Assembly: GCA_902765395.1 (NCBI GenBank)
Contig: CACWZP010000033.1
Span: 1 to 56,943 of the forward strand
Direction of reading: 5' to 3'
Origin: an uncultured Eubacteriales bacterium
GTDB taxonomy: Bacteria; Bacillota; Clostridia; Christensenellales; Aristaeellaceae
Length of the DNA stretch: 56,943 nucleotides
Part shown: positions 1-56,943 of the stretch, piece by piece
Layout: each line of letters begins with the position of its first letter
Position numbering within the stretch: the stretch's first letter is position 1
Program-made: the position numbers and the translations under genes
The notes under the pieces: generated by a model
Database searches by the model: none
What the model saw: only the letters and a program-made list of their open reading frames with translations
Told to the model about the DNA's origin: nothing

Positions 1-98
1 CCGAGCAGCGAATCCTCACGCCATCCGTCTGGAATACCCTCGAAAGAGAGAAACTCTTGCCTGAAAACTGCCCTTGCCTGCTGTAGTAAATTATCGTT
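1..98 (-). pseudogene. Inverted partial HsdS (type I specificity subunit) fragment
   Basis: Read on the minus strand, an open frame enters after an in-frame TGA (99-101) and runs off the left edge. It encodes 32 residues beginning NDNLLQQARAVF and including GIPDGWRED. NDNLLQQA followed by IF or VF, then F-E and IP-GWRE, is the conserved spacer region of HsdS just before the second target-recognition domain. There is no start codon: the frame begins inside the conserved helix, as in the silent inverted hsdS cassettes of phase-variable type I systems. It is divergent from hsdR. The homology is read from the peptide. That it is a recombination partner of a full hsdS is inference, because hsdM and a complete hsdS lie outside the window if present. 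Confidence 0.6.
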
Positions 99-118
99 TC
101 AATGCGGTAAATCTATAT

Positions 119-147
119 TTGTCGAGCTGTTTGATTTGTAGTATACT
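119..147 (+). promoter_or_regulatory. Sigma-A-type promoter upstream of hsdR
   Basis: The -35 is TTGTCG (119-124), the spacer is 17 bp, and the -10 is TATACT (142-147). The start codon lies about 30 bp downstream. The promoter sits between the inverted hsdS fragment and hsdR and would make hsdR an independent transcription unit. Confidence 0.55.
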
Positions 148-176
148 ATACCCATACCGCACAGGGAGTGATGATC

Positions 177-3100
177 ATGCCGTTCACCGAAGACACCTTT
201 GAGCAGGCTGTACTGGAGATCTTCCAAAACCTGGGTTATACCTTTCTCCACGGCCCGGACATCGACCGCGATTACTCCAGCCCCATCCTGGAGCCGGTGC
301 TGCGGGACAGCCTTGTCAAGCTGAACAAGGGCCTGCCCGTCGAGGCCATCAACGAGGCCATCACAAAGCTCAAAAACTTCGAATCCGGCAGCCAGCTGCA
401 GAAGAACATGGTGTTCATGGACTATCTGCAAAATGGCGTCACCGTGCGCTATTATGTCAAGGGCGAAGAGCGCAACTCCCTCGTGTATCTGGTGGACTAT
501 GAGAACGTCAACCGCAACACCTTTTATGCGGTCAACCAGTTTACCTATGTGGAGAACGGCAACAATCGCCGCCCGGACGTCGTCGTGTTCATCAACGGCC
601 TGCCGCTGGTGCTGATCGAGCTGAAATCTCCCTCCAAGGATGAAGTCGGCGCGGAGAACGCCTATAATCAGATCCGTAACTACATGCTAGACATCCCCAG
701 CATGTTCTATTACAATGCCTTCTGCGTCATCAGCGACCTGAGCACCAACAAGGCCGGAACCATCACCTCCGGGCTGGATCGCTTCATGGAGTGGAAGACC
801 AAGGACGGCAGCTACGAAAACACAGCCTTTGTCCAGTTCGATACCTTCTACGAAGGTATGTTCCAGCGCGACCGGCTGCTGGACATCATCAAGAACTTCA
901 TACTGTTTTCCAACAACACGCCGAACCCTGTAAAGATTCTCGCTGGCTATCATCAGTATTTCGCCGTGCGCCGCGCCATTGAAAAGGCAAAGGTGGCCAC
1001 AGCCACGGACGGCAAGGGCGGCGTATTTTGGCACACGCAGGGCAGCGGCAAGTCGCTGTCCATGGTGTTCTATGCTCATCTGCTGCAATCGGCGCTGGAC
1101 AGCCCGACCATCGTGGTCATGACTGACCGCATCGACCTGGACGATCAGCTCTATTCCCAGTTCTCCAGGTGCGCTGCCTTCCTGCGGCAGACACCGGTGC
1201 AGGCCGAAAGCAAAGTCCACCTGAAAAGCCTGCTGGACGGGCGCGAGGCCAACGGCATCATCTTCACCACGATGTTCAAGTTCGAAGCCGGGGAGCAGCC
1301 GCTGTCCACCCGGCGAAACATCGTCGTCATGGCCGACGAAGCGCACCGCGGCCAGTACGGCTTTGACGAACGCATTGTCATGGGCGAAAACGAGGCCGGC
1401 GAGCAGGAAGCCCGTGTGGTGGTGGGCAACGCCCGCATCATTCACGACGCCCTGCCCAACGCGACGTTCATCGGCTTCACTGGCACGCCGGTGTCGATGA
1501 AGGATCGCAACACCCGCGAGGTGTTCGGCGATTATATCGACGTCTACGACATGACGCAGGCGGTCGAGGACGGCGCGACGCGCCCCGTGTACTACGAGAG
1601 CCGAGTCGTCCACCTGAAACTGGACGAGGATACGCTCAAGAAGATCGATGAAACTTATGATCTGTTGGAGCAGCAGGCCGACCAGCAGACCATCGAAAAG
1701 AGCAAAAAGATGCTTGGACAGATGGAGAGCGTGCTCGGCGCGGATTCCACCATACAGTCGCTGTGCGAGGATATCGTCACCCACTACGAGACGAACCGCG
1801 CACAGCTGTTGACCGGCAAGGCGATGATCGTGGCCTACAGCAGGCCCATCGCCATGAAGATCTATCGAAAAATACTGGAGCTGAGGCCCGGCTGGAAGGA
1901 AAAGGTCGGCGTCGTCATGACGGGCGGCAACAGCGATCCGGAGGATTGGAAGCCCATCATCGGCACCAAGGCGCACAAGGAAGAGCTCGCCCGGAAGTTC
2001 AAGGACAACGACGATCCCATGAAGATCGCCATCGTCGTGGATATGTGGCTGACGGGCTTTGACGTGCCGTCTCTGGCGACGATGTATGTCTACAAGCCTA
2101 TGCACGGGTATAATCTGATGCAGGCCATCGCCCGCGTGAATCGCGTGTTCAAGGACAAAGAGGGCGGTCTGATCGTGGATTATGTGGGCATCGCATCTGC
2201 GCTTCGCGCTGCGATGAACGAGTATACCTCCCGCGACCGCAGGAACTATGGCGATATGGACATCTCCAAGACGGCCTATCCCAAGTTCAAGGAAAAGCTG
2301 GAGGTCTGCAAGGACCTGTTCCATGGCTTCGACTTCTCCGGCTTCTTTGGCGGCTCACCGCTGACCATGGCGAAGTTGATCGCCGGCGGCGCAAACTACA
2401 TACTCGACCCGAAGACGCCCGCCACCGTGTATGTGCAGGATGGCCAGGGCGACAGCCGGAAGGATTTGTATCTGAAAGAAGCACTTCTGCTCAAGCAAGC
2501 GCACTCTCTATGCTCCAGCCTGACGACGGAGGAGGAGCGGCACTATGCTGCCTATTTCGAGGCTGTTCGAGCCACAGTATCCAAACTGACCACAGGCGGA
2601 AAGGGCGGGAAGACGCTCTCCCTGTCGGAAATCAATGCGCAGATCAACGAGCTGCTCAAGGCCAGCATCCAGTCGGAGGGTGTCATCAATCTGTTCGACA
2701 GCAAGCAGCACGGCGAAAAGTTCTCTTTGTTTGATCCAGCAGTGCTGGAAGAGATCGGCAAGATGAAGGAAAAGAATATCGCCGTCGAGATTCTGAGAAA
2801 GTTGATGGCGGAGCAAGTGTCGATCTACAAGCGCACCAATGTGGTTCAATCCCAGAAGTTCTCGGAGAAGATCACTCAACTGATGAACGCTTACTATAAC
2901 GGTCTGATCACGAACGAAGAGGTTATAAAAGAGCTTCTGGAAACGGCGGCGCAAATTGCTGCGCTGCACAAACAGGGCGAAACGCTGGGCCTGACGGAAG
3001 AGGAAATGGCCTTCTACGACGCGCTCACCAAGCCGGAGGCCATCAAGGACTTCTACAGCAACGATGAGCTTGTCGCCCTGACTAGGGAGCTGACAGAGCA

Positions 3101-3275
3101 GCTGCGAAAGAACCGTACTATCGACTGGCAGCAGAAGGAAAGCGCCCGGGCGTCCATGCGTGTGATGGTCAAGCGTTTGCTCAAGCGGCACAAGTATCCG
3201 CCGGAGGGCATGGAAGATGCAATTAATACGGTGATGAGTCAATGCGAGATGTGGACGGATATGGAGATAGTATAA
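177..3275 (+). CDS. hsdR: Type I restriction enzyme R subunit (HsdR)
   Basis: This is the motor and nuclease subunit of a type I restriction-modification complex; it translocates and cleaves unmodified DNA in the cytoplasm. In the N-terminal nuclease, RRPDVVV and then LIELKSP (about residue 147) form the PD-(D/E)xK site. The helicase core follows: Walker A QGSGKS (about 288-293), DEAH (about 387), motif III GFTGTP, and motifs V/VI in the TGFDVP to QAIARVNR stretch. The C-terminal region is helical. The length, about 1,032 residues, is normal for the family. I chose the ATG at 177 because AGGGAG (163-168) is 8 bp upstream; GTG 168 and ATG 171 are in frame but too close to it. No hsdM is visible, so the partner genes must lie to the left or be missing. 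The frame is intact. Confidence 0.95.
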   Translation: MPFTEDTFEQAVLEIFQNLGYTFLHGPDIDRDYSSPILEPVLRDSLVKLNKGLPVEAINEAITKLKNFESGSQLQKNMVFMDYLQNGVTVRYYVKGEERNSLVYLVDYENVNRNTFYAVNQFTYVENGNNRRPDVVVFINGLPLVLIELKSPSKDEVGAENAYNQIRNYMLDIPSMFYYNAFCVISDLSTNKAGTITSGLDRFMEWKTKDGSYENTAFVQFDTFYEGMFQRDRLLDIIKNFILFSNNTPNPVKILAGYHQYFAVRRAIEKAKVATATDGKGGVFWHTQGSGKSLSMVFYAHLLQSALDSPTIVVMTDRIDLDDQLYSQFSRCAAFLRQTPVQAESKVHLKSLLDGREANGIIFTTMFKFEAGEQPLSTRRNIVVMADEAHRGQYGFDERIVMGENEAGEQEARVVVGNARIIHDALPNATFIGFTGTPVSMKDRNTREVFGDYIDVYDMTQAVEDGATRPVYYESRVVHLKLDEDTLKKIDETYDLLEQQADQQTIEKSKKMLGQMESVLGADSTIQSLCEDIVTHYETNRAQLLTGKAMIVAYSRPIAMKIYRKILELRPGWKEKVGVVMTGGNSDPEDWKPIIGTKAHKEELARKFKDNDDPMKIAIVVDMWLTGFDVPSLATMYVYKPMHGYNLMQAIARVNRVFKDKEGGLIVDYVGIASALRAAMNEYTSRDRRNYGDMDISKTAYPKFKEKLEVCKDLFHGFDFSGFFGGSPLTMAKLIAGGANYILDPKTPATVYVQDGQGDSRKDLYLKEALLLKQAHSLCSSLTTEEERHYAAYFEAVRATVSKLTTGGKGGKTLSLSEINAQINELLKASIQSEGVINLFDSKQHGEKFSLFDPAVLEEIGKMKEKNIAVEILRKLMAEQVSIYKRTNVVQSQKFSEKITQLMNAYYNGLITNEEVIKELLETAAQIAALHKQGETLGLTEEEMAFYDALTKPEAIKDFYSNDELVALTRELTEQLRKNRTIDWQQKESARASMRVMVKRLLKRHKYPPEGMEDAINTVMSQCEMWTDMEIV

Positions 3276-3815
3276 ATACGATAAGCTTAACGCCAACGAC
3301 GAAAAAATCTCTGAAGAATGGTAAGCGCGCAATAATCCCCTGTACTGTATATAGTTTCCAATTATGAGACAATAGAGGTACAATAATGGACATACTCGTT
3401 GCCCTCACTATTTACATTCCCAGCCGGATGCTATATAATCATACCTGCAAAGGCAATTCCCGGTACCAATGCTGTAAAAACCGTGTCAGAAGTTGCACTT
3501 ATATGGAGCTTTAGCCGTACATACATAAGTGTAAGCATTGGCGTATTCTCGAGGCGGTAACCTGAAAATTGATCCACGCTGCCCTTAACAGTGGGGCCTT
3601 TGGCACGGTTTTCTGGCCAACGAACCACCTCGATGTGTGCTGCGCTGACCTGGCAACACAGCCTAACCATGCCAAGCCAACTGTAGAGGGCCTTTCGCTG
3701 AATAAGTTTTCAGGTCGGAGAAAACGAAAGATCAGAAAGGTGCGGCTATTCTCCGTGCAAGAATGGCTTTTGGTCCGCAATTTACGCCAATGTCGATCCG
3801 CATGAGGAGATTAAT
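3276..3815. other. Intergenic region of 540 bp without a recognisable gene
   Basis: Only short open frames on both strands occur here, the longest about 78-89 codons and overlapping each other. None has a convincing ribosome-binding site, recognisable motif or sensible composition. No strong terminator hairpin was found after hsdR. The region may hold decayed mobile DNA, which would fit its place between two defence modules, but I see no positive signature. Confidence 0.4.
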
Positions 3816-5222
3816 ATGAGCGTGGATTTGAAGCTGTATTCAGGCTATGTGGTATTTCGGAACGAGACCTATGCGTTCGCGTTCTCTGATGACGAGCTCC
3901 ACTTGATTCCCCCCGAGGAGCGGAAGGACGCGTGCATTGACACCTTCTTTTTGAACTCGCTCAGGTCTAATGAAGATGCCGTCAATGAGGATTACATCGA
4001 GGGAGAATGTTACGAGACGAATTCAAGAATCGTATTCCTGCCGGTGAAAAACAGCTTGGTGGATTCGATCAATAGCTCGTTGATCATCAAGATCTTCGCG
4101 TACATATTGTTTAATCACCGCCCGGCAGAGTTTTCGAGGATCGCCTTCTCGTGCCCGGAGATCAATCACATTCATCCGATAACTCAGGCGATCCGGCACG
4201 AAAGCATAATGGAGGACGATGTTGTCTTCAGCGTTCGGACGATGCCGAATGAAAAGACATGCACAGAACGCCAGCTTTTTCATATTGATGGGCACGATGT
4301 TTATGCCTACTTTGGCATGATTCAAACGGCAAGTGCCAAAGTGGACAGACCGCCACTAAGCATAACAGCTTCGCTGTACTTTGATTTTGAGCCAACGCTA
4401 GATTATGGCTTTGCTTACAGACTATGGCAAACTGCCTACCACTTTATTCGATTTTTGTGCTATCGGAACAACATCAGCCTTCCGGTTGCGACGTTGCACT
4501 CGCTCTACAAAGACGACCTTTACCCAAAGTGCGCTGAATTGAGGGTCGTGGCGAACAAAGAAGAGACAGAGACATATCCGCTGGAGACGGATCGCTGTAT
4601 CAAGCAAGCGTTCATAGCGGGGTCGGAAGGTAAAATCCTGTCGGACATTGCGCAGAACACGATTTGCCTGAGGCACATTCCCGAGACCTACAAGGCCGGC
4701 AAACACTTTAACGAGGCGCGATATGTGTTGATCACGGCCGCCTTCGAGTGGGAATTCCAGAGGCTTTATCCCGACGGCATTACGAAGTCCGACGAGTCTA
4801 GGGCGGCGGAAGCGGCGGTGACCAAGGCGTTGACGCAGCTTAAAGAGGAAGCGGGCGGCAAACAGAGGAAGATATATAAGCGCCTTCTGAAGCTGGTGGA
4901 ATCAAGTTCCATCGCCAGCGACATCGTTCAGGTTGGGGAGGACTTTCCCTTTATGGCCGAACTGTTCGGCAACAGGATGTACGAGCTGAATGGAGCGGTG
5001 CTGGACTATGCGGAGATGGGCAAGAGGCTGAGCAGCCAGCGCAACCATTTCGCCCACGCGGACATGGACAAGCCCTTTGACGAAGATTCTATCATGGACC
5101 TCGCTTACGTGGAATGGATCGTCTATGCCGTACAGCTGCGCTATTACGAGGTGTCGGACCGGAATATCCAGCAGGCGATCAATTCGCTGTTTCACCTGAA
5201 CCGGCTGATGCTCGGCGAATGA
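3816..5222 (+). CDS. HEPN-domain protein, ApeA-like candidate defence effector
   Basis: A soluble protein of 468 residues, with a long N-terminal region of no recognised fold and a helical C-terminus. At residues 409-414 it has RNHFAH, which is the R-N-x-x-x-H form of the HEPN Rx4-6H ribonuclease motif. A large N-terminal domain followed by a C-terminal HEPN is the layout of ApeA-type anti-phage proteins. The ATG is preceded by GAGGAG. The next gene, for a PLD-like protein, starts 32 bp after the stop with its own Shine-Dalgarno, so the two look cotranscribed. HsdR lies upstream. The motif is seen; RNase activity and a defence role are inference from family and neighbourhood. Confidence 0.65.
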   Translation: MSVDLKLYSGYVVFRNETYAFAFSDDELHLIPPEERKDACIDTFFLNSLRSNEDAVNEDYIEGECYETNSRIVFLPVKNSLVDSINSSLIIKIFAYILFNHRPAEFSRIAFSCPEINHIHPITQAIRHESIMEDDVVFSVRTMPNEKTCTERQLFHIDGHDVYAYFGMIQTASAKVDRPPLSITASLYFDFEPTLDYGFAYRLWQTAYHFIRFLCYRNNISLPVATLHSLYKDDLYPKCAELRVVANKEETETYPLETDRCIKQAFIAGSEGKILSDIAQNTICLRHIPETYKAGKHFNEARYVLITAAFEWEFQRLYPDGITKSDESRAAEAAVTKALTQLKEEAGGKQRKIYKRLLKLVESSSIASDIVQVGEDFPFMAELFGNRMYELNGAVLDYAEMGKRLSSQRNHFAHADMDKPFDEDSIMDLAYVEWIVYAVQLRYYEVSDRNIQQAINSLFHLNRLMLGE

Positions 5223-5254
5223 GAGAAGAGAAAGACTACAAGGAGACGATAAAT

Positions 5255-6364
5255 ATGGAGTTGCCCTTTGCCAACGGAAGATTTGTGGCCAGTTATCACA
5301 AACTGAACTATCAGGAAGTGATAGACGACTTTCAAAATGCCAAGCAGATTAGGATATTGACTTATAATATTTCAAAGAACGTTCTGAGCGACGCACTACT
5401 GGATGCCCTGAAGAATTCGCGGGCGCATGTGGAAATAATAACGAATATTCCCAATCGAATGGAACGGTATTACAATACTCCGACTGGCGAGTCGATGAGG
5501 AAAAACGCCAGAACCAATATCCATACGTATATTCAAAAACTGAACCCGGATAGCTTTCCTAATGAGTTTCATGTGTTTTTCAATACGGACAATCACGCCA
5601 AAATTATTGGAACGGAGAACATCGTATACATCGGATCGGCCAATTTCTCGAATGAGAGCTCAGATCATATTGAGGCGGGCGTCCTTGTTACCGACAAGGA
5701 GTTTATCAAAAAGCTGTATACCGTGTTCTTTGATGGTGTAAAAGCTAAATCCCTGTCCTATGAAGATGAGTTTTTCAGCGCGTTTAGGCTCATGACACTT
5801 CGCTTCAGAGAAAAGTTCGAGGCGCACTGCAGACGCATCCTTGATACCCTTTACGCTGACTATGATGGGAAAAAGGTGTTTAATCCCGACGAAGCTGAAT
5901 TGAGTTTGGACAATATGGATGAACTCCGCTGTGATCTGGACGAACTACACTATTTGGTGTTCGCTGCAGAGGACGCCTACGACGAGGAAGATACAGAATA
6001 TAATGAGGAACTTGCCGAACTGATAGAAGGTTTGAATAGCCTCAGCATCGAATGGCTGATTAGCATGATTTCAGAAGATGGGCCACTGTGGGAGATGCTG
6101 AGATGTGACCAAGAGCGTTATGCACTAGACCAATTGCAGTCCGAATACGCCTTTGAGGCGGATGAGGAACACCTCGATGAATATGCGGAAATAGCCGTGA
6201 ATGATGCCTATAACGCTTATACCGACTTGTGCAATGCCTTTGAAACTGAGTCGGATGACTTCCTGAAGGAGATTGAGAAGATCGTTGTTGTATTGAAAGA
6301 GGCAGAAGCGTTTTCTGCCAAGTGGAAGCCGAAAAAGACTGCGGTTGGATTGGACAATACATAA
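5255..6364 (+). CDS. Phospholipase D-like (single HKD) protein
   Basis: A protein of 369 residues. The N-terminal half resembles a PLD-like nuclease fold, with one HKD-type motif: NHAKIIGTE followed by GSANFS. The acidic position after HxK is Glu instead of the usual Asp. Only one motif is present, so a dimer would be needed for a complete active site, as in Nuc-type nucleases. The C-terminal half is very acidic and helical with no recognised domain. The ATG at 5255 has AAGGAG 9 bp upstream; an upstream in-frame start inside the HEPN gene lacks such support. Pairing with a HEPN protein and hsdR suggests a two-gene defence module. Substrate and activity are unknown, and the Glu substitution may matter. 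Confidence 0.6.
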   Translation: MELPFANGRFVASYHKLNYQEVIDDFQNAKQIRILTYNISKNVLSDALLDALKNSRAHVEIITNIPNRMERYYNTPTGESMRKNARTNIHTYIQKLNPDSFPNEFHVFFNTDNHAKIIGTENIVYIGSANFSNESSDHIEAGVLVTDKEFIKKLYTVFFDGVKAKSLSYEDEFFSAFRLMTLRFREKFEAHCRRILDTLYADYDGKKVFNPDEAELSLDNMDELRCDLDELHYLVFAAEDAYDEEDTEYNEELAELIEGLNSLSIEWLISMISEDGPLWEMLRCDQERYALDQLQSEYAFEADEEHLDEYAEIAVNDAYNAYTDLCNAFETESDDFLKEIEKIVVVLKEAEAFSAKWKPKKTAVGLDNT

Positions 6365-6394
6365 GCACATTAATTGCATTGAGTCAATAGTATC

Positions 6395-6459
6395 TAAAAA
6401 CAAAAGAGGGGCCGCCTCTCGATGATGCTGTTGTGTCATTTTGAAATAGCCCCTTTTCG
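6395..6459 (-). terminator. Possible terminator at the end of the maltodextrin operon
   Basis: On the minus strand, AAAAGGGGC and GCCCCTCTTTT are complementary arms followed by TTTTGTTTTT. The loop is long and contains a smaller GC-rich hairpin. It lies just past the stop of the last permease gene. The long loop makes this tentative. Confidence 0.35.
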
Positions 6460-6503
6460 TTGGACAATAAGTTTATCCCTTGCGACAGAATGCAAGCGAT
6501 AAA

Positions 6504-7355
6504 TCATCCCTTCACACTCCCTGCCGTCAATCCCTGCACGAAGAACTTCTGGCAGAATATGAAAATCAGCACTACGGGAATGAGTGTCAGCACCGACATG
6601 GCGAATACATAGCCCCACTGGGTAAACTGGTGTTGTCCGAAAAAGCCGGCGATGGCGATGGGCAGCGTGCGCAGGCTTGTGTCGTTTATGACGGTGTTTG
6701 CCCAGGGGTATTCCTCCCAGGCGGTGAGGAAGTTGAAGATGGAGACGGAGGCCAGCGCGGGGGAAGCCAGCGGCAGAGCCACGCGGGTGTAGACAGTCCA
6801 CACGTCCGCACCGTCGATCCAGCAAGCCTCCATGATCTCATTCGGGATGTTCTCCATGAATCCCTTGATCATGAAGGTGGAAAATGGGATTACCCACGCT
6901 ACGTAGAAGGGGATCAGTCCCCACAGCCTGTTCACAAGTCCCAGCTTCGTTGCCAGCTCGAACTGGGGCACGATCATCGTGGTGCCGGGAATGATCATTG
7001 TGATGATGATGAAGGCGAACAGCGTCTTGGTGCCCCGGTTCTTGAACTTGCCGATCACGAAGGCCATGGCCGAGGCCACCGCCGCTGCAATGAGGATGGT
7101 GGACACGGAGACAAACACTGAGTTCAGGAAGTTCAGATAGAACTTACTCTGGTGCAGGATATAATCGTAGTTCTCCAGAGTCAGGGCCTCCGGCCTGGGG
7201 AAGAAGCGGGGTGGGTATTCGTACAGCGCGCCGTTGGGCCTGAAGGACGTGGAGATCATGTAGAGCATCGGCAGCGTGAAGACCACCGTGCCGATGGCCA
7301 GCAGCACGTACCGGACGATGGCCGAGCGCAGTTTGGCCGCGTTGATTCGCTTCAT
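6504..7355 (-). CDS. Carbohydrate ABC transporter permease, MalG type
   Basis: Inner-membrane subunit of a CUT1-family sugar importer, 283 residues with about six hydrophobic segments. The EAA loop that contacts the ATPase reads EACWIDGADVWTVYTRVALP. The ATG at 7355 is preceded by GGGGTGAGG; a GTG three codons upstream would sit on top of the Shine-Dalgarno. It is the last gene of a minus-strand operon, 16 bp after the MalF-type permease. No ATPase is encoded here, which is usual for Firmicutes CUT1 systems that share one MsmX-type ATPase. The substrate is probably maltodextrin, judged from the GH13 enzyme in the operon. Confidence 0.9.
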   Translation of the reverse strand: MKRINAAKLRSAIVRYVLLAIGTVVFTLPMLYMISTSFRPNGALYEYPPRFFPRPEALTLENYDYILHQSKFYLNFLNSVFVSVSTILIAAAVASAMAFVIGKFKNRGTKTLFAFIIITMIIPGTTMIVPQFELATKLGLVNRLWGLIPFYVAWVIPFSTFMIKGFMENIPNEIMEACWIDGADVWTVYTRVALPLASPALASVSIFNFLTAWEEYPWANTVINDTSLRTLPIAIAGFFGQHQFTQWGYVFAMSVLTLIPVVLIFIFCQKFFVQGLTAGSVKG

Positions 7356-7371
7356 ATTCCTCACCCCCCCC

Positions 7372-8256
7372 TTATGCGTCGCGGTTTCGCATCATGCGAA
7401 ATTGCACGATGGCCAACAGCCCCAGCGACAGCGCCATCACGAAGCTCAGCGCCGCCGCGTAGCCAAACTGGCCCGTGCTGAACGCCTTGTAGTACATCCA
7501 GGTGAGCAGCGTGTCCGTCTGGTGGGCGGGCTTGCCACCGGTGATCATCTTGATGGACGTAAATACGTTGAAGCCGCCGATGGTCAACTCGATCAGCGCG
7601 AACAGGATCGTGCCCTTGATGCCCGGCAGCGTCACGTAGACAAACTTCTTCCACGCCCCGCAGCCGTCGATGTCCGCCGCTTCATAAAGGTCCTTCGGCA
7701 CCTGCTGGAGCGCCGCCAGGAAGATCACCATGTTCCAGCCGATGCCCTTCCAGATGCCCAGGATCATGGCCACGGTCAGTCCGCTCCAGCGGGTGTCCAG
7801 CCAGCGGATGTTGCCGGAGGTGATGCCCAGCACCTTCCACAGGAAATAGTTGAGCAGACCTTCTGTGTTAAAGATATAGCGGAACACCAGTGAGGCGATG
7901 ACCCAGGAGGTTACCACCGGCAGGTAATTGATGACCCGGAAGGTGACGCTGAACCGCTTGATGCCGTTCAGCAGCACGGCGACGAACAAACCGATGGCCA
8001 TCTGGCCCGGCACGGTGACGAGGGTGTAGACCACGCTGTTGACAAACACCGTCCAGAAGGTGCCGTCGGCAAAGACCTCCCGGTAGTTCATCAGGCCCGC
8101 GAAGGGCTGGGTGAGCATGGAGGAAAAGCGCATGTCGCACAGGCTCATCCAGAACAGGCGCACAATGGGGTACACCGTGAACATGCCGAACACGATGAAC
8201 CCCGGCAGCAGCAGTGCGATGAGCTGCGCCCGGTTGAGGTGGGATTTTTGAATCAT
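7372..8256 (-). CDS. Carbohydrate ABC transporter permease, MalF type
   Basis: Partner permease of the MalG-type subunit, 294 residues from the chosen start. Hydrophobic segments begin at LIALLLPGFIVFGMF. The EAA loop is LYEAADIDGCGAWKKF. The frame is open back to 8424, but that part runs through a dispersed palindromic repeat (8305-8420) and is not coding. The ATG at 8256 has AAGGAA about 7 bp upstream, whereas the ATG at 8277 has no ribosome-binding site. The gene follows the binding-protein gene, with the repeat between them. Confidence 0.9.
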   Translation of the reverse strand: MIQKSHLNRAQLIALLLPGFIVFGMFTVYPIVRLFWMSLCDMRFSSMLTQPFAGLMNYREVFADGTFWTVFVNSVVYTLVTVPGQMAIGLFVAVLLNGIKRFSVTFRVINYLPVVTSWVIASLVFRYIFNTEGLLNYFLWKVLGITSGNIRWLDTRWSGLTVAMILGIWKGIGWNMVIFLAALQQVPKDLYEAADIDGCGAWKKFVYVTLPGIKGTILFALIELTIGGFNVFTSIKMITGGKPAHQTDTLLTWMYYKAFSTGQFGYAAALSFVMALSLGLLAIVQFRMMRNRDA

Positions 8257-8304
8257 AGCGGTTTCCTTCTTTGCCATCTGACGGGGTGGTTCATAAACAG
8301 GGGA

Positions 8305-8420
8305 CCAGATTGCCACGTCGTCCCCTTTGGGGACTCCTCGCAATGACGTATCGTGAAACGGAGCGTATTCTGTCATTGCGAGGAGGCTGAGGCACAGCCG
8401 AAGCCGACGTGGCAATCTGG
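8305..8420. repeat. Dispersed inverted-repeat element (116 bp)
   Basis: The outer arms match exactly: CCAGATTGCCACGTCG (8305-8320) and its reverse complement (8405-8420). The inner arms also match: CTCCTCGCAATGAC (8334-8347) and GTCATTGCGAGGAG (8372-8385). Each arm carries a small internal hairpin (TCCCCTTTGGGGA; GGCTGAGGCACAGCC). Similar GTCATTGCGAGGAG elements are scattered in many clostridial genomes. It lies inside the operon between binding protein and permease, so it will form a strong RNA structure in the transcript. Open frames crossing it are artefacts. Confidence 0.8.
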
Positions 8421-8430
8421 GCATCTCAGG

Positions 8431-9675
8431 TTATTTCAGCAGCGCGTCCCATTCGGCGGCCAGCTCGTCCAGGGCTTCCTGGGCGGTCTTTTCACCGTTG
8501 ACCACGGCGGTCAGGGCCACCTGCAGGCCGTTGTCCATCTCGCTCCAGGCGGCGACGGTGGGCCGGGCCCTGGCGGTCTGGATGGCTTCGATAAAGGGCG
8601 CGTAATCGGCGTTCTTCACGGTGTCGCTCTCCAGCGCCGCCACGTTCACCGGAATCTGGCCGCACTTGGCCATCTCGGTCTCGGCAAATTCGCTGGTCAT
8701 GAACTGCATGAACTTCCAGGCTGCTTCCTGGTTGGCGGTATTGAACATGGCGATGTCCTCGCCGCCCAGCACGGAGACGCTGCCGCCTTCGCCGGCGGGG
8801 ATGGGCGCGGTGCCATAGGCCACGTCGGGATAGGCGCCGGCCAGCTCCGCGGACTTCCAGGGACCTTCCAGCATCATGGCGTAGCGCCCGGTGCCGAAGC
8901 CGTCGGTCATGGGGATGTCGCCAGAGTTGAAGCCGGTGATCGCACCGTCCTGCACCAGCTGGGCGAAGGTCTCCACGGCCTTCACGGTGGCGGGGCCGTT
9001 AACGTAGCCGGTGGCTACGGTCTGGTCCTCGTTGGTCAGCGCGCCGCCGAAGCTCCAGATGAAGGGGCAGATGTTCCAGCCGGCCAGGGCGGGCTCGTTC
9101 CAGCCCCAAACCTGCTGGCCGTTCTCGTTCTCACCGGAGAGGGCCTTCACGGCCTCCACCCACTCGTCCATCGTGGTGGGAACGGCGACGTTCGCAGCCT
9201 CCAGCATGGCGGTGTTGTAGAACACGATCTTGCTGTTGGTGTTCAGGGCAAGGCCATAGTAGTGTCCGCCGATCTGGGCGGTGGACATGGCGCTGTCCAG
9301 CAGCTGTCCGCTGACCTTGGTGAAATCGGGCATCTCCTCGTCCAGGGCCACCAGGATGCCCATCTGCTGGAACTCCGGCAGCCAGGCGATGTCGCAGCGC
9401 GCCACGTCCGGCAGCGCATTGGAGTTGGCGCTGACCAGCACCTTGTCGTGCAGCTCGGCCCACTCGTGGGACACGGCGTTGACCTTGATGCCGGGGTTCT
9501 CCGCCTCGAAGGCGGGGATCAGCACGTTCATCAGCGTCTCGTTCTCAGCGGACTGGGCGCTGTAGTGGTGCCAGAAATTGATGGTCACGGTCTCGCCTTC
9601 AGCCAGTGCCGCGCAGGCTGAAAGCAGCAGCGTGCAGGCCAGTACCACGGCGAAAAGCTTCCTAAGGGTACTCAT
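8431..9675 (-). CDS. Sugar ABC transporter substrate-binding protein
   Basis: Extracellular binding protein of the CUT1 importer, 414 residues. The N-terminus is an export signal (KLFAVVLACTLLLSACAALA). LSAC fits a lipobox, so a lipid-anchored form is likely, although an ALA cleavage site is also present. The mature part begins with TVTINFWHHYSA, the first strand typical of family 1 solute-binding proteins. The ATG at 9675 follows an AGGAGG site and starts 14 bp after the GH13 gene. High translation of the binding protein is expected. The ligand is inferred to be maltodextrin from the adjacent GH13. Confidence 0.92.
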   Translation of the reverse strand: MSTLRKLFAVVLACTLLLSACAALAEGETVTINFWHHYSAQSAENETLMNVLIPAFEAENPGIKVNAVSHEWAELHDKVLVSANSNALPDVARCDIAWLPEFQQMGILVALDEEMPDFTKVSGQLLDSAMSTAQIGGHYYGLALNTNSKIVFYNTAMLEAANVAVPTTMDEWVEAVKALSGENENGQQVWGWNEPALAGWNICPFIWSFGGALTNEDQTVATGYVNGPATVKAVETFAQLVQDGAITGFNSGDIPMTDGFGTGRYAMMLEGPWKSAELAGAYPDVAYGTAPIPAGEGGSVSVLGGEDIAMFNTANQEAAWKFMQFMTSEFAETEMAKCGQIPVNVAALESDTVKNADYAPFIEAIQTARARPTVAAWSEMDNGLQVALTAVVNGEKTAQEALDELAAEWDALLK

Positions 9676-9689
9676 GTCTATTCCTCCTG

Positions 9690-11351
9690 TTATACTTCTA
9701 TGATCTTTACGGAGCGCGGCGGAATGTGCACGGTTTCCCCCGTCTCCGCGAAGTCCAGTTGTTCTATGGCATCCGAGGCGTTGAAGAACGCCGCCACGCG
9801 GTCGTCGCCCAGCTTTCGTTCAAAGGCGAACAGCCCGCCCTTCGCCGCCAGCACACGATAGCTTCCCAACCGCACCGCCGGATGCCGCTTGCGCAGGGCG
9901 ATCATATCCTTTTGCCATTGGAGCAGCTCCGTATCCTGATGGTCCCAGGCCATGCCGCCACGGCAGCCGGGGTCGTTTTCACCCGTCATGCCGATCTCGT
10001 CGCCATAGTAGACGGCAGGCGCGCCGGGGAAGAGCATCTGAAAGGCCATCGCCAGTCGAAGCCGCCACTTCTCGCCCTTGGCCTCCGTCAGGAAGCGGGC
10101 GGTGTCGTGGCTGCCGATCAGGTTGTACTGGGCGTGGTCGATCTCCCTCGGATAGCGCATCAGCATGCCGTCCAGGCGCGTTTTCAGGGCCACGGCGTCG
10201 ATTGAGTCATGGGCGAAGAAGTCCACCATCGCGTCCCGGAACAGGTAGTTCATGGCGCTGTCGAAGCCGTCCGGCCCCAGCAGCCGCGAGGCGTCGCCCC
10301 AGGTCTCGCACAGCAGCAGCGCGTCCGGAAAAGCCCGCTTCACGGCCTCGCGCCAGCGCGTCACCGCGTGGCGGTCCAGCTCGTCGGCCACGTCGAAGCG
10401 CCAGCCATCGATGTGGGCGCGCTCCAGCCAGAACAGCAGCACTTTCTCCACATAGTCCCGCACCTCGGGGTTCGCGCCGTTCAGCCGGGGCATGTAGGGG
10501 TAGTCGCCTACGCACTCGTAGCATTTTGCGTCGATTTCGACGGGATACTTTTTGGGATAGAACCAATCCCGGAAGCGGCTTGCTTCGCCGTTTTCCAGCA
10601 GATCCACAAACGGCGGGAAGTGGATGCCGCAGTGGTTGAACACGCCGTCCAGGATCACCCGGATGCCCAGTGAATGAGCCTTCTCAACCAATTCGATCAG
10701 GTCGGCTTCCGTGCCAAAAGCGGGGTCGATCCTGAGGTAGTCCGTGGTGGCGTACTTATGGTTGAAATCCCCCTCGAAGATCGGGTTCAGGTAGAGGCAC
10801 TCCACGCCCAATTCCGAAAGCCAGGGCAGCTTTTCGAGGATGCCCCGCAGGTTTCCGCCGAGGAAGTTCTCCCGGGTCGGCGCGGCGTCCCAGGGGTCAA
10901 GGCCATCACAGGCCGGGCCGGTCTTATGGAATCGCTCCGGGAAGATCTGGTAGAAGACGCAGCCCTTCGCCCAGTCCGGCACGGACAGCACGTCCGTTGC
11001 GTTGACCTGCAGCAGCTCAAAGCTTCCGGACGGGTTGAACTCATCATTCATACCATAGGAATTGAACCAGGCTTGTTTCCCCTCGTTGTCCGTCAGGCAA
11101 AAGGCGTATTTGATGTAGTGGATCTCCTCCGGGAAACAGACTTCCGCCTGCCACTGCTCCACGGCGCCGTTGCTCAAGCCCCTCGACAGGCTGGCGCGGT
11201 GCTGCTCATTCGGCAGGGAGCGCTTCCACCAGACCAGTTCGCAGGCAAGGAGATCACCCGCGGCTGCCTCCAGCAGGAATCGCGCTGAATAACGTGCAAG
11301 CGGTTGCACAAAGGGGTAAAAAGAAAGGTGCCTCACGGCAGACAGGTTCAT
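9690..11351 (-). CDS. GH13 alpha-glucan hydrolase (neopullulanase or maltogenic amylase type)
   Basis: Glycoside hydrolase family 13, 553 residues, no signal peptide, so it likely acts on imported maltodextrins in the cytoplasm. The N-terminal about 130 residues form a beta-rich domain, then the catalytic barrel begins at KGCVFYQIFPERF. Motifs seen: region I VILDGVFNHCG, nucleophile Asp in GWRFDVADEL, acid/base Glu in LLCETWGD, and transition-state Asp in IGSHDTARF. All three catalytic acids are present. Its ATG directly follows the TAA of the LacI gene (zero spacing), which suggests translational coupling. A LacI-like operator lies inside its first codons (11295-11308). Confidence 0.92.
   Translation of the reverse strand: MNLSAVRHLSFYPFVQPLARYSARFLLEAAAGDLLACELVWWKRSLPNEQHRASLSRGLSNGAVEQWQAEVCFPEEIHYIKYAFCLTDNEGKQAWFNSYGMNDEFNPSGSFELLQVNATDVLSVPDWAKGCVFYQIFPERFHKTGPACDGLDPWDAAPTRENFLGGNLRGILEKLPWLSELGVECLYLNPIFEGDFNHKYATTDYLRIDPAFGTEADLIELVEKAHSLGIRVILDGVFNHCGIHFPPFVDLLENGEASRFRDWFYPKKYPVEIDAKCYECVGDYPYMPRLNGANPEVRDYVEKVLLFWLERAHIDGWRFDVADELDRHAVTRWREAVKRAFPDALLLCETWGDASRLLGPDGFDSAMNYLFRDAMVDFFAHDSIDAVALKTRLDGMLMRYPREIDHAQYNLIGSHDTARFLTEAKGEKWRLRLAMAFQMLFPGAPAVYYGDEIGMTGENDPGCRGGMAWDHQDTELLQWQKDMIALRKRHPAVRLGSYRVLAAKGGLFAFERKLGDDRVAAFFNASDAIEQLDFAETGETVHIPPRSVKIIEV
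11295..11308. promoter_or_regulatory. Possible second LacI-family operator inside the GH13 coding region
   Basis: TGCAAGCGGTTGCA has TGCAA/TTGCA arms around a central CG, like the main operator at 12370-12383. It falls about 45 bp into the GH13 gene and about 1.07 kb from the promoter operator, a geometry like lacO2 in lacZ. It could equally be a codon coincidence, since VQPLA must be encoded here. Confidence 0.4.
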
Positions 11352-12344
11352 TTATCTCGCCTTCCTCTCCGTCGATGCTCGCTTCACCAGGGTCGTGGAC
11401 AGCATGATCTGCTGGTTGCCCACTTTGTTTTCGATGCGGCGGAACAGCAGCTGCGCGGTCTGCTCGCCCAGCATGGCGGTATCGATGTCGATGATCGTCA
11501 GCTGCGGGTCGGTATACTCGGCCAGCGGGTAGTTGTCGAACGCCACGATGCCCACGTCATTGGGAACATCGAGCTTCAATGCCCTGCAGGCTTTCAGCAG
11601 CCCGAAGGCCGCCAGGTTGTCATTGCACACAAAGGCATCCGGATGTTCCGGCTGCTTGAGGGCCTCCATGGCAACGGCGTAGGCGTTTTCAGAGGTGCCG
11701 TCCGTGGCGAGGATCGTCTCTCGCCCGGTGTTCGTCCGCTGGTAGCCTTTCACGCGGCGCTTGGTGAAGCCCCGCTTCTGGTAGCCGCCCAGGTAGGCGA
11801 TATTGCTGTATGCCATCTCCTGCAGGTGCCGAACGGCCATCTCCGCGCCCTGCTCGTTGTTGTTGTCCACCCAGCTGGTGTCCCCGCGCAGGGTGTCCGG
11901 CGTGCCCAGCACCACATAGGGAAAGTCCCCGATGGCCTCCATCAGGGCGGGCTTGACGGTGGTGGGGGGCAGGATCAGCCCGTCCACCTTGTGCTCCTTC
12001 ATCAGGGTTTCGATGTTGCCGCCCTTACTCTGGGCGCCGTTGGCGATGATGACCTGGTAGCCCCTGGCCTGAGCCACCTTCTCGATGGCAAACAGGCTGC
12101 GCCCGAAGAACCAGTTGCTGAATGCTTCGGCGTCCCGGGCGTCCACCACCACGCCGATGGCCCCGCTCAGGCCGCTGGCGAGGCTCCGCGCCAGGGAATT
12201 GGGATGGTAGTCCAATTCCCGCATGGCGGCATAGACCCGCTCCTTCGTGTCAGGCGTAATGGTCGCCTTGCCGTTGATCACACGGGAAACTGTGGAGGAA
12301 TTGACGCCGGCCAGCTTCGCCACGTCATGGATCGTCACCGCCAT
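11352..12344 (-). CDS. LacI-family transcriptional regulator of the maltodextrin operon
   Basis: A repressor of 330 residues. The N-terminal helix-turn-helix is TIHDVAKLAGVNSSTVSRVIN, followed by the hinge helix (SLARSLASG) and a periplasmic-binding-protein-like effector domain. The ATG at 12344 has GGGGGAG upstream; the earlier in-frame ATG at 12386 lies inside the promoter/operator region and has no site. It is the first gene of the operon, so it should control its own synthesis through the operator at 12370-12383. The inducer is probably a maltose-type sugar, inferred from the linked GH13 and importer. Confidence 0.92.
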   Translation of the reverse strand: MAVTIHDVAKLAGVNSSTVSRVINGKATITPDTKERVYAAMRELDYHPNSLARSLASGLSGAIGVVVDARDAEAFSNWFFGRSLFAIEKVAQARGYQVIIANGAQSKGGNIETLMKEHKVDGLILPPTTVKPALMEAIGDFPYVVLGTPDTLRGDTSWVDNNNEQGAEMAVRHLQEMAYSNIAYLGGYQKRGFTKRRVKGYQRTNTGRETILATDGTSENAYAVAMEALKQPEHPDAFVCNDNLAAFGLLKACRALKLDVPNDVGIVAFDNYPLAEYTDPQLTIIDIDTAMLGEQTAQLLFRRIENKVGNQQIMLSTTLVKRASTERKAR

Positions 12345-12369
12345 CTGTCTCCCCCCTCTCGGCATGTCA

Positions 12370-12417
12370 TGCAACCGTTTGCACAATCATTATAATATGT
12401 GAATACAGAATTGTCAA
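12370..12417 (-). promoter_or_regulatory. Promoter and LacI-type operator of the maltodextrin operon
   Basis: On the minus strand, -35 TTGACA (12412-12417), a 17 bp spacer and -10 TATAAT (12389-12394) are a perfect sigma-A consensus. The operator TGCAAACGGTTGCA (12370-12383, read on minus) is a 12-of-14 palindrome with a central CG, placed at about +1 to +20, where a bound repressor would block initiation. Confidence 0.85.
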
Positions 12418-12467
12418 CTCTTTTTTTCGGGAGAAATACTGCTCGTCGGTCATTTGAGCCGGTGTGA

Positions 12468-12496
12468 TTGAAATGAAGCCGAGATTATTGTATAAT
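12468..12496 (+). promoter_or_regulatory. Promoter of the DUF3800 gene
   Basis: -35 TTGAAA (12468-12473), 17 bp spacer, -10 TATAAT (12491-12496). The GTG start is 32 bp further on. Confidence 0.65.
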
Positions 12497-12527
12497 ACTG
12501 CTGAGATACAAGTAAGAGGGGATTACG

Positions 12528-13325
12528 GTGGAATACATTGTTTATTGTGATGAATCGTCATCGCACGGAGATAAATACTCAGATTTTTTTGGAGGCTGTA
12601 TTGTTCGGGCAGATCGGCTTCATCAGATTGAGCAGGTTTTGAATAATAAGAAAGCCGAACTCAATCTCAATGGCGAGGTGAAATGGACAAAAGTCACTGA
12701 GCCATATAAAGAGAAGTACTGTGAGTTAATAAGGCTGTTTTTCCAGTTTGTTCGGACAGGTGATATAAAAGTCCGTATTATGTTTCGAAAGACGCAAAAC
12801 CAGTATTCCCCGGAAAATCGACCGGTAAAGGATGAACGTTATTTCAAACTATACTATGAGTTCATAAAACACGCATTTGGATTCTCCACAAGCAAGGAGA
12901 TTACAGGAGAGTATTTCGTTCATTTATTGCTGGATGAGTTACCCGACCAGTCCTCTTCTGCAGATGCGTTCAAGGATTATCTCTGCCGTCTGCCAAGTGT
13001 TCTTGCACGGGAGAATACTGGACTGAACATCAGAAAACGGGATATTGGTGAAGTGAAATCCCATCATCATGTGCTTCTCCAGTGCGTCGACATTGTACTT
13101 GGTGCTATGTATTTCAGATTGAACAATCTGCACTTGGCAAAAGAGCCTGGGCAACGTTTTAGGGGAAAGCGCACGCGAGCGAAAGAGACAGTCTATAAGT
13201 GCATCAATGAGGAAATATGTGTGATTCATCCGCGGTTTAATATCGGCGTTTCAACAGGGGCGCATGGGTACGAGCATCCCCATTGGAATAGCCCTTATGA
13301 GCATTGGGAGTTCAAACCGTATTAA
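12528..13325 (+). CDS. DUF3800 domain protein
   Basis: A protein of 265 residues starting with the signature strand YIVYCDES (acidic residues at about 7-8), followed by FFGGCIV. This is the opening of the DUF3800 family, predicted to have an RNase H-like fold and often found in accessory and defence regions. A second acidic patch is in LLLDELPD. Start is GTG 12528, with AGAGGGG upstream. The gene is AT-richer than the neighbouring sugar operons, which suggests horizontal acquisition. It is monocistronic and followed by a long hairpin. Biochemical function is unknown. Confidence 0.75.
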   Translation: MEYIVYCDESSSHGDKYSDFFGGCIVRADRLHQIEQVLNNKKAELNLNGEVKWTKVTEPYKEKYCELIRLFFQFVRTGDIKVRIMFRKTQNQYSPENRPVKDERYFKLYYEFIKHAFGFSTSKEITGEYFVHLLLDELPDQSSSADAFKDYLCRLPSVLARENTGLNIRKRDIGEVKSHHHVLLQCVDIVLGAMYFRLNNLHLAKEPGQRFRGKRTRAKETVYKCINEEICVIHPRFNIGVSTGAHGYEHPHWNSPYEHWEFKPY

Positions 13326-13326
13326 A

Positions 13327-13396
13327 GGAGATGTCTGAACAACCCTAATAATACCCCACGTAGGAACGTAAGCCTTCGAGTTGTTGAGACATCTCC
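13327..13396. repeat. 70 bp element with 17 bp terminal inverted repeats
   Basis: GGAGATGTCTGAACAAC (13327-13343) pairs with GTTGTTGAGACATCTCC (13380-13396) with one mismatch, across a 36 nt loop. No T-tract follows, so it is not a standard terminator. It begins 2 bp after the DUF3800 stop codon. It could be a miniature element, an end of a decayed insertion sequence, or an RNA-stabilising hairpin. Confidence 0.6.
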
Positions 13397-13539
13397 CGTA
13401 CCATAATTATATGACGCAGGACCCGGATTGTCAACGGTTCTTAACTAATAATCCATTGTTTTTTCAAAATTTGCCTTATTTCATCGTATTTGTGATTTAA
13501 TGTAAACAATTTCACTGAATAGCAGCTTTACTTAGGGAG

Positions 13540-13594
13540 ACTTCTTCACGGGCTTGATTCCATACTTGATCCTTCAAGGAGGATCAAGCTGGGA
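13540..13594 (+). repeat. Copy of the 3' end and hairpin of the AlbA-type gene (copy 1)
   Basis: This stretch is nearly the same as 24157-24212, which spans the last codons of the AlbA/Schlafen-like gene and its downstream hairpin TTGATCC...GGATCAA. Here it stands without the gene, in the 432 bp gap between DUF3800 and the GH43 gene. Apart from this copy and the 70 bp hairpin I see nothing in that gap. It may be the stump of a deleted related gene or a mobile repeat. Confidence 0.6.
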
Positions 13595-13757
13595 CTGAGC
13601 TGACGCGCTTCATTTCGGTGCTCTATGAAGAGAATTAAGGTAAACGGCTACGCTCCCTATTATGCAAACAAATAGGCAAGGTGCAGGAGCATAAACATAT
13701 AGCAACATCAAGCTTGGCCAATGAGGGAAGGCTTGCTGTTGCTTTATCCTGTGCAAA

Positions 13758-14714
13758 TCAATCCTTGTTGAATATAAGGAGGTTGTCTTCAAATGACACA
13801 CGCATAATGTAACAGTGTCTGTTAGGATCGTATAGTGGATCACCAATGATTTCGTCGTACTGCCTCGCGTGGTAAGAAGTGTAAACCTCTCCCGTCTCGT
13901 CGGTGAAGAAGGTGTTGTGTCCAGGGCCGAACAAACCGCGTTCTACATCGGTGGTATAGACGGGATGGTTCAGTTTGTGCCAGGAGGAAATGTCCATCAG
14001 GTCTGCGTTCGCATCAGCCCAAAGCAGGCCCATGCAGTAGGCGGGACTGGTATCGCTGGCGGAATATGTGAGATACACTCGATTATCGTGGGCGATGAAG
14101 GCTGGACCTTCATTGTCCCAAAACCCATGACGTTCCCATTCGTAGCAGGGCGAGCTCAGCAGCATCTGCGGCGTTTTGAGCGTCAGGGGATCAGACATCT
14201 CTGCGATATAGAGATTTGAAATCTTGCGTCCCACGCTGACCTTCTCGGCCCAGACGCAGAAACGACGATCATGGTGCTCGAATACGGTCTTATCCAGGGA
14301 AAAGTCTGTGAAGCTGAATTCGTCATCGTCAGTACACTTCAGCATGCCGCATTCAGTCCAAGGGCCCTTAAGCGGGTCGTCGCCCTCACAACGCAGTACC
14401 CAAGGGCGCAGCGCCCATATGTCGTCCTTGCGGCTGGCAGCGAAATAGATATACCACGCGCCATCCAGATAATGTAGCTCCGGCGCCCATATGTGCTGGC
14501 TCATGACACCGGATTCGTGGGCGTGCCAAATGAAGGTTTCCTCTGCGGCGCGCAAACCTTCAAGGGAATCCGCGCGGCGCAGAGCGATGCGGTCATACTC
14601 CGGCACGGAAGCGGTAAAATACCATTTGTTGTTGTGGCGCAGCACATAAGGGTCTGCTCGCTGTGTTATAAACGGCTCATTCCAGGGTGTGTGTTTGAAA
14701 TTATCTTTGTTCAT
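13758..14714 (-). CDS. Glycoside hydrolase family 43 protein
   Basis: A protein of 318 residues without a signal peptide, a five-bladed propeller hydrolase, probably an arabinofuranosidase, xylosidase or arabinanase acting on imported oligosaccharides. GH43 features: catalytic-base Asp in RADPYV, pKa-modulator Asp in FSLDKTVF, and acid Glu in WDNEGPAF, with WAPELHYLDGAWYIYF in the usual place. It is the last gene of the second ABC operon, 15 bp after the two-propeller gene. The gap contains TGCAAACGGT, like half of the operator at 12370, probably by chance. Confidence 0.85.
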   Translation of the reverse strand: MNKDNFKHTPWNEPFITQRADPYVLRHNNKWYFTASVPEYDRIALRRADSLEGLRAAEETFIWHAHESGVMSQHIWAPELHYLDGAWYIYFAASRKDDIWALRPWVLRCEGDDPLKGPWTECGMLKCTDDDEFSFTDFSLDKTVFEHHDRRFCVWAEKVSVGRKISNLYIAEMSDPLTLKTPQMLLSSPCYEWERHGFWDNEGPAFIAHDNRVYLTYSASDTSPAYCMGLLWADANADLMDISSWHKLNHPVYTTDVERGLFGPGHNTFFTDETGEVYTSYHARQYDEIIGDPLYDPNRHCYIMRVSFEDNLLIFNKD

Positions 14715-14729
14715 ACCGTTTGCATCTTC

Positions 14730-16616
14730 CTATTCTACAATGATGGTCATTTCAACAATATCTCCTTCTGGAGGAAAATCGCGTTCAGGTGTCATCTCCA
14801 GATAGGGCAATCCAGTCGAAGCCCAATGGACACGGCGTATTCCGGGCTGTCGATTCAGGCTGCGATCTTGGGCATCGTGGGGAACCGCATGATAGACCAT
14901 CAGGTCGTCCCCGGTATCCGAATCCTTGACAAAGCTGTTGTGGCCGGGACCATACTGGCCGGGGACGCTCTCCTTTGTTAGCAGAGGATAGGGCCACCAT
15001 TCCCAGCTCGTGGGATTCAATAAATCTGTCCCAGTCTTGGCGCGAAGCAGGCCTACGTTGTACAGGTCGGTCATGCCTGTGGATGAACCGGAAACGGTCA
15101 CAAAAAGATCGTCGCCGTGGCGCAGAAGGTAGGGCCCTTCATCTACTTCCGTTTCATAGCGGTCCCAGCCGTACATGGGTCGGATCACGCGCACCGGCGC
15201 GCTGGTCAACCGCCAGGGCTCAGAGGGATTTACGGTAGCGATGTAAATATCTGCCGGCTCCGCCAGCTGTGTTCCGCTTTTCCGTTGAATTCTGCGGTTT
15301 GACCACATCACATAATCCCTGCTGTCGTCCCTAAACCATGTCATATCCAGGGAAATGCCGTCCTCGGTCAAAGGACTGCCATCCTTTTTTGCGCACATAT
15401 GAGGCGCTTCCCACGCGGTCGGGTCCAGCGGATCGCCGTGGCATCGCAGCACACAGGCCTGAACCCTCGTCCAATCGCCGCCGGGGCAGAGCGCGGTGAA
15501 CATATACAGCTTGCCGTCTATCTCGTGCAGCTCCGCAGCCCATGTACCTGTGAAAGGCTCATCTTGCTTCAAAGGAATGCGATACACGACCACCGGTTCA
15601 GCGGCAAACGTGTCCTCCGGCCGGTCCGCGCAGCGCAGTACGATGTTCTGATTCCCAGTCGAGGAGAGATAGTACCGGCCCTTATAGGCTGTCACGCATG
15701 GATCGGACATTCCAAAGCGCATATTCGGGTCATTGATGTCATCCGGGGTGTATTCGCCAAAATTGAGGCGCATCGGGAAGGGCCATTGCTTGACTTCCAG
15801 CCTGCCGCGGACGGTATAAATGCCCGGCGTTGTCGTGTCCACCTTGGAAAGCGCGTCTGCGTCCCACTTTACCGGCTTGCTGTGCGTTGATCCGTCGTTG
15901 TACAGGCACACAGCGCCGGGCAGACTGGAGGCGTCAAGACTTTTTCCTGCGGGGATATGTAGATTCACTGGAACGGTGCCAACGCAACGGATCTCGTCGA
16001 GATAAGCCCGCAGGGTCTCTGCCTCGGTATCGGAAACGGGAATCACGTTGCCAGGCACACAGCCCTCAATGCCGTAATCGGCGTGTTTCATGTCGGGCTC
16101 CGGGCAGAGCTCCATTGCTTCGAGGTTCACAAAGTCATGGGTCTGACCGCGCCAACACCCGTTTTCGTCCTTCCAAAGCACCTTGTAGACCTGGGCTTCC
16201 GGGTCCCATTCACAGCGAGGCGTATGGATTTCGCTGTTTGATACCTGGAACAGCCCCAAATCCTGGAATTGCACCAGATCCACCGAGGCGTACAGCTGCA
16301 TCGCGCCGCAGCTGCGCGTATCCGGCGCGTTTTGATTGCGCCGGATCGCGCAGAGCATGAAGCTGCCGTTGCTGTCACGGAAGATCCACGGCTCCGCCAA
16401 CGTTTTGGTCGTTCCCCTTGGATTGCCCTCGTCAAAGGCCGCCCGCGCGAACAGCACGCCGGTATTGTTGCGCAATGGCTTGAAATGGATGCCGTCTTCG
16501 CTGATGGCGAAGTGTACGGCGTGCTCCCAATCACAATTCATTGCTACGTGTCCGGGATAGTTATGGTCGGGATAGGTTCCCACGCCTGATTTGGTATAGC
16601 AGAGAACGTATGCCAT
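14730..16616 (-). CDS. Two-propeller GH43-like protein with an Ig-like insert
   Basis: 628 residues, no signal peptide. Residues about 1-225 look like a glycosidase beta-propeller (SEDGIHFKPL, AEPWIFRD). Residues about 230-330 contain a Big_4-like bacterial Ig stretch (DTTTPGIYTVRGRLEV). Residues about 340-628 are a second, clearer GH43 unit (MSDPCVTAYKGRYYLSS, WAAELHEIDGKLYMF, VDEGPYLLRHGDDL). Two propellers in one cytoplasmic hydrolase is unusual. The frame is open to 16784, but that part overlaps the permease gene; the ATG at 16616 has GGAGG upstream and ends the overlap. Whether the N-terminal propeller is catalytic is unclear. Confidence 0.8.
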   Translation of the reverse strand: MAYVLCYTKSGVGTYPDHNYPGHVAMNCDWEHAVHFAISEDGIHFKPLRNNTGVLFARAAFDEGNPRGTTKTLAEPWIFRDSNGSFMLCAIRRNQNAPDTRSCGAMQLYASVDLVQFQDLGLFQVSNSEIHTPRCEWDPEAQVYKVLWKDENGCWRGQTHDFVNLEAMELCPEPDMKHADYGIEGCVPGNVIPVSDTEAETLRAYLDEIRCVGTVPVNLHIPAGKSLDASSLPGAVCLYNDGSTHSKPVKWDADALSKVDTTTPGIYTVRGRLEVKQWPFPMRLNFGEYTPDDINDPNMRFGMSDPCVTAYKGRYYLSSTGNQNIVLRCADRPEDTFAAEPVVVYRIPLKQDEPFTGTWAAELHEIDGKLYMFTALCPGGDWTRVQACVLRCHGDPLDPTAWEAPHMCAKKDGSPLTEDGISLDMTWFRDDSRDYVMWSNRRIQRKSGTQLAEPADIYIATVNPSEPWRLTSAPVRVIRPMYGWDRYETEVDEGPYLLRHGDDLFVTVSGSSTGMTDLYNVGLLRAKTGTDLLNPTSWEWWPYPLLTKESVPGQYGPGHNSFVKDSDTGDDLMVYHAVPHDAQDRSLNRQPGIRRVHWASTGLPYLEMTPERDFPPEGDIVEMTIIVE

Positions 16617-16650
16617 ATCAAACCTCCACAAAGTGTAATACTCGACAGAA

Positions 16651-17526
16651 TCATCCCTTGATGCCGGAGGTTGCCTGACCTGCGACAAAATACTTCTGGC
16701 CAAAGATGTACAGCACCAGCATGGGCAGCATCGATACCGCGGCGGCGGTGAAGGCGAGGCTGTACTCGGAGGTCCTGTTTCCAATGAACATCGCCAGGCC
16801 GTTGGACAACGTGCGCATCTTGGTCGAGCTGGCGACGATCAGAGGCCAGAGCAGGTCGTTCCAGCAGTTGTTGACGCTCAGCAGAACCACGGTAATCAGT
16901 GTGGGCTTGATCAAGGGCATCATGATTTGCAGGAATATCCTGAATTCACCGAGGCCGTCAATTCTCGCCGCGTCCTCCAGCTCCTTGGGGAGGCCATGGA
17001 AGGCTGAACGATACAGGAAGATCCAATAGGCGCTGGCAATCTTGGGCACGATGAGACCCAAAAAGGTGTTCAGCCAGCCCATGTAATAGATCTCCAGATA
17101 TAGTGGCACCATGATGACCTGGAAGGGAATCATCATCGTTGCCAGGAAAATGAGAAAAATCACGTTCTTGCCACGGAACTTGAAGCGGGCGAACGCGTAG
17201 CCCGCCATGGCGTTGACTAAAAGCCCAGGGATCGTCGTCCCAACGGCGTAGATCAGCGTATTCCGCGTGAGGCTGAGCATATCTACCCGCGCCACCACAT
17301 TCCGCCAGTTTTCCACAAGATGGTTCGCCGTGGGGAAGAACCTGGGCGGATAACTGAGGATCTCCGCGTCGTTTTTAAACATGCCCAGGCACATCCAAAC
17401 CAGGGGCGCCAGCAGCAGAAAGGCAAACAGCACCAATACCAGGAATATGGGCAGGTATTTCAAGGCGCGCTTGATCTGATAATTCACGGGCTCCTTCGCC
17501 CGCTGAACGGAAGATGTCATGTTCAA
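16651..17526 (-). CDS. Carbohydrate ABC transporter permease, MalG type
   Basis: 291 residues with several hydrophobic segments (YLPIFLVLVLFAFLLLAPLV first). The EAA loop is LEDAARIDGLGEFRIFLQIM. It forms the second CUT1 importer of the window with the adjacent MalF-type permease (9 bp away) and the binding protein. No ATPase gene is present; a shared MsmX-type ATPase is expected elsewhere. The substrate is inferred from the GH43 genes to be an arabinose- or xylose-containing oligosaccharide. Confidence 0.9.
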   Translation of the reverse strand: MNMTSSVQRAKEPVNYQIKRALKYLPIFLVLVLFAFLLLAPLVWMCLGMFKNDAEILSYPPRFFPTANHLVENWRNVVARVDMLSLTRNTLIYAVGTTIPGLLVNAMAGYAFARFKFRGKNVIFLIFLATMMIPFQVIMVPLYLEIYYMGWLNTFLGLIVPKIASAYWIFLYRSAFHGLPKELEDAARIDGLGEFRIFLQIMMPLIKPTLITVVLLSVNNCWNDLLWPLIVASSTKMRTLSNGLAMFIGNRTSEYSLAFTAAAVSMLPMLVLYIFGQKYFVAGQATSGIKG

Positions 17527-17535
17527 ACGCCTCCT

Positions 17536-18438
17536 TTATTCCGAAGTTTTGTTCATGATACTGTACATGATGATCGTAACGATCATGATGAAGCCGAACA
17601 GCAGCTCGCTCATGGCTGTGGCATAACCCATCTTGTTCAGGCTGTTGAAAGCAGTATCATAGATGTACACCACCATCGTGGTGGTTGCCCTGCTCGGTCC
17701 GCCTCCTGTCATGGTGTAGACGATGTCGAACATCTGGAGAGATCCGATGATGCGGGTCATCAGTAAAAACCAAAAGGACGGCATGATGCCTGGCAGCGTG
17801 ACATGGAAGAACTGGGCCGCTTTTCCAGCACCGTCGATGGCGGAAGCCTCGTACAGCGATTCGGGAATGTTCTGGATTGCGGAAACCAGTATGATGGCCG
17901 AAATGCCAAACGTCTTCCAGATCGCCACAAATATGACCACATAGATTGCGGTCGATGTGTTGTTCAGCAGGTTTGCATCCGGGATGCCCAGCAACTTCAG
18001 CCAATAGGTGAATATGCCGATGTTGGAGTGCATGACCAGTTGGAATGTGACGCCGACCGTCACCGCAGAGGTGACGACGGGAAGGAAGTAGATGCTGCGA
18101 AACAGCTTGTTGATGACGGAGTTGCGCGTCAAAAGCGCGGAGAGCAGTACGCCGATGATCATTTGCAGCGGCACTTCTATACCCGTGTATCGCAGCGTGA
18201 TGCCGATACTCTGCAGAAAGCGGCGATCTGAAAAGGACTTGACAAAGTTCTTCAGGCCCACAAACTGAGCTTTTGAAAGATCAACGCCCATATCCTGGGT
18301 GCTGACGTAGAACGAGGCGATCAGCGGAATGATGCAAAAGAGGAGAAGCAATATCGCGGCAGGCGCGAGGAAGAGGTAGGCCGTTCGCTCCAGCCGCCGC
18401 TCGTAGGAAATCTGTCTTGTGCGTCCCGTCGCAACCAT
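17536..18438 (-). CDS. Carbohydrate ABC transporter permease, MalF type
   Basis: 300 residues from the ATG at 18438, which has GGAGGG upstream; the frame extends to 18504 without support. Hydrophobic segments start with YLFLAPAAILLLLFCIIPLI. The EAA loop is LYEASAIDGAGKAAQFF. It lies between the binding-protein gene and the MalG-type permease in the GH43 operon. Confidence 0.9.
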   Translation of the reverse strand: MVATGRTRQISYERRLERTAYLFLAPAAILLLLFCIIPLIASFYVSTQDMGVDLSKAQFVGLKNFVKSFSDRRFLQSIGITLRYTGIEVPLQMIIGVLLSALLTRNSVINKLFRSIYFLPVVTSAVTVGVTFQLVMHSNIGIFTYWLKLLGIPDANLLNNTSTAIYVVIFVAIWKTFGISAIILVSAIQNIPESLYEASAIDGAGKAAQFFHVTLPGIMPSFWFLLMTRIIGSLQMFDIVYTMTGGGPSRATTTMVVYIYDTAFNSLNKMGYATAMSELLFGFIMIVTIIMYSIMNKTSE

Positions 18439-18518
18439 GTGAATCCCTCCAGAATGATGCGGTAAAGGGGACGCCGGAACGCGCCGGCATCCCCTTGGAA
18501 TCATGTGTCGTAGCCCTA

Positions 18519-19847
18519 TCAGCCGTAGTAATCGGCAATATAGCCCTCCAGGTCATCCTGGTACGGAGCGAAGAAGGACTGCACGTCGTCATAGGTGGGA
18601 TTGGTGGGGCCGTTGAACACCCAATCCTCGACGTAATCGGCGTTGCAGGCGGCAACATCACTCCAGAACAGAGTGCCGGGCGCGGAGAACATCTGAACCT
18701 GAGCCGTCTCAGTGGGGGTCAGACCGACCAGGATCTCCTCGGCCTGGTATTCCGTGCTGTTGACGGTGGGCAGGTAGGCGTTCAGATAGCACATGGAGAT
18801 GGACCACTCCGCGTTGGGGGTGATGCCGCTGTAGTCGACGTTCTGGGTGACCTCCTGGGCTTCCAGGCCGGAGCCGGTGAACCACCACTCGATGAACTTG
18901 TAGGCAGCGGCAGTAGTCTCGTCCGAGGCAGAGGTGGTCAGCATGAAGCAGTTCAGATCGCCCAGCGCGTACTCATCCAGGCCTTCGCCCGTGGCAGTGG
19001 GCAGGCGGGTGATGCCGTAGTTAATGCCGGAGGCGTCCAGCGTGCCCTTGAGCCAGCCGCCGTTGGTCATCAGGCCAATCTGGCCGGCGGCCATCATGCT
19101 GTCGATGTCGCGCTCTTTGGGATTATCGCCATTGTCATACAGGTTCTTCATCCAGATCATGGCATCCGCGAAAGCCTGGTTGTCCAGCAGGTTGGCCTTG
19201 AAGCCGCTCTCCTCGTCGCCGACGATCATATAGTCGGTGCCGAAGCGCTGGATGACGGACTGGTTCTGGCCGTTGTAGCAGTAGAATAGACCGGAGCCAT
19301 AGACCGGATTCTCTTCGGTGGACAGAGCGGTAATCTTCGCGGCAGCCTCGGTCCATCCGTCGAAGCTGGTGGGAACCTCGTCAATGCCGGCGGCTTCCAG
19401 CAGGTCCTTGTTGTAGTACATCATAAAGGTGCTGATCTGGAAGGGGATGCCGTACAGGGCGCCGTCTTTGTGAGCCATGTCCATGTATGCGGTGGAGAAA
19501 TCGGCTTCCTCGAGAGCGGTAGCATCCCAAATGTCGTCGATGGGGCGCAGATAGCCGTCATACTTGTTCATATCGTTGCAATTCAACAGCACCAGGTCTG
19601 CCGCCTCACCGGTGGGGAGAGAAGTCTGGAGCATGTCGCCGAAGGAGGTGGTGCGGGTCATGTCCACAAACACCTCGTCTTGGCTTTCGTTGAACTTGGT
19701 GACGAGGGCCTGCAGCGCGTCGCCGTCGCCGCCGGTCCAGCTGTTCCAGAACACCACGGTGGTCTTTTCCCCCTCCGCCAGGGCAGCCGGGAGACCCAGC
19801 GCCAGCAGCAACGCAAGAGCAAGAGACAATGCGATCAGTTTCTTCAT
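18519..19847 (-). CDS. Sugar ABC transporter substrate-binding protein
   Basis: 442 residues with a cleavable Sec signal (MKKLIALSLALALLLALG, site near ALA/EG). No lipobox cysteine is visible, so anchoring is not obvious from the sequence. The mature part starts TTVVFWNSWTGGDGDAL, typical of family 1 binding proteins. The ATG at 19847 has GGAGG upstream; the 15 extra codons to 19892 lie in the leader. It is the first gene of the operon and lies downstream of three operator copies. Confidence 0.92.
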   Translation of the reverse strand: MKKLIALSLALALLLALGLPAALAEGEKTTVVFWNSWTGGDGDALQALVTKFNESQDEVFVDMTRTTSFGDMLQTSLPTGEAADLVLLNCNDMNKYDGYLRPIDDIWDATALEEADFSTAYMDMAHKDGALYGIPFQISTFMMYYNKDLLEAAGIDEVPTSFDGWTEAAAKITALSTEENPVYGSGLFYCYNGQNQSVIQRFGTDYMIVGDEESGFKANLLDNQAFADAMIWMKNLYDNGDNPKERDIDSMMAAGQIGLMTNGGWLKGTLDASGINYGITRLPTATGEGLDEYALGDLNCFMLTTSASDETTAAAYKFIEWWFTGSGLEAQEVTQNVDYSGITPNAEWSISMCYLNAYLPTVNSTEYQAEEILVGLTPTETAQVQMFSAPGTLFWSDVAACNADYVEDWVFNGPTNPTYDDVQSFFAPYQDDLEGYIADYYG

Positions 19848-19904
19848 GGGATATACCTCCTTATTATTTGAATAGCGTTCTGCGCTAATCAATTCAATAT
19901 AAAC

Positions 19905-20043
19905 ACTTTAACGTTGCAGTAAATCCGAAAAAGAAAAGTCCATTACTCGGTTATTGATTCATTCGGTCGTCATGAATACTTTAACGTTGCAGGACAGGGC
20001 CAAAAATAATAGAGGCTGTATTCGTTACACTTTAACGTTGTAG
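19905..20043. promoter_or_regulatory. Three direct copies of a LacI-family operator
   Basis: ACTTTAACGTTGCAG occurs at 19905-19919 and 19978-19992, and ACTTTAACGTTGTAG at 20029-20043. The core has a central CG with TTAA/TTGC flanks, like LacI-family sites. Spacings of 73 and 51 bp are close to 7 and 5 helical turns. The copy nearest the promoter lies at the start of the leader of the binding-protein operon. The divergent LacI gene at 20134 is the likely regulator. Confidence 0.75.
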
Positions 20044-20046
20044 TGC

Positions 20047-20086
20047 TTTGTATAATTAGAATATCATGTTATAATAGAGTTGTCAA
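20047..20086. promoter_or_regulatory. Overlapping divergent promoters
   Basis: Minus strand: TTGACA (20081-20086), 17 bp, TATTCT (20058-20063), for the GH43/ABC operon, giving a leader of about 200 nt. Plus strand: TTGTAT (20048-20053), 16 bp, TATAAT (20070-20075), for the LacI gene. The two promoters share DNA, so one regulator bound at the nearby operators can control both. Confidence 0.7.
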
Positions 20087-20133
20087 GAGTTAATTTTCCT
20101 TTTTGGAAATTATTTGTGGGAGAAAGTGATTGC

Positions 20134-21204
20134 ATGAATGGAAACAGAGGTTCCAAGCGAGTTACCCTGCATGACATCGCGCAACGGACGGGGTATTCCA
20201 TGACAGCGGTTTCCCGCGCATTGCGTGGTAAAAGTGATATTGGACCGGAAGCAACCGCTCAAATCCGAGAAGCGGCCCGAGAGATGGGGTATGTCGCAAA
20301 TCAAACCGCCGTTTCGCTGCGCTATGGTCGAAGCAATATCATTACACTGATCCTGGCGCACATGGCCAACCCTTTCTTCAGCGTAATTACCGATCTGCTG
20401 CAAATCGCCGCGCAGGAGGCAGGTTACTCCCTGATGGTATTCTGCTCGCGTGGAGACGCTGAATTGGAGCTGCAACAGGTGAGGGAAGCGATCGGACGCC
20501 GTGTGGATGGCGTACTGCTGTTCCCGACGAGTCAAAGCGGCTCTTCTATCGAGCTTCTTCGTGCGACAGGCATGCCCCATGTCCTGTTGTCCGCCAATCT
20601 GGAGCCGGGCAAAACCGATTGTGTGACCTCAGATGACGAAAAAGGCGCATATCTCGCGGCGATGCACCTCTTGGAGAAGGGCTGCCATCGCTTGGCCTTC
20701 CTTTCTGTCAATGATGATCTCCCCTCATATACGCCTCGTCGGGAAGGCTTTATTCGCGCGTGTGATGAAGCCGGCCTCTCTGAGGCAGACCGAACATGTC
20801 TATGCCTGCCGGAGCTCGCTGAATGCTCCTCTTCTGAAACGTCTTTTGATTGGCGAGCGGCGATCGAAAAGAAGATTCTACCCCTCAAGCAAGAGGGTTA
20901 TGACGGACTGTTTATCTACTGCGATTATGATGCCTGGCACATCGTCAATGTGCTTAAAAGTTCTGAAAAACTGAGTACAGATGATTTCGGTATCATTGGC
21001 TTTGACAATATTGATGGTGCGCTCTCCTCCCCGACGACGCTTTGCAGCGTGGACACCAGCCTCGGCGAAATTGCGAAGCAAAGTATATCACTGCTGCAAA
21101 CACGCATAAATGGCAGCGACGAACCGCCGCAGACGGTTGTTTGTCCCGTCAGTATTGTTTGTAAGGGAAGTTGTCGTGTTTCCGGCAACCCAAGCGAGGA
21201 GTGA
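20134..21204 (+). CDS. LacI-family transcriptional regulator of the GH43/ABC operon
   Basis: 356 residues. The N-terminal helix-turn-helix is TLHDIAQRTGYSMTAVSRAL, then a hinge region and a sugar-binding-protein-like effector domain (NIITLILAHMANPFFS; FGIIGFDNIDGA). The ATG at 20134 has GGGAGAAAG upstream; the longer open frame starting at 20080 would overlap the promoter. It is divergent from the operon it probably controls and lies beside the three operator copies. Confidence 0.9.
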   Translation: MNGNRGSKRVTLHDIAQRTGYSMTAVSRALRGKSDIGPEATAQIREAAREMGYVANQTAVSLRYGRSNIITLILAHMANPFFSVITDLLQIAAQEAGYSLMVFCSRGDAELELQQVREAIGRRVDGVLLFPTSQSGSSIELLRATGMPHVLLSANLEPGKTDCVTSDDEKGAYLAAMHLLEKGCHRLAFLSVNDDLPSYTPRREGFIRACDEAGLSEADRTCLCLPELAECSSSETSFDWRAAIEKKILPLKQEGYDGLFIYCDYDAWHIVNVLKSSEKLSTDDFGIIGFDNIDGALSSPTTLCSVDTSLGEIAKQSISLLQTRINGSDEPPQTVVCPVSIVCKGSCRVSGNPSEE

Positions 21205-21214
21205 ATATGAATTC

Positions 21215-21715
21215 CTCTTGACAAGAGTGGGATTTTACGCAACAATATGTGCGCATACAATGCTGTGCGCACATTATATATTTTTGTGAGACAAGGAGGC
21301 GACAATCATGGCGATCAAATGGCCGGAAATTCAATACAGAGAAAGCCCGGATGGGATGCTTGATCCGATTCTGACGTTCCCGAAGCAGCCAAAGGGCAAC
21401 ATCGGGAAGTATGGCGGGATGCGGAGGGACTACCTCCAGCAGTACCGTAAGGCGACCTATGCTCAGATGAGCATGGAGGGGACGTTGAAACAGCACCTGA
21501 TGGATGTGAATGAACAGGCAAAGACGATGATCGATCAGCTGGTCGAGCGTATGAGCCAGTCCGAGCCAATGCTGGACAAAAACAGCGATCCATTGGGATG
21601 GATTCAAAGGATGAATGCTTTGAAAGTCCAGGCGGAGGAAGTTGTGATACGCGAGATCGTTTTCATCTGATCCGTGGTACAAACATAATCAATGGGAGAA
21701 CAATGCTTCCTATAT
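21215..21715 (+). repeat. TnpV-encoding repeat element, copy 1
   Basis: This block and 24303-24803 are about 500 bp direct repeats. Both start at the palindrome CTCTTGACAAGAG, contain a second hairpin built on TGTGCGCA, then the TnpV frame, and end near ATGCTTCCTATAT. Similarity stops abruptly after this on both sides. The two copies bracket about 2.6 kb with three genes. Confidence 0.75.
21308..21670 (+). CDS. tnpV: TnpV family transposon-associated protein
   Basis: A small protein of 120 residues. The core NIGKYGGMRRDYLQQYRKAT, then EGTLKQHL and NEQAKTMIDQL, matches the TnpV family found on clostridial transposons. Its molecular role is not established. It is carried within the repeat element at 21215-21715, and the ATG has an AAGGAGG site. 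The second copy in the window is frameshifted. Confidence 0.8.
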   Translation: MAIKWPEIQYRESPDGMLDPILTFPKQPKGNIGKYGGMRRDYLQQYRKATYAQMSMEGTLKQHLMDVNEQAKTMIDQLVERMSQSEPMLDKNSDPLGWIQRMNALKVQAEEVVIREIVFI

Positions 21716-22036
21716 AGATTTCAGGTATACCTTCAACAAATCAATGGCCGTTTGCTGTTTATCCGTGGGACAATTCGCAATCGCCTCCGCAATCCATTGA
21801 CTATTTACCGTTGCAGCGTCGGATGCTTCTCCAATCAACAGAGCATCCGGCGTTGTTTTGAGCATACCGCAGATTTCCAACAGGGTGTCAACTGACATGC
21901 CCACGTCGCCCAGCTCTATGCGGGAATAGAAACGCAATGCCCGATCAATCTTTTCCGCGGCTTGTTCCTGCGTCAGTCCAAGAGCGAGCCTGCGTCTACG
22001 AATTTCATTCCCGACAGCCTTTCGATCATAAGTCAT
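21710..22036 (-). CDS. XRE-family helix-turn-helix regulator
   Basis: 108 residues. An N-terminal Cro/C1 helix-turn-helix spans about residues 8-60 (EIRRRRLALGLTQEQAAEKI; then DTLLEICGMLKTTPDALL). The C-terminal helix is of unknown role. The 3' end touches the TnpV repeat. The gene is divergent from the SLOG-family gene, with promoters between them, so it may regulate that gene and itself. Confidence 0.85.
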   Translation of the reverse strand: MTYDRKAVGNEIRRRRLALGLTQEQAAEKIDRALRFYSRIELGDVGMSVDTLLEICGMLKTTPDALLIGEASDAATVNSQWIAEAIANCPTDKQQTAIDLLKVYLKSI

Positions 22037-22090
22037 ATAGACACCTCTCTTACGGTCCTATCAGTGCCTATATTATGCGTCATATCATGC

Positions 22091-22119
22091 TTGCAAATAA
22101 GGATTTGTCAGGGTATAAT
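22091..22119 (+). promoter_or_regulatory. Promoter of the SLOG-family gene
   Basis: -35 TTGCAA (22091-22096), 17 bp spacer, -10 TATAAT (22114-22119). A second TATAAT-like box lies about 17 bp further downstream. The intergenic region with the XRE gene is only 115 bp, so autoregulation is plausible. Confidence 0.55.
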
Positions 22120-22151
22120 CAATGCGTATTATAATGCATATTTGAAGGGAA

Positions 22152-22610
22152 ATGACCGTGAAAACCTGCTTCTTTATCGGCCACCGGGACGCGCCGGAGA
22201 GCATCTATGATCGTCTGCTGATCTCTGTGGAGCGGCATATTGTAGAATATGGTGTGACAGATTTCGTTGTCGGACAGTATGGCAGCTTTGACCGTCTCTC
22301 CACGCGAGCTCTTATACAAGTAAAGCAGCGCCATCCTGAAGTCAAGCTGACGCTGCTGTTGGCCTATTATTATCCCCTCAAGCCATTTGAACTACCGCAA
22401 GGTTATGACGGTTCCCTGTACCCAGAGGGCATGGAGCGTGTCCCCAGGCGTGCCGCGATCATTCGTGCGAATCAGTACATGATCCGGCACAGCGACTATC
22501 TGATAGCCTATGACGCGAGAAAGATCGGCAACACAAGGAAGCTGATGAATTATGCCCAGCGCAGAGAAGAGAAGGGATTGATTTGTGTTGAAAACCTGTA
22601 TGTTGCTTGA
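22152..22610 (+). CDS. SLOG-family (DUF1273-like) nucleotide-binding protein
   Basis: 152 residues. It opens with TCFFIGHRDAP, the GHR signature of DUF1273/SLOG proteins with a Rossmann-like fold, and continues with a strand-helix pattern (FVVGQYGSFDRLSTRAL). It ends with NQYMIRHSDYLIAYD, where the family usually senses or processes a nucleotide-derived ligand. Related domains occur in defence and phage-linked proteins. The start ATG has GAAGGGA upstream. The gene sits between XRE and AlbA genes inside the TnpV-bracketed block. The function is inferred from fold only. Confidence 0.7.
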   Translation: MTVKTCFFIGHRDAPESIYDRLLISVERHIVEYGVTDFVVGQYGSFDRLSTRALIQVKQRHPEVKLTLLLAYYYPLKPFELPQGYDGSLYPEGMERVPRRAAIIRANQYMIRHSDYLIAYDARKIGNTRKLMNYAQRREEKGLICVENLYVA

Positions 22611-22685
22611 GTTTTTATAACCTTACAGTTGTCAAAGAAGACAATTGGCAATATAATATAGATGTTCCCCAGGAGGAGGTGTAAT

Positions 22686-24173
22686 ATGATCGATTTCTCC
22701 AATCTCACGGCTTACCGCGAGAACAATCGTATAGAAGCAAAGAAGGCGCTGGGCGGTCTGCCCCACAGCATATGGGAGACCTATTCGGCCTTTGCCAACA
22801 CCATCGGCGGCATCATCCTGCTGGGCGTGGAGGAGCATAAGGACAAGTCGCTTCATCCTGTGGACTTGCCCGATCCTGACAAACTGATCAAGGAATTCTG
22901 GGATATCATCAACAATCCGAACAAGGTCAGCGTGAACATCCTGACCGACAAGGATGTGTCTGTGCAGGACGTGGAAGGGAACCATATCATCGTCATTCGC
23001 GTGCCGCGCGCGGATCGCTATGACAAGCCGGTCTATCTGGACGACAACCCCATGACTGGCTCCTATCGGCGCAACGGCGAGGGGGATTACAGGTGTACCC
23101 GTGAAGAAGTCCAGGCTATGCTCCGCGACGCGGCGGTGCAGACCCAGGATATGCGCGTGCTGGAAAAGATGGGGCTGGACGTGTTGGATGCCGATACGGT
23201 CCGGCGCTATCGCATTCGCATGAAGAATCACCGGCCGGGGCATGTCTGGGAGGAACTGGAGGATGGGGAGTTCCTGTACAGGCTCGGCGCGCTGGGCCGC
23301 GGTGAGGATGGTCTGCTGCACCCCACGGCGGCGGGGCTGCTGATGTTCGGCTTTGAATACGAGATCGTCAAGGAGTTCCCCTACTATTTCCTCGACTACC
23401 GCGAGCAGATAGAGGATGGCGTTCGCTGGACGGATCGCATCACGTCCTCGTCCGGCGAATGGAGTGGGAATATCTATGATTTCTACTTTCGCGTCTACAA
23501 CAAAATCGCGCAGGACATCCGCGTGCCCTTCAGACTGGAGGGTGGAGACCGCATCGACGATACCCCGGTCCACAAGGCACTGCGCGAGGCGCTGGCGAAC
23601 TGCATGATCAACGCGGACTACTACGGCAGGCAGGGCGTGGTGATCGTCAGGGAGCGCAATCAGATTGTTCTTTCCAATCCCGGCGGCTTCCGAATCGACA
23701 TCGAAGCGGCCAAGAGCGGCGGCGTTTCCGATCCGCGCAACGCGGCGCTGATCAAGATGTTCAATCTGGTCAACATCGGCGAGCGCGCCGGGAGCGGCAT
23801 CCCGAATATCTACTCCGTTTGGAAGAAGCAGGGCTGGAAACTGCCGGTCCTGTCGGAGAGCTATGATCCGGACAGAATCACTTTATCGCTTGCGATCAAA
23901 AATGGAAATGCAATAGAAGAAAGAACAGAGCTGGCTCATAATGCAATTCAAATCGATATCAGTCCGTCCAAACTGTTGGAGATTCTTAAGTTCTGTAACG
24001 AACCTAAGACAAGAGCAGAGCTCCAGGCATTTTGTGGGTACAGATCATCTGCCCATTTTAGGGAAAAGATTCTTGGCCCATTGCTCGCAGGCGGTCAGTT
24101 GATCCTGACGATACCGGACAAACCAAACAGTCCAAAGCAAAAATACATCAGGGCAACTTCTTCACAGAGTTGA
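22686..24173 (+). CDS. AlbA_2/Schlafen-type ATP-binding protein with HATPase domain
   Basis: 495 residues. The N-terminal AlbA_2/Schlafen-like domain spans about 1-150 (ENNRIEAKKALGG, AFANTIGGIILLGVEE). The middle is an HATPase_c_4-like segment, with LREALANCMINADYY as the N-box and a later GERAGSGIPNIYSVW glycine motif. The C-terminal about 80 residues resemble a winged helix. Such proteins are usually annotated as ATP-dependent transcription regulators or helicase-related and are common in accessory DNA. The ATG at 22686 has a strong AGGAGGAGG; the frame extends 8 codons further up without reason. Confidence 0.8.
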   Translation: MIDFSNLTAYRENNRIEAKKALGGLPHSIWETYSAFANTIGGIILLGVEEHKDKSLHPVDLPDPDKLIKEFWDIINNPNKVSVNILTDKDVSVQDVEGNHIIVIRVPRADRYDKPVYLDDNPMTGSYRRNGEGDYRCTREEVQAMLRDAAVQTQDMRVLEKMGLDVLDADTVRRYRIRMKNHRPGHVWEELEDGEFLYRLGALGRGEDGLLHPTAAGLLMFGFEYEIVKEFPYYFLDYREQIEDGVRWTDRITSSSGEWSGNIYDFYFRVYNKIAQDIRVPFRLEGGDRIDDTPVHKALREALANCMINADYYGRQGVVIVRERNQIVLSNPGGFRIDIEAAKSGGVSDPRNAALIKMFNLVNIGERAGSGIPNIYSVWKKQGWKLPVLSESYDPDRITLSLAIKNGNAIEERTELAHNAIQIDISPSKLLEILKFCNEPKTRAELQAFCGYRSSAHFREKILGPLLAGGQLILTIPDKPNSPKQKYIRATSSQS

Positions 24174-24212
24174 TTCCATACTTGATCCTTCAAAGAGGGA
24201 TCAAGTTGGGAT
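24157..24212 (+). repeat. 3' end of the AlbA-type gene plus hairpin (copy 2), likely terminator
   Basis: TTGATCC (24183-24189) pairs with GGATCAA (24199-24205) around an 8-9 nt loop directly after the stop codon. GATCAAG is then repeated twice more. No strong T-run follows, so termination would be weak. The same sequence, including the last codons, occurs at 13540-13594. Confidence 0.5.
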
Positions 24213-24302
24213 CAAGTCGGGATCAAGCTGATGAGATGTATTTCGATGCTATATAAACTGTCGCGTTTCTGCAAGCAAAAGCGAGAAAGAGAATAAGAAT
24301 CA

Positions 24303-24803
24303 CTCTTGACAAGAGTGGGTTTTTCGCAACAATATGTGCGCATACGAAGCAGTGCGCACTTTCTATTCTCTGAGCAGGACAAAGGAGGCAACGATCATGG
24401 CGAATAAAAGCCAGAGATTCAGTACAAGGAGAGAGCGGACGGGATGCTCGATCCGATGTTGACGTTCCTGAAGCGCTTGGAGGGCAACATCGGGAAGTAC
24501 GGCGGGATGAGGAGGGACTACCTCCAGCGACACCGGAAGGCGACCTACGCGCGGATGTGCATGGAGGGGACGCTGAAGCAGCATCTGATAGAAGTGAACG
24601 AGCAGGCGAAGACGATGGTCGATCAATTGGTCGAGCAGATGAGCCAATCCGAGCCATTACCGGACAAAAATAGCGATCCATTGGGATGGATTCAAAGGAT
24701 GAATGGCTTAAAAGCCCAAGCGGAGGAAGTTGTGATACGAGAGATCGTTTTCAATTGATCTGCTGTACGGACATAATCAACGGGAGCACAATGCTTCCTA
24801 TAT
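24303..24803 (+). repeat. TnpV-encoding repeat element, copy 2
   Basis: A direct repeat of 21215-21715 with the same CTCTTGACAAGAG start, TGTGCGCA hairpin region and end sequence. It carries a frameshifted TnpV gene, so it cannot supply an intact product. Just beyond it, the 250 bp up to the next gene holds only a short fragment of coding-like sequence (about 24835-24945) and promoter boxes. Confidence 0.75.
24397..24758 (+). pseudogene. tnpV: TnpV gene with N-terminal frameshift
   Basis: Aligned by eye with the intact copy at 21308, the segment from the ATG at 24397 to the conserved GGGATG is 50 bp instead of 51, a one-base loss that shifts the frame. From 24444 on, the protein is the same family (MLDPMLTFLKRLEGNIGKYG onward) and ends at an equivalent stop. 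An internal start at 24444 might still give a 104-residue product, but there is no Shine-Dalgarno at that ATG. Confidence 0.7.
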
Positions 24804-24987
24804 TGAATTTGGAAATAAATGGTCTGGAAGGAGAGCGATATGGTATCGTGTTCCAGAAGGCAACATACTAATCAGTCCCGAACTATATGATGACATTCAA
24901 TACAGGAGGCAGGTTAAATTCTATAAGAATCGAGAGAATAAGTAGAGTTTGGCATATATAAATGTCAGAGATGAAAAAGTGTATGGT

Positions 24988-25030
24988 TTGACACGGAAGT
25001 ATTGTTAATATATAAAGGAGGTGGTATAAT
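24988..25030 (+). promoter_or_regulatory. Tandem promoters of the PIN-like membrane protein gene
   Basis: Promoter 1 is TTGACA (24988-24993), 17 bp, TATAAA (25011-25016). Promoter 2 is TTGTTA (25002-25007), 17 bp, TATAAT (25025-25030). They interleave, and AGGAGGTGG lies in the spacer of the second. The leader would be only 15-30 nt. Confidence 0.6.
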
Positions 25031-25051
25031 ATAAACGGGGTGTATATATCT

Positions 25052-27088
25052 ATGATTCATGATTCTTCTTTGTCGACTGTAGCATTGCTTTCTGCTTATA
25101 CTGAGAGTCACGAGAGACATTATTTAGATCTACTAATTCCTTTTGTCGAATACTGTCTTCCTAAAGAAGAGGGAAGTGTTATCCAATTTGCTGCGGTTAG
25201 ATCTATGCTTGAAAGCGAATTTGGAATTGCAGGAACACCAGAGAAGATAATCAAAGCGATTCTAAAGAGATATAATAGAAAATACCCTGAAGCAGTGGTG
25301 GTTGATACATCAGGGAATTACTTAGTTAGGAAAGTAAGGGATAACTCGGAGTTTAATCAGCGCCGTGATTTGATTCGTATTCAGATGCAAGATGTTGTAA
25401 GTAAGTTTTCCTCTTTCCTTGATTCATATGCGGGCTTCAAAGAGACAAAAAGTGCGAAGGAGATGTTATTACACTTTTTCGAAGCATATGGATTAACCCT
25501 TGTTGATAAAGTAGAGGATTTAATAGCCGTTGAAGCAGTAAACAAGGAAATGTTTATTGTTTCAAAGTTTATTCTTTGGGCAAATAAAAATGATTCTTCT
25601 CTATTTGCGTCATTAGTAGAACTGACAAAGGGCTTTCTGACTTATCGCGCAATATATCAAATAGACAGCGAAGAAAAGACAGATGCGCAATCAAAATTGA
25701 GGGGTGTAGCATGTTATTTAGACTGTTCATTGCTAATAAGCCTTCTAGGATATGATACTGAAGAGAGCAAATCTACAGTACAAAATCTATTGACAATTAT
25801 CCAAAAGAATGGTGGGACAGTTCGAGTCTTTACTCATACAGTAGATGAAGCCAAAAGGCTATTGCTTTCGTATGCTGATTCAGATAACAAGCTTCGATAT
25901 AGATTGCCTGGATTGAAACAAAGGCGGGAACCAGATAGCGCCATTCGTGCCCAAGCACTTAGATTAGAAGAATCTATCAGACAACTGGGATTAAACATAA
26001 CGGTCTTAGCAGAGGATAAGCTTCAGCAGTGCTCAGAGGCTTTATCTACTATCCGATCGTTTATTTTTGAAAGACATACATATGGCAAGAAACCCGAGTA
26101 TGATTTTAAATCAATAGTTGGTATCTATGACTTGCGAAAGAACAGCCATCCAATGTTAATTGAACAATGTAAAGCAATCCTTATTACACAGGATTTACGT
26201 TTGGCATATGGAATACAAAGACTCAGAACAAATGAATCGCATGAGATATCATATGCAAAACTTGATTCAGATATTATTGCTTTACTATGGCTTCAAACAT
26301 TTACTGCTTGCCCTAACATACCGAAAGACATATTATTGAGCAATGCTGCTGCTGCAGTGACGCTCTCAGAAGAGGTTAGGCAGAGGGCGTTGGAGTTATG
26401 TGATCAATGGGAAAAGGATGGAAGTATGACTCCGGAAATGGCTACGTTAATACGGAGTGATAGATTAGATGAGTATATGCTCGCAGATGCCACATTAAAC
26501 GATCCTGATGGAATGACGATTGATGTTGCAACGGCACTTGTCAAGGATTATTTCAGGCCTGAGTTTTCAAGAGAGAAAGAGAATGAGATTGATGCAGAAA
26601 AAAGGAGATTTGAAAAGGAGCTTAAAAAAGCAAAAGAAGAATACGCTGCAACGATATACAAAGAGAAACAGGCACATTCGGAAGCCCTAAAAGAAAATGA
26701 AATCAACTATGAAAAAGAAATACAAGCCAGAGAAAGAGAGCGGCAGATACAACAAAGCCGCAAGATCGATGAAATGGCAGACAAAATATCGGGTCGAATT
26801 GAAACTGCTGCTAAATGGGCGATTGTTGTAGTTGTCCTATTCCTCTGTACCATCTTAAGTGTTGCACAGATTAAGGGCATAATTGCTTCCAATAAAGTGG
26901 GGAACAAGGACACATTGAAAAACTGGATAATCCTGATTGGTTCGATTTTGGTTGGAGTATATGGGACAGTCTCTCCATTTATTTGCAGTGAGAGACTGAT
27001 AAGACGGTTATTGAAGAAAATGAGGCTTTCTCTCTATATGAAGATAAGACGTACGCTTAGCACTATGAATCAAAAGTTTCAAGCTTAA
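25052..27088 (+). CDS. Large protein with possible PIN-like domain, coiled coil and two membrane segments
   Basis: 678 residues, no overall family recognised. About residues 220-410 have a PIN-nuclease-like pattern: YLDCSLLISLL (D223), an acidic TVDEAKRLL, ILITQDLRLAYG (TxD type) and DSDIIALLW. Residues 507-575 are a charged coiled coil (REKENEIDAEKRRFEKELKK). Two hydrophobic segments follow at about 590-611 and 624-644, then a basic tail. The N-terminal about 110 residues may be a winged helix. The gene is clearly AT-richer than its surroundings and lies next to the tRNA-Asn scar, so it is probably cargo of an integrated element. ATG 25052 follows GGGGTG; GTG 25040 is an alternative. A nuclease or defence role is inference. 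Confidence 0.6.
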   Translation: MIHDSSLSTVALLSAYTESHERHYLDLLIPFVEYCLPKEEGSVIQFAAVRSMLESEFGIAGTPEKIIKAILKRYNRKYPEAVVVDTSGNYLVRKVRDNSEFNQRRDLIRIQMQDVVSKFSSFLDSYAGFKETKSAKEMLLHFFEAYGLTLVDKVEDLIAVEAVNKEMFIVSKFILWANKNDSSLFASLVELTKGFLTYRAIYQIDSEEKTDAQSKLRGVACYLDCSLLISLLGYDTEESKSTVQNLLTIIQKNGGTVRVFTHTVDEAKRLLLSYADSDNKLRYRLPGLKQRREPDSAIRAQALRLEESIRQLGLNITVLAEDKLQQCSEALSTIRSFIFERHTYGKKPEYDFKSIVGIYDLRKNSHPMLIEQCKAILITQDLRLAYGIQRLRTNESHEISYAKLDSDIIALLWLQTFTACPNIPKDILLSNAAAAVTLSEEVRQRALELCDQWEKDGSMTPEMATLIRSDRLDEYMLADATLNDPDGMTIDVATALVKDYFRPEFSREKENEIDAEKRRFEKELKKAKEEYAATIYKEKQAHSEALKENEINYEKEIQARERERQIQQSRKIDEMADKISGRIETAAKWAIVVVVLFLCTILSVAQIKGIIASNKVGNKDTLKNWIILIGSILVGVYGTVSPFICSERLIRRLLKKMRLSLYMKIRRTLSTMNQKFQA

Positions 27089-27300
27089 AATGGAATAAAG
27101 GCGACAATTCAGAGAGATGCACTATCAATACTTGATAAGCTGTTTTCACATTCAACTTAAGGGTCGAAAAAAGGAGTCAAAAATGGTCGAAATGAGAATT
27201 TGTGAATCGCTCGCCCATTCACAAAAATCCCCACAAAAATCGCCCAAGTCTGGTTTGCATATAATAGTAGAAACTCGTTCAAAACCGTCAAAAAGGGGAA

Positions 27301-27345
<45 letters not shown>

Positions 27346-27350
27346 CTCAA

Positions 27351-27384
27351 AATCGTGCATTTCGTACAGAAATGCACGATTTTT
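27351..27384 (+). terminator. Rho-independent terminator after the tRNA fragment
   Basis: AATCGTGCATTTC (27351-27363) pairs perfectly with GAAATGCACGATT (27369-27381) around a 5 nt loop, extended by two A-T pairs and followed by TTTT. It is the native terminator of the tRNA-Asn transcript, which supports chromosomal DNA from here to the right. Confidence 0.9.
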
Positions 27385-27521
27385 CTATGGTTTTGGTACA
27401 GATCAGCCGGGAATCGCGTTAATTCCACGTTTAGTCTCGGCCTCGTTGGAAGACCCTTTATTCCGAAAACCTCCGATTTGCCACAAATCAGGAATTTCAG
27501 CCGATTCAGGGTGAAAAACTT

Positions 27522-28007
27522 GTGGCAGAATCGAAGGTTCCCGCTGCATACCATGCAGAATTGGTCGTGTATAAAGGCTTATATATCCTGTTGCTGCTTG
27601 CCTTTATGGCCGCTGCCTGTGCCTTGGCAGAAGTCGATCAGGAGGCGGAGAACTATTCACGATATTTCGATTATACGCCGGTTGAAAATGCGCCCATCGG
27701 CCTGGTGCCTGGTGAGAACCACAATACGCTGGTGCTGTACTTTTCCCGCGTGGGGAACACGGCTTTCCCGGAGGAAGTGGATGCGGTGTCCTACGCATCA
27801 CAGAACGTGACGGAGGGCGAAAAGCTGGCTGGCACCGCGCAGATGGTGGCCGGATGGATTGCGGATGAAACGGGCGGCGACGTGTTCCCCATTCAGACGA
27901 TGATCGAGGGTCAGGAAAAGGATCACGTCCACCCCCGGATGGCCGCGATCCCGGAGGACATGACCGGTTACGATACCGTTTGGCTGGTGACGCCCATCTG
28001 GGCCTAG
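27522..28007 (+). pseudogene. C-terminally truncated flavodoxin-like protein
   Basis: The readable product has a hydrophobic N-terminus (YILLLLAFMAAACALA, possible lipobox or signal) and then the flavodoxin FMN loop region TLVLYFSRVGNT. It continues with GTAQMVAGWIADETGGDVF, as in the flavodoxin_4 family, and stops abruptly at YDTVWLVTPIWA. Family members continue from IWxYT for about 60 more residues. The stop TAG lies within the palindrome GCCTAGGC (28002-28009), where a truncated EamA gene arrives from the other strand. The start is uncertain and has no good Shine-Dalgarno. Confidence 0.6.
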
Positions 28008-28687
28008 GCGACGAACCCCAGCAGCAGGATCTTCAGGATGTCTCCCCACAGCGGCAGCGGCTCCCCGATGACGAGGCCGATCATCACCGATCCGATGCCG
28101 GAACCGAAGCCCTTGATCACCACGATCTCCAGCGGGTCGCTCCTGGACAGGCAGCGGGTGCAGTTGTTTTCCATGCCCCAGCAGACGCAGGCGGCCAGCA
28201 CGAACAGCGACCCGAAGGAGAATTGAAAGCTGCTGGCGTCCTCCACGGACAGCAGGATGCTGGAGAGCGTGATCAGCCCGATGGCGAGCCAGAGCCGCCT
28301 GCCGATCCTTTCCTTGAATACCAGCAGCGCGATGATCGAGGTCGCGACGATCTCAAAGTTGTTGAGCAGGGAGGCGTTTGCCGCGGTCGTGCGGGTCAGG
28401 CCGATCATCAGGAAAATCGGCGCGGCGATGTCCAGCACCACCATGCCCAGGGTATACGGCATATCCTTTTTCGTCAGCCGCGTTTCCCGGTTTCCGTGCC
28501 CCGTTTTGTTTCTGACCAGCCCCATCAGCGCCATGCCCAAACCCGCGCCGAGGTACAGGAACCCCGCCATCATCGTCGGAGGGACGTTCTTGAGCAGCAG
28601 CTTGGAGGCCGGGGCGTTCAGGGCATAAAGCGCCGCGGCCAGTATGGCATAGGCCATCGCCCTGTTCTCCAGCCAGCGATTCAGCAT
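28004..28687 (-). pseudogene. C-terminally truncated EamA/DMT-family transporter
   Basis: 227 residues with about seven hydrophobic segments (AYAILAAALYALNAP first) and the first EamA repeat complete. The product ends at KILLLGFVA, where family members continue, usually with Y-G-L-S, for another 60-70 residues (full length about 290-300). The ATG at 28687 has GGAGGAG; the frame continues upstream across the promoter without support. It is divergent from a TetR gene that probably controls it. The truncation coincides with the palindromic junction shared with the flavodoxin fragment. Confidence 0.7.
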
Positions 28688-28697
28688 AAGCTCCTCC

Positions 28698-28786
28698 TTG
28701 ACACGCGATGCAGCATTTCGTATAATACATTTGTTACCGAACATCGTGTTCTCTTTTATTATAGGAGGCGGCGCCCGCCGGTTCAA
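28698..28786. promoter_or_regulatory. Divergent promoters with a palindromic TetR-type operator
   Basis: Plus strand (TetR gene): TTGACA (28698-28703), 17 bp, TATAAT (28721-28726). Minus strand (EamA gene): TTGAAC (28781-28786), 17 bp, TATAAT (28758-28763). Between them is the perfect inverted repeat GAACATCGTGTTC (28739-28751), well placed to repress both promoters. Confidence 0.75.
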
Positions 28787-28849
28787 GAATCAGATCGAGC
28801 GAATCGTTCGATACGGAACAAATGGGAAAAACTGTTCAGGAGATAAGCT

Positions 28850-29392
28850 ATGGATCGCAGACAGAGAAAGACGCGGGCCGCGATACTCGGGGCCTTTATC
28901 GGGCTGTTGAAGGAGAAATCCTACGGGAAGATCACCGTGCAGGACATCATCGATGCGGCGGACGTGGGCCGCACCACGTTCTATACCCACTTTGAGACCA
29001 AGGACGACCTGCTGAGATCGCTCTGCGGCGAGATCTTTGAGCACGTGTTCTCCCATGACCTCGGCAAGGAGAAAACACACGACTTCTCGGAGGAGCACGA
29101 CACCCGGGCCCGGGTCACGCACATACTGTATCATTTACAGGAGCACATGGACTATCTGCCCGGCATTGTGTCCGGCGAGAGCGGCGAGGTGTTCATGGCC
29201 TTCTTCAAGGAGCACCTGAAGGGGCTGTTTGCCCATGCGCGGGAAGCCGAGGGGTGCGCCGTCCCGCGGGACTACATACAGAATCACATGGTCTGCGACT
29301 TTGCCGAAACCGTGCGGTGGTGGACGCGTAATGCGCGGTACACGCCGGAGGAGATCAGTTCATTCTTTTTTGAGACCACGCCGCTGCTGTGA
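28850..29392 (+). CDS. TetR/AcrR-family transcriptional regulator
   Basis: 180 residues. The N-terminal helix-turn-helix is KITVQDIIDAADVGRTTFYTHF, followed by KDDLLRSL, the standard TetR start. The C-terminal helical domain resembles the TetR_C_7 (DhaS-like) group. The gene is divergent from the EamA transporter gene and has a palindromic operator in the shared region, so it probably represses that exporter and itself. Confidence 0.9.
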   Translation: MDRRQRKTRAAILGAFIGLLKEKSYGKITVQDIIDAADVGRTTFYTHFETKDDLLRSLCGEIFEHVFSHDLGKEKTHDFSEEHDTRARVTHILYHLQEHMDYLPGIVSGESGEVFMAFFKEHLKGLFAHAREAEGCAVPRDYIQNHMVCDFAETVRWWTRNARYTPEEISSFFFETTPLL

Positions 29393-29487
29393 GACGGGGG
29401 ATATAGGTTATTTCGGAAGGAAGAGCTTCGTTTTGGTGTCCCGGACTTGAATTCCATCCGAATCAGCGCCGTGATTTGTCTCCTGGA

Positions 29488-30414
29488 TCAGTACCAGTCG
29501 TGTTTCTCCCCTCGATCCAGAGTTGCGATTTGCTCCATTTCCTCATCGCTGAGTTCGAAACCAAACAGGTCAAGATTCTCGCGGATATGCTCCGGGTTGG
29601 AGGAGCCAGGAATGACCACGATGCCGCGCTGCAGGTCCCAGCGCAGGATGACCTGAGCAGCGGACACGCCATGCGCCTGAGCAATCGATTGGATTGTTTC
29701 ATTCCCAAGCAGATCGGCAGTATAGCCTCTGCCGCCCAGAGGATACCAGCATTGGACGACGATACCCTTCTCCTGGATGAACGGCACCACGTCCTGCTCC
29801 TGATAGTAAGGATGGATCTCATTCTGCACCAATGCGGGCATGATCGTTACCTGCGGCAGAAACTCCGTCAATTCCTCCACATACCAGTTGGACAGGCCCA
29901 GGGAGTGGATTTTGCCAGCTTCGACGTATTTCTCAATGGCCTTGTAGGCGTTTACGTCGCCCGCGCCGGGATGGTGCAGCAGCATCATGTCGATGTATCC
30001 GATGTCCAGTTTCTCCAAAGCCATGTCGATGGCCGCCTCGGGATCGCTGAACTGATTGGGATATATCTTCGTGATGACGAAAATGTCCTCCCGGGGAATG
30101 CCATATTCCTCCATGCCCCGGCGGACGCCCTCGCCGACCGCTTCCTCATTGCCGTACATGTAAGCTGTGTCGATGAGCCTGCCGCCGCTTTCCAGCAGCG
30201 CCATCACGGAATTGACGCAGGCGTCATGGTCGAGGGCATAGGTTCCCAACCCCAGAATGGGCATGTCGTAGCCGCTGTTCAGGCGAACCTTTCTGTTTTC
30301 AAAATCGAAGACGCCGGTCATTTCATTTCCCTCCGCTATGCCCGCCAGCGGCCACAGCAGCATCACGATGGCCGCCAGTAGAGACAACAGCCCTTTACCG
30401 CATATTCTTTTCAA
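29488..30414 (-). CDS. Exported aldo/keto reductase
   Basis: About 308 residues. From a TTG start at 30414 it has a typical signal peptide (KRICGKG, then LLSLLAAIVMLLWPLAGIAEG), then an aldo/keto reductase: ILGLGTYALDHD, catalytic RLIDTAYMYGNE (Asp and Tyr), TKIYPNQF, MLLHHPG, LGLSNW, and IPGSSNPEHIRENL for NADPH. An exported NADPH-dependent reductase is unusual. The TTG has GAGGTG 5 bp upstream and overlaps the hydrolase stop by 20 bp; the longer frame to 30447 would begin inside the hydrolase gene without a better site. It is cotranscribed with the hydrolase and probably under the divergent LysR regulator. Confidence 0.85.
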   Translation of the reverse strand: MKRICGKGLLSLLAAIVMLLWPLAGIAEGNEMTGVFDFENRKVRLNSGYDMPILGLGTYALDHDACVNSVMALLESGGRLIDTAYMYGNEEAVGEGVRRGMEEYGIPREDIFVITKIYPNQFSDPEAAIDMALEKLDIGYIDMMLLHHPGAGDVNAYKAIEKYVEAGKIHSLGLSNWYVEELTEFLPQVTIMPALVQNEIHPYYQEQDVVPFIQEKGIVVQCWYPLGGRGYTADLLGNETIQSIAQAHGVSAAQVILRWDLQRGIVVIPGSSNPEHIRENLDLFGFELSDEEMEQIATLDRGEKHDWY

Positions 30415-31396
30415 AGAACACCTCGATTCTGTCGAAGGGGATGGCATCCTTGCCGCCGCCGTCGTACAGGTCGGTGTGCACCGCGCCGGGGATCAGTACG
30501 AGCTCCTTGTTGGCGGCATACTTGCTGTCCTTCACCATGTCGGCATAGGCGTCCTTTCCAAAGTAGCAAGAGTGGGCCGCGTCGCCGTGCAGCACCATCA
30601 CCGCGGAGCGGATCTCGTTGGAGTATTTCAGGATGGGCTGGTTGATGAAGCTCTCGCAGCCAATCACGTTCCAGCCGCCGTTGGAGTTGAGCGACCGGGG
30701 ATGGTATCCGCGGGGCGTCTTGTAGTAGTCATAGTAGTCCTTCACGAAGAACGGCGCGTCCTCCGGAAGCGGGTCCACCACGCCTCCGCCCAGCTTGTAT
30801 TCGCCGGCCTTCAAATCGGCAAGCCGCTGGGCGCACATGGCCGCCTTCTTCTGGTAACGGGCTTCCTCGCTGTCCTCGGAATCGAAGTAGCCCTTGGCGT
30901 TCACCCGGGTCATGTCGTACATCGTGGAGGCCACCGTGGCCTTGATGCGGGTGTCCAGCGCGGCGGTGTTGATGGCCATGCCGCCCCAGCCGCAGATGCC
31001 GATGATGCCGATACGCTCCGGGTCGACCTTTTCGTTCAGCGACAGGAAGTCCACCGCCGCCATGAAGTCCTCGGTGTTGATGTCCGGGGAGGCCATGTAG
31101 CGGGGCTGGCCGCCGCTCTCGCCGGTGAAGGACGGGTCAAAGGCGAGGGTCACAAAGCCGCGCTCGGCCATCGTCTGTGCGTACAGCCCGGAGCACTGCT
31201 CCTTTACCGCGCCGAAGGGGCCGCACACCGCGATGGCGGGCAGCCTGCCCTCTGCACCCTTGGGCGCATACATGTCCGCCGCCAGCGTGATGCCGTAGCG
31301 GTTTACGAACGTCACCTTGCTGTGCTCCACCTTGTCGCTCTTCGGGAAGGTCTTGTCCCACTCCTGGGTCAGTTTCAATGCTTCGGGCTTGATCAT
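30395..31396 (-). CDS. Alpha/beta hydrolase, dienelactone-hydrolase-like with Cys nucleophile
   Basis: 333 residues, cytoplasmic. The nucleophile elbow reads GIICGWGG-like (IGIICG in register with GICGWGGMA), so Cys replaces the usual Ser, as in dienelactone hydrolases. The acid is likely in VLHGDAAHS, and the His in GAVHTDLYD. These proteins are widespread in clostridia and usually annotated as alpha/beta hydrolase or acetylxylan-esterase-like; the substrate is unknown. It lies 19 bp after a small conserved gene and overlaps the aldo/keto reductase start. Confidence 0.8.
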   Translation of the reverse strand: MIKPEALKLTQEWDKTFPKSDKVEHSKVTFVNRYGITLAADMYAPKGAEGRLPAIAVCGPFGAVKEQCSGLYAQTMAERGFVTLAFDPSFTGESGGQPRYMASPDINTEDFMAAVDFLSLNEKVDPERIGIIGICGWGGMAINTAALDTRIKATVASTMYDMTRVNAKGYFDSEDSEEARYQKKAAMCAQRLADLKAGEYKLGGGVVDPLPEDAPFFVKDYYDYYKTPRGYHPRSLNSNGGWNVIGCESFINQPILKYSNEIRSAVMVLHGDAAHSCYFGKDAYADMVKDSKYAANKELVLIPGAVHTDLYDGGGKDAIPFDRIEVFFEKNMR

Positions 31397-31415
31397 GGTC
31401 GTTGTCTTCCTTTCT

Positions 31416-31646
31416 CTATTTCGTCTCCATTGTTTTCTCGGTTTGCCGGATCAGGGTGTCCACGCGATCCACGCGCTTCTGGCTTTCGTGCAGAATGTCC
31501 ATCAGCTCGCACCGGCAGAGGCGAAGGTGCCGGATCAAGTCCCTGGCGCGACCTGCCTCCCAAAGCCGTTCTGCCTTTTCGATGGCCTCCTGGCTGAAAC
31601 CCGCGTCGGACAGCGCGATCACCAGGTTTTCCTTCTGAACGTTCAT
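31416..31646 (-). CDS. Small conserved helical protein of unknown function
   Basis: 76 residues, all helical in appearance: SDAGFSQEAIEKAERLWEAG, RHLRLCRCELMDILHES, RVDTLIRQTEK. I recall similar short clostridial proteins next to regulator or hydrolase genes but know no function. CRC may bind metal, but this is weak. It is the first gene of the minus-strand unit with hydrolase and aldo/keto reductase, and is divergent from LysR. A minus-strand TATAAT box (31683-31688 region) lies upstream with a poor -35. Confidence 0.6.
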   Translation of the reverse strand: MNVQKENLVIALSDAGFSQEAIEKAERLWEAGRARDLIRHLRLCRCELMDILHESQKRVDRVDTLIRQTEKTMETK

Positions 31647-31693
31647 CTGTGCGGTTCCTTCATTCCTTTGGTTTACAGCTCCATTATATATGC

Positions 31694-31754
31694 TTGCAAA
31701 CGGCTTCGCTAATGGTTATAATGAATATCATGATATTCTTGAATCGAATATCAT
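31694..31754 (+). promoter_or_regulatory. lysR promoter with a 16 bp perfect palindrome
   Basis: TTGCAA (31694-31699), 17 bp, TATAAT (31717-31722). Directly after the -10 is GAATATCATGATATTC (31723-31738), a perfect palindrome, and the half GAATATCAT recurs at 31746-31754. This is the expected layout for a LysR-type site controlling both directions. Confidence 0.75.
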
Positions 31755-31780
31755 ATGCTGCGCGAATGGAGGGATGATCT

Positions 31781-32656
31781 GTGGAAATACGCACCCTGCG
31801 ATACTTTCTGGCGGTGGCTCGGGAGGAGAACATGACTCGGGCGGCGGAGCTGCTTCATGTCACCCAGCCGACGCTCTCCAAGGCGCTGAAGGCGCTGGAG
31901 GATGAGCTGGGCAAGAAGCTGTTTACGCGTCACAGCTTCTCGATCGCCTTGACGGAAGAGGGCGTGCTGCTGCGGGATCGTGCCGAAGATCTGGTGACCA
32001 TGGCGGACAAGATCGAAAGGGAGTTCCTGTCGCTGGACGACATCACCGGCGGTGAGCTGTTCTTTGGCCTCGCGGAATCCTATCAGATCCGCTATCTCGC
32101 CAGGGAGCTGTGCGCCCTCAAGGCGCAGTATCCGGGTCTTAAATACCACATCACCAGCGGCGACACCGAACAGGTGACGGAAAAGCTGGACAAGGGTCTG
32201 CTGGACTTCGCAGTGATCTGCGACGCGCCGAACGGGAAGAAGTATGATGCCATCGCCTTCCCGGAGGGCGATATATGGGGGCTCATCCTTCCGGTGAAGG
32301 ACCCATTGGCACAAAAAGAGACCATCCGCGTGGATGATCTCATTGGCCTGCCGCTGTTCACCTCCAAACAGGGCTGGGAGGGCGACATTCGAAAATGGGC
32401 AGGAGACCGGTTCCCCGAGCTTCACCTGGAGGGCTCCTTCCGCCTAGCCTATAACGCCTCCATGTTTGTCAGGGAGGGTCTGGGGTACCAGCTGTCCTTC
32501 CGGCATCTGGTGGATGTTTCGGAAAGCAGCGGGCTTACTTTCAGGCCACTGGAGCCCCGGCTGGAAAGCAAACTGTATTTGATATGGAATAGATATCAGG
32601 CATTCACACCAATCGCAGAAAGGTTTATCGAACAGATCAGGCGCAGCTTTGTCTGA
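31781..32656 (+). CDS. LysR-family transcriptional regulator
   Basis: 291 residues. N-terminal winged helix-turn-helix: MEIRTLRYFLAVAREENMTR, then AAELLHVTQPTLSKALKALE. The C-terminal domain is a periplasmic-binding-like effector fold. Start is GTG 31781 with GGAGGG. The gene is divergent from the small gene/hydrolase/aldo-keto-reductase unit, which is its probable target, and a 16 bp palindrome lies in between. Confidence 0.92.
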   Translation: MEIRTLRYFLAVAREENMTRAAELLHVTQPTLSKALKALEDELGKKLFTRHSFSIALTEEGVLLRDRAEDLVTMADKIEREFLSLDDITGGELFFGLAESYQIRYLARELCALKAQYPGLKYHITSGDTEQVTEKLDKGLLDFAVICDAPNGKKYDAIAFPEGDIWGLILPVKDPLAQKETIRVDDLIGLPLFTSKQGWEGDIRKWAGDRFPELHLEGSFRLAYNASMFVREGLGYQLSFRHLVDVSESSGLTFRPLEPRLESKLYLIWNRYQAFTPIAERFIEQIRRSFV

Positions 32657-32677
32657 GCCCATAAACAGTCCAAGCCC

Positions 32678-32904
32678 CTAAAAGAATACCCCGCGCAGGC
32701 TCTCCGGCATGGAAGCAAACATCATCCGCACCACGGTGTCCGCCGGGGTGAGGTTGTCCTTCATCAGCCATTCCCGGGTCATGCCGAGGGTGCCATAGCA
32801 ATAGAGCCGGAGGCTGAATTGGGTCTGGGCGTCCAGCTCCGCGCCGGTCTTCTCCCTGGCGATTTCGGTGTACCGCCGGACGAAATACCCGTGCATGTAG
32901 GCCC
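32678..32904 (-). pseudogene. TetR-family C-terminal fragment
   Basis: Only the C-terminal about 75 residues of a TetR-like regulator remain (AYMHGYFVRRYTEIAREKTG, GTLGMTREWLMKDN, TPADTVVRMMF), similar in type to the C-terminal domain of the regulator at 28850. The DNA-binding half is missing: the frame meets an N-terminally truncated radical SAM gene on the other strand at the inverted repeat GTGCATGT/ACATGCAC. Confidence 0.65.
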
Positions 32905-32912
32905 ACATGCAC
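32891..32912. repeat. Inverted repeat at the join of two truncated genes
   Basis: GTGCATGT (32891-32898) and ACATGCAC (32905-32912) are exact reverse complements with a 6 bp centre. The TetR fragment reads leftward from it and the radical SAM fragment rightward, each missing its N-terminus. Confidence 0.7.
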
Positions 32913-33504
32913 CCACAACCGCTGCAAGTTCTGCACGATGTACAAGGACGTGCCCTTCCGGATGTCCCCGATGGAGTGGATCGAGGAGGATCTGCGGGAA
33001 CTCGCCCGGACCGACCCGGACGCGACCACGATCCAGCTGCTGTCCGCCAATCCGCTGGTGCTGCCCTACGACAAGCTGGCCCCGATCCTGGAGATGATAC
33101 GCCGGTACCTTCCCAAGATGGAATACGTCTACCTCGCCGGGCGGGTCACGGACCTGAAGAACAAGACCGTCGGGGAACTCAAAAAGCTGAAGGAGCTGGG
33201 CATGCGGGAGATCTCGCTGGGCGTGGAGAGCGGCGACGACTGGACGCTGGATCGCATCCACAAGGGCTATCACGCCTCCGACATCCTGGAGCAGTGCCGC
33301 AAGCTGTAGGAGGCCGGCATCGCCTACTGGATGACGTTCCTGAACGGCGTGGCGGGCAAATCCCACAGCCGGGAACACGCCATCCACTCTGCGGAGATAC
33401 CGGAGGCCAAGGGAGAACTGCTCAAGTATATCGAACAGTTCATGGAAAACAGCGATGAAAAGGAGCTGCGGGCATACAGGGAGAGAATCACCCGTGCGTT
33501 TTAG
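32908..33504 (+). pseudogene. Radical SAM protein remnant
   Basis: The frame starts at the cluster motif CTHNRCKFCTMYKDVPF, with three Cys to bind a 4Fe-4S cluster, and continues through LLSANPLVLPYDKL and LGVESGDDWTLDRIHKG, which are radical SAM core features. The N-terminus is missing, TAG at 33307 interrupts the frame, and between AIHSAE and IPEAKGELL a large middle piece is gone. It ends with TAG at 33502. The gene is dead: N-terminal loss, a nonsense codon and an internal deletion. Confidence 0.75.
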
Positions 33505-33538
33505 TGGAAACAGAGCAGGCGGCGGATTGAATGATAAT

Positions 33539-33691
33539 ACTTGTCAACGATTGCCGGTAAAAGCTGACAAGTACCGGGGCTAATCGTTGACGGGTTCAGG
33601 ATATGTTTCTGATAAATCAGGTGTGGACACCGGCGGTCAAAGCGTAATCGTTGATAAGTTAAACCAGGGACGATTTATTTCGTTGACAAGT
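33539..33691. repeat. Degenerate copies of AATCGTTGACAAGT
   Basis: The region from 33505 to 33860 has no gene. It contains ACTTGTCAACGATT (33539-33552, inverted), AATCGTTGACGGGT (33582-33595), AATCGTTGATAAGT (33646-33659) and TTTCGTTGACAAGT (33678-33691), plus a related CTGACAAGTACCGGGG. These look like repeated protein-binding or structural sites. No factor can be named. Confidence 0.5.
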
Positions 33692-33860
33692 ACGGGTATG
33701 TGCTGAAAACAGCCGCATACAAAAAGGAAGCGGGAATATGCGGCCGCCGAATAAATGACGGCGGCGCCCCTTACAAGAAACACACCGTGTGATACAATTT
33801 TGACAATCCAATATTCAACGTACAATTCCCTTTCCTTTATCAATATGCTATGCTTGCATC

Positions 33861-35000
33861 ATGATTCTCATAAACGCCGCCGCGGAGGCCGTCGCGCTGT
33901 ATTTCGACGCGCGCGGCCCCGCCTTTGCGCTGCCGCTGACGGTGCTGACGGTGATCCAGTTCTCCATCACGCCGATGCTGCCCGTGTTCTTTGTCGGCGC
34001 GCTGGGCATGTGGCGGCCGGCCGTCGTGGCCTCGACGGCGTTTTGCCTGCACGCGGTGGCGCAGATCGTCTCCGCGCCCTTCGGCTGGATATTCCGCTAT
34101 GACGCGATGGGAACGTACATCCGCGGCCCCTGCTACGGCCTTACCAGGCGTGCTTCATCAGCCTGGTGTTTTTGATCGTCTGCCTGGTGATCGTGGGCAG
34201 GCGCTTCAAGCATCGGGACCTGTTCACCATCGGCATGATATTCGTGGTGATGGCCGCCGCGCTGCTGCTGAACAAGGTGTACACCAATTACATTGGCATC
34301 GGCATGTGTGCGTCGCTGTGCTACATCTATTACAACGAACTCAAGCAGGATATCCAGCTGGCGCTCATAGCCAACCAGGAGAAGATGTCCCGGATACAGG
34401 AGCACATCATCTCCGGTCTGGCCAACCCGATCGAGTACCGGAACATGGAGACGGGCGAGCACGTGGTGCGCACCAGCCGCTATGTCCGGGCGCTCTCCGA
34501 GTTTGCCAGGGCGGATCACGTCTACGCGGACCAGCTGACCGACCACTTCGTCGCCCAGCTGGCCAGGGTCGCCCCGCTGCACGACGTGGGCAAGATCGTG
34601 GTGCCCGAGACATCCTGAAGAAGCCCGGAAGCCTGGCGGAGATGGAATTCAACCAGATCAAGCGCCATGCCTCCGAGGGCGGCAGGGTCATCCGCGAGGT
34701 GCTCGGGGGCGTCGCGGAGGATGAATACCTGGCGCTGGTGTCGGATATTGCCGCCTGTCACCATGAATACTGGGACGGCGGCGGGCATCCCAACGGGCTT
34801 TCCGGCGGGGAGATCCCGCTGTCGGCCAGGATCATGGCCGTCTCGGATGTATATGACGCCCTGGTCTCTGCGCGCTGCTATAAAGAGGCCCTGTCCGCGG
34901 ACGAGGCCTTCGGGATCATGCGGGAGGAGGCGGGCACCCACTTCGAGCCCAACCTGACAGGGGTGCTGCTCAGCCACAGGAGTGAGTGGATCAATCTGCT
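33861..35000 (+). pseudogene. Membrane HD-GYP-type phosphodiesterase gene broken by frameshifts
   Basis: Three frames join into one protein. An N-terminal membrane part (ALPLTVLTVIQFSITPMLPV, FLIVCLVIV) is followed by a helix and the HD domain with HDVGK. HHEYWDGGGHPNGL and IPLSARIMAVSDVYDAL then complete an HD-GYP-like c-di-GMP phosphodiesterase, with GGHP in place of GxGYP. The frame shifts by a missing base near 34141 (GLYQAC expected) and again near 34611 (VVPEDILKK expected). The C-terminal end is also unclear, since the frame runs on through a terminator. Either a pseudogene or base-call errors. Confidence 0.7.
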
Positions 35001-35125
35001 GCCTTGGCGAACATCTTCGTCGTTTCCCCCGGTTTGGAGCCATCATCAATCCCGGCCCGCCGCCTTAACATACAGGCAGAACCAGCATAAATCCTGCGGG
35101 AACGCCGACAGCCTTGTTCCATGCC

Positions 35126-35167
35126 AAGCCTCAAAACCCTTGTGCCGCAGGGGCTTTGAGGCTTTTT
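35126..35167 (+). terminator. Rho-independent terminator after the HD-GYP gene
   Basis: AAGCCTCAAAACCC (35126-35139) pairs with GGGGCTTTGAGGCTT and is followed by TTTTT. It lies within an open frame that continues from the HD-GYP remnant, so the true gene end must be before it. The rest up to 35286 holds nothing recognisable. Confidence 0.75.
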
Positions 35168-35286
35168 CTGTGTTCAAAAATGTCACAAAAGAGAGGAAAG
35201 AGAGGAAGCTTATGAAAGCATTTGCCTTGCGCGCGCGATCCGGGGGGAGGAGCGATCGGTGGAAATCGCCATAGCCCCGAGCGGAA

Positions 35287-37086
35287 TCATTCCGACTGCC
35301 GGGCGCTGCCGTGGTAGCGGAAGCAAAGCATGGTGATGTCGTCAAACTGCTCCGCGCCATCCACGAAGGCCCGGATGCCGTCCATTACGTTTTCCAGCAC
35401 GCGGGCGCAGTCGGCATCCGGTTCCCGGTTCAGCGCGGCCAGCATGCGATCGGTGCCGAAGAGCGTCTCATTCCGATCGGTCGCCTCGGCCACGCCGTCC
35501 GTGTAGATGAACAGGCTGTCGCCGGGGTGCAATTCAAATTCGTGCTCGGGGAACTTCGAGCGCTTCAGGATGCCCACCGGGGAAGCGTGCCTGTATTCCA
35601 CCAGCTCGTATTGTCCGCCGGCGCGGCGCAGGGTGGGGTGCTCATGGCCCGCGTTGGCGGCCACGCCGCGGCCGGTGGAGAGCTCCACCACGGCCAGCCA
35701 AACCGTGACGAACAGCCCCTTCTGGTTGTTCTCCAACAGCTGCTTATTCACGCCGGTCAGCGCCGCGGCCGAGCTTTCTCCCGCCTGCAGATGGTTCTTG
35801 ATGAGGATCCTGGAGACCATCATGAACAGCGCGGCGGGCACGCCCTTGCCCGAGACATCGGCCATCACCAGGGCGATGTGGTCGTCGTCCACCAGGAAGA
35901 AATCGTAAAAGACGCCGCCCACGGTTTTGGCCGGGATCATGGAGGCATAGATATCGAACTCCGCGCGATCGGGGAGCGCCGGGAAATTCGACGGCAGCTG
36001 GCCGCTCTGAATGGAGGCCGCCAGGTCCAGCTCCGCGCCCAGGCGCTCGCGCTCGGCGTTGATGCGCAGGTTTTCCGCCGTGTAGCGATCCATTTCCTCC
36101 GCCATATAGGCGATGCTGTCCGCCAGCTTGCCGACCTCGTTTCTCTCCCGGATCTTCGCCATGCTGTCGACAGCGGCCTTTCCGTCCTTGGTTTCTATGT
36201 AGGCGCGGATGCCGTCGTTCACCTGCACCATGGGCCGCACCGCCCTGAAATAGATAATCAGGATCAGCAGCGCGTCGATGAACAGCAGGCTGATGCCGCC
36301 CCATAGCGCCATGGACCTGAAACTGACGTTCAGCATGTGTGTAAAGGCGGGCCAGTCGTACTCCAGGCACACGATGTACCGCAGCGTGTCGTCCACGATT
36401 ACCGGCGCCACGGCCAGGTACATCAGCTGGTCGTATTCCGTATCCTCCAGCCGTTCATACAGGATATCCCCATAGTCCTCGCCGTAGACGCCGTTTTGCA
36501 GGTTGTCCACGACCGCGAAGGCCTCTTCCTTGCTCCAGTATTCTCCCAGGCAATGGTAGCCGCTCTCATCCGCGTCCTGGCTGCACTCCATGATGACATA
36601 GATGTCGTCCCTGTCCGCGCCGTACAGTTCGTCGTCATTGCGGACATCCATGATGAAAACGGAGTCAAACCGGCCGCGCTCCCTCTGCTTGTCGAACCAG
36701 TTGATCAGATATCGGTAAATCGCCTTCAGGAATGTCCGGCGAGCCTCCGGGGTCTCGAGCGCTTCCACGGTTTCTCATGTGACAGACTTGGCGGCGGAGT
36801 CCGAGTATTCCAGGCTCTCCAGCATGGCCTCGTCGTCTTCGGTGATGGGTTCATCCATCATTTCCGGATCGCTCTGCCATTGATCCAGCACCCAGCCCGC
36901 GACCTCCGGGTTCATGAACAGCGCCTTGCACTCTTCCATATCCTGCTCGATCTGCTCGTTCTGGGATTCGATGTACAGCTTTTACGTTCCCCGCGCCACG
37001 ATGGTGCCGATCAGGATGAGCGCAAGGATAAAAGCCACCGTAACGATCAGGCTTACCTGCACTGCCAGCTTTCTGTTCTTCTTCAT
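35287..37086 (-). pseudogene. RsbU-type PP2C (SpoIIE) phosphatase with membrane sensor, two in-frame stops
   Basis: The full frame from the ATG at 37086 is 599 codons: a signal-anchor (VSLIVTVAFILALILIGTIV), an extracellular sensor region, a second membrane segment (MALWGGISLLFIDALLILII), a HAMP-like linker, and a SpoIIE/PP2C domain (ERLGAELDLAASIQSGQLP, DDDHIALVMADVSGKGVPAAL, GDSLFIYTDGVAEA, FDDITMLCF). The metal-binding Asp residues are present. TAA at codon 35 and TGA at codon 104 interrupt it. A 493-residue product could start at 36768, lacking the first membrane segment and part of the sensor. It is the last gene of the ABC/partner-switching operon, where it should dephosphorylate the STAS protein. 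Confidence 0.8.
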
Positions 37087-37175
37087 GAATGCTCCTCATC
37101 AGCGACGCGGGTGTTTGCAGACGGAAGGGGGATTGCCGCCGCCGATCCCGTTTGCGGGTCGGCGCCGTGGTTCCA

Positions 37176-37583
37176 TTACAGGCGCTTCGTGAGCGTCAGG
37201 ATGTTCTGTCCGTCCCTGTACTGGTAATCGACGCCATCCATGTATTGCCTGGTGACGAAGACGCCCAGCCCGCCCCGCGGGCGCTCGCGCAGCGGCCGGC
37301 GGATGTCGGGGTCCGGCCTGGCCAGCGGGTCGTAGGGCGCGCCCCAGTCCACGAAGCGGACGATGACGGATGACGGGTCCTGCGAGGTTTCAAACCGGAC
37401 CGCGGCGGGACCTTCCTCCGGGCTGTAGGCGTAGCTGGCGATGTTCACGAAGACTTCCTCCACGGCCACGTCTATCTGAAACTGGTCTGTCGGGCTGCAG
37501 CCCAGGGCTTCCAGGTTCGCGTCGACGAATTCCAGCACCTGCGGCAGGTTTTTCGCCGTTGCCTGAACAGACAATTCCTTCAT
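37176..37583 (-). CDS. RsbW-type anti-sigma factor kinase (HATPase)
   Basis: 135 residues, a GHKL ATPase of the RsbW/SpoIIAB group that binds a sigma factor or phosphorylates a STAS protein. N-box VAVEEVFVNIASYAY (Glu and Asn present), G1-like VDWGAPYDPLA, and the G2 region GGLGVFVTRQYMD. The ATG at 37583 has GGAGAG upstream; the frame reaches into the neighbouring gene (37694) without support. It is followed by RsbU and preceded by the binding-protein gene in one operon. No sigma factor gene is nearby. Confidence 0.85.
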   Translation of the reverse strand: MKELSVQATAKNLPQVLEFVDANLEALGCSPTDQFQIDVAVEEVFVNIASYAYSPEEGPAAVRFETSQDPSSVIVRFVDWGAPYDPLARPDPDIRRPLRERPRGGLGVFVTRQYMDGVDYQYRDGQNILTLTKRL

Positions 37584-37651
37584 TTTGACATGCTCTCCAT
37601 AAAAATGCCAGCCATGCCGGGCTGACCCGGCATGGCGAGGCGTTTCGTATT

Positions 37652-38665
37652 TTATTTCCTGGCCACCAGCACGGTGCTGTCGGTATAGTAGCACCCGGTG
37701 ACGATCATGCCCTCCGGGATGTCCTTGCCGGCGTAACCGACGTAATCGAAGGCGGGAACCAGCTGGTTGCTGATCAGATCCAGCATCGCCGCATCTTCCT
37801 CATCCTCGATGTCGAGCAGCTCCGTCCAATCGATGTCCTCGTCGATGAACTCCTGCACGCCCATGCAGCTGCGGCTCCAGAAGACCGCGTCCACCTGGTC
37901 GGAGGCGAGCGCCATGGAGCGGGCGGCGGCGCTGATGGGCACCAGTTCGAAGTTCACGCCGAGGCGAGACCCGAGCTCCGCCAGGATCGCGACGTTGAAG
38001 CCCGAGGGCCGGCCGTCGGGACTTACATAGTCCATGGGCGGCAGATCGCCGGTCACGGCGACGCGAATGGTTTCAGCACCCTCAAAGACGGGCATCTCGA
38101 CGGTCGGGATCTCGCCGTTGGTCGCGCCGGCGATGTAGGTTTCTCCCATCTCATCCAGGGCGTCCTCGTCGATGGAGTACAGCGCGTCGGTCAGTTCGTC
38201 CGCCAGGTCCTGCTTTTCCGCCTTGAGCATCATCGAGAAGTCGAAGCCCATCAGGGAGTTGAACAGGAAATCGGTCAGGATGTTGTCCTCGTCCTGATAA
38301 TCCAACAGGACCACCAGGTCGTCGTTGCTGGCGCACAGGTATTCGGCCGTGGTCCGGTTCAGGTCGATGGCGTCGATCTGGTTGGCGTTCAGCGCCATGA
38401 CCATGTCGTTCAGGGTGTCAAAGTATATGATTTCCGGGTTTTCATCGATCATGCCGTCATAGTAGGGGTGCTCGGCGGGGATGCCTTCCGCGTTCAGCAT
38501 TTCGCCGGCATAGGCGCGCAGCTTCTGGATGCCGGCGTAGTCCGACTCGTTCATGTTCAGCATCTGCAATGTGCCGATGCGCTTGATCGCGCCTTCGGCC
38601 AGCGCAGGCGCCAGCATGGCGCAAATCAGAACAAGGGCGACGGTGATGGCGATGGTTTTTTTCAT
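37652..38665 (-). CDS. Polar amino-acid-type ABC transporter substrate-binding protein, two lobes in tandem
   Basis: 337 residues with a signal peptide (KKTIAITVALVLICAMLAPA LAEG). The C-terminal half is a family 3 binding domain: IRVAVTGDLPPMDYVSPDGR, GFNVAILAELGSRLGVNFEL, ASDQVDAVFWSRS. The N-terminal half resembles another partial domain (ENPEIIYFDTLNDMVMALNANQIDAIDL, the typical lobe-2 strand). The product is likely exported and may act as sensor for the linked phosphatase. The gene lies 12 bp after the ATPase gene. Confidence 0.8.
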   Translation of the reverse strand: MKKTIAITVALVLICAMLAPALAEGAIKRIGTLQMLNMNESDYAGIQKLRAYAGEMLNAEGIPAEHPYYDGMIDENPEIIYFDTLNDMVMALNANQIDAIDLNRTTAEYLCASNDDLVVLLDYQDEDNILTDFLFNSLMGFDFSMMLKAEKQDLADELTDALYSIDEDALDEMGETYIAGATNGEIPTVEMPVFEGAETIRVAVTGDLPPMDYVSPDGRPSGFNVAILAELGSRLGVNFELVPISAAARSMALASDQVDAVFWSRSCMGVQEFIDEDIDWTELLDIEDEEDAAMLDLISNQLVPAFDYVGYAGKDIPEGMIVTGCYYTDSTVLVARK

Positions 38666-38677
38666 TTTTTTTCCTCC

Positions 38678-39775
38678 TCACAATACGATGGTCAATTGAT
38701 TGCGGTTTTGTTCAAACCGATAATCCGTGCGCTGGGCGGTCCGCTTGATGATGGCGACCGCGAGGAAATTGTCCGATTCCTCCAGGGGGTTGTAGGGCTT
38801 GCCGCCGCTGGCGATCTGGATGATCACGGAGCGGTCCGCGTCGGCGTGGGAGATCTCCAGGTGGACATCCGCGGCATCGCCGTCCGGGAAGCAGTGGTTC
38901 AGGAAGTCGACCACCATCTCCTCGGAACAGACCTGCAGCGGGTAGACGCGGTCCGGCTCGATGCCGTACTTTTCCACGAAGCCCTGTATGCCGCCCTGCA
39001 TGGCCATCAGGTCGAAGCGCTTTTCCGAGATGTCGAAGGTGAAGTACTTGATCTTGCGGATAAAGGCGATGGTCTTTTCCCGCTTCGGACTGTCGAAGAT
39101 CTCGGAGGGCGCGCCCTGCTCGTAGATGCCGCCGTCCGCGAAGAACAGCACCCGGTCGGCCACCTCCCGGGCGAAGTTCATCTCGTGGGTGACGATCAGC
39201 ATGGTCATATTCTGCTTGGCCAGCATGCGGATCACCGCCAGCACCTCGCCCACCATGGTGGGGTCCAGCGCGCTGGTGGGCTCGTCGAACAGCAGCACCT
39301 TCGGCTCCATCATCAGGCACCGGCAAATGGCGATGCGCTGCTGCTGGCCGCCGGAGAGCACCGTGGGCCAGGCGTGGGCGCGGGTGGCCAGGCCGACTTG
39401 CTCCAGCAGCCCCATGGCCTTCTTCTCCGCTTCCTCGCGGGTCATCAGCTTGCGCAGCACCGGGGCCAGGCACAGGTTGTCCATCACATCCATCTCGGAA
39501 AACAGGTGGAACCGCTGGTATACCATGCCCATGCTGCGGCGAATCCGGTCCACCTGGCCGCCCCTGGCGGCGGTGATCTCCTGCCCGTCGATGAAGATCT
39601 GCCCCGCATCCGGCTTTTCCAGCAGCTCCAGCGAGCGCAGGAACACGCTCTTGCCGCAGCCGCTGCCGCCGATGATGGCGATGCGCTCGCCCTGCTCCAC
39701 GGTCAGGTCGACGCCCTTCAATACCTCCAGCGAGCCGAAGGACTTCTTCAGCCCCCTGACTTCGATCAGGCTCAT
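38678..39775 (-). CDS. Polar amino-acid ABC transporter ATPase fused to a degenerate RsbW-like domain
   Basis: 365 residues. Residues 1 to about 245 are a GlnQ/HisP-type ATPase: Walker A GGSGCGKS (36-43), Q-loop MVYQRF, signature LSGGQQQR, Walker B LLFDEPTSALDP, His in VTHEM. Residues about 260-365 align by eye with the RsbW protein of the same operon. VCSEEMVVDFL corresponds to VAVEEVFVNIA, GGKPYNPL to GAPYDPL, and both end with TDYRF or VDYQY and LTIVL or LTLTK. In the fused copy the N-box Asn is Asp, and GGLG is lost. The domain therefore probably no longer binds ATP and may be a docking module for STAS or sigma partners. Start overlaps the permease stop by 4 bp. Confidence 0.8.
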   Translation of the reverse strand: MSLIEVRGLKKSFGSLEVLKGVDLTVEQGERIAIIGGSGCGKSVFLRSLELLEKPDAGQIFIDGQEITAARGGQVDRIRRSMGMVYQRFHLFSEMDVMDNLCLAPVLRKLMTREEAEKKAMGLLEQVGLATRAHAWPTVLSGGQQQRIAICRCLMMEPKVLLFDEPTSALDPTMVGEVLAVIRMLAKQNMTMLIVTHEMNFAREVADRVLFFADGGIYEQGAPSEIFDSPKREKTIAFIRKIKYFTFDISEKRFDLMAMQGGIQGFVEKYGIEPDRVYPLQVCSEEMVVDFLNHCFPDGDAADVHLEISHADADRSVIIQIASGGKPYNPLEESDNFLAVAIIKRTAQRTDYRFEQNRNQLTIVL

Positions 39776-40443
39776 TTTCCAGCGCCTCCCCTCTTGCGGT
39801 CGGTCAGCGCGAAGACGCCGTATACCAGGTAGCTCAGGGCCAGATAGATCAGCATGCCGATAATGGTGGTCAGCAGCGGCTGCATGGTGCGGGAAGCGGT
39901 GTTGTTGATGACGCGGGTCAGGTCCGTGATGGTGACGTAGCCCACCACGCTGGTCCACTGGATCAGGTTCACGATGGTGGACTGAAACACGGGCCTGGCC
40001 GTGCGCAGCATCTGGGGGAGCGTGACCAGCCGAAACGCCTCCCACGCGGTCATGCTGAGCGTGCGGGCCGCTTCCATCTGCCCGCGGTCCGAGGCCTCCC
40101 AGGCCGCGCGCAGCAGCTCCGCCACGTGGGCGGAGACATTCATCCCAAAGGCGATCACCGCCACCATGACCGGGGATATGCCGTAGCGCGCCAGCACGCC
40201 GTAGAACAGCAGGAGCAGCAGCATCAACACCGGCGTGCCGCGCAGCACGGCGATGTAGACCTGGGCAAACCGCCGGGGCAGCGCGCTCTTTCGCGTGCGC
40301 AGCAGGCAAAACAGCGCCCCCAGCGCGGTGCCCAGCAGCAGCGCCAGGGCCGATATCTGCACAGTCACCCAAAGGCCGTTCAGTATGGTTATCCATGAAC
40401 CGCCTTCGATCAGGATCTTATAGAGCTTATCTCCAAGGCCCAC
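39772..40443 (-). CDS. Polar amino-acid ABC transporter permease (HisM/GlnP type)
   Basis: 223 residues with about five hydrophobic segments (WVTVQISALALLLGTALGAL; VLMLLLLLFYGVL). The EAA-like loop is AARTLSMTAWEAFRLVTLPQ. It pairs with the ATPase downstream and the binding protein. Only one permease is present, so a homodimer is expected. The gene begins 15 bp after the STAS gene. Confidence 0.9.
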   Translation of the reverse strand: MGLGDKLYKILIEGGSWITILNGLWVTVQISALALLLGTALGALFCLLRTRKSALPRRFAQVYIAVLRGTPVLMLLLLLFYGVLARYGISPVMVAVIAFGMNVSAHVAELLRAAWEASDRGQMEAARTLSMTAWEAFRLVTLPQMLRTARPVFQSTIVNLIQWTSVVGYVTITDLTRVINNTASRTMQPLLTTIIGMLIYLALSYLVYGVFALTDRKRGGAGK

Positions 40444-40458
40444 CGAATCACTTCCCCG

Positions 40459-40758
40459 TCACTCTACGCCCAGCGCGTCCGTAAGGCCGGTGATGTCGAA
40501 GATGTTCCGCACGTCCTTGTTCGCGTTCAGCACCTTCATTTCGCCGTCCCTGGCGTCTATGACATGGGCGGCGCTCAGCAGCACCCTCAGTCCGGCGCTG
40601 GAGATGTAGGCCAGGGAAGCGAAGTCGAACACGAGCGTTTCGACGCCTTCCAGAGCGGGCTCCAGCGCCTGCTCCAGCTCCGGCGCCGTCAGCGTGTCCA
40701 GGCGTCCCTCGACCGCCACGGTCAGTTTACTGCCTTCCAGAATCTTTTTCATCGTCAT
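40459..40758 (-). CDS. STAS-domain anti-anti-sigma factor
   Basis: 99 residues, a single STAS domain: VEGRLDTLTAPELEQAL, LVFDFASLAYISSAGLRVLL. The serine before AGLR is the usual phosphorylation site of SpoIIAA/RsbV. It is the first gene of the operon with ABC importer, RsbW and RsbU, and has AGGAGG before the ATG. The RsbW protein should phosphorylate it and the RsbU phosphatase reactivate it; this is known for the families and inferred here. Confidence 0.9.
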   Translation of the reverse strand: MTMKKILEGSKLTVAVEGRLDTLTAPELEQALEPALEGVETLVFDFASLAYISSAGLRVLLSAAHVIDARDGEMKVLNANKDVRNIFDITGLTDALGVE

Positions 40759-40802
40759 ATGCTCAATCCTCCTGACGAGATCTGAATCCGCGTTTTTTCA
40801 TG

Positions 40803-41127
40803 ATTGTCGGCGTGCGCCCTTCGGGGCCCGCCGACCCGCGCAACCGGCCTTCGGCCCGGTTCGCTAATCATTATAACACGATTGTCGGCGTGCGCCCTTC
40901 GGGGCCCGCCGACCCGCGCAACCGGCCTTCGGCCCGGTTCGCTAATCCATTATAACACGATTGTCGGCGTGCGCCCTTCGGGGCCCGCCGACCCGCGCAA
41001 CCGGCCTTCGGCCCGGTTCGCTAATCATTATACTAATCATTATAACACGATTGTCGGCGTGCGCCCTTCGGGGCCCGCCGACCCGCGCAACCGACCTTCG
41101 GCCCGGTTCGCTAATCATTATAACATG
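40803..41127. repeat. Four tandem copies of a 78-90 bp hairpin and promoter-like unit
   Basis: Units begin at 40803, 40881, 40960 and 41050 (period 78, 79 and 90). Each has GTCGGCG...CGCCGAC enclosing a GGGC/GCCC stem with a TTCG loop, then AACCGG...CCGGTT with another TTCG loop, then CTAATCATTATAACA. On the minus strand the last part reads TGTTATAATGATTAG, an extended -10 box directed towards the STAS operon. A diverged inverted relative lies near 41291-41330. Confidence 0.85.
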
Positions 41128-41322
41128 TTTTGCCCTTTCCGCGCTGAAAAGGTGAGGAAGTGAAATGAAAAAAATGAGTAAAATAGGGTAATTCGCCGCG
41201 CTCCGCGCCTCCGGGCGTTCGCGGGTGAGGGGACATCCCGCAACTTTCCGTGAAGAGCCAACAATAAGGCTGACAGGACCTATGATCCCGTGGTATAATG
41301 ATTAGGCAACCGGCGCGGAGCG

Positions 41323-41379
41323 CGGTTGGCCGTACAGATTGCCCTGCTGGCGGTGGGCGCGTACCTGATGATGCGATGA
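41323..41379 (+). pseudogene. Possible C-terminal relic of a membrane protein
   Basis: A short frame ends ...LAVQIALLAVGAYLMMR with a TGA at 41377, a membrane-helix tail and nothing before it but repeat-like DNA. It might be the stump of a gene truncated by the repeat array. The rest of 41128-41413 has no visible gene. Confidence 0.35.
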
Positions 41380-41413
41380 AGCAAATCACTGAATCGGGAT
41401 TTGAGGTGGCATA

Positions 41414-41878
41414 ATGACATATATTCATCCCAATGACAAGAGGATAGATGAATTCATAAAAGACAATGCGATGAAGGAACCGCGTCCGCTGATGGAAACC
41501 AATGTCTACAGCGTCAGGGGCCGGGTGCTGGTGGTGGGCAGCTGTCTGCCGGAGGTGGAGCCGGAAGCTTATGGCAGGCTGGCGGCGAAGGCCGACCAGG
41601 TCTATTCCCTGTGTCTGGAGACGACCCACATCAACATGGCGGTGACGAAGCTGTCCGCCATATTCGGGACGGGCCGGATGACAAGGCTGGTGCTGGCCTC
41701 GGTGGATCGCTCGCCCCACTGCACCCAGATGCACTACATCAAGCATGAGATCGAGCGCACCCTGCCGAACCACGTGCCCGTGGAGGACTGCGTGGTCAGC
41801 GGGGGCAGGATCGTGCCCGTGCCGGACGCGGCCATCGAGCTGTCAAAATCGCTGGCAGAGCTGGCGGAGAGGGTATAA
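41414..41878 (+). CDS. Conserved hypothetical protein
   Basis: 154 residues, soluble, not recognised. Features: VYSVRGRVLVVGSCLPEVEP, YSLCLETTHINMAVTKL, LASVDRSPHCTQMHYIKHEI and a final acidic helix. Cys and His residues (SPHCTQMH) might bind a metal or cluster. The ATG has GAGGTGG upstream. The next gene starts 53 bp after its stop, so the two may be cotranscribed. Confidence 0.6.
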   Translation: MTYIHPNDKRIDEFIKDNAMKEPRPLMETNVYSVRGRVLVVGSCLPEVEPEAYGRLAAKADQVYSLCLETTHINMAVTKLSAIFGTGRMTRLVLASVDRSPHCTQMHYIKHEIERTLPNHVPVEDCVVSGGRIVPVPDAAIELSKSLAELAERV

Positions 41879-41931
41879 CAGGATTGGAAGGACGACGAGG
41901 ATGCCGGGATGGGCATTCATGGAGGATGGCT

Positions 41932-42249
41932 ATGTATTGCGAAAAGTGCAAACACGTCTTTGAGGGCGAACGCTGCCCGAACTGCCGCAAGGGAAGGGTG
42001 CGGCAGGTCACGCCGGACGACCCCTGTTTCCTGACGGAAAAGGGCAGCCCATGGGACGGCATGCTGGAGGACGTGCTTCGGCAGAACGGCATCCCCTTCC
42101 TGACGGGCGGCCGCCTGGGGGCGGGGCTGTCGACCTATGTGGGCCCCATACTGGAGGTGACCCGCTTCTATGTGCGCTGGAGCGACCTGGAGCGGGCGCG
42201 GGGGATCGTGGAGGAACTCTTTGGCGCGGATTCAGGGGACGAGGCGTGA
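41932..42249 (+). CDS. Zinc-ribbon protein with DUF2007-like domain
   Basis: 105 residues. The N-terminal zinc ribbon has CEKC and CPNC pairs. The rest (GMLEDVLRQNGIPFLTGGRLG, FYVRWSDLERARGIVEELFG) resembles the DUF2007 signal-transducing fold. The ATG at 41932 has GGAGG 6 bp upstream; the in-frame ATG at 41926 overlaps that site. Function unknown. Confidence 0.65.
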   Translation: MYCEKCKHVFEGERCPNCRKGRVRQVTPDDPCFLTEKGSPWDGMLEDVLRQNGIPFLTGGRLGAGLSTYVGPILEVTRFYVRWSDLERARGIVEELFGADSGDEA

Positions 42250-42382
42250 CTGTTACGCTTGCTGCGCGGCGACGCGCCCTTGAAGGCGTCCCCGCGGCAG
42301 AAAATGGTGGACGCGGCTCTCAGTTTATGATATTATTGGTGACAATGGAAGCCCAACGACGACATTCAAGGAGGAGAACCCC

Positions 42383-42836
42383 ATGAAGAAGACCGCGAAC
42401 AAGCTGCTGGCGCTGCTGTTGCGCTGACCATGCTGCTGTGCTGCGCCGCGCCGCCGCGGGCAGCGAGGAGCCCGCCAGCGCCATGTACTACAACGACCAG
42501 CCCGCCGAGCTGATCCTCTACGAGGGACTGGCCAGCCGCGCGCTGGGGGACGAGGACCACGCCCGCTCCCGCTTCTACAAGCTCATCTCCTACGGCGAGA
42601 AGCACTACTACGACCAGGTGAAGATCGACTACTTTGCCGTGTCCCTGCCGGACCTGCAGCTGTTTGAATCCGACCTGACCGTGTCCAACCGGGCGCACTG
42701 CGAATACCTGATCGCGCTGGGCAGCTACGGCCTGGGCGACGAGGCGCGGGCGGAGAAGTGCTTTGATGCCGTGCTCAAGATCGACAACGAGCACCAGGGC
42801 GCGCTGCTGCACCGCAGGCTGCTTGAGGAGAAGTAA
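42383..42836 (+). pseudogene. Exported TPR-like protein, signal peptide broken by two frameshifts
   Basis: From the ATG at 42383 (AAGGAGGAG before it) the frame codes MKKTANKLLALLL and stops at TGA. Adding one base near 42412 and another near 42440 restores a normal signal peptide with a lipobox-like cysteine pair, leading to GSEEPASAMYYNDQPAE. The mature part is TPR-like (ELILYEGLASRALGDEDHA, CEYLIALGSYGLGDEARAEK). Two single-base losses so close together suggest errors or recent decay. Confidence 0.6.
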
Positions 42837-42919
42837 CCATCAATAAAATACCAGGAGGAGACAGGATCCGCGGCGCGGGTTCTGTTCCCGATTCCAGTTA
42901 AAAAAAGGAGGACGAACCC

Positions 42920-44062
42920 ATGCTCCAGTACATCTTTTCCGCACCGGGCCGCACGGAGATCAGCGGCAACCACACCGACCACCAGCACGGCTGCGTGCTG
43001 GCGGCGTCCGTCAACCTGAAGACCACGGCGGTGGTCACCCTGAACGACGAGGGCGTCATCCGCGTGCAGTCCGAGGGCTACGCGCCGGTGGAGGTGGATC
43101 TGGCGAGGCTGGACGTCGTGCCGGAGGAGGCGAACTCCACGGCGGCGTTGGTGCGCGGCGTGGCGGCGGCCTTCGCCCAGCGCGGCGCGCAGTTGAAGGG
43201 CTTCGACGCAAAGGTGTCCTCCACGGTGCTGCCCGGCAGCGGCCTGAGCTCCTCCGCGGCCTTTGAGGTGCTCATCGGGAACATCATCAACACGCTGTTC
43301 TTTGAAGGAAAGCTGGACGCGGTGGAGATCGCCAAGATCGGCCAGTACGCCGAAAACGTGTACTTCGGCAAGCCCTGCGGCCTGATGGACCAGATGGCCT
43401 CCAGCGTGGGCGGCATGGTGTTCATCGACTTTGCGGACCCGCAGAACCCCAATGTGGAGCGGCTGGACTTCGACTTCGCCGCCACGGGCCACGCGCTGTG
43501 CATCATCGACACCGGCGCGGACCACGCCGACCTGACCGACGAATACGCGGCGATCCCGGGCGAATTGAAGCAGATCAACGCCTGCTTCGGCAGGGACGTG
43601 CTGCGGGACATCGACGAGGGCGAGTTCTACGCGCGCCTGCCCGAGCTGCGCAGGGCGGCGGGGGACCGGGCCGTGCTGCGGGCGATCCACGTGTACGACG
43701 AGAACCGCCGGGTGCTCGCCCAGAGGGAGGCGCTGCGCAGGGGCGACTTCGGGGCGTTCCTCGAGGGCGTGAAGGCTTCCGGCATCTCCAGCTGGCGCTT
43801 CTTGCAGAACGTGATCCCCGCCGGGTACAAGGCCCACCAGGAGGTGGCCTTCGCGCTGGCGCTGGCGGAAAAGCTGCTGGCGGGCCGCGGGGCGTGCCGC
43901 ATCCACGGCGGCGGCTTTGCCGGGACGATCCAGGCGTTCGTGCCGGTGGATATGCTGGATTCGTTCAAGGCGGGCGTCGAGGCCGTGCTGGGCGAGGGCA
44001 TGTGCCACGTGCTGAACATCACTCCCAACGGCGGCATGCTGGAGCGGGAAGAGGAGATTTGA
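42920..44062 (+). CDS. galK: Galactokinase
   Basis: 380 residues, GHMP kinase making galactose 1-phosphate in the Leloir pathway. Motifs: galactose-binding signature GRTEISGNHTDHQHG near the N-terminus, GHMP ATP-binding motif LPGSGLSSSAAFEV, and C-terminal GACRIHGGGFAGTIQAF. The ATG has GGAGG. galT starts 2 bp after the stop, so the genes are coupled. Galactose could come from the GH4, GH31 or other hydrolases of the region. Confidence 0.95.
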   Translation: MLQYIFSAPGRTEISGNHTDHQHGCVLAASVNLKTTAVVTLNDEGVIRVQSEGYAPVEVDLARLDVVPEEANSTAALVRGVAAAFAQRGAQLKGFDAKVSSTVLPGSGLSSSAAFEVLIGNIINTLFFEGKLDAVEIAKIGQYAENVYFGKPCGLMDQMASSVGGMVFIDFADPQNPNVERLDFDFAATGHALCIIDTGADHADLTDEYAAIPGELKQINACFGRDVLRDIDEGEFYARLPELRRAAGDRAVLRAIHVYDENRRVLAQREALRRGDFGAFLEGVKASGISSWRFLQNVIPAGYKAHQEVAFALALAEKLLAGRGACRIHGGGFAGTIQAFVPVDMLDSFKAGVEAVLGEGMCHVLNITPNGGMLEREEEI

Positions 44063-44064
44063 AG

Positions 44065-45561
44065 ATGAACGTGAATCAATACATCTCTGCGCTGGCAAAA
44101 TACGGAATTGATCGCGGCCTGATCGAGGAGTGCGACCGGACCTGGGCCATCAACCAGCTGATCGACGCCCTGAGCCTGCATGGCTACGAGGACGCCCAGC
44201 CGGTGAACGCGCCGCTGGAGGATATCCTGAAGGCGCTGCTGGACGACGCGGTTCAGCGGGGCGTTTGTGAGCCGGACGTCACCAGCCGGGACCTCATGGA
44301 CACCAGGCTGATGGGCATACTGACGCCGCCGCCCCGCGAGGTGCGCGCGAAGTTCGCCGAGCTGTACGCGAAGTCCCCCCGGGAGGCCACGGACTGGTAT
44401 TATAGTTTCTCCCAGGACACCGACTACATCCGCCGCTATCGCATCAAGAAGGACATGCGCTGGCTGGCGAACACCGAGTACGGCGACCTGGTGATCACCA
44501 TCAACCTCTCCAAGCCGGAGAAGGACCCGAAGGCCATCGCGGCGGCGAAGAACGCGCCCCAGTCCGGCTATCCCAAGTGCCAGCTGTGCGCCGAGAACGA
44601 GGGCTATGCGGGCCGGATGAACCACCCGCCGCGCCAGAACCACCGCATCATCCCCGTCACCGTGGCGGGCAGCCGCTGGTTCCTGCAGTACAGCCCCTAT
44701 GTGTACTACAACGAGCACTGCATCGTGTTCAACGCGGTGCACACGCCCATGGTGATCGACCGGGCGGCCTTTGCGAAACTGATGGACTTCGTGACGGAGT
44801 TCCCGCACTACTTCGTGGGCAGCAACGCGGATTTGCCCATCGTGGGCGGCAGCATCCTCAGCCACGAGCACTTCCAGGGCGGGCACTTCACCTTCCCGAT
44901 GGAGGTCGCGCCGGTGGAAAAGGAAATCAGCTTCAAGGGCTACGAGGACGTCCGCGCGGGCATCGTCAAGTGGCCGCTGAGCGTCATCCGGCTCACCGGC
45001 GCGGACCCGGAGCGGCTGGCAGACCTCGCCGAGAAGATCCTGAATAAGTGGCGCGGGTACACGGATGAAGCTGCGTTCATATTCGCCGAGACCGAGGGCG
45101 TGCCCCACAACACCATCACGCCCATCGCCCGCAGGCGCGGCGGGGACTACGAGCTGGACCTGGTGCTGCGCAACAACATCACCACCGAGGAGCACCCGCT
45201 GGGCGTGTACCACCCCCACGCGGAGCTGCACCACATCAAGAAGGAGAACATCGGCCTGATCGAGGTGATGGGCCTGGCGGTGCTGCCCGCGCGGCTCAAG
45301 AAGGAGCTGGCGGAACTGGCCGACGCGCTGGTTGCCGATGCGCCGCTGACCGGTGAGCTGGAGAAGCACGCGCCCTGGGCGGAGGAATTGAAAAAGCAGT
45401 ACACCTTCACCGCCGAAAACGTGGATGACATACTGCGCCTGGAGGTGGGCAAGGTGTTTGCGAAGGTGCTGGAGCACGCGGGCGTGTACAAGCGCAACGA
45501 GGACGGCAAGGCCGCGTTCATGCGGTTTGTCGACTGCGTCAACGGCGAGGGACGTGCCTGA
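44065..45561 (+). CDS. galT: UDP-glucose-hexose-1-phosphate uridylyltransferase (Firmicutes type)
   Basis: 498 residues, the long GalT family of Firmicutes. It exchanges UMP between UDP-glucose and galactose 1-phosphate. Features: YPKCQLCAENEGYAGR and LSHEHFQGGHFTFPM, the HxH-type active-site region, and long helical N- and C-terminal extensions. It immediately follows galK and is terminated by a hairpin (45574-45612). galE is not in the window. Confidence 0.95.
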   Translation: MNVNQYISALAKYGIDRGLIEECDRTWAINQLIDALSLHGYEDAQPVNAPLEDILKALLDDAVQRGVCEPDVTSRDLMDTRLMGILTPPPREVRAKFAELYAKSPREATDWYYSFSQDTDYIRRYRIKKDMRWLANTEYGDLVITINLSKPEKDPKAIAAAKNAPQSGYPKCQLCAENEGYAGRMNHPPRQNHRIIPVTVAGSRWFLQYSPYVYYNEHCIVFNAVHTPMVIDRAAFAKLMDFVTEFPHYFVGSNADLPIVGGSILSHEHFQGGHFTFPMEVAPVEKEISFKGYEDVRAGIVKWPLSVIRLTGADPERLADLAEKILNKWRGYTDEAAFIFAETEGVPHNTITPIARRRGGDYELDLVLRNNITTEEHPLGVYHPHAELHHIKKENIGLIEVMGLAVLPARLKKELAELADALVADAPLTGELEKHAPWAEELKKQYTFTAENVDDILRLEVGKVFAKVLEHAGVYKRNEDGKAAFMRFVDCVNGEGRA

Positions 45562-45573
45562 ATCATCATCGAT

Positions 45574-45612
45574 GAAATCCGTGCATGAGTACAAAATGCG
45601 CGGATTTCTTTA
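45574..45612 (+). terminator. Rho-independent terminator after galT
   Basis: GAAATCCGTGCAT pairs with ATGCGCGGATTTC (one G-T pair) around an 11-13 nt loop, followed by TTTAT. Confidence 0.75.
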
Positions 45613-45700
45613 TCATCCCGGATCAGGGACGGCGCCTGTGATATAATAGGCGTATGAAACCCCATTGGGGCAGCATGCAATCTGCGAGGAGGGTTTAACG

Positions 45701-46630
45701 ATGAAGTCCAGGGTCATTTGCGTCATGCTGCTTGCCCTGATCGCCATGGCCGCGCCCGGATACACGGCCGCGCCGGCCCCGGTCACCGTTCCCGGCAGGC
45801 CGGAGGACGAGGCGGCAGGCCTGCTGCCCCGGTACGCATACGAGCTGGTCTCGGCGCAGCGGGTGGACGGGCGCCAGGGCATCGCCTGGGAGGGCGGCGA
45901 ATACTGGGTCAGCGGCAGCGCGACGCTGTCCCGCTACGACGGCGACTGGAACCGGATCGGGCTGAACGAAGCGCCCTTCGACGGCATGGACGGGAACATC
46001 AACCACATCGGGGACATTGACGTCTTCGGCGGGGAGCTGTACGCCGGCGTGGAGTACTTCTCGGACGGCGCGGCGCAGGACATCTGCATCGCGGTCTACG
46101 ACGCCGAAACGCTTCAGCTGAAGCGCTGCCACGCCTTTGACCCGTCCAGCGGCCAGACGGAGGTCTCCGGGATCGCGGTGGACCCGGACCACGGGATCAT
46201 CTGGATGTGCTCCTGGGCGGACGGCGAGACCGGGCGCTACCTGTACAAGTATGCCCTGGAGGACGGCGCCTACCTGGGGAAGGTGCACCTGCAGTGCCCG
46301 CCCCAGTGGCTCCAGGGCGTGGCGTATCACGAGGGCTTTTTGTACCTGACGGCGGACGACGGCACCGCGGACCTCGGGGAGAGCGACCACCTCTACCGCT
46401 GCAAGGCCGACCCCGACGGCACCAGCATGACGGTCACCCTGGAGCGCACCTTTGACGACGTGACGATGCAGGGCGAGATCGAGGGGCTTTCCTTCGACCG
46501 GGACGGCGGCCGGCTGCTGATCAGCTACAACCGCGGGGCGCAGGTCGTGCTGGGCATGCCCCTGGGCTTCTATGAAGGCTATGATGAGGAGATCCACGAA
46601 ATCTTCGCCTACGCCATGCGCGGGCGATGA
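45701..46630 (+). CDS. Exported beta-propeller-like protein of unknown function
   Basis: 309 residues with a signal peptide (VICVMLLALIAMAAPGYTAA). The mature part has repeated Gly/Asp-rich strands (GIAWEGGEYWVSGSATLSRY, VSGIAVDPDHGIIWMCSW, WLQGVAYHEGFLYLTADD), as in six-bladed or NHL-like propellers. No catalytic motif is recognised. The ATG has GGAGGG, with a TATAAT box about 50 bp upstream. The next gene, also exported, follows after 42 bp. Confidence 0.7.
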   Translation: MKSRVICVMLLALIAMAAPGYTAAPAPVTVPGRPEDEAAGLLPRYAYELVSAQRVDGRQGIAWEGGEYWVSGSATLSRYDGDWNRIGLNEAPFDGMDGNINHIGDIDVFGGELYAGVEYFSDGAAQDICIAVYDAETLQLKRCHAFDPSSGQTEVSGIAVDPDHGIIWMCSWADGETGRYLYKYALEDGAYLGKVHLQCPPQWLQGVAYHEGFLYLTADDGTADLGESDHLYRCKADPDGTSMTVTLERTFDDVTMQGEIEGLSFDRDGGRLLISYNRGAQVVLGMPLGFYEGYDEEIHEIFAYAMRGR

Positions 46631-46672
46631 GGATCGGCGGCTGCGCGACATCAGGAGGGAGGATATGAGAAC

Positions 46673-47494
46673 ATGAAGATCGGAAGGCTTGGATTCATCA
46701 TTTTGCTGTGCCTGGCCGTCGCGATGGCGCTTCCCGCCGCGGCCGAGGAGGCCCAGTCCCAGATCGAGCGGGCCGTGGTGTCCTACGCGGCTGCGGGAAC
46801 GCGGGACGAGCAGGCCTTGTCGGCCCTGGCCTCGCTGGATCCGGACCTTGGAGAGAAATGGTCGCGCATCATGGATCTCTGGGAAGCGCCGGTCGCGGTC
46901 AACGGGGAGCTGCCGGACGACCTGCCGGATGACGACACGCTGTGCCTGGTCGCGCTCGGCTTTCAGCTGAACCCGGATGGAACGATGCGCGAAGAGCTGG
47001 TCGAGCGTTTGAAGGTGCTGCTGGCGGCATCGGAGAAGTATCCGCGCGCGGTCATTGCCTGCACGGGCGGCGGGACGGCGTTCGACGACCCGACGGCCAC
47101 GGAAGCGGGCCGAATGGCGGAATGGCTGGAATCGCAGGGCGTGGCTCCCTCGCGCCTGGTCGTCGAAGACCATTCCCTGACGACGGCTCAAAACGCGATC
47201 TATACCTTCGATATCCTGGCGGAGCGGTGCCCGCAGGTCAGGCAGGTGGCGATCATCTCCAGCGATTATCACATCGCCACCGGGGTGCTGCTGTTCGGCG
47301 CGGAGGCGATCCTGCGGGATAGCGATGTGGAAGTCGTCAGCAACGCCGCATGGCACGCGCCCAGCGGCACATTGTCGGCCATGTTCCAGGCGGGAGCGCT
47401 GATCGAGCTGTCGGGAGACGAGGAGACGGCCTATGAAATCTACTATGATACCTATGATATACACGAGCTGCCGCCGCTGCACGAGGGCGCCTGA
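46673..47494 (+). CDS. Exported DUF218 (YdcF/SanA-like) protein
   Basis: 273 residues. A signal peptide (LGFIILLCLAVAMALPAAA) precedes a DUF218 domain: LCLVALGFQLNPDGTMREEL, VIACTGGGTAF, EAGRMAEWLESQGV, VEDHSLTTAQNAIYTFDIL, IISSDYHIATG. DUF218 proteins are linked to envelope or vancomycin-tolerance functions. The domain is preceded by about 70 extra residues. It ends with a strong terminator at 47569-47608 and is probably cotranscribed with the propeller gene. Confidence 0.8.
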   Translation: MKIGRLGFIILLCLAVAMALPAAAEEAQSQIERAVVSYAAAGTRDEQALSALASLDPDLGEKWSRIMDLWEAPVAVNGELPDDLPDDDTLCLVALGFQLNPDGTMREELVERLKVLLAASEKYPRAVIACTGGGTAFDDPTATEAGRMAEWLESQGVAPSRLVVEDHSLTTAQNAIYTFDILAERCPQVRQVAIISSDYHIATGVLLFGAEAILRDSDVEVVSNAAWHAPSGTLSAMFQAGALIELSGDEETAYEIYYDTYDIHELPPLHEGA

Positions 47495-47568
47495 CAGCCT
47501 GCCGGGCTGATGCCTTCGCAAAGCGGGTACGGCAGGCGGCTCCAAGAAGGACGCCGATATATGCGTCA

Positions 47569-47608
47569 AGCCCCAAACCCGCTGTGACACAGGGGTCTGG
47601 GGCTTTTT
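47569..47608 (+). terminator. Rho-independent terminator after the DUF218 gene
   Basis: AGCCCC(A)AACCC pairs with GGGGTCTGGGGCT, followed by TTTTT (47604-47608). It is similar in design to the one at 35126-35167. Confidence 0.85.
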
Positions 47609-47652
47609 ATGGGCTTCCGCGGCCGGAACCGCCGGGTGGACGACGGGGCGGG

Positions 47653-48453
47653 CTACAGGCGCATCGTCCCGCCCGCGGGCACGCACACCGGCTCGCCGTC
47701 GTTCACCCGCAGCCAGCAGTCCCGGGCGTTCGGGTTATGGACGAAGGAGTTGTCCGCCGCGAAGCAGAGCCGGTCGAAGTCGTCCAGGCAGTCCAACAGG
47801 GCGATGTTGGTGCAGTACCAGGTGTCCTCCCGGCCGCCCATGGCGCGGCAGAACGCCTCGATCTGCGCCCATCCGTCCCCCTCGTCGAACTCGTAGCTGT
47901 GGCCCCAGACGTACATCAGGTACAGGTATTGCCGCTTGTACAGCGCCCGGAACTGCTCGCCCAGCTCCATCAGATGATGGCGATGGTGGCAGGTCGCCTG
48001 CCAGCGCCAGGGGTTTTCCGGCAGGGAGAAGCCCTCGCTGTTGCCCACCACCCGGGAATAGCGTATGCCGCAGGCGGGCAGCATGGCCTCGATCCCGGCG
48101 TTCACCGAGCCGTTGGGATAGCTCATGCCGCGCACCGGGTAGCCCACCAGCGCCTCCAGCGCCGCCCGGTCGTCCAGCACCTCCCGGGCCACCGAGGGCA
48201 GCGGACAGCGCGCGATGGTGGGGTGGCTCACCGTGTGGCAGGCCACCTCGTGGCCCGCGTACAGCGCCGCCACCTCGTCGGGCCGCACGTGGCGCTCGTC
48301 CCCCAGGAAGCCGCTGTTCAGGTGGAATGTGCCCTTGATGCCGTATTGGTTGAAAATCGCCACCAGCCGGCGGTCCTGGGTCCGTCCGTCGTCGTAGCTC
48401 ATCGTCAGCGCCTTGTGCTTTCCGCCGGGAAAGCAGCAGTAGACCTTGTTCAT
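47653..48453 (-). CDS. Polysaccharide deacetylase (NodB-like) family protein
   Basis: 266 residues, no signal peptide from the chosen start. Motif 1 ALTMSYDDGRTQD carries the Asp pair, motif 2 ACHTVSHP the His pair, then SYPNGS and RYSRVVGNSEG. The usual DDG and HxxxH metal ligands are thus present. The frame runs back to 48828, but the ATG at 48453 has GGAGGC upstream and lies after a promoter. The substrate is probably an acetylated sugar chain or peptidoglycan-related; cytoplasmic location suggests an oligosaccharide. It stands alone on the minus strand. Confidence 0.85.
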   Translation of the reverse strand: MNKVYCCFPGGKHKALTMSYDDGRTQDRRLVAIFNQYGIKGTFHLNSGFLGDERHVRPDEVAALYAGHEVACHTVSHPTIARCPLPSVAREVLDDRAALEALVGYPVRGMSYPNGSVNAGIEAMLPACGIRYSRVVGNSEGFSLPENPWRWQATCHHRHHLMELGEQFRALYKRQYLYLMYVWGHSYEFDEGDGWAQIEAFCRAMGGREDTWYCTNIALLDCLDDFDRLCFAADNSFVHNPNARDCWLRVNDGEPVCVPAGGTMRL

Positions 48454-48520
48454 GCCTGGAGCCTCCTGTTCGTCGATTCTTCCGGGCGGGGAGCCTTTCC
48501 CCGCAATCGCCCGCAGGTGT

Positions 48521-48580
48521 ATTATACCAGATCGCCTGCCCCCTGCAAAGCCCGGGAGGCGGGGAAATCCCGCCTCGGGC
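48521..48580 (-). promoter_or_regulatory. Promoter of the deacetylase gene with an upstream hairpin
   Basis: Minus strand: TTTGCA (48544-48549), 17 bp, TATAAT with TGG before it (48521-48526). Upstream, 48550-48580 forms a long GC stem (GAGGCGGG/CCCGCCTC). In the same 329 bp gap a plus-strand promoter TTCCAC (48614-48619), 17 bp, TATGAT (48637-48642) could serve the next gene. Confidence 0.55.
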
Positions 48581-48782
48581 TGGATTTTCCGCAAAACTTC
48601 CGGGCCTGCGTGGTTCCACAGCCTGCGCTTTTGTGTTATGATAGAGAGGGCGTCATTCATGCGGACAACAGAGGGGCAATCGGAACCATGAGGCGGATGC
48701 TGTGCCTGCTGCCGCCGCCATCGGCGAACGCGGGCCGACCATGAACGCAGGCATATCGACCCATCGAAACGGAGGAATGACC

Positions 48783-49895
48783 ATGAAGCGTTGGATTTGC
48801 GCGCTGGCGGTGCTGTGCGCGCTGGCACTGGGCTGCTGCGCCGTGGCGGACGGAAGCGCGACCGTGTCCGTGCGGGGCATCGGGGAGACCGTCACGGTGA
48901 CGCTGACGATGGAGGACGGGAGAATCGCCTCGGTGGAGGCCGTCAGCGACAACGCCGAGGCGGACGAGCGCGGCGCGGAATCGCTGAAAATTGTGGCGGA
49001 CGCGATGGTGGCGAAGAACAGCGTCAACGTGGACGCCGTGTCCGGCGCCACCGGCACCAGCAACGCGGTCATCGCCGCAGCCACCCAGGCCTGGCTTGAG
49101 ATCCAGGCGGAGGCGGCCGCCGGCGAGGGCTGGATGCAGCCGGCCCCGGCGGGCGACACGCTGTACCAGGTGGCGCTGCTGCAGTCGCTGGTCCAGGGCT
49201 ATTACGACGGCATCGTCACCGTGGGCGAGCTGAAGCGGCACGGCGACACCGGCATCGGCACCTTCGAGGGCGTGAACGGCGAGATGATCGTGCTGGACGG
49301 CACCGTCTACCAGGCCGTGGCGGACGGCAGCGTCGCCATTCCCTCCGATGAGGAGACCGTGCCATTCAGCAACGTGACGTTCTTCGACGCGGACGAGACG
49401 TGCGCCCTCAGCGATATCGCGGACATGGCGGCGCTGCAGGCGGCGATGAACGACGTGGTGGACCGGCTCGGCGCCAACTGCTTCTACATGGTGAAGATCG
49501 AGGGCGCCTTCTCCTCCATCAGGGTGCGCAGCGAGTACAAGCAGGAAAAGCCCTATCGGGCGCTGGACGTGGCGCTGGCCGAGGACCAGACGGAGTTCGA
49601 CTACGAGGATGTCCATGGTACCATCGTCGGGCTGTACTGCCCGGACTACATGGGCGGGCTGAACACCCCCGGCTGGCACTTCCACTTCATCAACGGGGAC
49701 CGGACCCGGGGCGGGCACGTGCTGCAGGTCGGCGTCGCGGCGGCGGAGGCCGCCTTCGACCAGACGGACGGCTTTGAGATGGCGCTGTCCCGGGAGGCGG
49801 CGTTCCAGGACATGGCGCTGGCCAAGGACGTGGACGAGGCCATCCACAGGGCGGAGACGGCGACCGTCGGGGAGGAGCCGCAGGAACAGCCATGA
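48783..49895 (+). CDS. Exported FMN-binding domain/acetolactate decarboxylase fusion
   Basis: 370 residues. A signal peptide with lipobox-like LALGCCAVA is followed by an FMN-binding domain, about residues 25-115, with SGATGTS. This is the motif at which ApbE attaches FMN to Thr. Residues about 125-350 are an acetolactate decarboxylase: LQSLVQGYYDGIVTVGELK, HGDTGIGTFEGVNGEMIVLD, VTFF, and the zinc-ligand region GWHFHFINGDRTRGGHVL with all three His. The normal enzyme is cytoplasmic and converts acetolactate to acetoin. Export and an FMN domain are unusual. The stop overlaps the zincin gene by 4 bp. Whether the activity remains outside the cell is unknown. Confidence 0.85.
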   Translation: MKRWICALAVLCALALGCCAVADGSATVSVRGIGETVTVTLTMEDGRIASVEAVSDNAEADERGAESLKIVADAMVAKNSVNVDAVSGATGTSNAVIAAATQAWLEIQAEAAAGEGWMQPAPAGDTLYQVALLQSLVQGYYDGIVTVGELKRHGDTGIGTFEGVNGEMIVLDGTVYQAVADGSVAIPSDEETVPFSNVTFFDADETCALSDIADMAALQAAMNDVVDRLGANCFYMVKIEGAFSSIRVRSEYKQEKPYRALDVALAEDQTEFDYEDVHGTIVGLYCPDYMGGLNTPGWHFHFINGDRTRGGHVLQVGVAAAEAAFDQTDGFEMALSREAAFQDMALAKDVDEAIHRAETATVGEEPQEQP

Positions 49896-50272
49896 TCAGC
49901 ACGGAGGAATACCGGGCGATCGTCTCGGACCTGCTGGACGAGCTGCCGGAGGCATTCTTCCGGGAGCTCACCGGCGGGGTGATTATGTCCGAGGCGCTGG
50001 TGATCCCGGATTACGCGCGGGATGACGACCTGTACACACTGGGGCAGTACCAGGTCTGTTACGGCGTGCGGCAGATCGTGATGTTCAAGGGCTCCTTCGA
50101 CCGGCTCTACCCGCAGGCGGACGTGCCCGCGGCCCGGGAGATCCTGCGGGGCATACTGCGCCATGAGTTCCGGCACCACATCGAATTCCTGGGCGGCATC
50201 CACAATTCCTCCTCCCTGGAGGCGGAGGACGAGCGGAAAAAGCGGGCCTACCTGGCCCGCTCAGACGGCTGA
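49892..50272 (+). CDS. Zincin-like metallopeptidase family protein
   Basis: 126 residues. The motif LRHEFRHHIEFLGG (HExxH) occurs at about residues 90-95, matching the small zincin_1 group of possible metallopeptidases. There is no signal peptide. Start overlaps the stop of the FMN/decarboxylase fusion (ATGA), so translation is coupled. The function of this small family is not established. Confidence 0.75.
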   Translation: MISTEEYRAIVSDLLDELPEAFFRELTGGVIMSEALVIPDYARDDDLYTLGQYQVCYGVRQIVMFKGSFDRLYPQADVPAAREILRGILRHEFRHHIEFLGGIHNSSSLEAEDERKKRAYLARSDG

Positions 50273-50287
50273 CGGAGTCGGCGCTCA

Positions 50288-50333
50288 AAGCCTCCCTCCT
50301 TGAGGGAGGTGCCCCCGCAGGTGCGGAGGGAGT
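50288..50333. repeat. Dispersed clostridial repeat with CCTCCCTC hairpin
   Basis: CCTCCCTC (50291-50298) pairs with GAGGGAGG (50302-50309), then GTGCCCCCGCAGGTGCGGAGGGAG. This type of short repeat is common between genes in clostridial genomes. It sits between the zincin and P-type ATPase genes. Confidence 0.65.
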
Positions 50334-50360
50334 GTCCCGCCGCTTTTTCCGTGATGTGCC

Positions 50361-50408
50361 CAAAAATAGCGACACCCTTTCACGCACCGGGCGTGAAAGG
50401 ATGTCGCT
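50361..50408 (-). terminator. Rho-independent terminator of the P-type ATPase gene
   Basis: On the minus strand an 18 bp stem with one mismatch (AGCGACATCC...GGGTGTCGCT, 6 nt loop) is followed by ATTTTTG. It begins 11 bp after the ATPase stop codon. Confidence 0.85.
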
Positions 50409-50418
50409 TGTCATATCG

Positions 50419-52776
50419 CTAAGCGCGCTCTCCGTCCCGCTTCACCACGATCCTTCGCGCCACGAGGATGATCGTCGCGGCGGCGCAGGCGAGGCCCAGC
50501 TGGGTCAGCCACTGCTGGCTGGTGAGGGGGACGAGGAAGAACACGCCGGGCACCAGCGTGACGGCCAGGGCCATGCCGGCGCACATGGCGGCGAACACCA
50601 GCGCACGCAGGCGGGTGAAGGGCAGGCAGGTGACCAGCAGCGTCACCAGGCCTGCGGCGGCGGCGGAGAGGGTGGCCAGCGTGGAGCAGGCCTCGCGGCT
50701 CCAGCCCAGCTTCTCCAGGAAGCAGGCGGCCAGCGCACAGATCGTCACCGCCAGCGCCCCGGGTACGGCCCGGGTGAGCACCGTGCGCAGGAAGTTGCCC
50801 CGAACGCGCTCGCGGTTGGGCTCCAGGGCCAGGAAGAACGACGGCGCGCCGATGGTCAGCGAGGAGATCAGCGTCAGCTGGATCGGCTGGAACGGGTAGC
50901 GGGTGGGCAGGAACAGCACCAGCAGCGCCAGCGCGAAGGAGTACAGCGTCTTCACCAGGAACAGCGAGGCCGCCCGGGCGATGTTGTTGATGACCCGCCG
51001 GCCCTCGTCCACCACGGCGGGCAGGGCGGCGAAGTCGGCGTCCAGCAGCAGCAGCTGGGCCGCGTGCCGGGCGGCGTCCGAGCCCCCGGGCATGGCCACG
51101 GAGCAGTCCGCCGCCTTCAGCGCGGGGATGTCGTTCACGCCGTCGCCGGTCATGGCCACGGTGTGGCCCGCGGCCTTCAGCGCCTCCACCAGTGCCCGCT
51201 TGCGCTGGGGCGTCACCCGGCCCAGCACCGCGCACTTCTCGGCGGCTCCGGCCAGCTCCCCGTCCTCCAGCGTCGCCACGTCCACCCACCTGTCCGCGTT
51301 TTCAAGGCCCACCCGTTCGGCGATGGCCGACACGGTGCGGGGGTCGTCACCGCTGATCAGCTTCACCTGGACGCCCTGGTCGGCAAAGTAGCGCAGGGTC
51401 TGCTCCGCGTTGGGGCGCAGCGTGTCGCTGAGGGCCAGCAGGCACAGCGGTCGGGAGACGGGCGGCAGGATGTCTCCCTCGATGGCGCCCTCGCACTGGC
51501 ACAACAGGAGCACCCGCAGGCCGTCGGCGGCGGCCTGCCGGGCGGGAGCCTGCCAGATCTCGTCCTCCGGCAGCACGAAGGAGGGCGCGCCGAGCACATA
51601 GGTTGAGCCGCCTTTGAACGTGTAGGCCGAGCGCTTGGTGGCGGAGTCGAAGGGCAGCGTGGCAACGGGGGTTTCGTCCACAGGCGTCACGGCGGCCGCC
51701 AGGGCCCGCATCGTGGGGCTCAGCCGCTCGTCCGCGCCCAGGAAGCGGGCCAGCGCCGCGCGGCACTCGCCCTCGTCGGCGTTCCCCAGGGGGATGACGC
51801 GCTCCAGGGACATGTCGCCGGTGGTGATGGTGCCGGTCTTGTCCAGGCACAGCACGTCCACCCGGGCCAGCGTCTCGATGCCGTACAGCTCCTGCACCAG
51901 CGTCTTGCGCCGGCCCAGTCGAACGACGCCCACCGCCAGCGCCACACTGGTCAGCAGGATCAGGCCCTCCGGGATCATGCCCACCATGGCGGCCACCGCG
52001 CCGGGCACGGCCTCCCGGACGGGAATGTGCTGCATCCACAGCTGCTTGCCCAGCAGCATGAGCCCGATGGGGATCAGCGCGATGGACACGAAGCGCACCA
52101 GCTTGTTCAAATCGGCCATCAGCGCCGACTTGGGCTGCTTGATCTTCCGGGCCTGGCGGGTGAGCCGGTTGGCGTAGCTGGCCTCGCCCACGTGCACCAG
52201 CTGGGCGGTGAAGCTGCCGGACACCACGGCGCTGCCGCTGTACAGCCAGTCGCCCCCGGCCTTGGACACGGGGTCGCTCTCGCCGGTGAGCAGGCTCTCG
52301 TCGGCGCTGCCGCCGCCTTCGCGCACCACGGCGTCCGCGGGCACCTGGTCCCCGGCGCGCAGCACCACCAGGTCGCCCTGCACCAGGGCGTCCGGGGAGA
52401 CGCGCTTCTGGCTCCCGCCCCGCAGCACGGTGGCCGGGGTCTGGGCCAGCAGCTTCAGCTCCGCCACGGTCTTCCGGGCGCGCAGCTCCTGTATGGTGCC
52501 GATCAGCGTGTTGGACACCACCACGCCCATGAACAGCATGTTCCGCCACGCGCCCACCAGCGCCAGGGCCAGCGCCAGCAGCACGTTTAAAAGGTTGAAC
52601 CACGTAAACAGGTTCTTCGCCACGATCTCAGGCGGCGTGCGCCCGTCGTCCTTCGGCGCCGCGTTGCCCTGGCCCGCGGCCAGACGCCGCGCCGCCTCGG
52701 CCTCCGTCAGTCCGGAGAGGTCGGTCAGGTTTTCAGGCGCCCCGGTGGGCAGGGTGAGTTGTTCGCTTTCGTACAT
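50419..52776 (-). CDS. Cation-translocating P-type ATPase (CtpE/calcium-type)
   Basis: 785 residues, inner membrane. Cation-ATPase N-terminus, then the actuator loop SLLTGESDPVSK, M4 motif GMIPEGLILL, phosphorylation site CLDKTGTITTG with the catalytic Asp, and hinge TGDGVNDIPALKAADC. Six C-terminal hydrophobic segments follow. The PEGL motif and overall length match the CtpE-like group linked to Ca2+ or Mg2+. Heavy-metal CPC motifs are absent. It is a single gene with its own promoter and terminator, divergent from the GH31 gene. Confidence 0.92.
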   Translation of the reverse strand: MYESEQLTLPTGAPENLTDLSGLTEAEAARRLAAGQGNAAPKDDGRTPPEIVAKNLFTWFNLLNVLLALALALVGAWRNMLFMGVVVSNTLIGTIQELRARKTVAELKLLAQTPATVLRGGSQKRVSPDALVQGDLVVLRAGDQVPADAVVREGGGSADESLLTGESDPVSKAGGDWLYSGSAVVSGSFTAQLVHVGEASYANRLTRQARKIKQPKSALMADLNKLVRFVSIALIPIGLMLLGKQLWMQHIPVREAVPGAVAAMVGMIPEGLILLTSVALAVGVVRLGRRKTLVQELYGIETLARVDVLCLDKTGTITTGDMSLERVIPLGNADEGECRAALARFLGADERLSPTMRALAAAVTPVDETPVATLPFDSATKRSAYTFKGGSTYVLGAPSFVLPEDEIWQAPARQAAADGLRVLLLCQCEGAIEGDILPPVSRPLCLLALSDTLRPNAEQTLRYFADQGVQVKLISGDDPRTVSAIAERVGLENADRWVDVATLEDGELAGAAEKCAVLGRVTPQRKRALVEALKAAGHTVAMTGDGVNDIPALKAADCSVAMPGGSDAARHAAQLLLLDADFAALPAVVDEGRRVINNIARAASLFLVKTLYSFALALLVLFLPTRYPFQPIQLTLISSLTIGAPSFFLALEPNRERVRGNFLRTVLTRAVPGALAVTICALAACFLEKLGWSREACSTLATLSAAAAGLVTLLVTCLPFTRLRALVFAAMCAGMALAVTLVPGVFFLVPLTSQQWLTQLGLACAAATIILVARRIVVKRDGERA

Positions 52777-52817
52777 GTGCCTCTACCTCTGAAACAGCAT
52801 TGTATCGCAATATCCAT

Positions 52818-52846
52818 ATTATACCAGAGCATCCAGCGCATGGCAA
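52818..52846 (-). promoter_or_regulatory. Promoter of the P-type ATPase gene
   Basis: Minus strand TTGCCA (52841-52846), 17 bp, TATAAT (52818-52823) with TGG before it. The start codon is about 42 bp downstream. Confidence 0.75.
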
Positions 52847-52960
52847 CAACGGCGTTTCGGCCAAACGGCCCTCTGTTTTGCGCCAAAATCCGCTTCGAGG
52901 CAGGAAAAACAGACAAAAACGGTGAAGTATATAAGAACTGCGTGACAAGGGGAGGGGCCT

Positions 52961-54925
52961 ATGAATTACTATGAGCGAAACGGCAATGAGTTGATCTGGC
53001 GAAACAAGGGCGAGACGCTGGTGATCACCCCCTGGGGAGAGGACAGCCTGCGGGTGCGCTCCACGCTGCAGGGAGACGTGGCGGACGCCCGCTGGGCGCT
53101 GCTGGAGCCCGAAAGGACGGAGACGGTCGTTGAAATCGACGGCGACAGCGCCGCGATCACCAACGGCCGGCTGACCGCGAAGCTGGAGATGGATGGCTGG
53201 CATCGCTATGCCCAAATCAGCTTCTATAACCAGCGGGGCGAGCTGCTGATCCGGGAGACCGCCCCGGCCAACGCCCTGGCGCTGAAATCCAGGAAGTTCG
53301 AGCCGCACCTGGGCGGCGACTTCGCCCTGACCGCCACCTTCGACGGCCAGGACGGCGAGCGGCTGTACGGCATGGGCCAGTACCAGGAGGAGATCCTGGA
53401 CTGGAAGGGCTGCACATTGGAGCTGGCCCACCGCAACAGCCAGGCCAGCGTGCCCTTCTTGATGTCCAGCCGGGGCTACGGCTTCCTGTGGCACAACCCC
53501 GCCATCGGCTCCGCTTCCTTTGGCGTGAACCGCACCACCTGGCATGCCGAGAGCACCAAGCAGCTGGACTACTGGATCACCTGCGCGGATACCCCCGCCG
53601 GGATCAGCCTGAACTACGCCCGCGCCACCGGCTTTGCGCCGATGATGCCGGAATACGGCCTGGGCTTCTGGCAGTGCAAGCTGCGCTACTGGAACCAGGA
53701 GCAGCTGCTTGAGGTGGCCCGGGAGTACGTGCGCCGGGGGCTGAAGATCGACGTGATCGTCTGCGACTTCTTCCATTGGCCCCGGATGGGCGACTATCGC
53801 TTCGACCCGGAGTTCTTCCCGGACCCGGCGGCCATGGTGAGGGAGCTGAAGGAAATGGGCATCGAGCTGATGGTGTCCGTGTGGCCCCAGGTGGCCCTGA
53901 CCAGCGAGAATTACGCCGAAATGCAGCAGCAGGGCCTGCTGGTGCGGGCGGAGTACGGCGAGCAGATCGGCATGCGCTTCGTGGAGGACAGCATGTTCTA
54001 CGACGCCACCAATCCCCGGGCGCGGCAGTATGTGTGGAAGAAGATCAAGCAGAACTACTGGGACGCCGGCATCCGCATCTTCTGGCTGGACGAGGCCGAG
54101 CCGGAGTACGGCACCTATGAGTACAAGAACTATCGCTACTACCTGGGCAGCAACCAGCAGGTGGGCAATGTCTATCCGCAGATGTATGCCCGGGGCTTCT
54201 ACGACGGCATGGTGGAGGCGGGGCAGGAGAACCCCGTGAACCTGCTGCGCTGCGCCTGGGCGGGCAGCCAGCGCTACGGCGCGCTGGTGTGGTCCGGCGA
54301 CATCATGAGCCGCTGGGAGGACTTCCGCCGCCAGATCTGCGCGGGGCTGAGCATGGGCATCGCGGGTATCCCCTGGTGGACCACCGACATCGGCGGCTTC
54401 CACGACGGCTGGCCGGAGAGGCCGGAGTTCCGGGAGCTGTTCATCCGCTGGTTCCAGTGGGGCTGTTACTGCCCGGTGATGCGGCTGCACGGCGACCGAA
54501 AGCCGTCGGAGAAGGTGCTGCGCAAGGACGGCACCGAGGCGCTGCCCTCCGGCACGGACAACGAGGTGTGGAGCTACGGCGAGGAAGCCTATCCCATCCT
54601 GGTCAAGTACATGAAGCGGCGCGAGGAATTGCGGGACTACGTCCGCGGTTTGATGCGTGAGGCCCATGAGGCGGGCACGCCCGTGATGCGGGCCATGTTC
54701 TACGTCTTCCCGCAGGACGCCGCCTGTGCCGGGATCAAGGACCAGTACATGTTCGGCGACCGGTACCTGGTGGCCCCGGTGCTTCAAGCGGGCGCGCGGC
54801 GGCGGCTGGTGTACCTGCCCGCGGGCGGCTGGCGTGACGTGGACACCGGCGAGGTGTACGCCGGCGGCGAGACCGTGGAGGTGGAAGCGCCGCTGGAGCG
54901 CATCCCGGTGTTCGAGCGAATCTGA
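52961..54925 (+). CDS. Glycoside hydrolase family 31 (alpha-xylosidase or alpha-glucosidase)
   Basis: 654 residues, no signal peptide. N-terminal beta domain, then the barrel: nucleophile Asp in IRIFWLDEAEPEYG, acid/base Asp in WSGDIMSRWED, and GIPWWTTDIGGF. The WxDxxEP form resembles the alpha-xylosidase subgroup. The ATG is preceded by GGGGAGGGG. The GH4 gene starts 23 bp after the stop with its own Shine-Dalgarno, and a GH51 gene follows, so the three form a plant-oligosaccharide operon. Confidence 0.92.
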   Translation: MNYYERNGNELIWRNKGETLVITPWGEDSLRVRSTLQGDVADARWALLEPERTETVVEIDGDSAAITNGRLTAKLEMDGWHRYAQISFYNQRGELLIRETAPANALALKSRKFEPHLGGDFALTATFDGQDGERLYGMGQYQEEILDWKGCTLELAHRNSQASVPFLMSSRGYGFLWHNPAIGSASFGVNRTTWHAESTKQLDYWITCADTPAGISLNYARATGFAPMMPEYGLGFWQCKLRYWNQEQLLEVAREYVRRGLKIDVIVCDFFHWPRMGDYRFDPEFFPDPAAMVRELKEMGIELMVSVWPQVALTSENYAEMQQQGLLVRAEYGEQIGMRFVEDSMFYDATNPRARQYVWKKIKQNYWDAGIRIFWLDEAEPEYGTYEYKNYRYYLGSNQQVGNVYPQMYARGFYDGMVEAGQENPVNLLRCAWAGSQRYGALVWSGDIMSRWEDFRRQICAGLSMGIAGIPWWTTDIGGFHDGWPERPEFRELFIRWFQWGCYCPVMRLHGDRKPSEKVLRKDGTEALPSGTDNEVWSYGEEAYPILVKYMKRREELRDYVRGLMREAHEAGTPVMRAMFYVFPQDAACAGIKDQYMFGDRYLVAPVLQAGARRRLVYLPAGGWRDVDTGEVYAGGETVEVEAPLERIPVFERI

Positions 54926-54948
54926 CGAGGACAAAGGAGGCAACACCC

Positions 54949-56395
54949 TTGGCATTCAAGCTGACGATCATCGGCGCGGGCAGCCTGACATTCGCGCGCA
55001 CCCTGTTCACCGACATCATGTCCGTGCCCGAGCTGCGCGGCATCGAGGTGGCCTTCACCGACATCAACCCCGACAACCTGGACATGGTCACCCGCCTTTG
55101 CCAGCGGGACCTGGACGCCAACGGCATCCCCACGAAGATCCTTGCCACCACCGACCGGCGCGAAGCGCTGAAGGGCGCGCGCTACATCGTGAACTGCGTG
55201 CGCATCGGCGGGCTGGAGGCCTTCGAGACGGACATCGACATCCCGCTGAAGTACGGCGTGGACCAGTGCGTGGGCGACACGCTGTGCATCGGCGGCATCA
55301 TGTACGGCCAGCGACATCCGCGAGGTGGCCGAGCCGAACGCGCTGCTGCTCAACTACTCCAACCCCATGGCCATGCTCACCTGGGCCTCAATCAAGTACG
55401 GCGGGGTGCGCACGCTGGGCCTGTGCCACGGCGAGATCCACGGCGAGATGCAGATCGCGGACGTGCTGGGCCTGAAGGACCGGAAGGAGCTGGACGTGAT
55501 CTGCGCCGGGCTGAATCACCAGACCTGGTACCTGTCCGTGAAGCACAACGGCCAGGAGATGATCGACAGGCTGCTGGAGGGCTTCGAGAAGCACCCGGAA
55601 TACAGCCGCACCGAGAAGGTGCGCATCGACGTGCTGAAGCGCTTTGGCTATTACTCCACCGAGTCCAACGGGCACCTGTCAGAGTATGTGGCCTGGTACC
55701 GCAAGCGGCCCGGGGAGATCGAGAAATGGATCGACCTGTCCAGCTGGATCAACGGCGAGACCGGCGGCTACCTGCGGGAGACCCGGGAGAACCGCAACTG
55801 GTTCGAGACGGAGTTCCCCAGGCTGATGGCCGAGCCGCCGAAGAACTACGGCGGCCACGAGCGCAGCAGCGAGCACGGCAGCTACATCATCGAGGCGCTG
55901 GAGACGGGCCGCACCTACCGGGGCCACTTCAACGTGATGAACCGCGGCGCCATCTCCAACCTGCCCGACGAGTGCGTGGTGGAGGTGCCCTGCTATGTGG
56001 ACGGCAACGGCGTCTCCGTGCCGAAGGTGGGCGAGCTGCCCCTGGGCTGCGCGGCGGTGTGCAGCCAGTCCGCGTGGGTGCAAAGGCTGGCCGTGGAGGC
56101 CGCCGTCACCGGCGACGCGGAGCTGCTCAAGCAGGCGGCGCTGATGGACCCACTCACCGGCGCGGTGTGCAACCCGCCGGAGGTGTGGCAGATGGTGGAC
56201 GAGATGCTGATCGCCCAGGAGGCGTGGCTGCCGCAGTACAGGGAGGCCATCGCCCAAGCGAAGGCGCGCTTTGCGGCGGGCGGCCTCATTCCCACCAACG
56301 AGGGCTATCGCGGCGCGGTGCGCCAGCGGGTCAAGACCGCCGAGGAGGTCTCCGCCGAGCGCCGGGAGCGCGAGGAGCGCCACAAGAGGGAGTAG
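54949..56395 (+). pseudogene. GH4 family alpha-glycosidase, frameshifted and internally deleted
   Basis: NAD- and Mn-dependent glycosidase of the AglA/MelA type. The N-terminal Rossmann part starts FKLTIIGAGSLTFARTL with a TTG start (AAAGGAGG 8 bp upstream). At 55310-55313 the frame changes after GGIMYGQ to RDIREVAEPNALLLNYSNPM. GH4 enzymes have about a dozen residues here, so bases are missing as well as out of frame. The rest (GLCHGEI, GLNHQTWYL, and a C-terminal helical region) is complete. Either a deletion in the genome or an error. The metal-binding Cys and His are retained. Confidence 0.75.
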
Positions 56396-56464
56396 GCAGA
56401 AAATCAAGAGTAGAGAGTTAAGAGTTTAGAGTTGAGATTGGACAGCTGTTCGCTGAACGATTGA

Positions 56465-56943
<479 letters not shown>

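Follow-up and report, generated by a model that had tools for sequence, protein, structure and literature searches.

The window analyzed here, i.e., a stretch of 56,943 nucleotides from an uncultured Eubacteriales bacterium (contig CACWZP010000033.1), harbors on its minus strand, from position 40758 down to 35287, genes that Pfam and NCBIfam matches assign to a STAS protein, an ABC permease, an ABC ATPase, a substrate-binding protein, an RsbW-type kinase and an RsbU-type phosphatase. In gene order, the features are:

40459–40758, minus strand: STAS protein of the SpoIIAA/RsbV type, 99 residues, motif YISSAG (Pfam/NCBIfam and alignment)
39772–40443, minus strand: ABC permease of the polar amino acid type, 223 residues, GTG start (Pfam/NCBIfam)
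39050–39775, minus strand: nucleotide-binding domain of the ABC ATPase, residues 1–242, with Walker A/B and LSGGQ (Pfam/NCBIfam)
38681–39049, minus strand: C-terminal RsbW-like domain (the tail) of the ATPase, residues 243–365, predicted to be kinase-dead (Pfam, hhalign, AlphaFold, Foldseek and residue table)
38678–38680, minus strand: stop codon of the ATPase gene, directly after the tail
37652–38665, minus strand: substrate-binding protein, family 3, 337 residues, with a signal peptide-like N-terminus (Pfam/NCBIfam)
37611–37636, minus strand: terminator-like hairpin with a stem of 11 bp and then T5, after the binding-protein gene and ahead of rsbW
37176–37583, minus strand: stand-alone RsbW-type kinase, 135 residues, with E43, N47, D79, G81 and GGLG (Pfam/NCBIfam and alignment)
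35287–37086, minus strand: frame of an RsbU-type membrane PP2C phosphatase, broken; longest open part 35287–36768 (Pfam and alignment)

From the STAS gene toward the phosphatase gene, the coordinates give spacings of 15 bp, a 4-bp overlap, 12, 68 and 89 bp. The six-gene order given by an initial annotation of this DNA is borne out by these coordinates and family matches. Of its further statement that the genes form an operon, the close spacing stands, but a single unbroken transcript is uncertain because the hairpin and its T5 precede rsbW; the stem is perfect, with a folding z of −4.3 for a 72-nt stretch, and is absent from L025, a relative with the same gene order. The importer belongs to the polar amino acid class, as TIGR01726 (HEQRo-type permease), PF00005, PF00528 and PF00497 all score above cut-off; its substrate is left unnamed because none of the importer genes reaches an NCBIfam equivalog cut-off among the matches listed. 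In the STAS protein, whose gene looks intact, the second serine of YISSAG, invariant among the 48 STAS proteins aligned, is presumably the phospho-acceptor, as in RsbV and SpoIIAA.

The phosphatase gene is probably dead in the current assembly, because its frame holds two in-frame stops (36984–36982 and 36777–36775) and has lost a catalytic metal ligand. The open reading frame at 36768–35287 is only the downstream portion of a longer frame that starts with an ATG at 37086 and displays, by eye, a hydrophobic segment at its N-terminus. At the catalytic metal aspartate (VGG-D), 31 of 33 aligned rows carry Asp; of the other two, the window has Val and one has a gap. The assignment of this gene to the RsbU type by the annotation is borne out, but with the gene broken, the local switch would have to rely on another RsbU or be decaying. 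The stand-alone RsbW, on the other hand, looks catalytically intact: it displays the N-box E..N, the G1 DxG, GGLG and the ATP lid, and the E, N, D, G and GGLG positions are kept in 17 of 17 picked and aligned proteins, window row included, although the protein scores below the cut-off of the NCBIfam RsbW equivalog.

The most unusual part of the locus is the tail. The initial annotation had aptly picked the C-terminal domain of the ATPase for binding tests but had missed its RsbW-like nature. These 123 residues are modeled by AlphaFold as an RsbW/SpoIIAB-fold domain (pLDDT 95.3), and all 13 matches with E ≤ 1e-3 in a Foldseek comparison of the model with the PDB are SpoIIAB, UsfX or RsbW; another type of ABC regulatory domain, for which there was no Pfam match, was rejected. 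The profile-profile comparison with RsbW gives 98.6% in hhalign, and Pfam gives HATPase_c_2 at E 1.4e-4, under the gathering score. Because a search of PDB sequences with the tail profile gave no match at E ≤ 0.1, and because only 26 of 82 tails match HATPase_c_2 at E ≤ 0.01, the homology rests on the profile-profile and fold comparisons.

The window tail is devoid of every ATP/Mg-binding residue and of the ATP lid of RsbW/SpoIIAB kinases. Across the ABC-fused tails (132 rows, 130 of them distinct), the Mg asparagine is kept in 7 of 132 rows and the G1 aspartate in none of the 132, and the ATP-lid stretch is 6–9 residues long in 118/132. Short stand-alone rows, which include two edge-cut pieces that group among transporter tails in the tree, have the Asn in 23/24, the Asp in 21/24 and a 19-residue lid in 21/24. 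Because the asparagine, the aspartate and most of the lid are lost, the ATPase tails are predicted to be kinase-dead, and the idea that the tail acts as a second kinase was set aside on the basis of the residue table. Each N-box glutamate is kept, however, in 131/132 rows despite this loss of the ATP site. Such retention argues against a reading in which the tail is a mere dimerization or stability module without partner-switch contact, next to switch genes by coincidence or shared ancestry. This reading gains from the common dimerization of regulatory C-terminal domains in ABC proteins and from the 56 of 80 further tailed loci that have no switch gene within 10 kb (strict count), but it is also at odds with the genomic enrichment and the recurrence of the tail on unrelated transporter families described below, and we consider it improbable.

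The locus is not unique to the window contig, as relatives with the same fusion and gene order were found. The six-gene order sought elsewhere is present in G026:C6, with a truncated importer, and in part in G019:C3, where two of the genes are split. The fused ATPase recurs in metagenome-assembled genomes and isolates of several phyla, e.g., in Acetobacterium dehalogenans DSM 11527, Blautia schinkii DSM 10518 and Selenomonas ruminantium S137. In the first two, switch genes adjoin the tailed importer; the 20 kb surrounding the A. dehalogenans cluster showed no STAS gene. ATPase and tail lie on one open reading frame in 80 of 80 kept loci, which does not represent a rate because the search query contained the tail.

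For a controlled comparison, 27 of the 28 tailed loci of 20 genomes (G143:C3 was left out) were set against 40 sister ATPases without a tail from the same genomes (open frames of about 240–300 residues), which were the top untailed rows rather than a random sample, with G160:C1 (a 474-residue frame) and G148:C51:18232 passed over. The counting profiles were built in part from tailed loci. With these profiles, switch genes are found at distances of up to 8 kb from 9/27 tailed and 3/40 untailed ATPases (p = 0.0098); the counts are 7/27 and 1/40 for up to 2 kb from the importer block (p = 0.006) and 4/27 and 0/40 for up to 300 bp (p = 0.023). At all nine switch-linked tailed loci (≤8 kb), the switch genes are on the same strand. 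Among the 80 further tailed loci, of which 28 are shorter than 15 kb and many lie on short contigs, the strict count finds switch genes within 10 kb in 24 and within 5 kb in 23, and a same-strand switch gene lies within 300 bp in 15; a looser 10-kb count of 30/80 also took in long STAS proteins, transporters with tails and probably a second ATPase with a tail.

Judged from gene neighborhoods, importer and switch are truly linked, and this linkage recurs well outside the window contig, as the annotation's picture of an importer built into a switch cluster implied. Its own caveat, that homologous ABC genes might usually be found without the switch genes, is true of most tailed loci (18/27 in the control genomes have none within 8 kb, in addition to the 56/80 above), yet switch genes are enriched near the tailed ATPases compared to the untailed ones. 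Because most tailed loci are without nearby switch genes, the model has to invoke action in trans for many of them. One genome with a tailed ABC protein (G068, 91% complete) displays no match to the SpoIIE-family phosphatase.

In two loci (L221 and L203) the STAS gene overlaps or almost touches the tailed ATPase gene, an arrangement that would also suit direct binding of STAS to the nucleotide-binding domain, with the RsbW-like tail being secondary. This alternative is quite improbable, as a STAS partner of the RsbW fold is already fused to the ATPase and MlaF, the ATPase of the precedent, is a member of another ABC family than the ATPases of polar amino acid importers. The precedent itself is the binding of the STAS protein MlaB to MlaF, described in the available part of PMC7367683.

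Related tails are found also on MATE transporters and, less surely, on transporters of the SDF, EamA and purine-permease types. The tail domain occurs in 37 other long proteins; 34 of these were included in a Pfam scan and three were left out, and all 34 are transporters (29 MATE, 3 SDF, 1 EamA and 1 Xan_ur_permease). In a tree with few columns for its number of rows, kinases and transporter tails are split with support 100/100, the exceptions being a divergent Xan_ur tail that is placed with the kinases and two edge-cut rows that are placed with the tails; without the catalytic columns the two groups separate cleanly (SH-aLRT 99), again with few columns for the rows. Part-profile matches to PF13581 are seen, among the matches listed, in open reading frames of about 440–520 residues. 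In one cluster (L112/L181), a single RsbW/RsbU pair is found together with two tailed transporters.

The presence of an apparently disabled kinase-like domain fused to the ATPase beside switch genes suggests that the circuit controls transport rather than gene expression. We therefore favor, with a probability of roughly 0.6 based on sequence and a structural model, a partner switch whose output is the importer itself, where docking of STAS on the tail would gate transport. RsbU would, through its membrane or extracellular sensor part, dephosphorylate STAS; unphosphorylated STAS would then use the retained glutamate face of the tail for docking and switch ATP hydrolysis, and hence transport, on or off. 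Active RsbW would compete for STAS and phosphorylate it, thereby removing it from the tail. As MATE and probably other transporters carry related tails, one RsbU/RsbW/STAS set could gate several transporters; several outputs of one switch would be expected to look like the combination of a predicted kinase-dead tail on the ATPase, tails on MATE and probably other transporters, and a single RsbW/RsbU pair in the L112/L181 cluster.

The initial annotation had proposed the reverse direction, i.e., that the importer or its binding protein senses a small molecule and sets the switch, with an open output; the predicted kinase-dead tail on the ATPase and the tails on other transporters make this less likely than the importer as output. 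In its fuller form, where substrate flux alters the hold of the tail on STAS and free STAS reports nutrient supply to a distant target, we regard the idea as unlikely, if slightly less so than a pure dimerization module. The tail would be equally usable as a STAS sink, some importers act as sensors for two-component systems, and tailed importers often show several binding-domain matches; however, by eye the RsbU frame seems to carry a membrane/sensor part of its own in both the window and L025, MATE transporters and probably symporters have tails as well, and L112 has two tailed transporters for one RsbW/RsbU pair. Moreover, in ten genomes no match to Sigma70_r2, the only target type searched, lies near the tailed-ABC cluster, and a sigma factor as hidden output was set aside. 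The annotation's observation that no sigma factor is present holds for this family on the window contig; the source genome has 16 Sigma70_r2 matches, all on other contigs. Kinase and sigma factor genes are neighbors at other places in several of these ten genomes, among the matches listed.

Returning to the importer as output, we lean, somewhat less firmly, toward a general form of this model, in which transporters of several families (ABC, MATE and probably SDF, EamA and purine-type permeases) and several phyla have all been fused to one and the same RsbW-derived domain, which would be kinase-dead in the ABC importers at least. STAS phosphorylation would then be a general, fast transport switch with transporters, not sigma factors, as targets.

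Partner switching is known chiefly as sigma factor control, the examples from Bacillus being RsbU-RsbV-RsbW-SigB and SpoIIE-SpoIIAA-SpoIIAB-SigF. Like these systems, the window encodes together a STAS protein with the phospho-serine motif, an RsbW-type kinase and a PP2C phosphatase, the gene of the latter being broken; in contrast to them, it has no adjoining Sigma70_r2 gene and carries an extra RsbW-like domain, predicted to be kinase-dead, on a transporter ATPase. In its ATPase, its permease and its family 3 binding protein, the window importer matches the families of GlnQ/HisP/TcyN-type importers, but tailed ATPases are about 365 residues long or form single chains of 900–1173 residues, unlike the untailed polar amino acid ATPases with their frames of about 240–300 residues. 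MetN and MalK are transporters with regulatory domains, and as in these proteins and LacS, the proposed regulation is received by a domain of the transporter itself; the tail differs in its RsbW/SpoIIAB fold and in its proposed ligand, a phospho-regulated STAS protein instead of a substrate or PTS protein.

In the open-access literature, i.e., outside bioRxiv and most subscription journals, no description of RsbW-like tails on transporters was found among the titles and abstract openings listed. A 2023 review, in the part available, terms LacS the sole example of direct phosphorylation regulating a bacterial transporter, and that text gives no match for STAS, anti-sigma or RsbW (PMC10710835). 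For some systems, e.g., those of SypA and RbaV, it is not known which target the STAS protein acts on, according to the portion of PMC8256260 consulted. If true, a STAS-docking domain in transporters would supply a partner-switch target and give bacteria a phosphorylation switch for transport. The nearest relation is to MlaFEDB of Escherichia coli, where the STAS protein MlaB is bound to the ABC ATPase MlaF and phospho-control of MlaB is raised as an open question (PMC7367683, in part). The window system likewise pairs a STAS protein with an ABC ATPase, but the importer is of the polar amino acid type rather than a lipid transporter, kinase and phosphatase genes are adjacent, and the ATPase has an RsbW-like tail; where such kinase and phosphatase genes adjoin, the question raised for MlaB would become testable.

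The six tightly spaced minus-strand genes described in the initial annotation are confirmed, in the order named there, and the ATPase among them ends in an RsbW-like domain (residues 243-365), referred to here as the tail. The features of this stretch, with the cluster in gene order, are:

40758 to 35287, minus strand: whole cluster of six genes (STAS, permease, ATPase, binding protein, RsbW-type kinase, RsbU-type phosphatase frame)
Minus strand, 99 aa: STAS protein, phospho-acceptor motif YISSAG
Minus strand, 223 aa: ABC permease
Minus strand, 365 aa: ABC ATPase, with Walker A (GGSGCGKS), LSGGQ and Walker B motifs
Minus strand, 337 aa: family 3 binding protein
Minus strand, 135 aa: stand-alone RsbW-type kinase, complete set of catalytic motifs
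Minus strand, start 37086: RsbU-type phosphatase frame with two in-frame stops
33861-35046, strand opposite to the cluster: HD-domain gene downstream of the cluster, apparently split over different frames

The genes are separated, in order, by 15 bp, a 4-bp overlap, 12, 68 and 89 bp. The 68-bp gap that separates rsbW from the gene for the binding protein contains a hairpin with a perfect stem of 11 bp and a T tail, which was not found in the compared locus L025. Immediately upstream of STAS (40802-41125) a 78-bp palindrome-like GC-rich element is found in four tandem copies, which are included in its 23 whole or partial matches genome-wide. In the window phosphatase one metal aspartate is replaced by valine, while aspartate is found in 31 of the 33 aligned rows (the window is one of the 33, and another row has a gap). 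The hairpin and the phosphatase defects are weak points of the locus. The split HD-domain gene, together with a short radical SAM ORF at 32938-33309, points to decay or to errors of assembly in this region; the broken genes may reflect either.

The relation of the tail to RsbW is weak in direct sequence searches, where residues 243-365 alone match HATPase_c_2 (Pfam) below the gathering score (E 1.4e-4), 26 of 82 tails match this family at E<=0.01, and the tail profile gives no match to PDB sequences at E<=0.1. A profile of the 82 tails compared with 17 stand-alone RsbW proteins yields a probability of 98.6% (E 6.6e-16). The AlphaFold model of the tail (mean pLDDT 95.3, pTM 0.88; full-length ATPase 93.9 and 0.77) has 13 PDB matches at E<=1e-3, every one of them SpoIIAB, UsfX or RsbW, with TM scores of 0.62-0.79 on the query.

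The residues of the tail were compared in a joint alignment of 132 ABC-fused rows (130 distinct), 37 long rows and 24 short stand-alone rows, two of the latter being edge-cut ORFs that group with transporter tails in the tree described below. The roles of the N-box, Mg-binding, G1 and lid residues are presumed to be those in SpoIIAB. Each of the two N-box glutamates is kept in 131/132 ABC-fused rows. The Mg-binding asparagine is found in 7/132 of these rows versus 23/24 short stand-alone rows, and the G1 aspartate in 0/132 versus 21/24, its position being occupied by Y (55), C (28), S (19), W (16) or others; the lid stretch spans 6-9 residues in 118 of the 132, versus 19 residues in 21 of the 24. 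Judged by its residues, the ABC tail is not an RsbW kinase and is predicted to be kinase-dead. Because the glutamates are kept while the ATP site is lost, the alignment suggests that the tail retains an interaction surface.

The domain is also found on 37 other long proteins that are neither ABC proteins nor RsbU fusions. All 34 covered by the Pfam scan are transporters, i.e., 29 MATE, 3 SDF, 1 EamA and 1 Xan_ur_permease. HATPase_c_2 scores above cut-off in 26 of the 29 MATE proteins, below it in L217, and has no listed match in L100 and L206. In the SDF, EamA and Xan_ur proteins it is below cut-off or not listed (the Xan_ur tail is very divergent), and their assignment as tailed is tentative because it rests on profiles made in this analysis. 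The long non-ABC rows keep more kinase residues than the ABC tails (Asn 25/37, Asp 28/37), and some of them may therefore bind nucleotide. A tree of 112 domains separates 27 kinase-side rows, including the Xan_ur tail, from 85 transporter-side rows, including the two edge-cut ORFs (support 100/100), and a quick tree without these two rows and without catalytic and lid columns sets all 84 transporter tails apart from the other rows by a single branch (SH-aLRT 99); both trees are unrooted and based on few columns.

The tail was found in 10/28 genomes of the genus (E<1e-30; 11 loci), 26/150 of the family (E<=1.1e-13; a row count, with the ABC part checked in some of the rows) and 12/391 of the class (E<=6.7e-14, own genome counted). 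A contig scan with junction and tail as query gave at least 540 relatives, and the analysis continued with the best 80; ATPase and tail share one ORF in 80/80, a figure that tells where the fusion occurs rather than how frequent it is, because the query itself included the tail. As labelled, and MAG labels may be wrong, these 80 include Clostridia, Selenomonadaceae, Synergistaceae, Bacteroidales, Chlorobiaceae, Chloroflexi (Flexilinea flocculi), Cloacimonadota and other MAGs; named strains are Acetobacterium dehalogenans, A. tundrae, Blautia schinkii, Oribacterium sp., Selenomonas ruminantium and Oscillibacter valericigenes. The importer parts are either separate genes, as in the window, or an ATPase-tail protein adjoining a permease fused to at least one binding domain, or a single chain of 900-1173 aa composed of binding domain, permease, ATPase and tail, as in these compared loci:

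L122:5653-8382, single-chain tailed importer
L106:7691-11107, single-chain tailed importer
L109:5393-8911, single-chain tailed importer
L177:7091-10501, single-chain tailed importer

CstA genes adjoin those of L106 and L109. STAS fused to an APH-family phosphotransferase domain (L108:4079-5239, L109:3972-5306) adjoins single-chain tailed importers and is possibly a further STAS-linked kinase branch. Two tailed importers have five tandem binding-domain matches on one permease chain (L189:4822-9429, L202:7286-11866). The window's own genome holds a second tailed ATPase (G000:C22, L023:5656-9784), with a permease fused to several binding-domain matches, and a tailed MATE transporter (G000:C13, L110:8583-10634).

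The six-gene order recurs on a relative's contig, G026:C6, though with an incomplete importer (permease end and ATPase start missing), and in part at G019:C3, where STAS, a split permease gene, the ATPase and a split binding-protein gene are accompanied by two convergent RsbU genes and RsbW was not found in the 9 kb read. Other arrangements are RsbU-RsbW-STAS-importer, all in one direction (L093), STAS-RsbU/RsbW-SDF-single-chain importer (L122), RsbU-importer-STAS (L203), tailed ATPase-STAS-RsbW (L221) and an importer adjoined by RsbW, RsbU and a tailed MATE (L112/L181). Among the best 80 loci, 28 of them shorter than 15 kb, STAS (<500 aa), RsbU or RsbW lies within 10 kb of the tailed ATPase in 24 and within 5 kb in 23; in the 10-kb range, a tailed transporter is the sole such gene in four further loci and a long STAS protein in one. 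In 15/80 the importer block has a switch gene on its own strand no more than 300 bp away, and, counting Pfam rows alone, 11/41 tailed loci have a SpoIIE-family phosphatase within 10 kb.

Most tailed loci are without switch genes nearby, which together with the recurring gene order makes the outcome of the initial annotation's refuting conditions a mixed one. Linkage exceeds that of untailed sister ATPases from the same 20 genomes (27 tailed, 40 untailed). A switch gene was found within 8 kb in 9/27 versus 3/40 (Fisher p=0.0098), within 2 kb of the importer block in 7/27 versus 1/40 (p=0.006) and within 300 bp in 4/27 versus 0/40 (p=0.023), where detection profiles trained partly on tailed loci may favour these. 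The nearest switch gene shares the importer's strand in 9/9 linked tailed loci, and the RsbW neighbouring one control match (L267) has a sigma factor alongside. The reported absence of a sigma factor holds for the Sigma70_r2 family: none of 10 genomes has a match to it in the vicinity of the tailed-ABC cluster, the nearest on the same contig being >50 kb away, and RsbW-sigma neighbours occur elsewhere in several of these (e.g., G000:C14, G260).

Sequence and model show the architecture, the fold, the loss of ATP-site residues, the STAS and RsbW motifs and the linkage above control. In the mechanism that we propose, RsbU would respond to an outside signal and dephosphorylate STAS, which in this form would dock on the ATPase tail and gate ATP hydrolysis, while RsbW would compete for STAS and phosphorylate it. 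The importer would then be the output of the switch, which the initial annotation had left open, rather than its sensor. As most tailed loci have no switch genes close by, STAS would in many cases need to work in trans.

Searches of an open-access library listed no account of transporters with RsbW-like tails. In a 2023 review of transporter regulation, STAS, anti-sigma and RsbW give no match (PMC10710835), nor do ABC transporter, MlaB and MATE in a review of STAS-only proteins (PMC8256260). MlaB-MlaF is a known case of a STAS protein binding an ABC ATPase; its authors left phospho-control of MlaB open and found no other STAS-ABC pair in the PDB (PMC7367683). The system in the window differs from a partner switch in being without a linked sigma factor, and most likely works like one.
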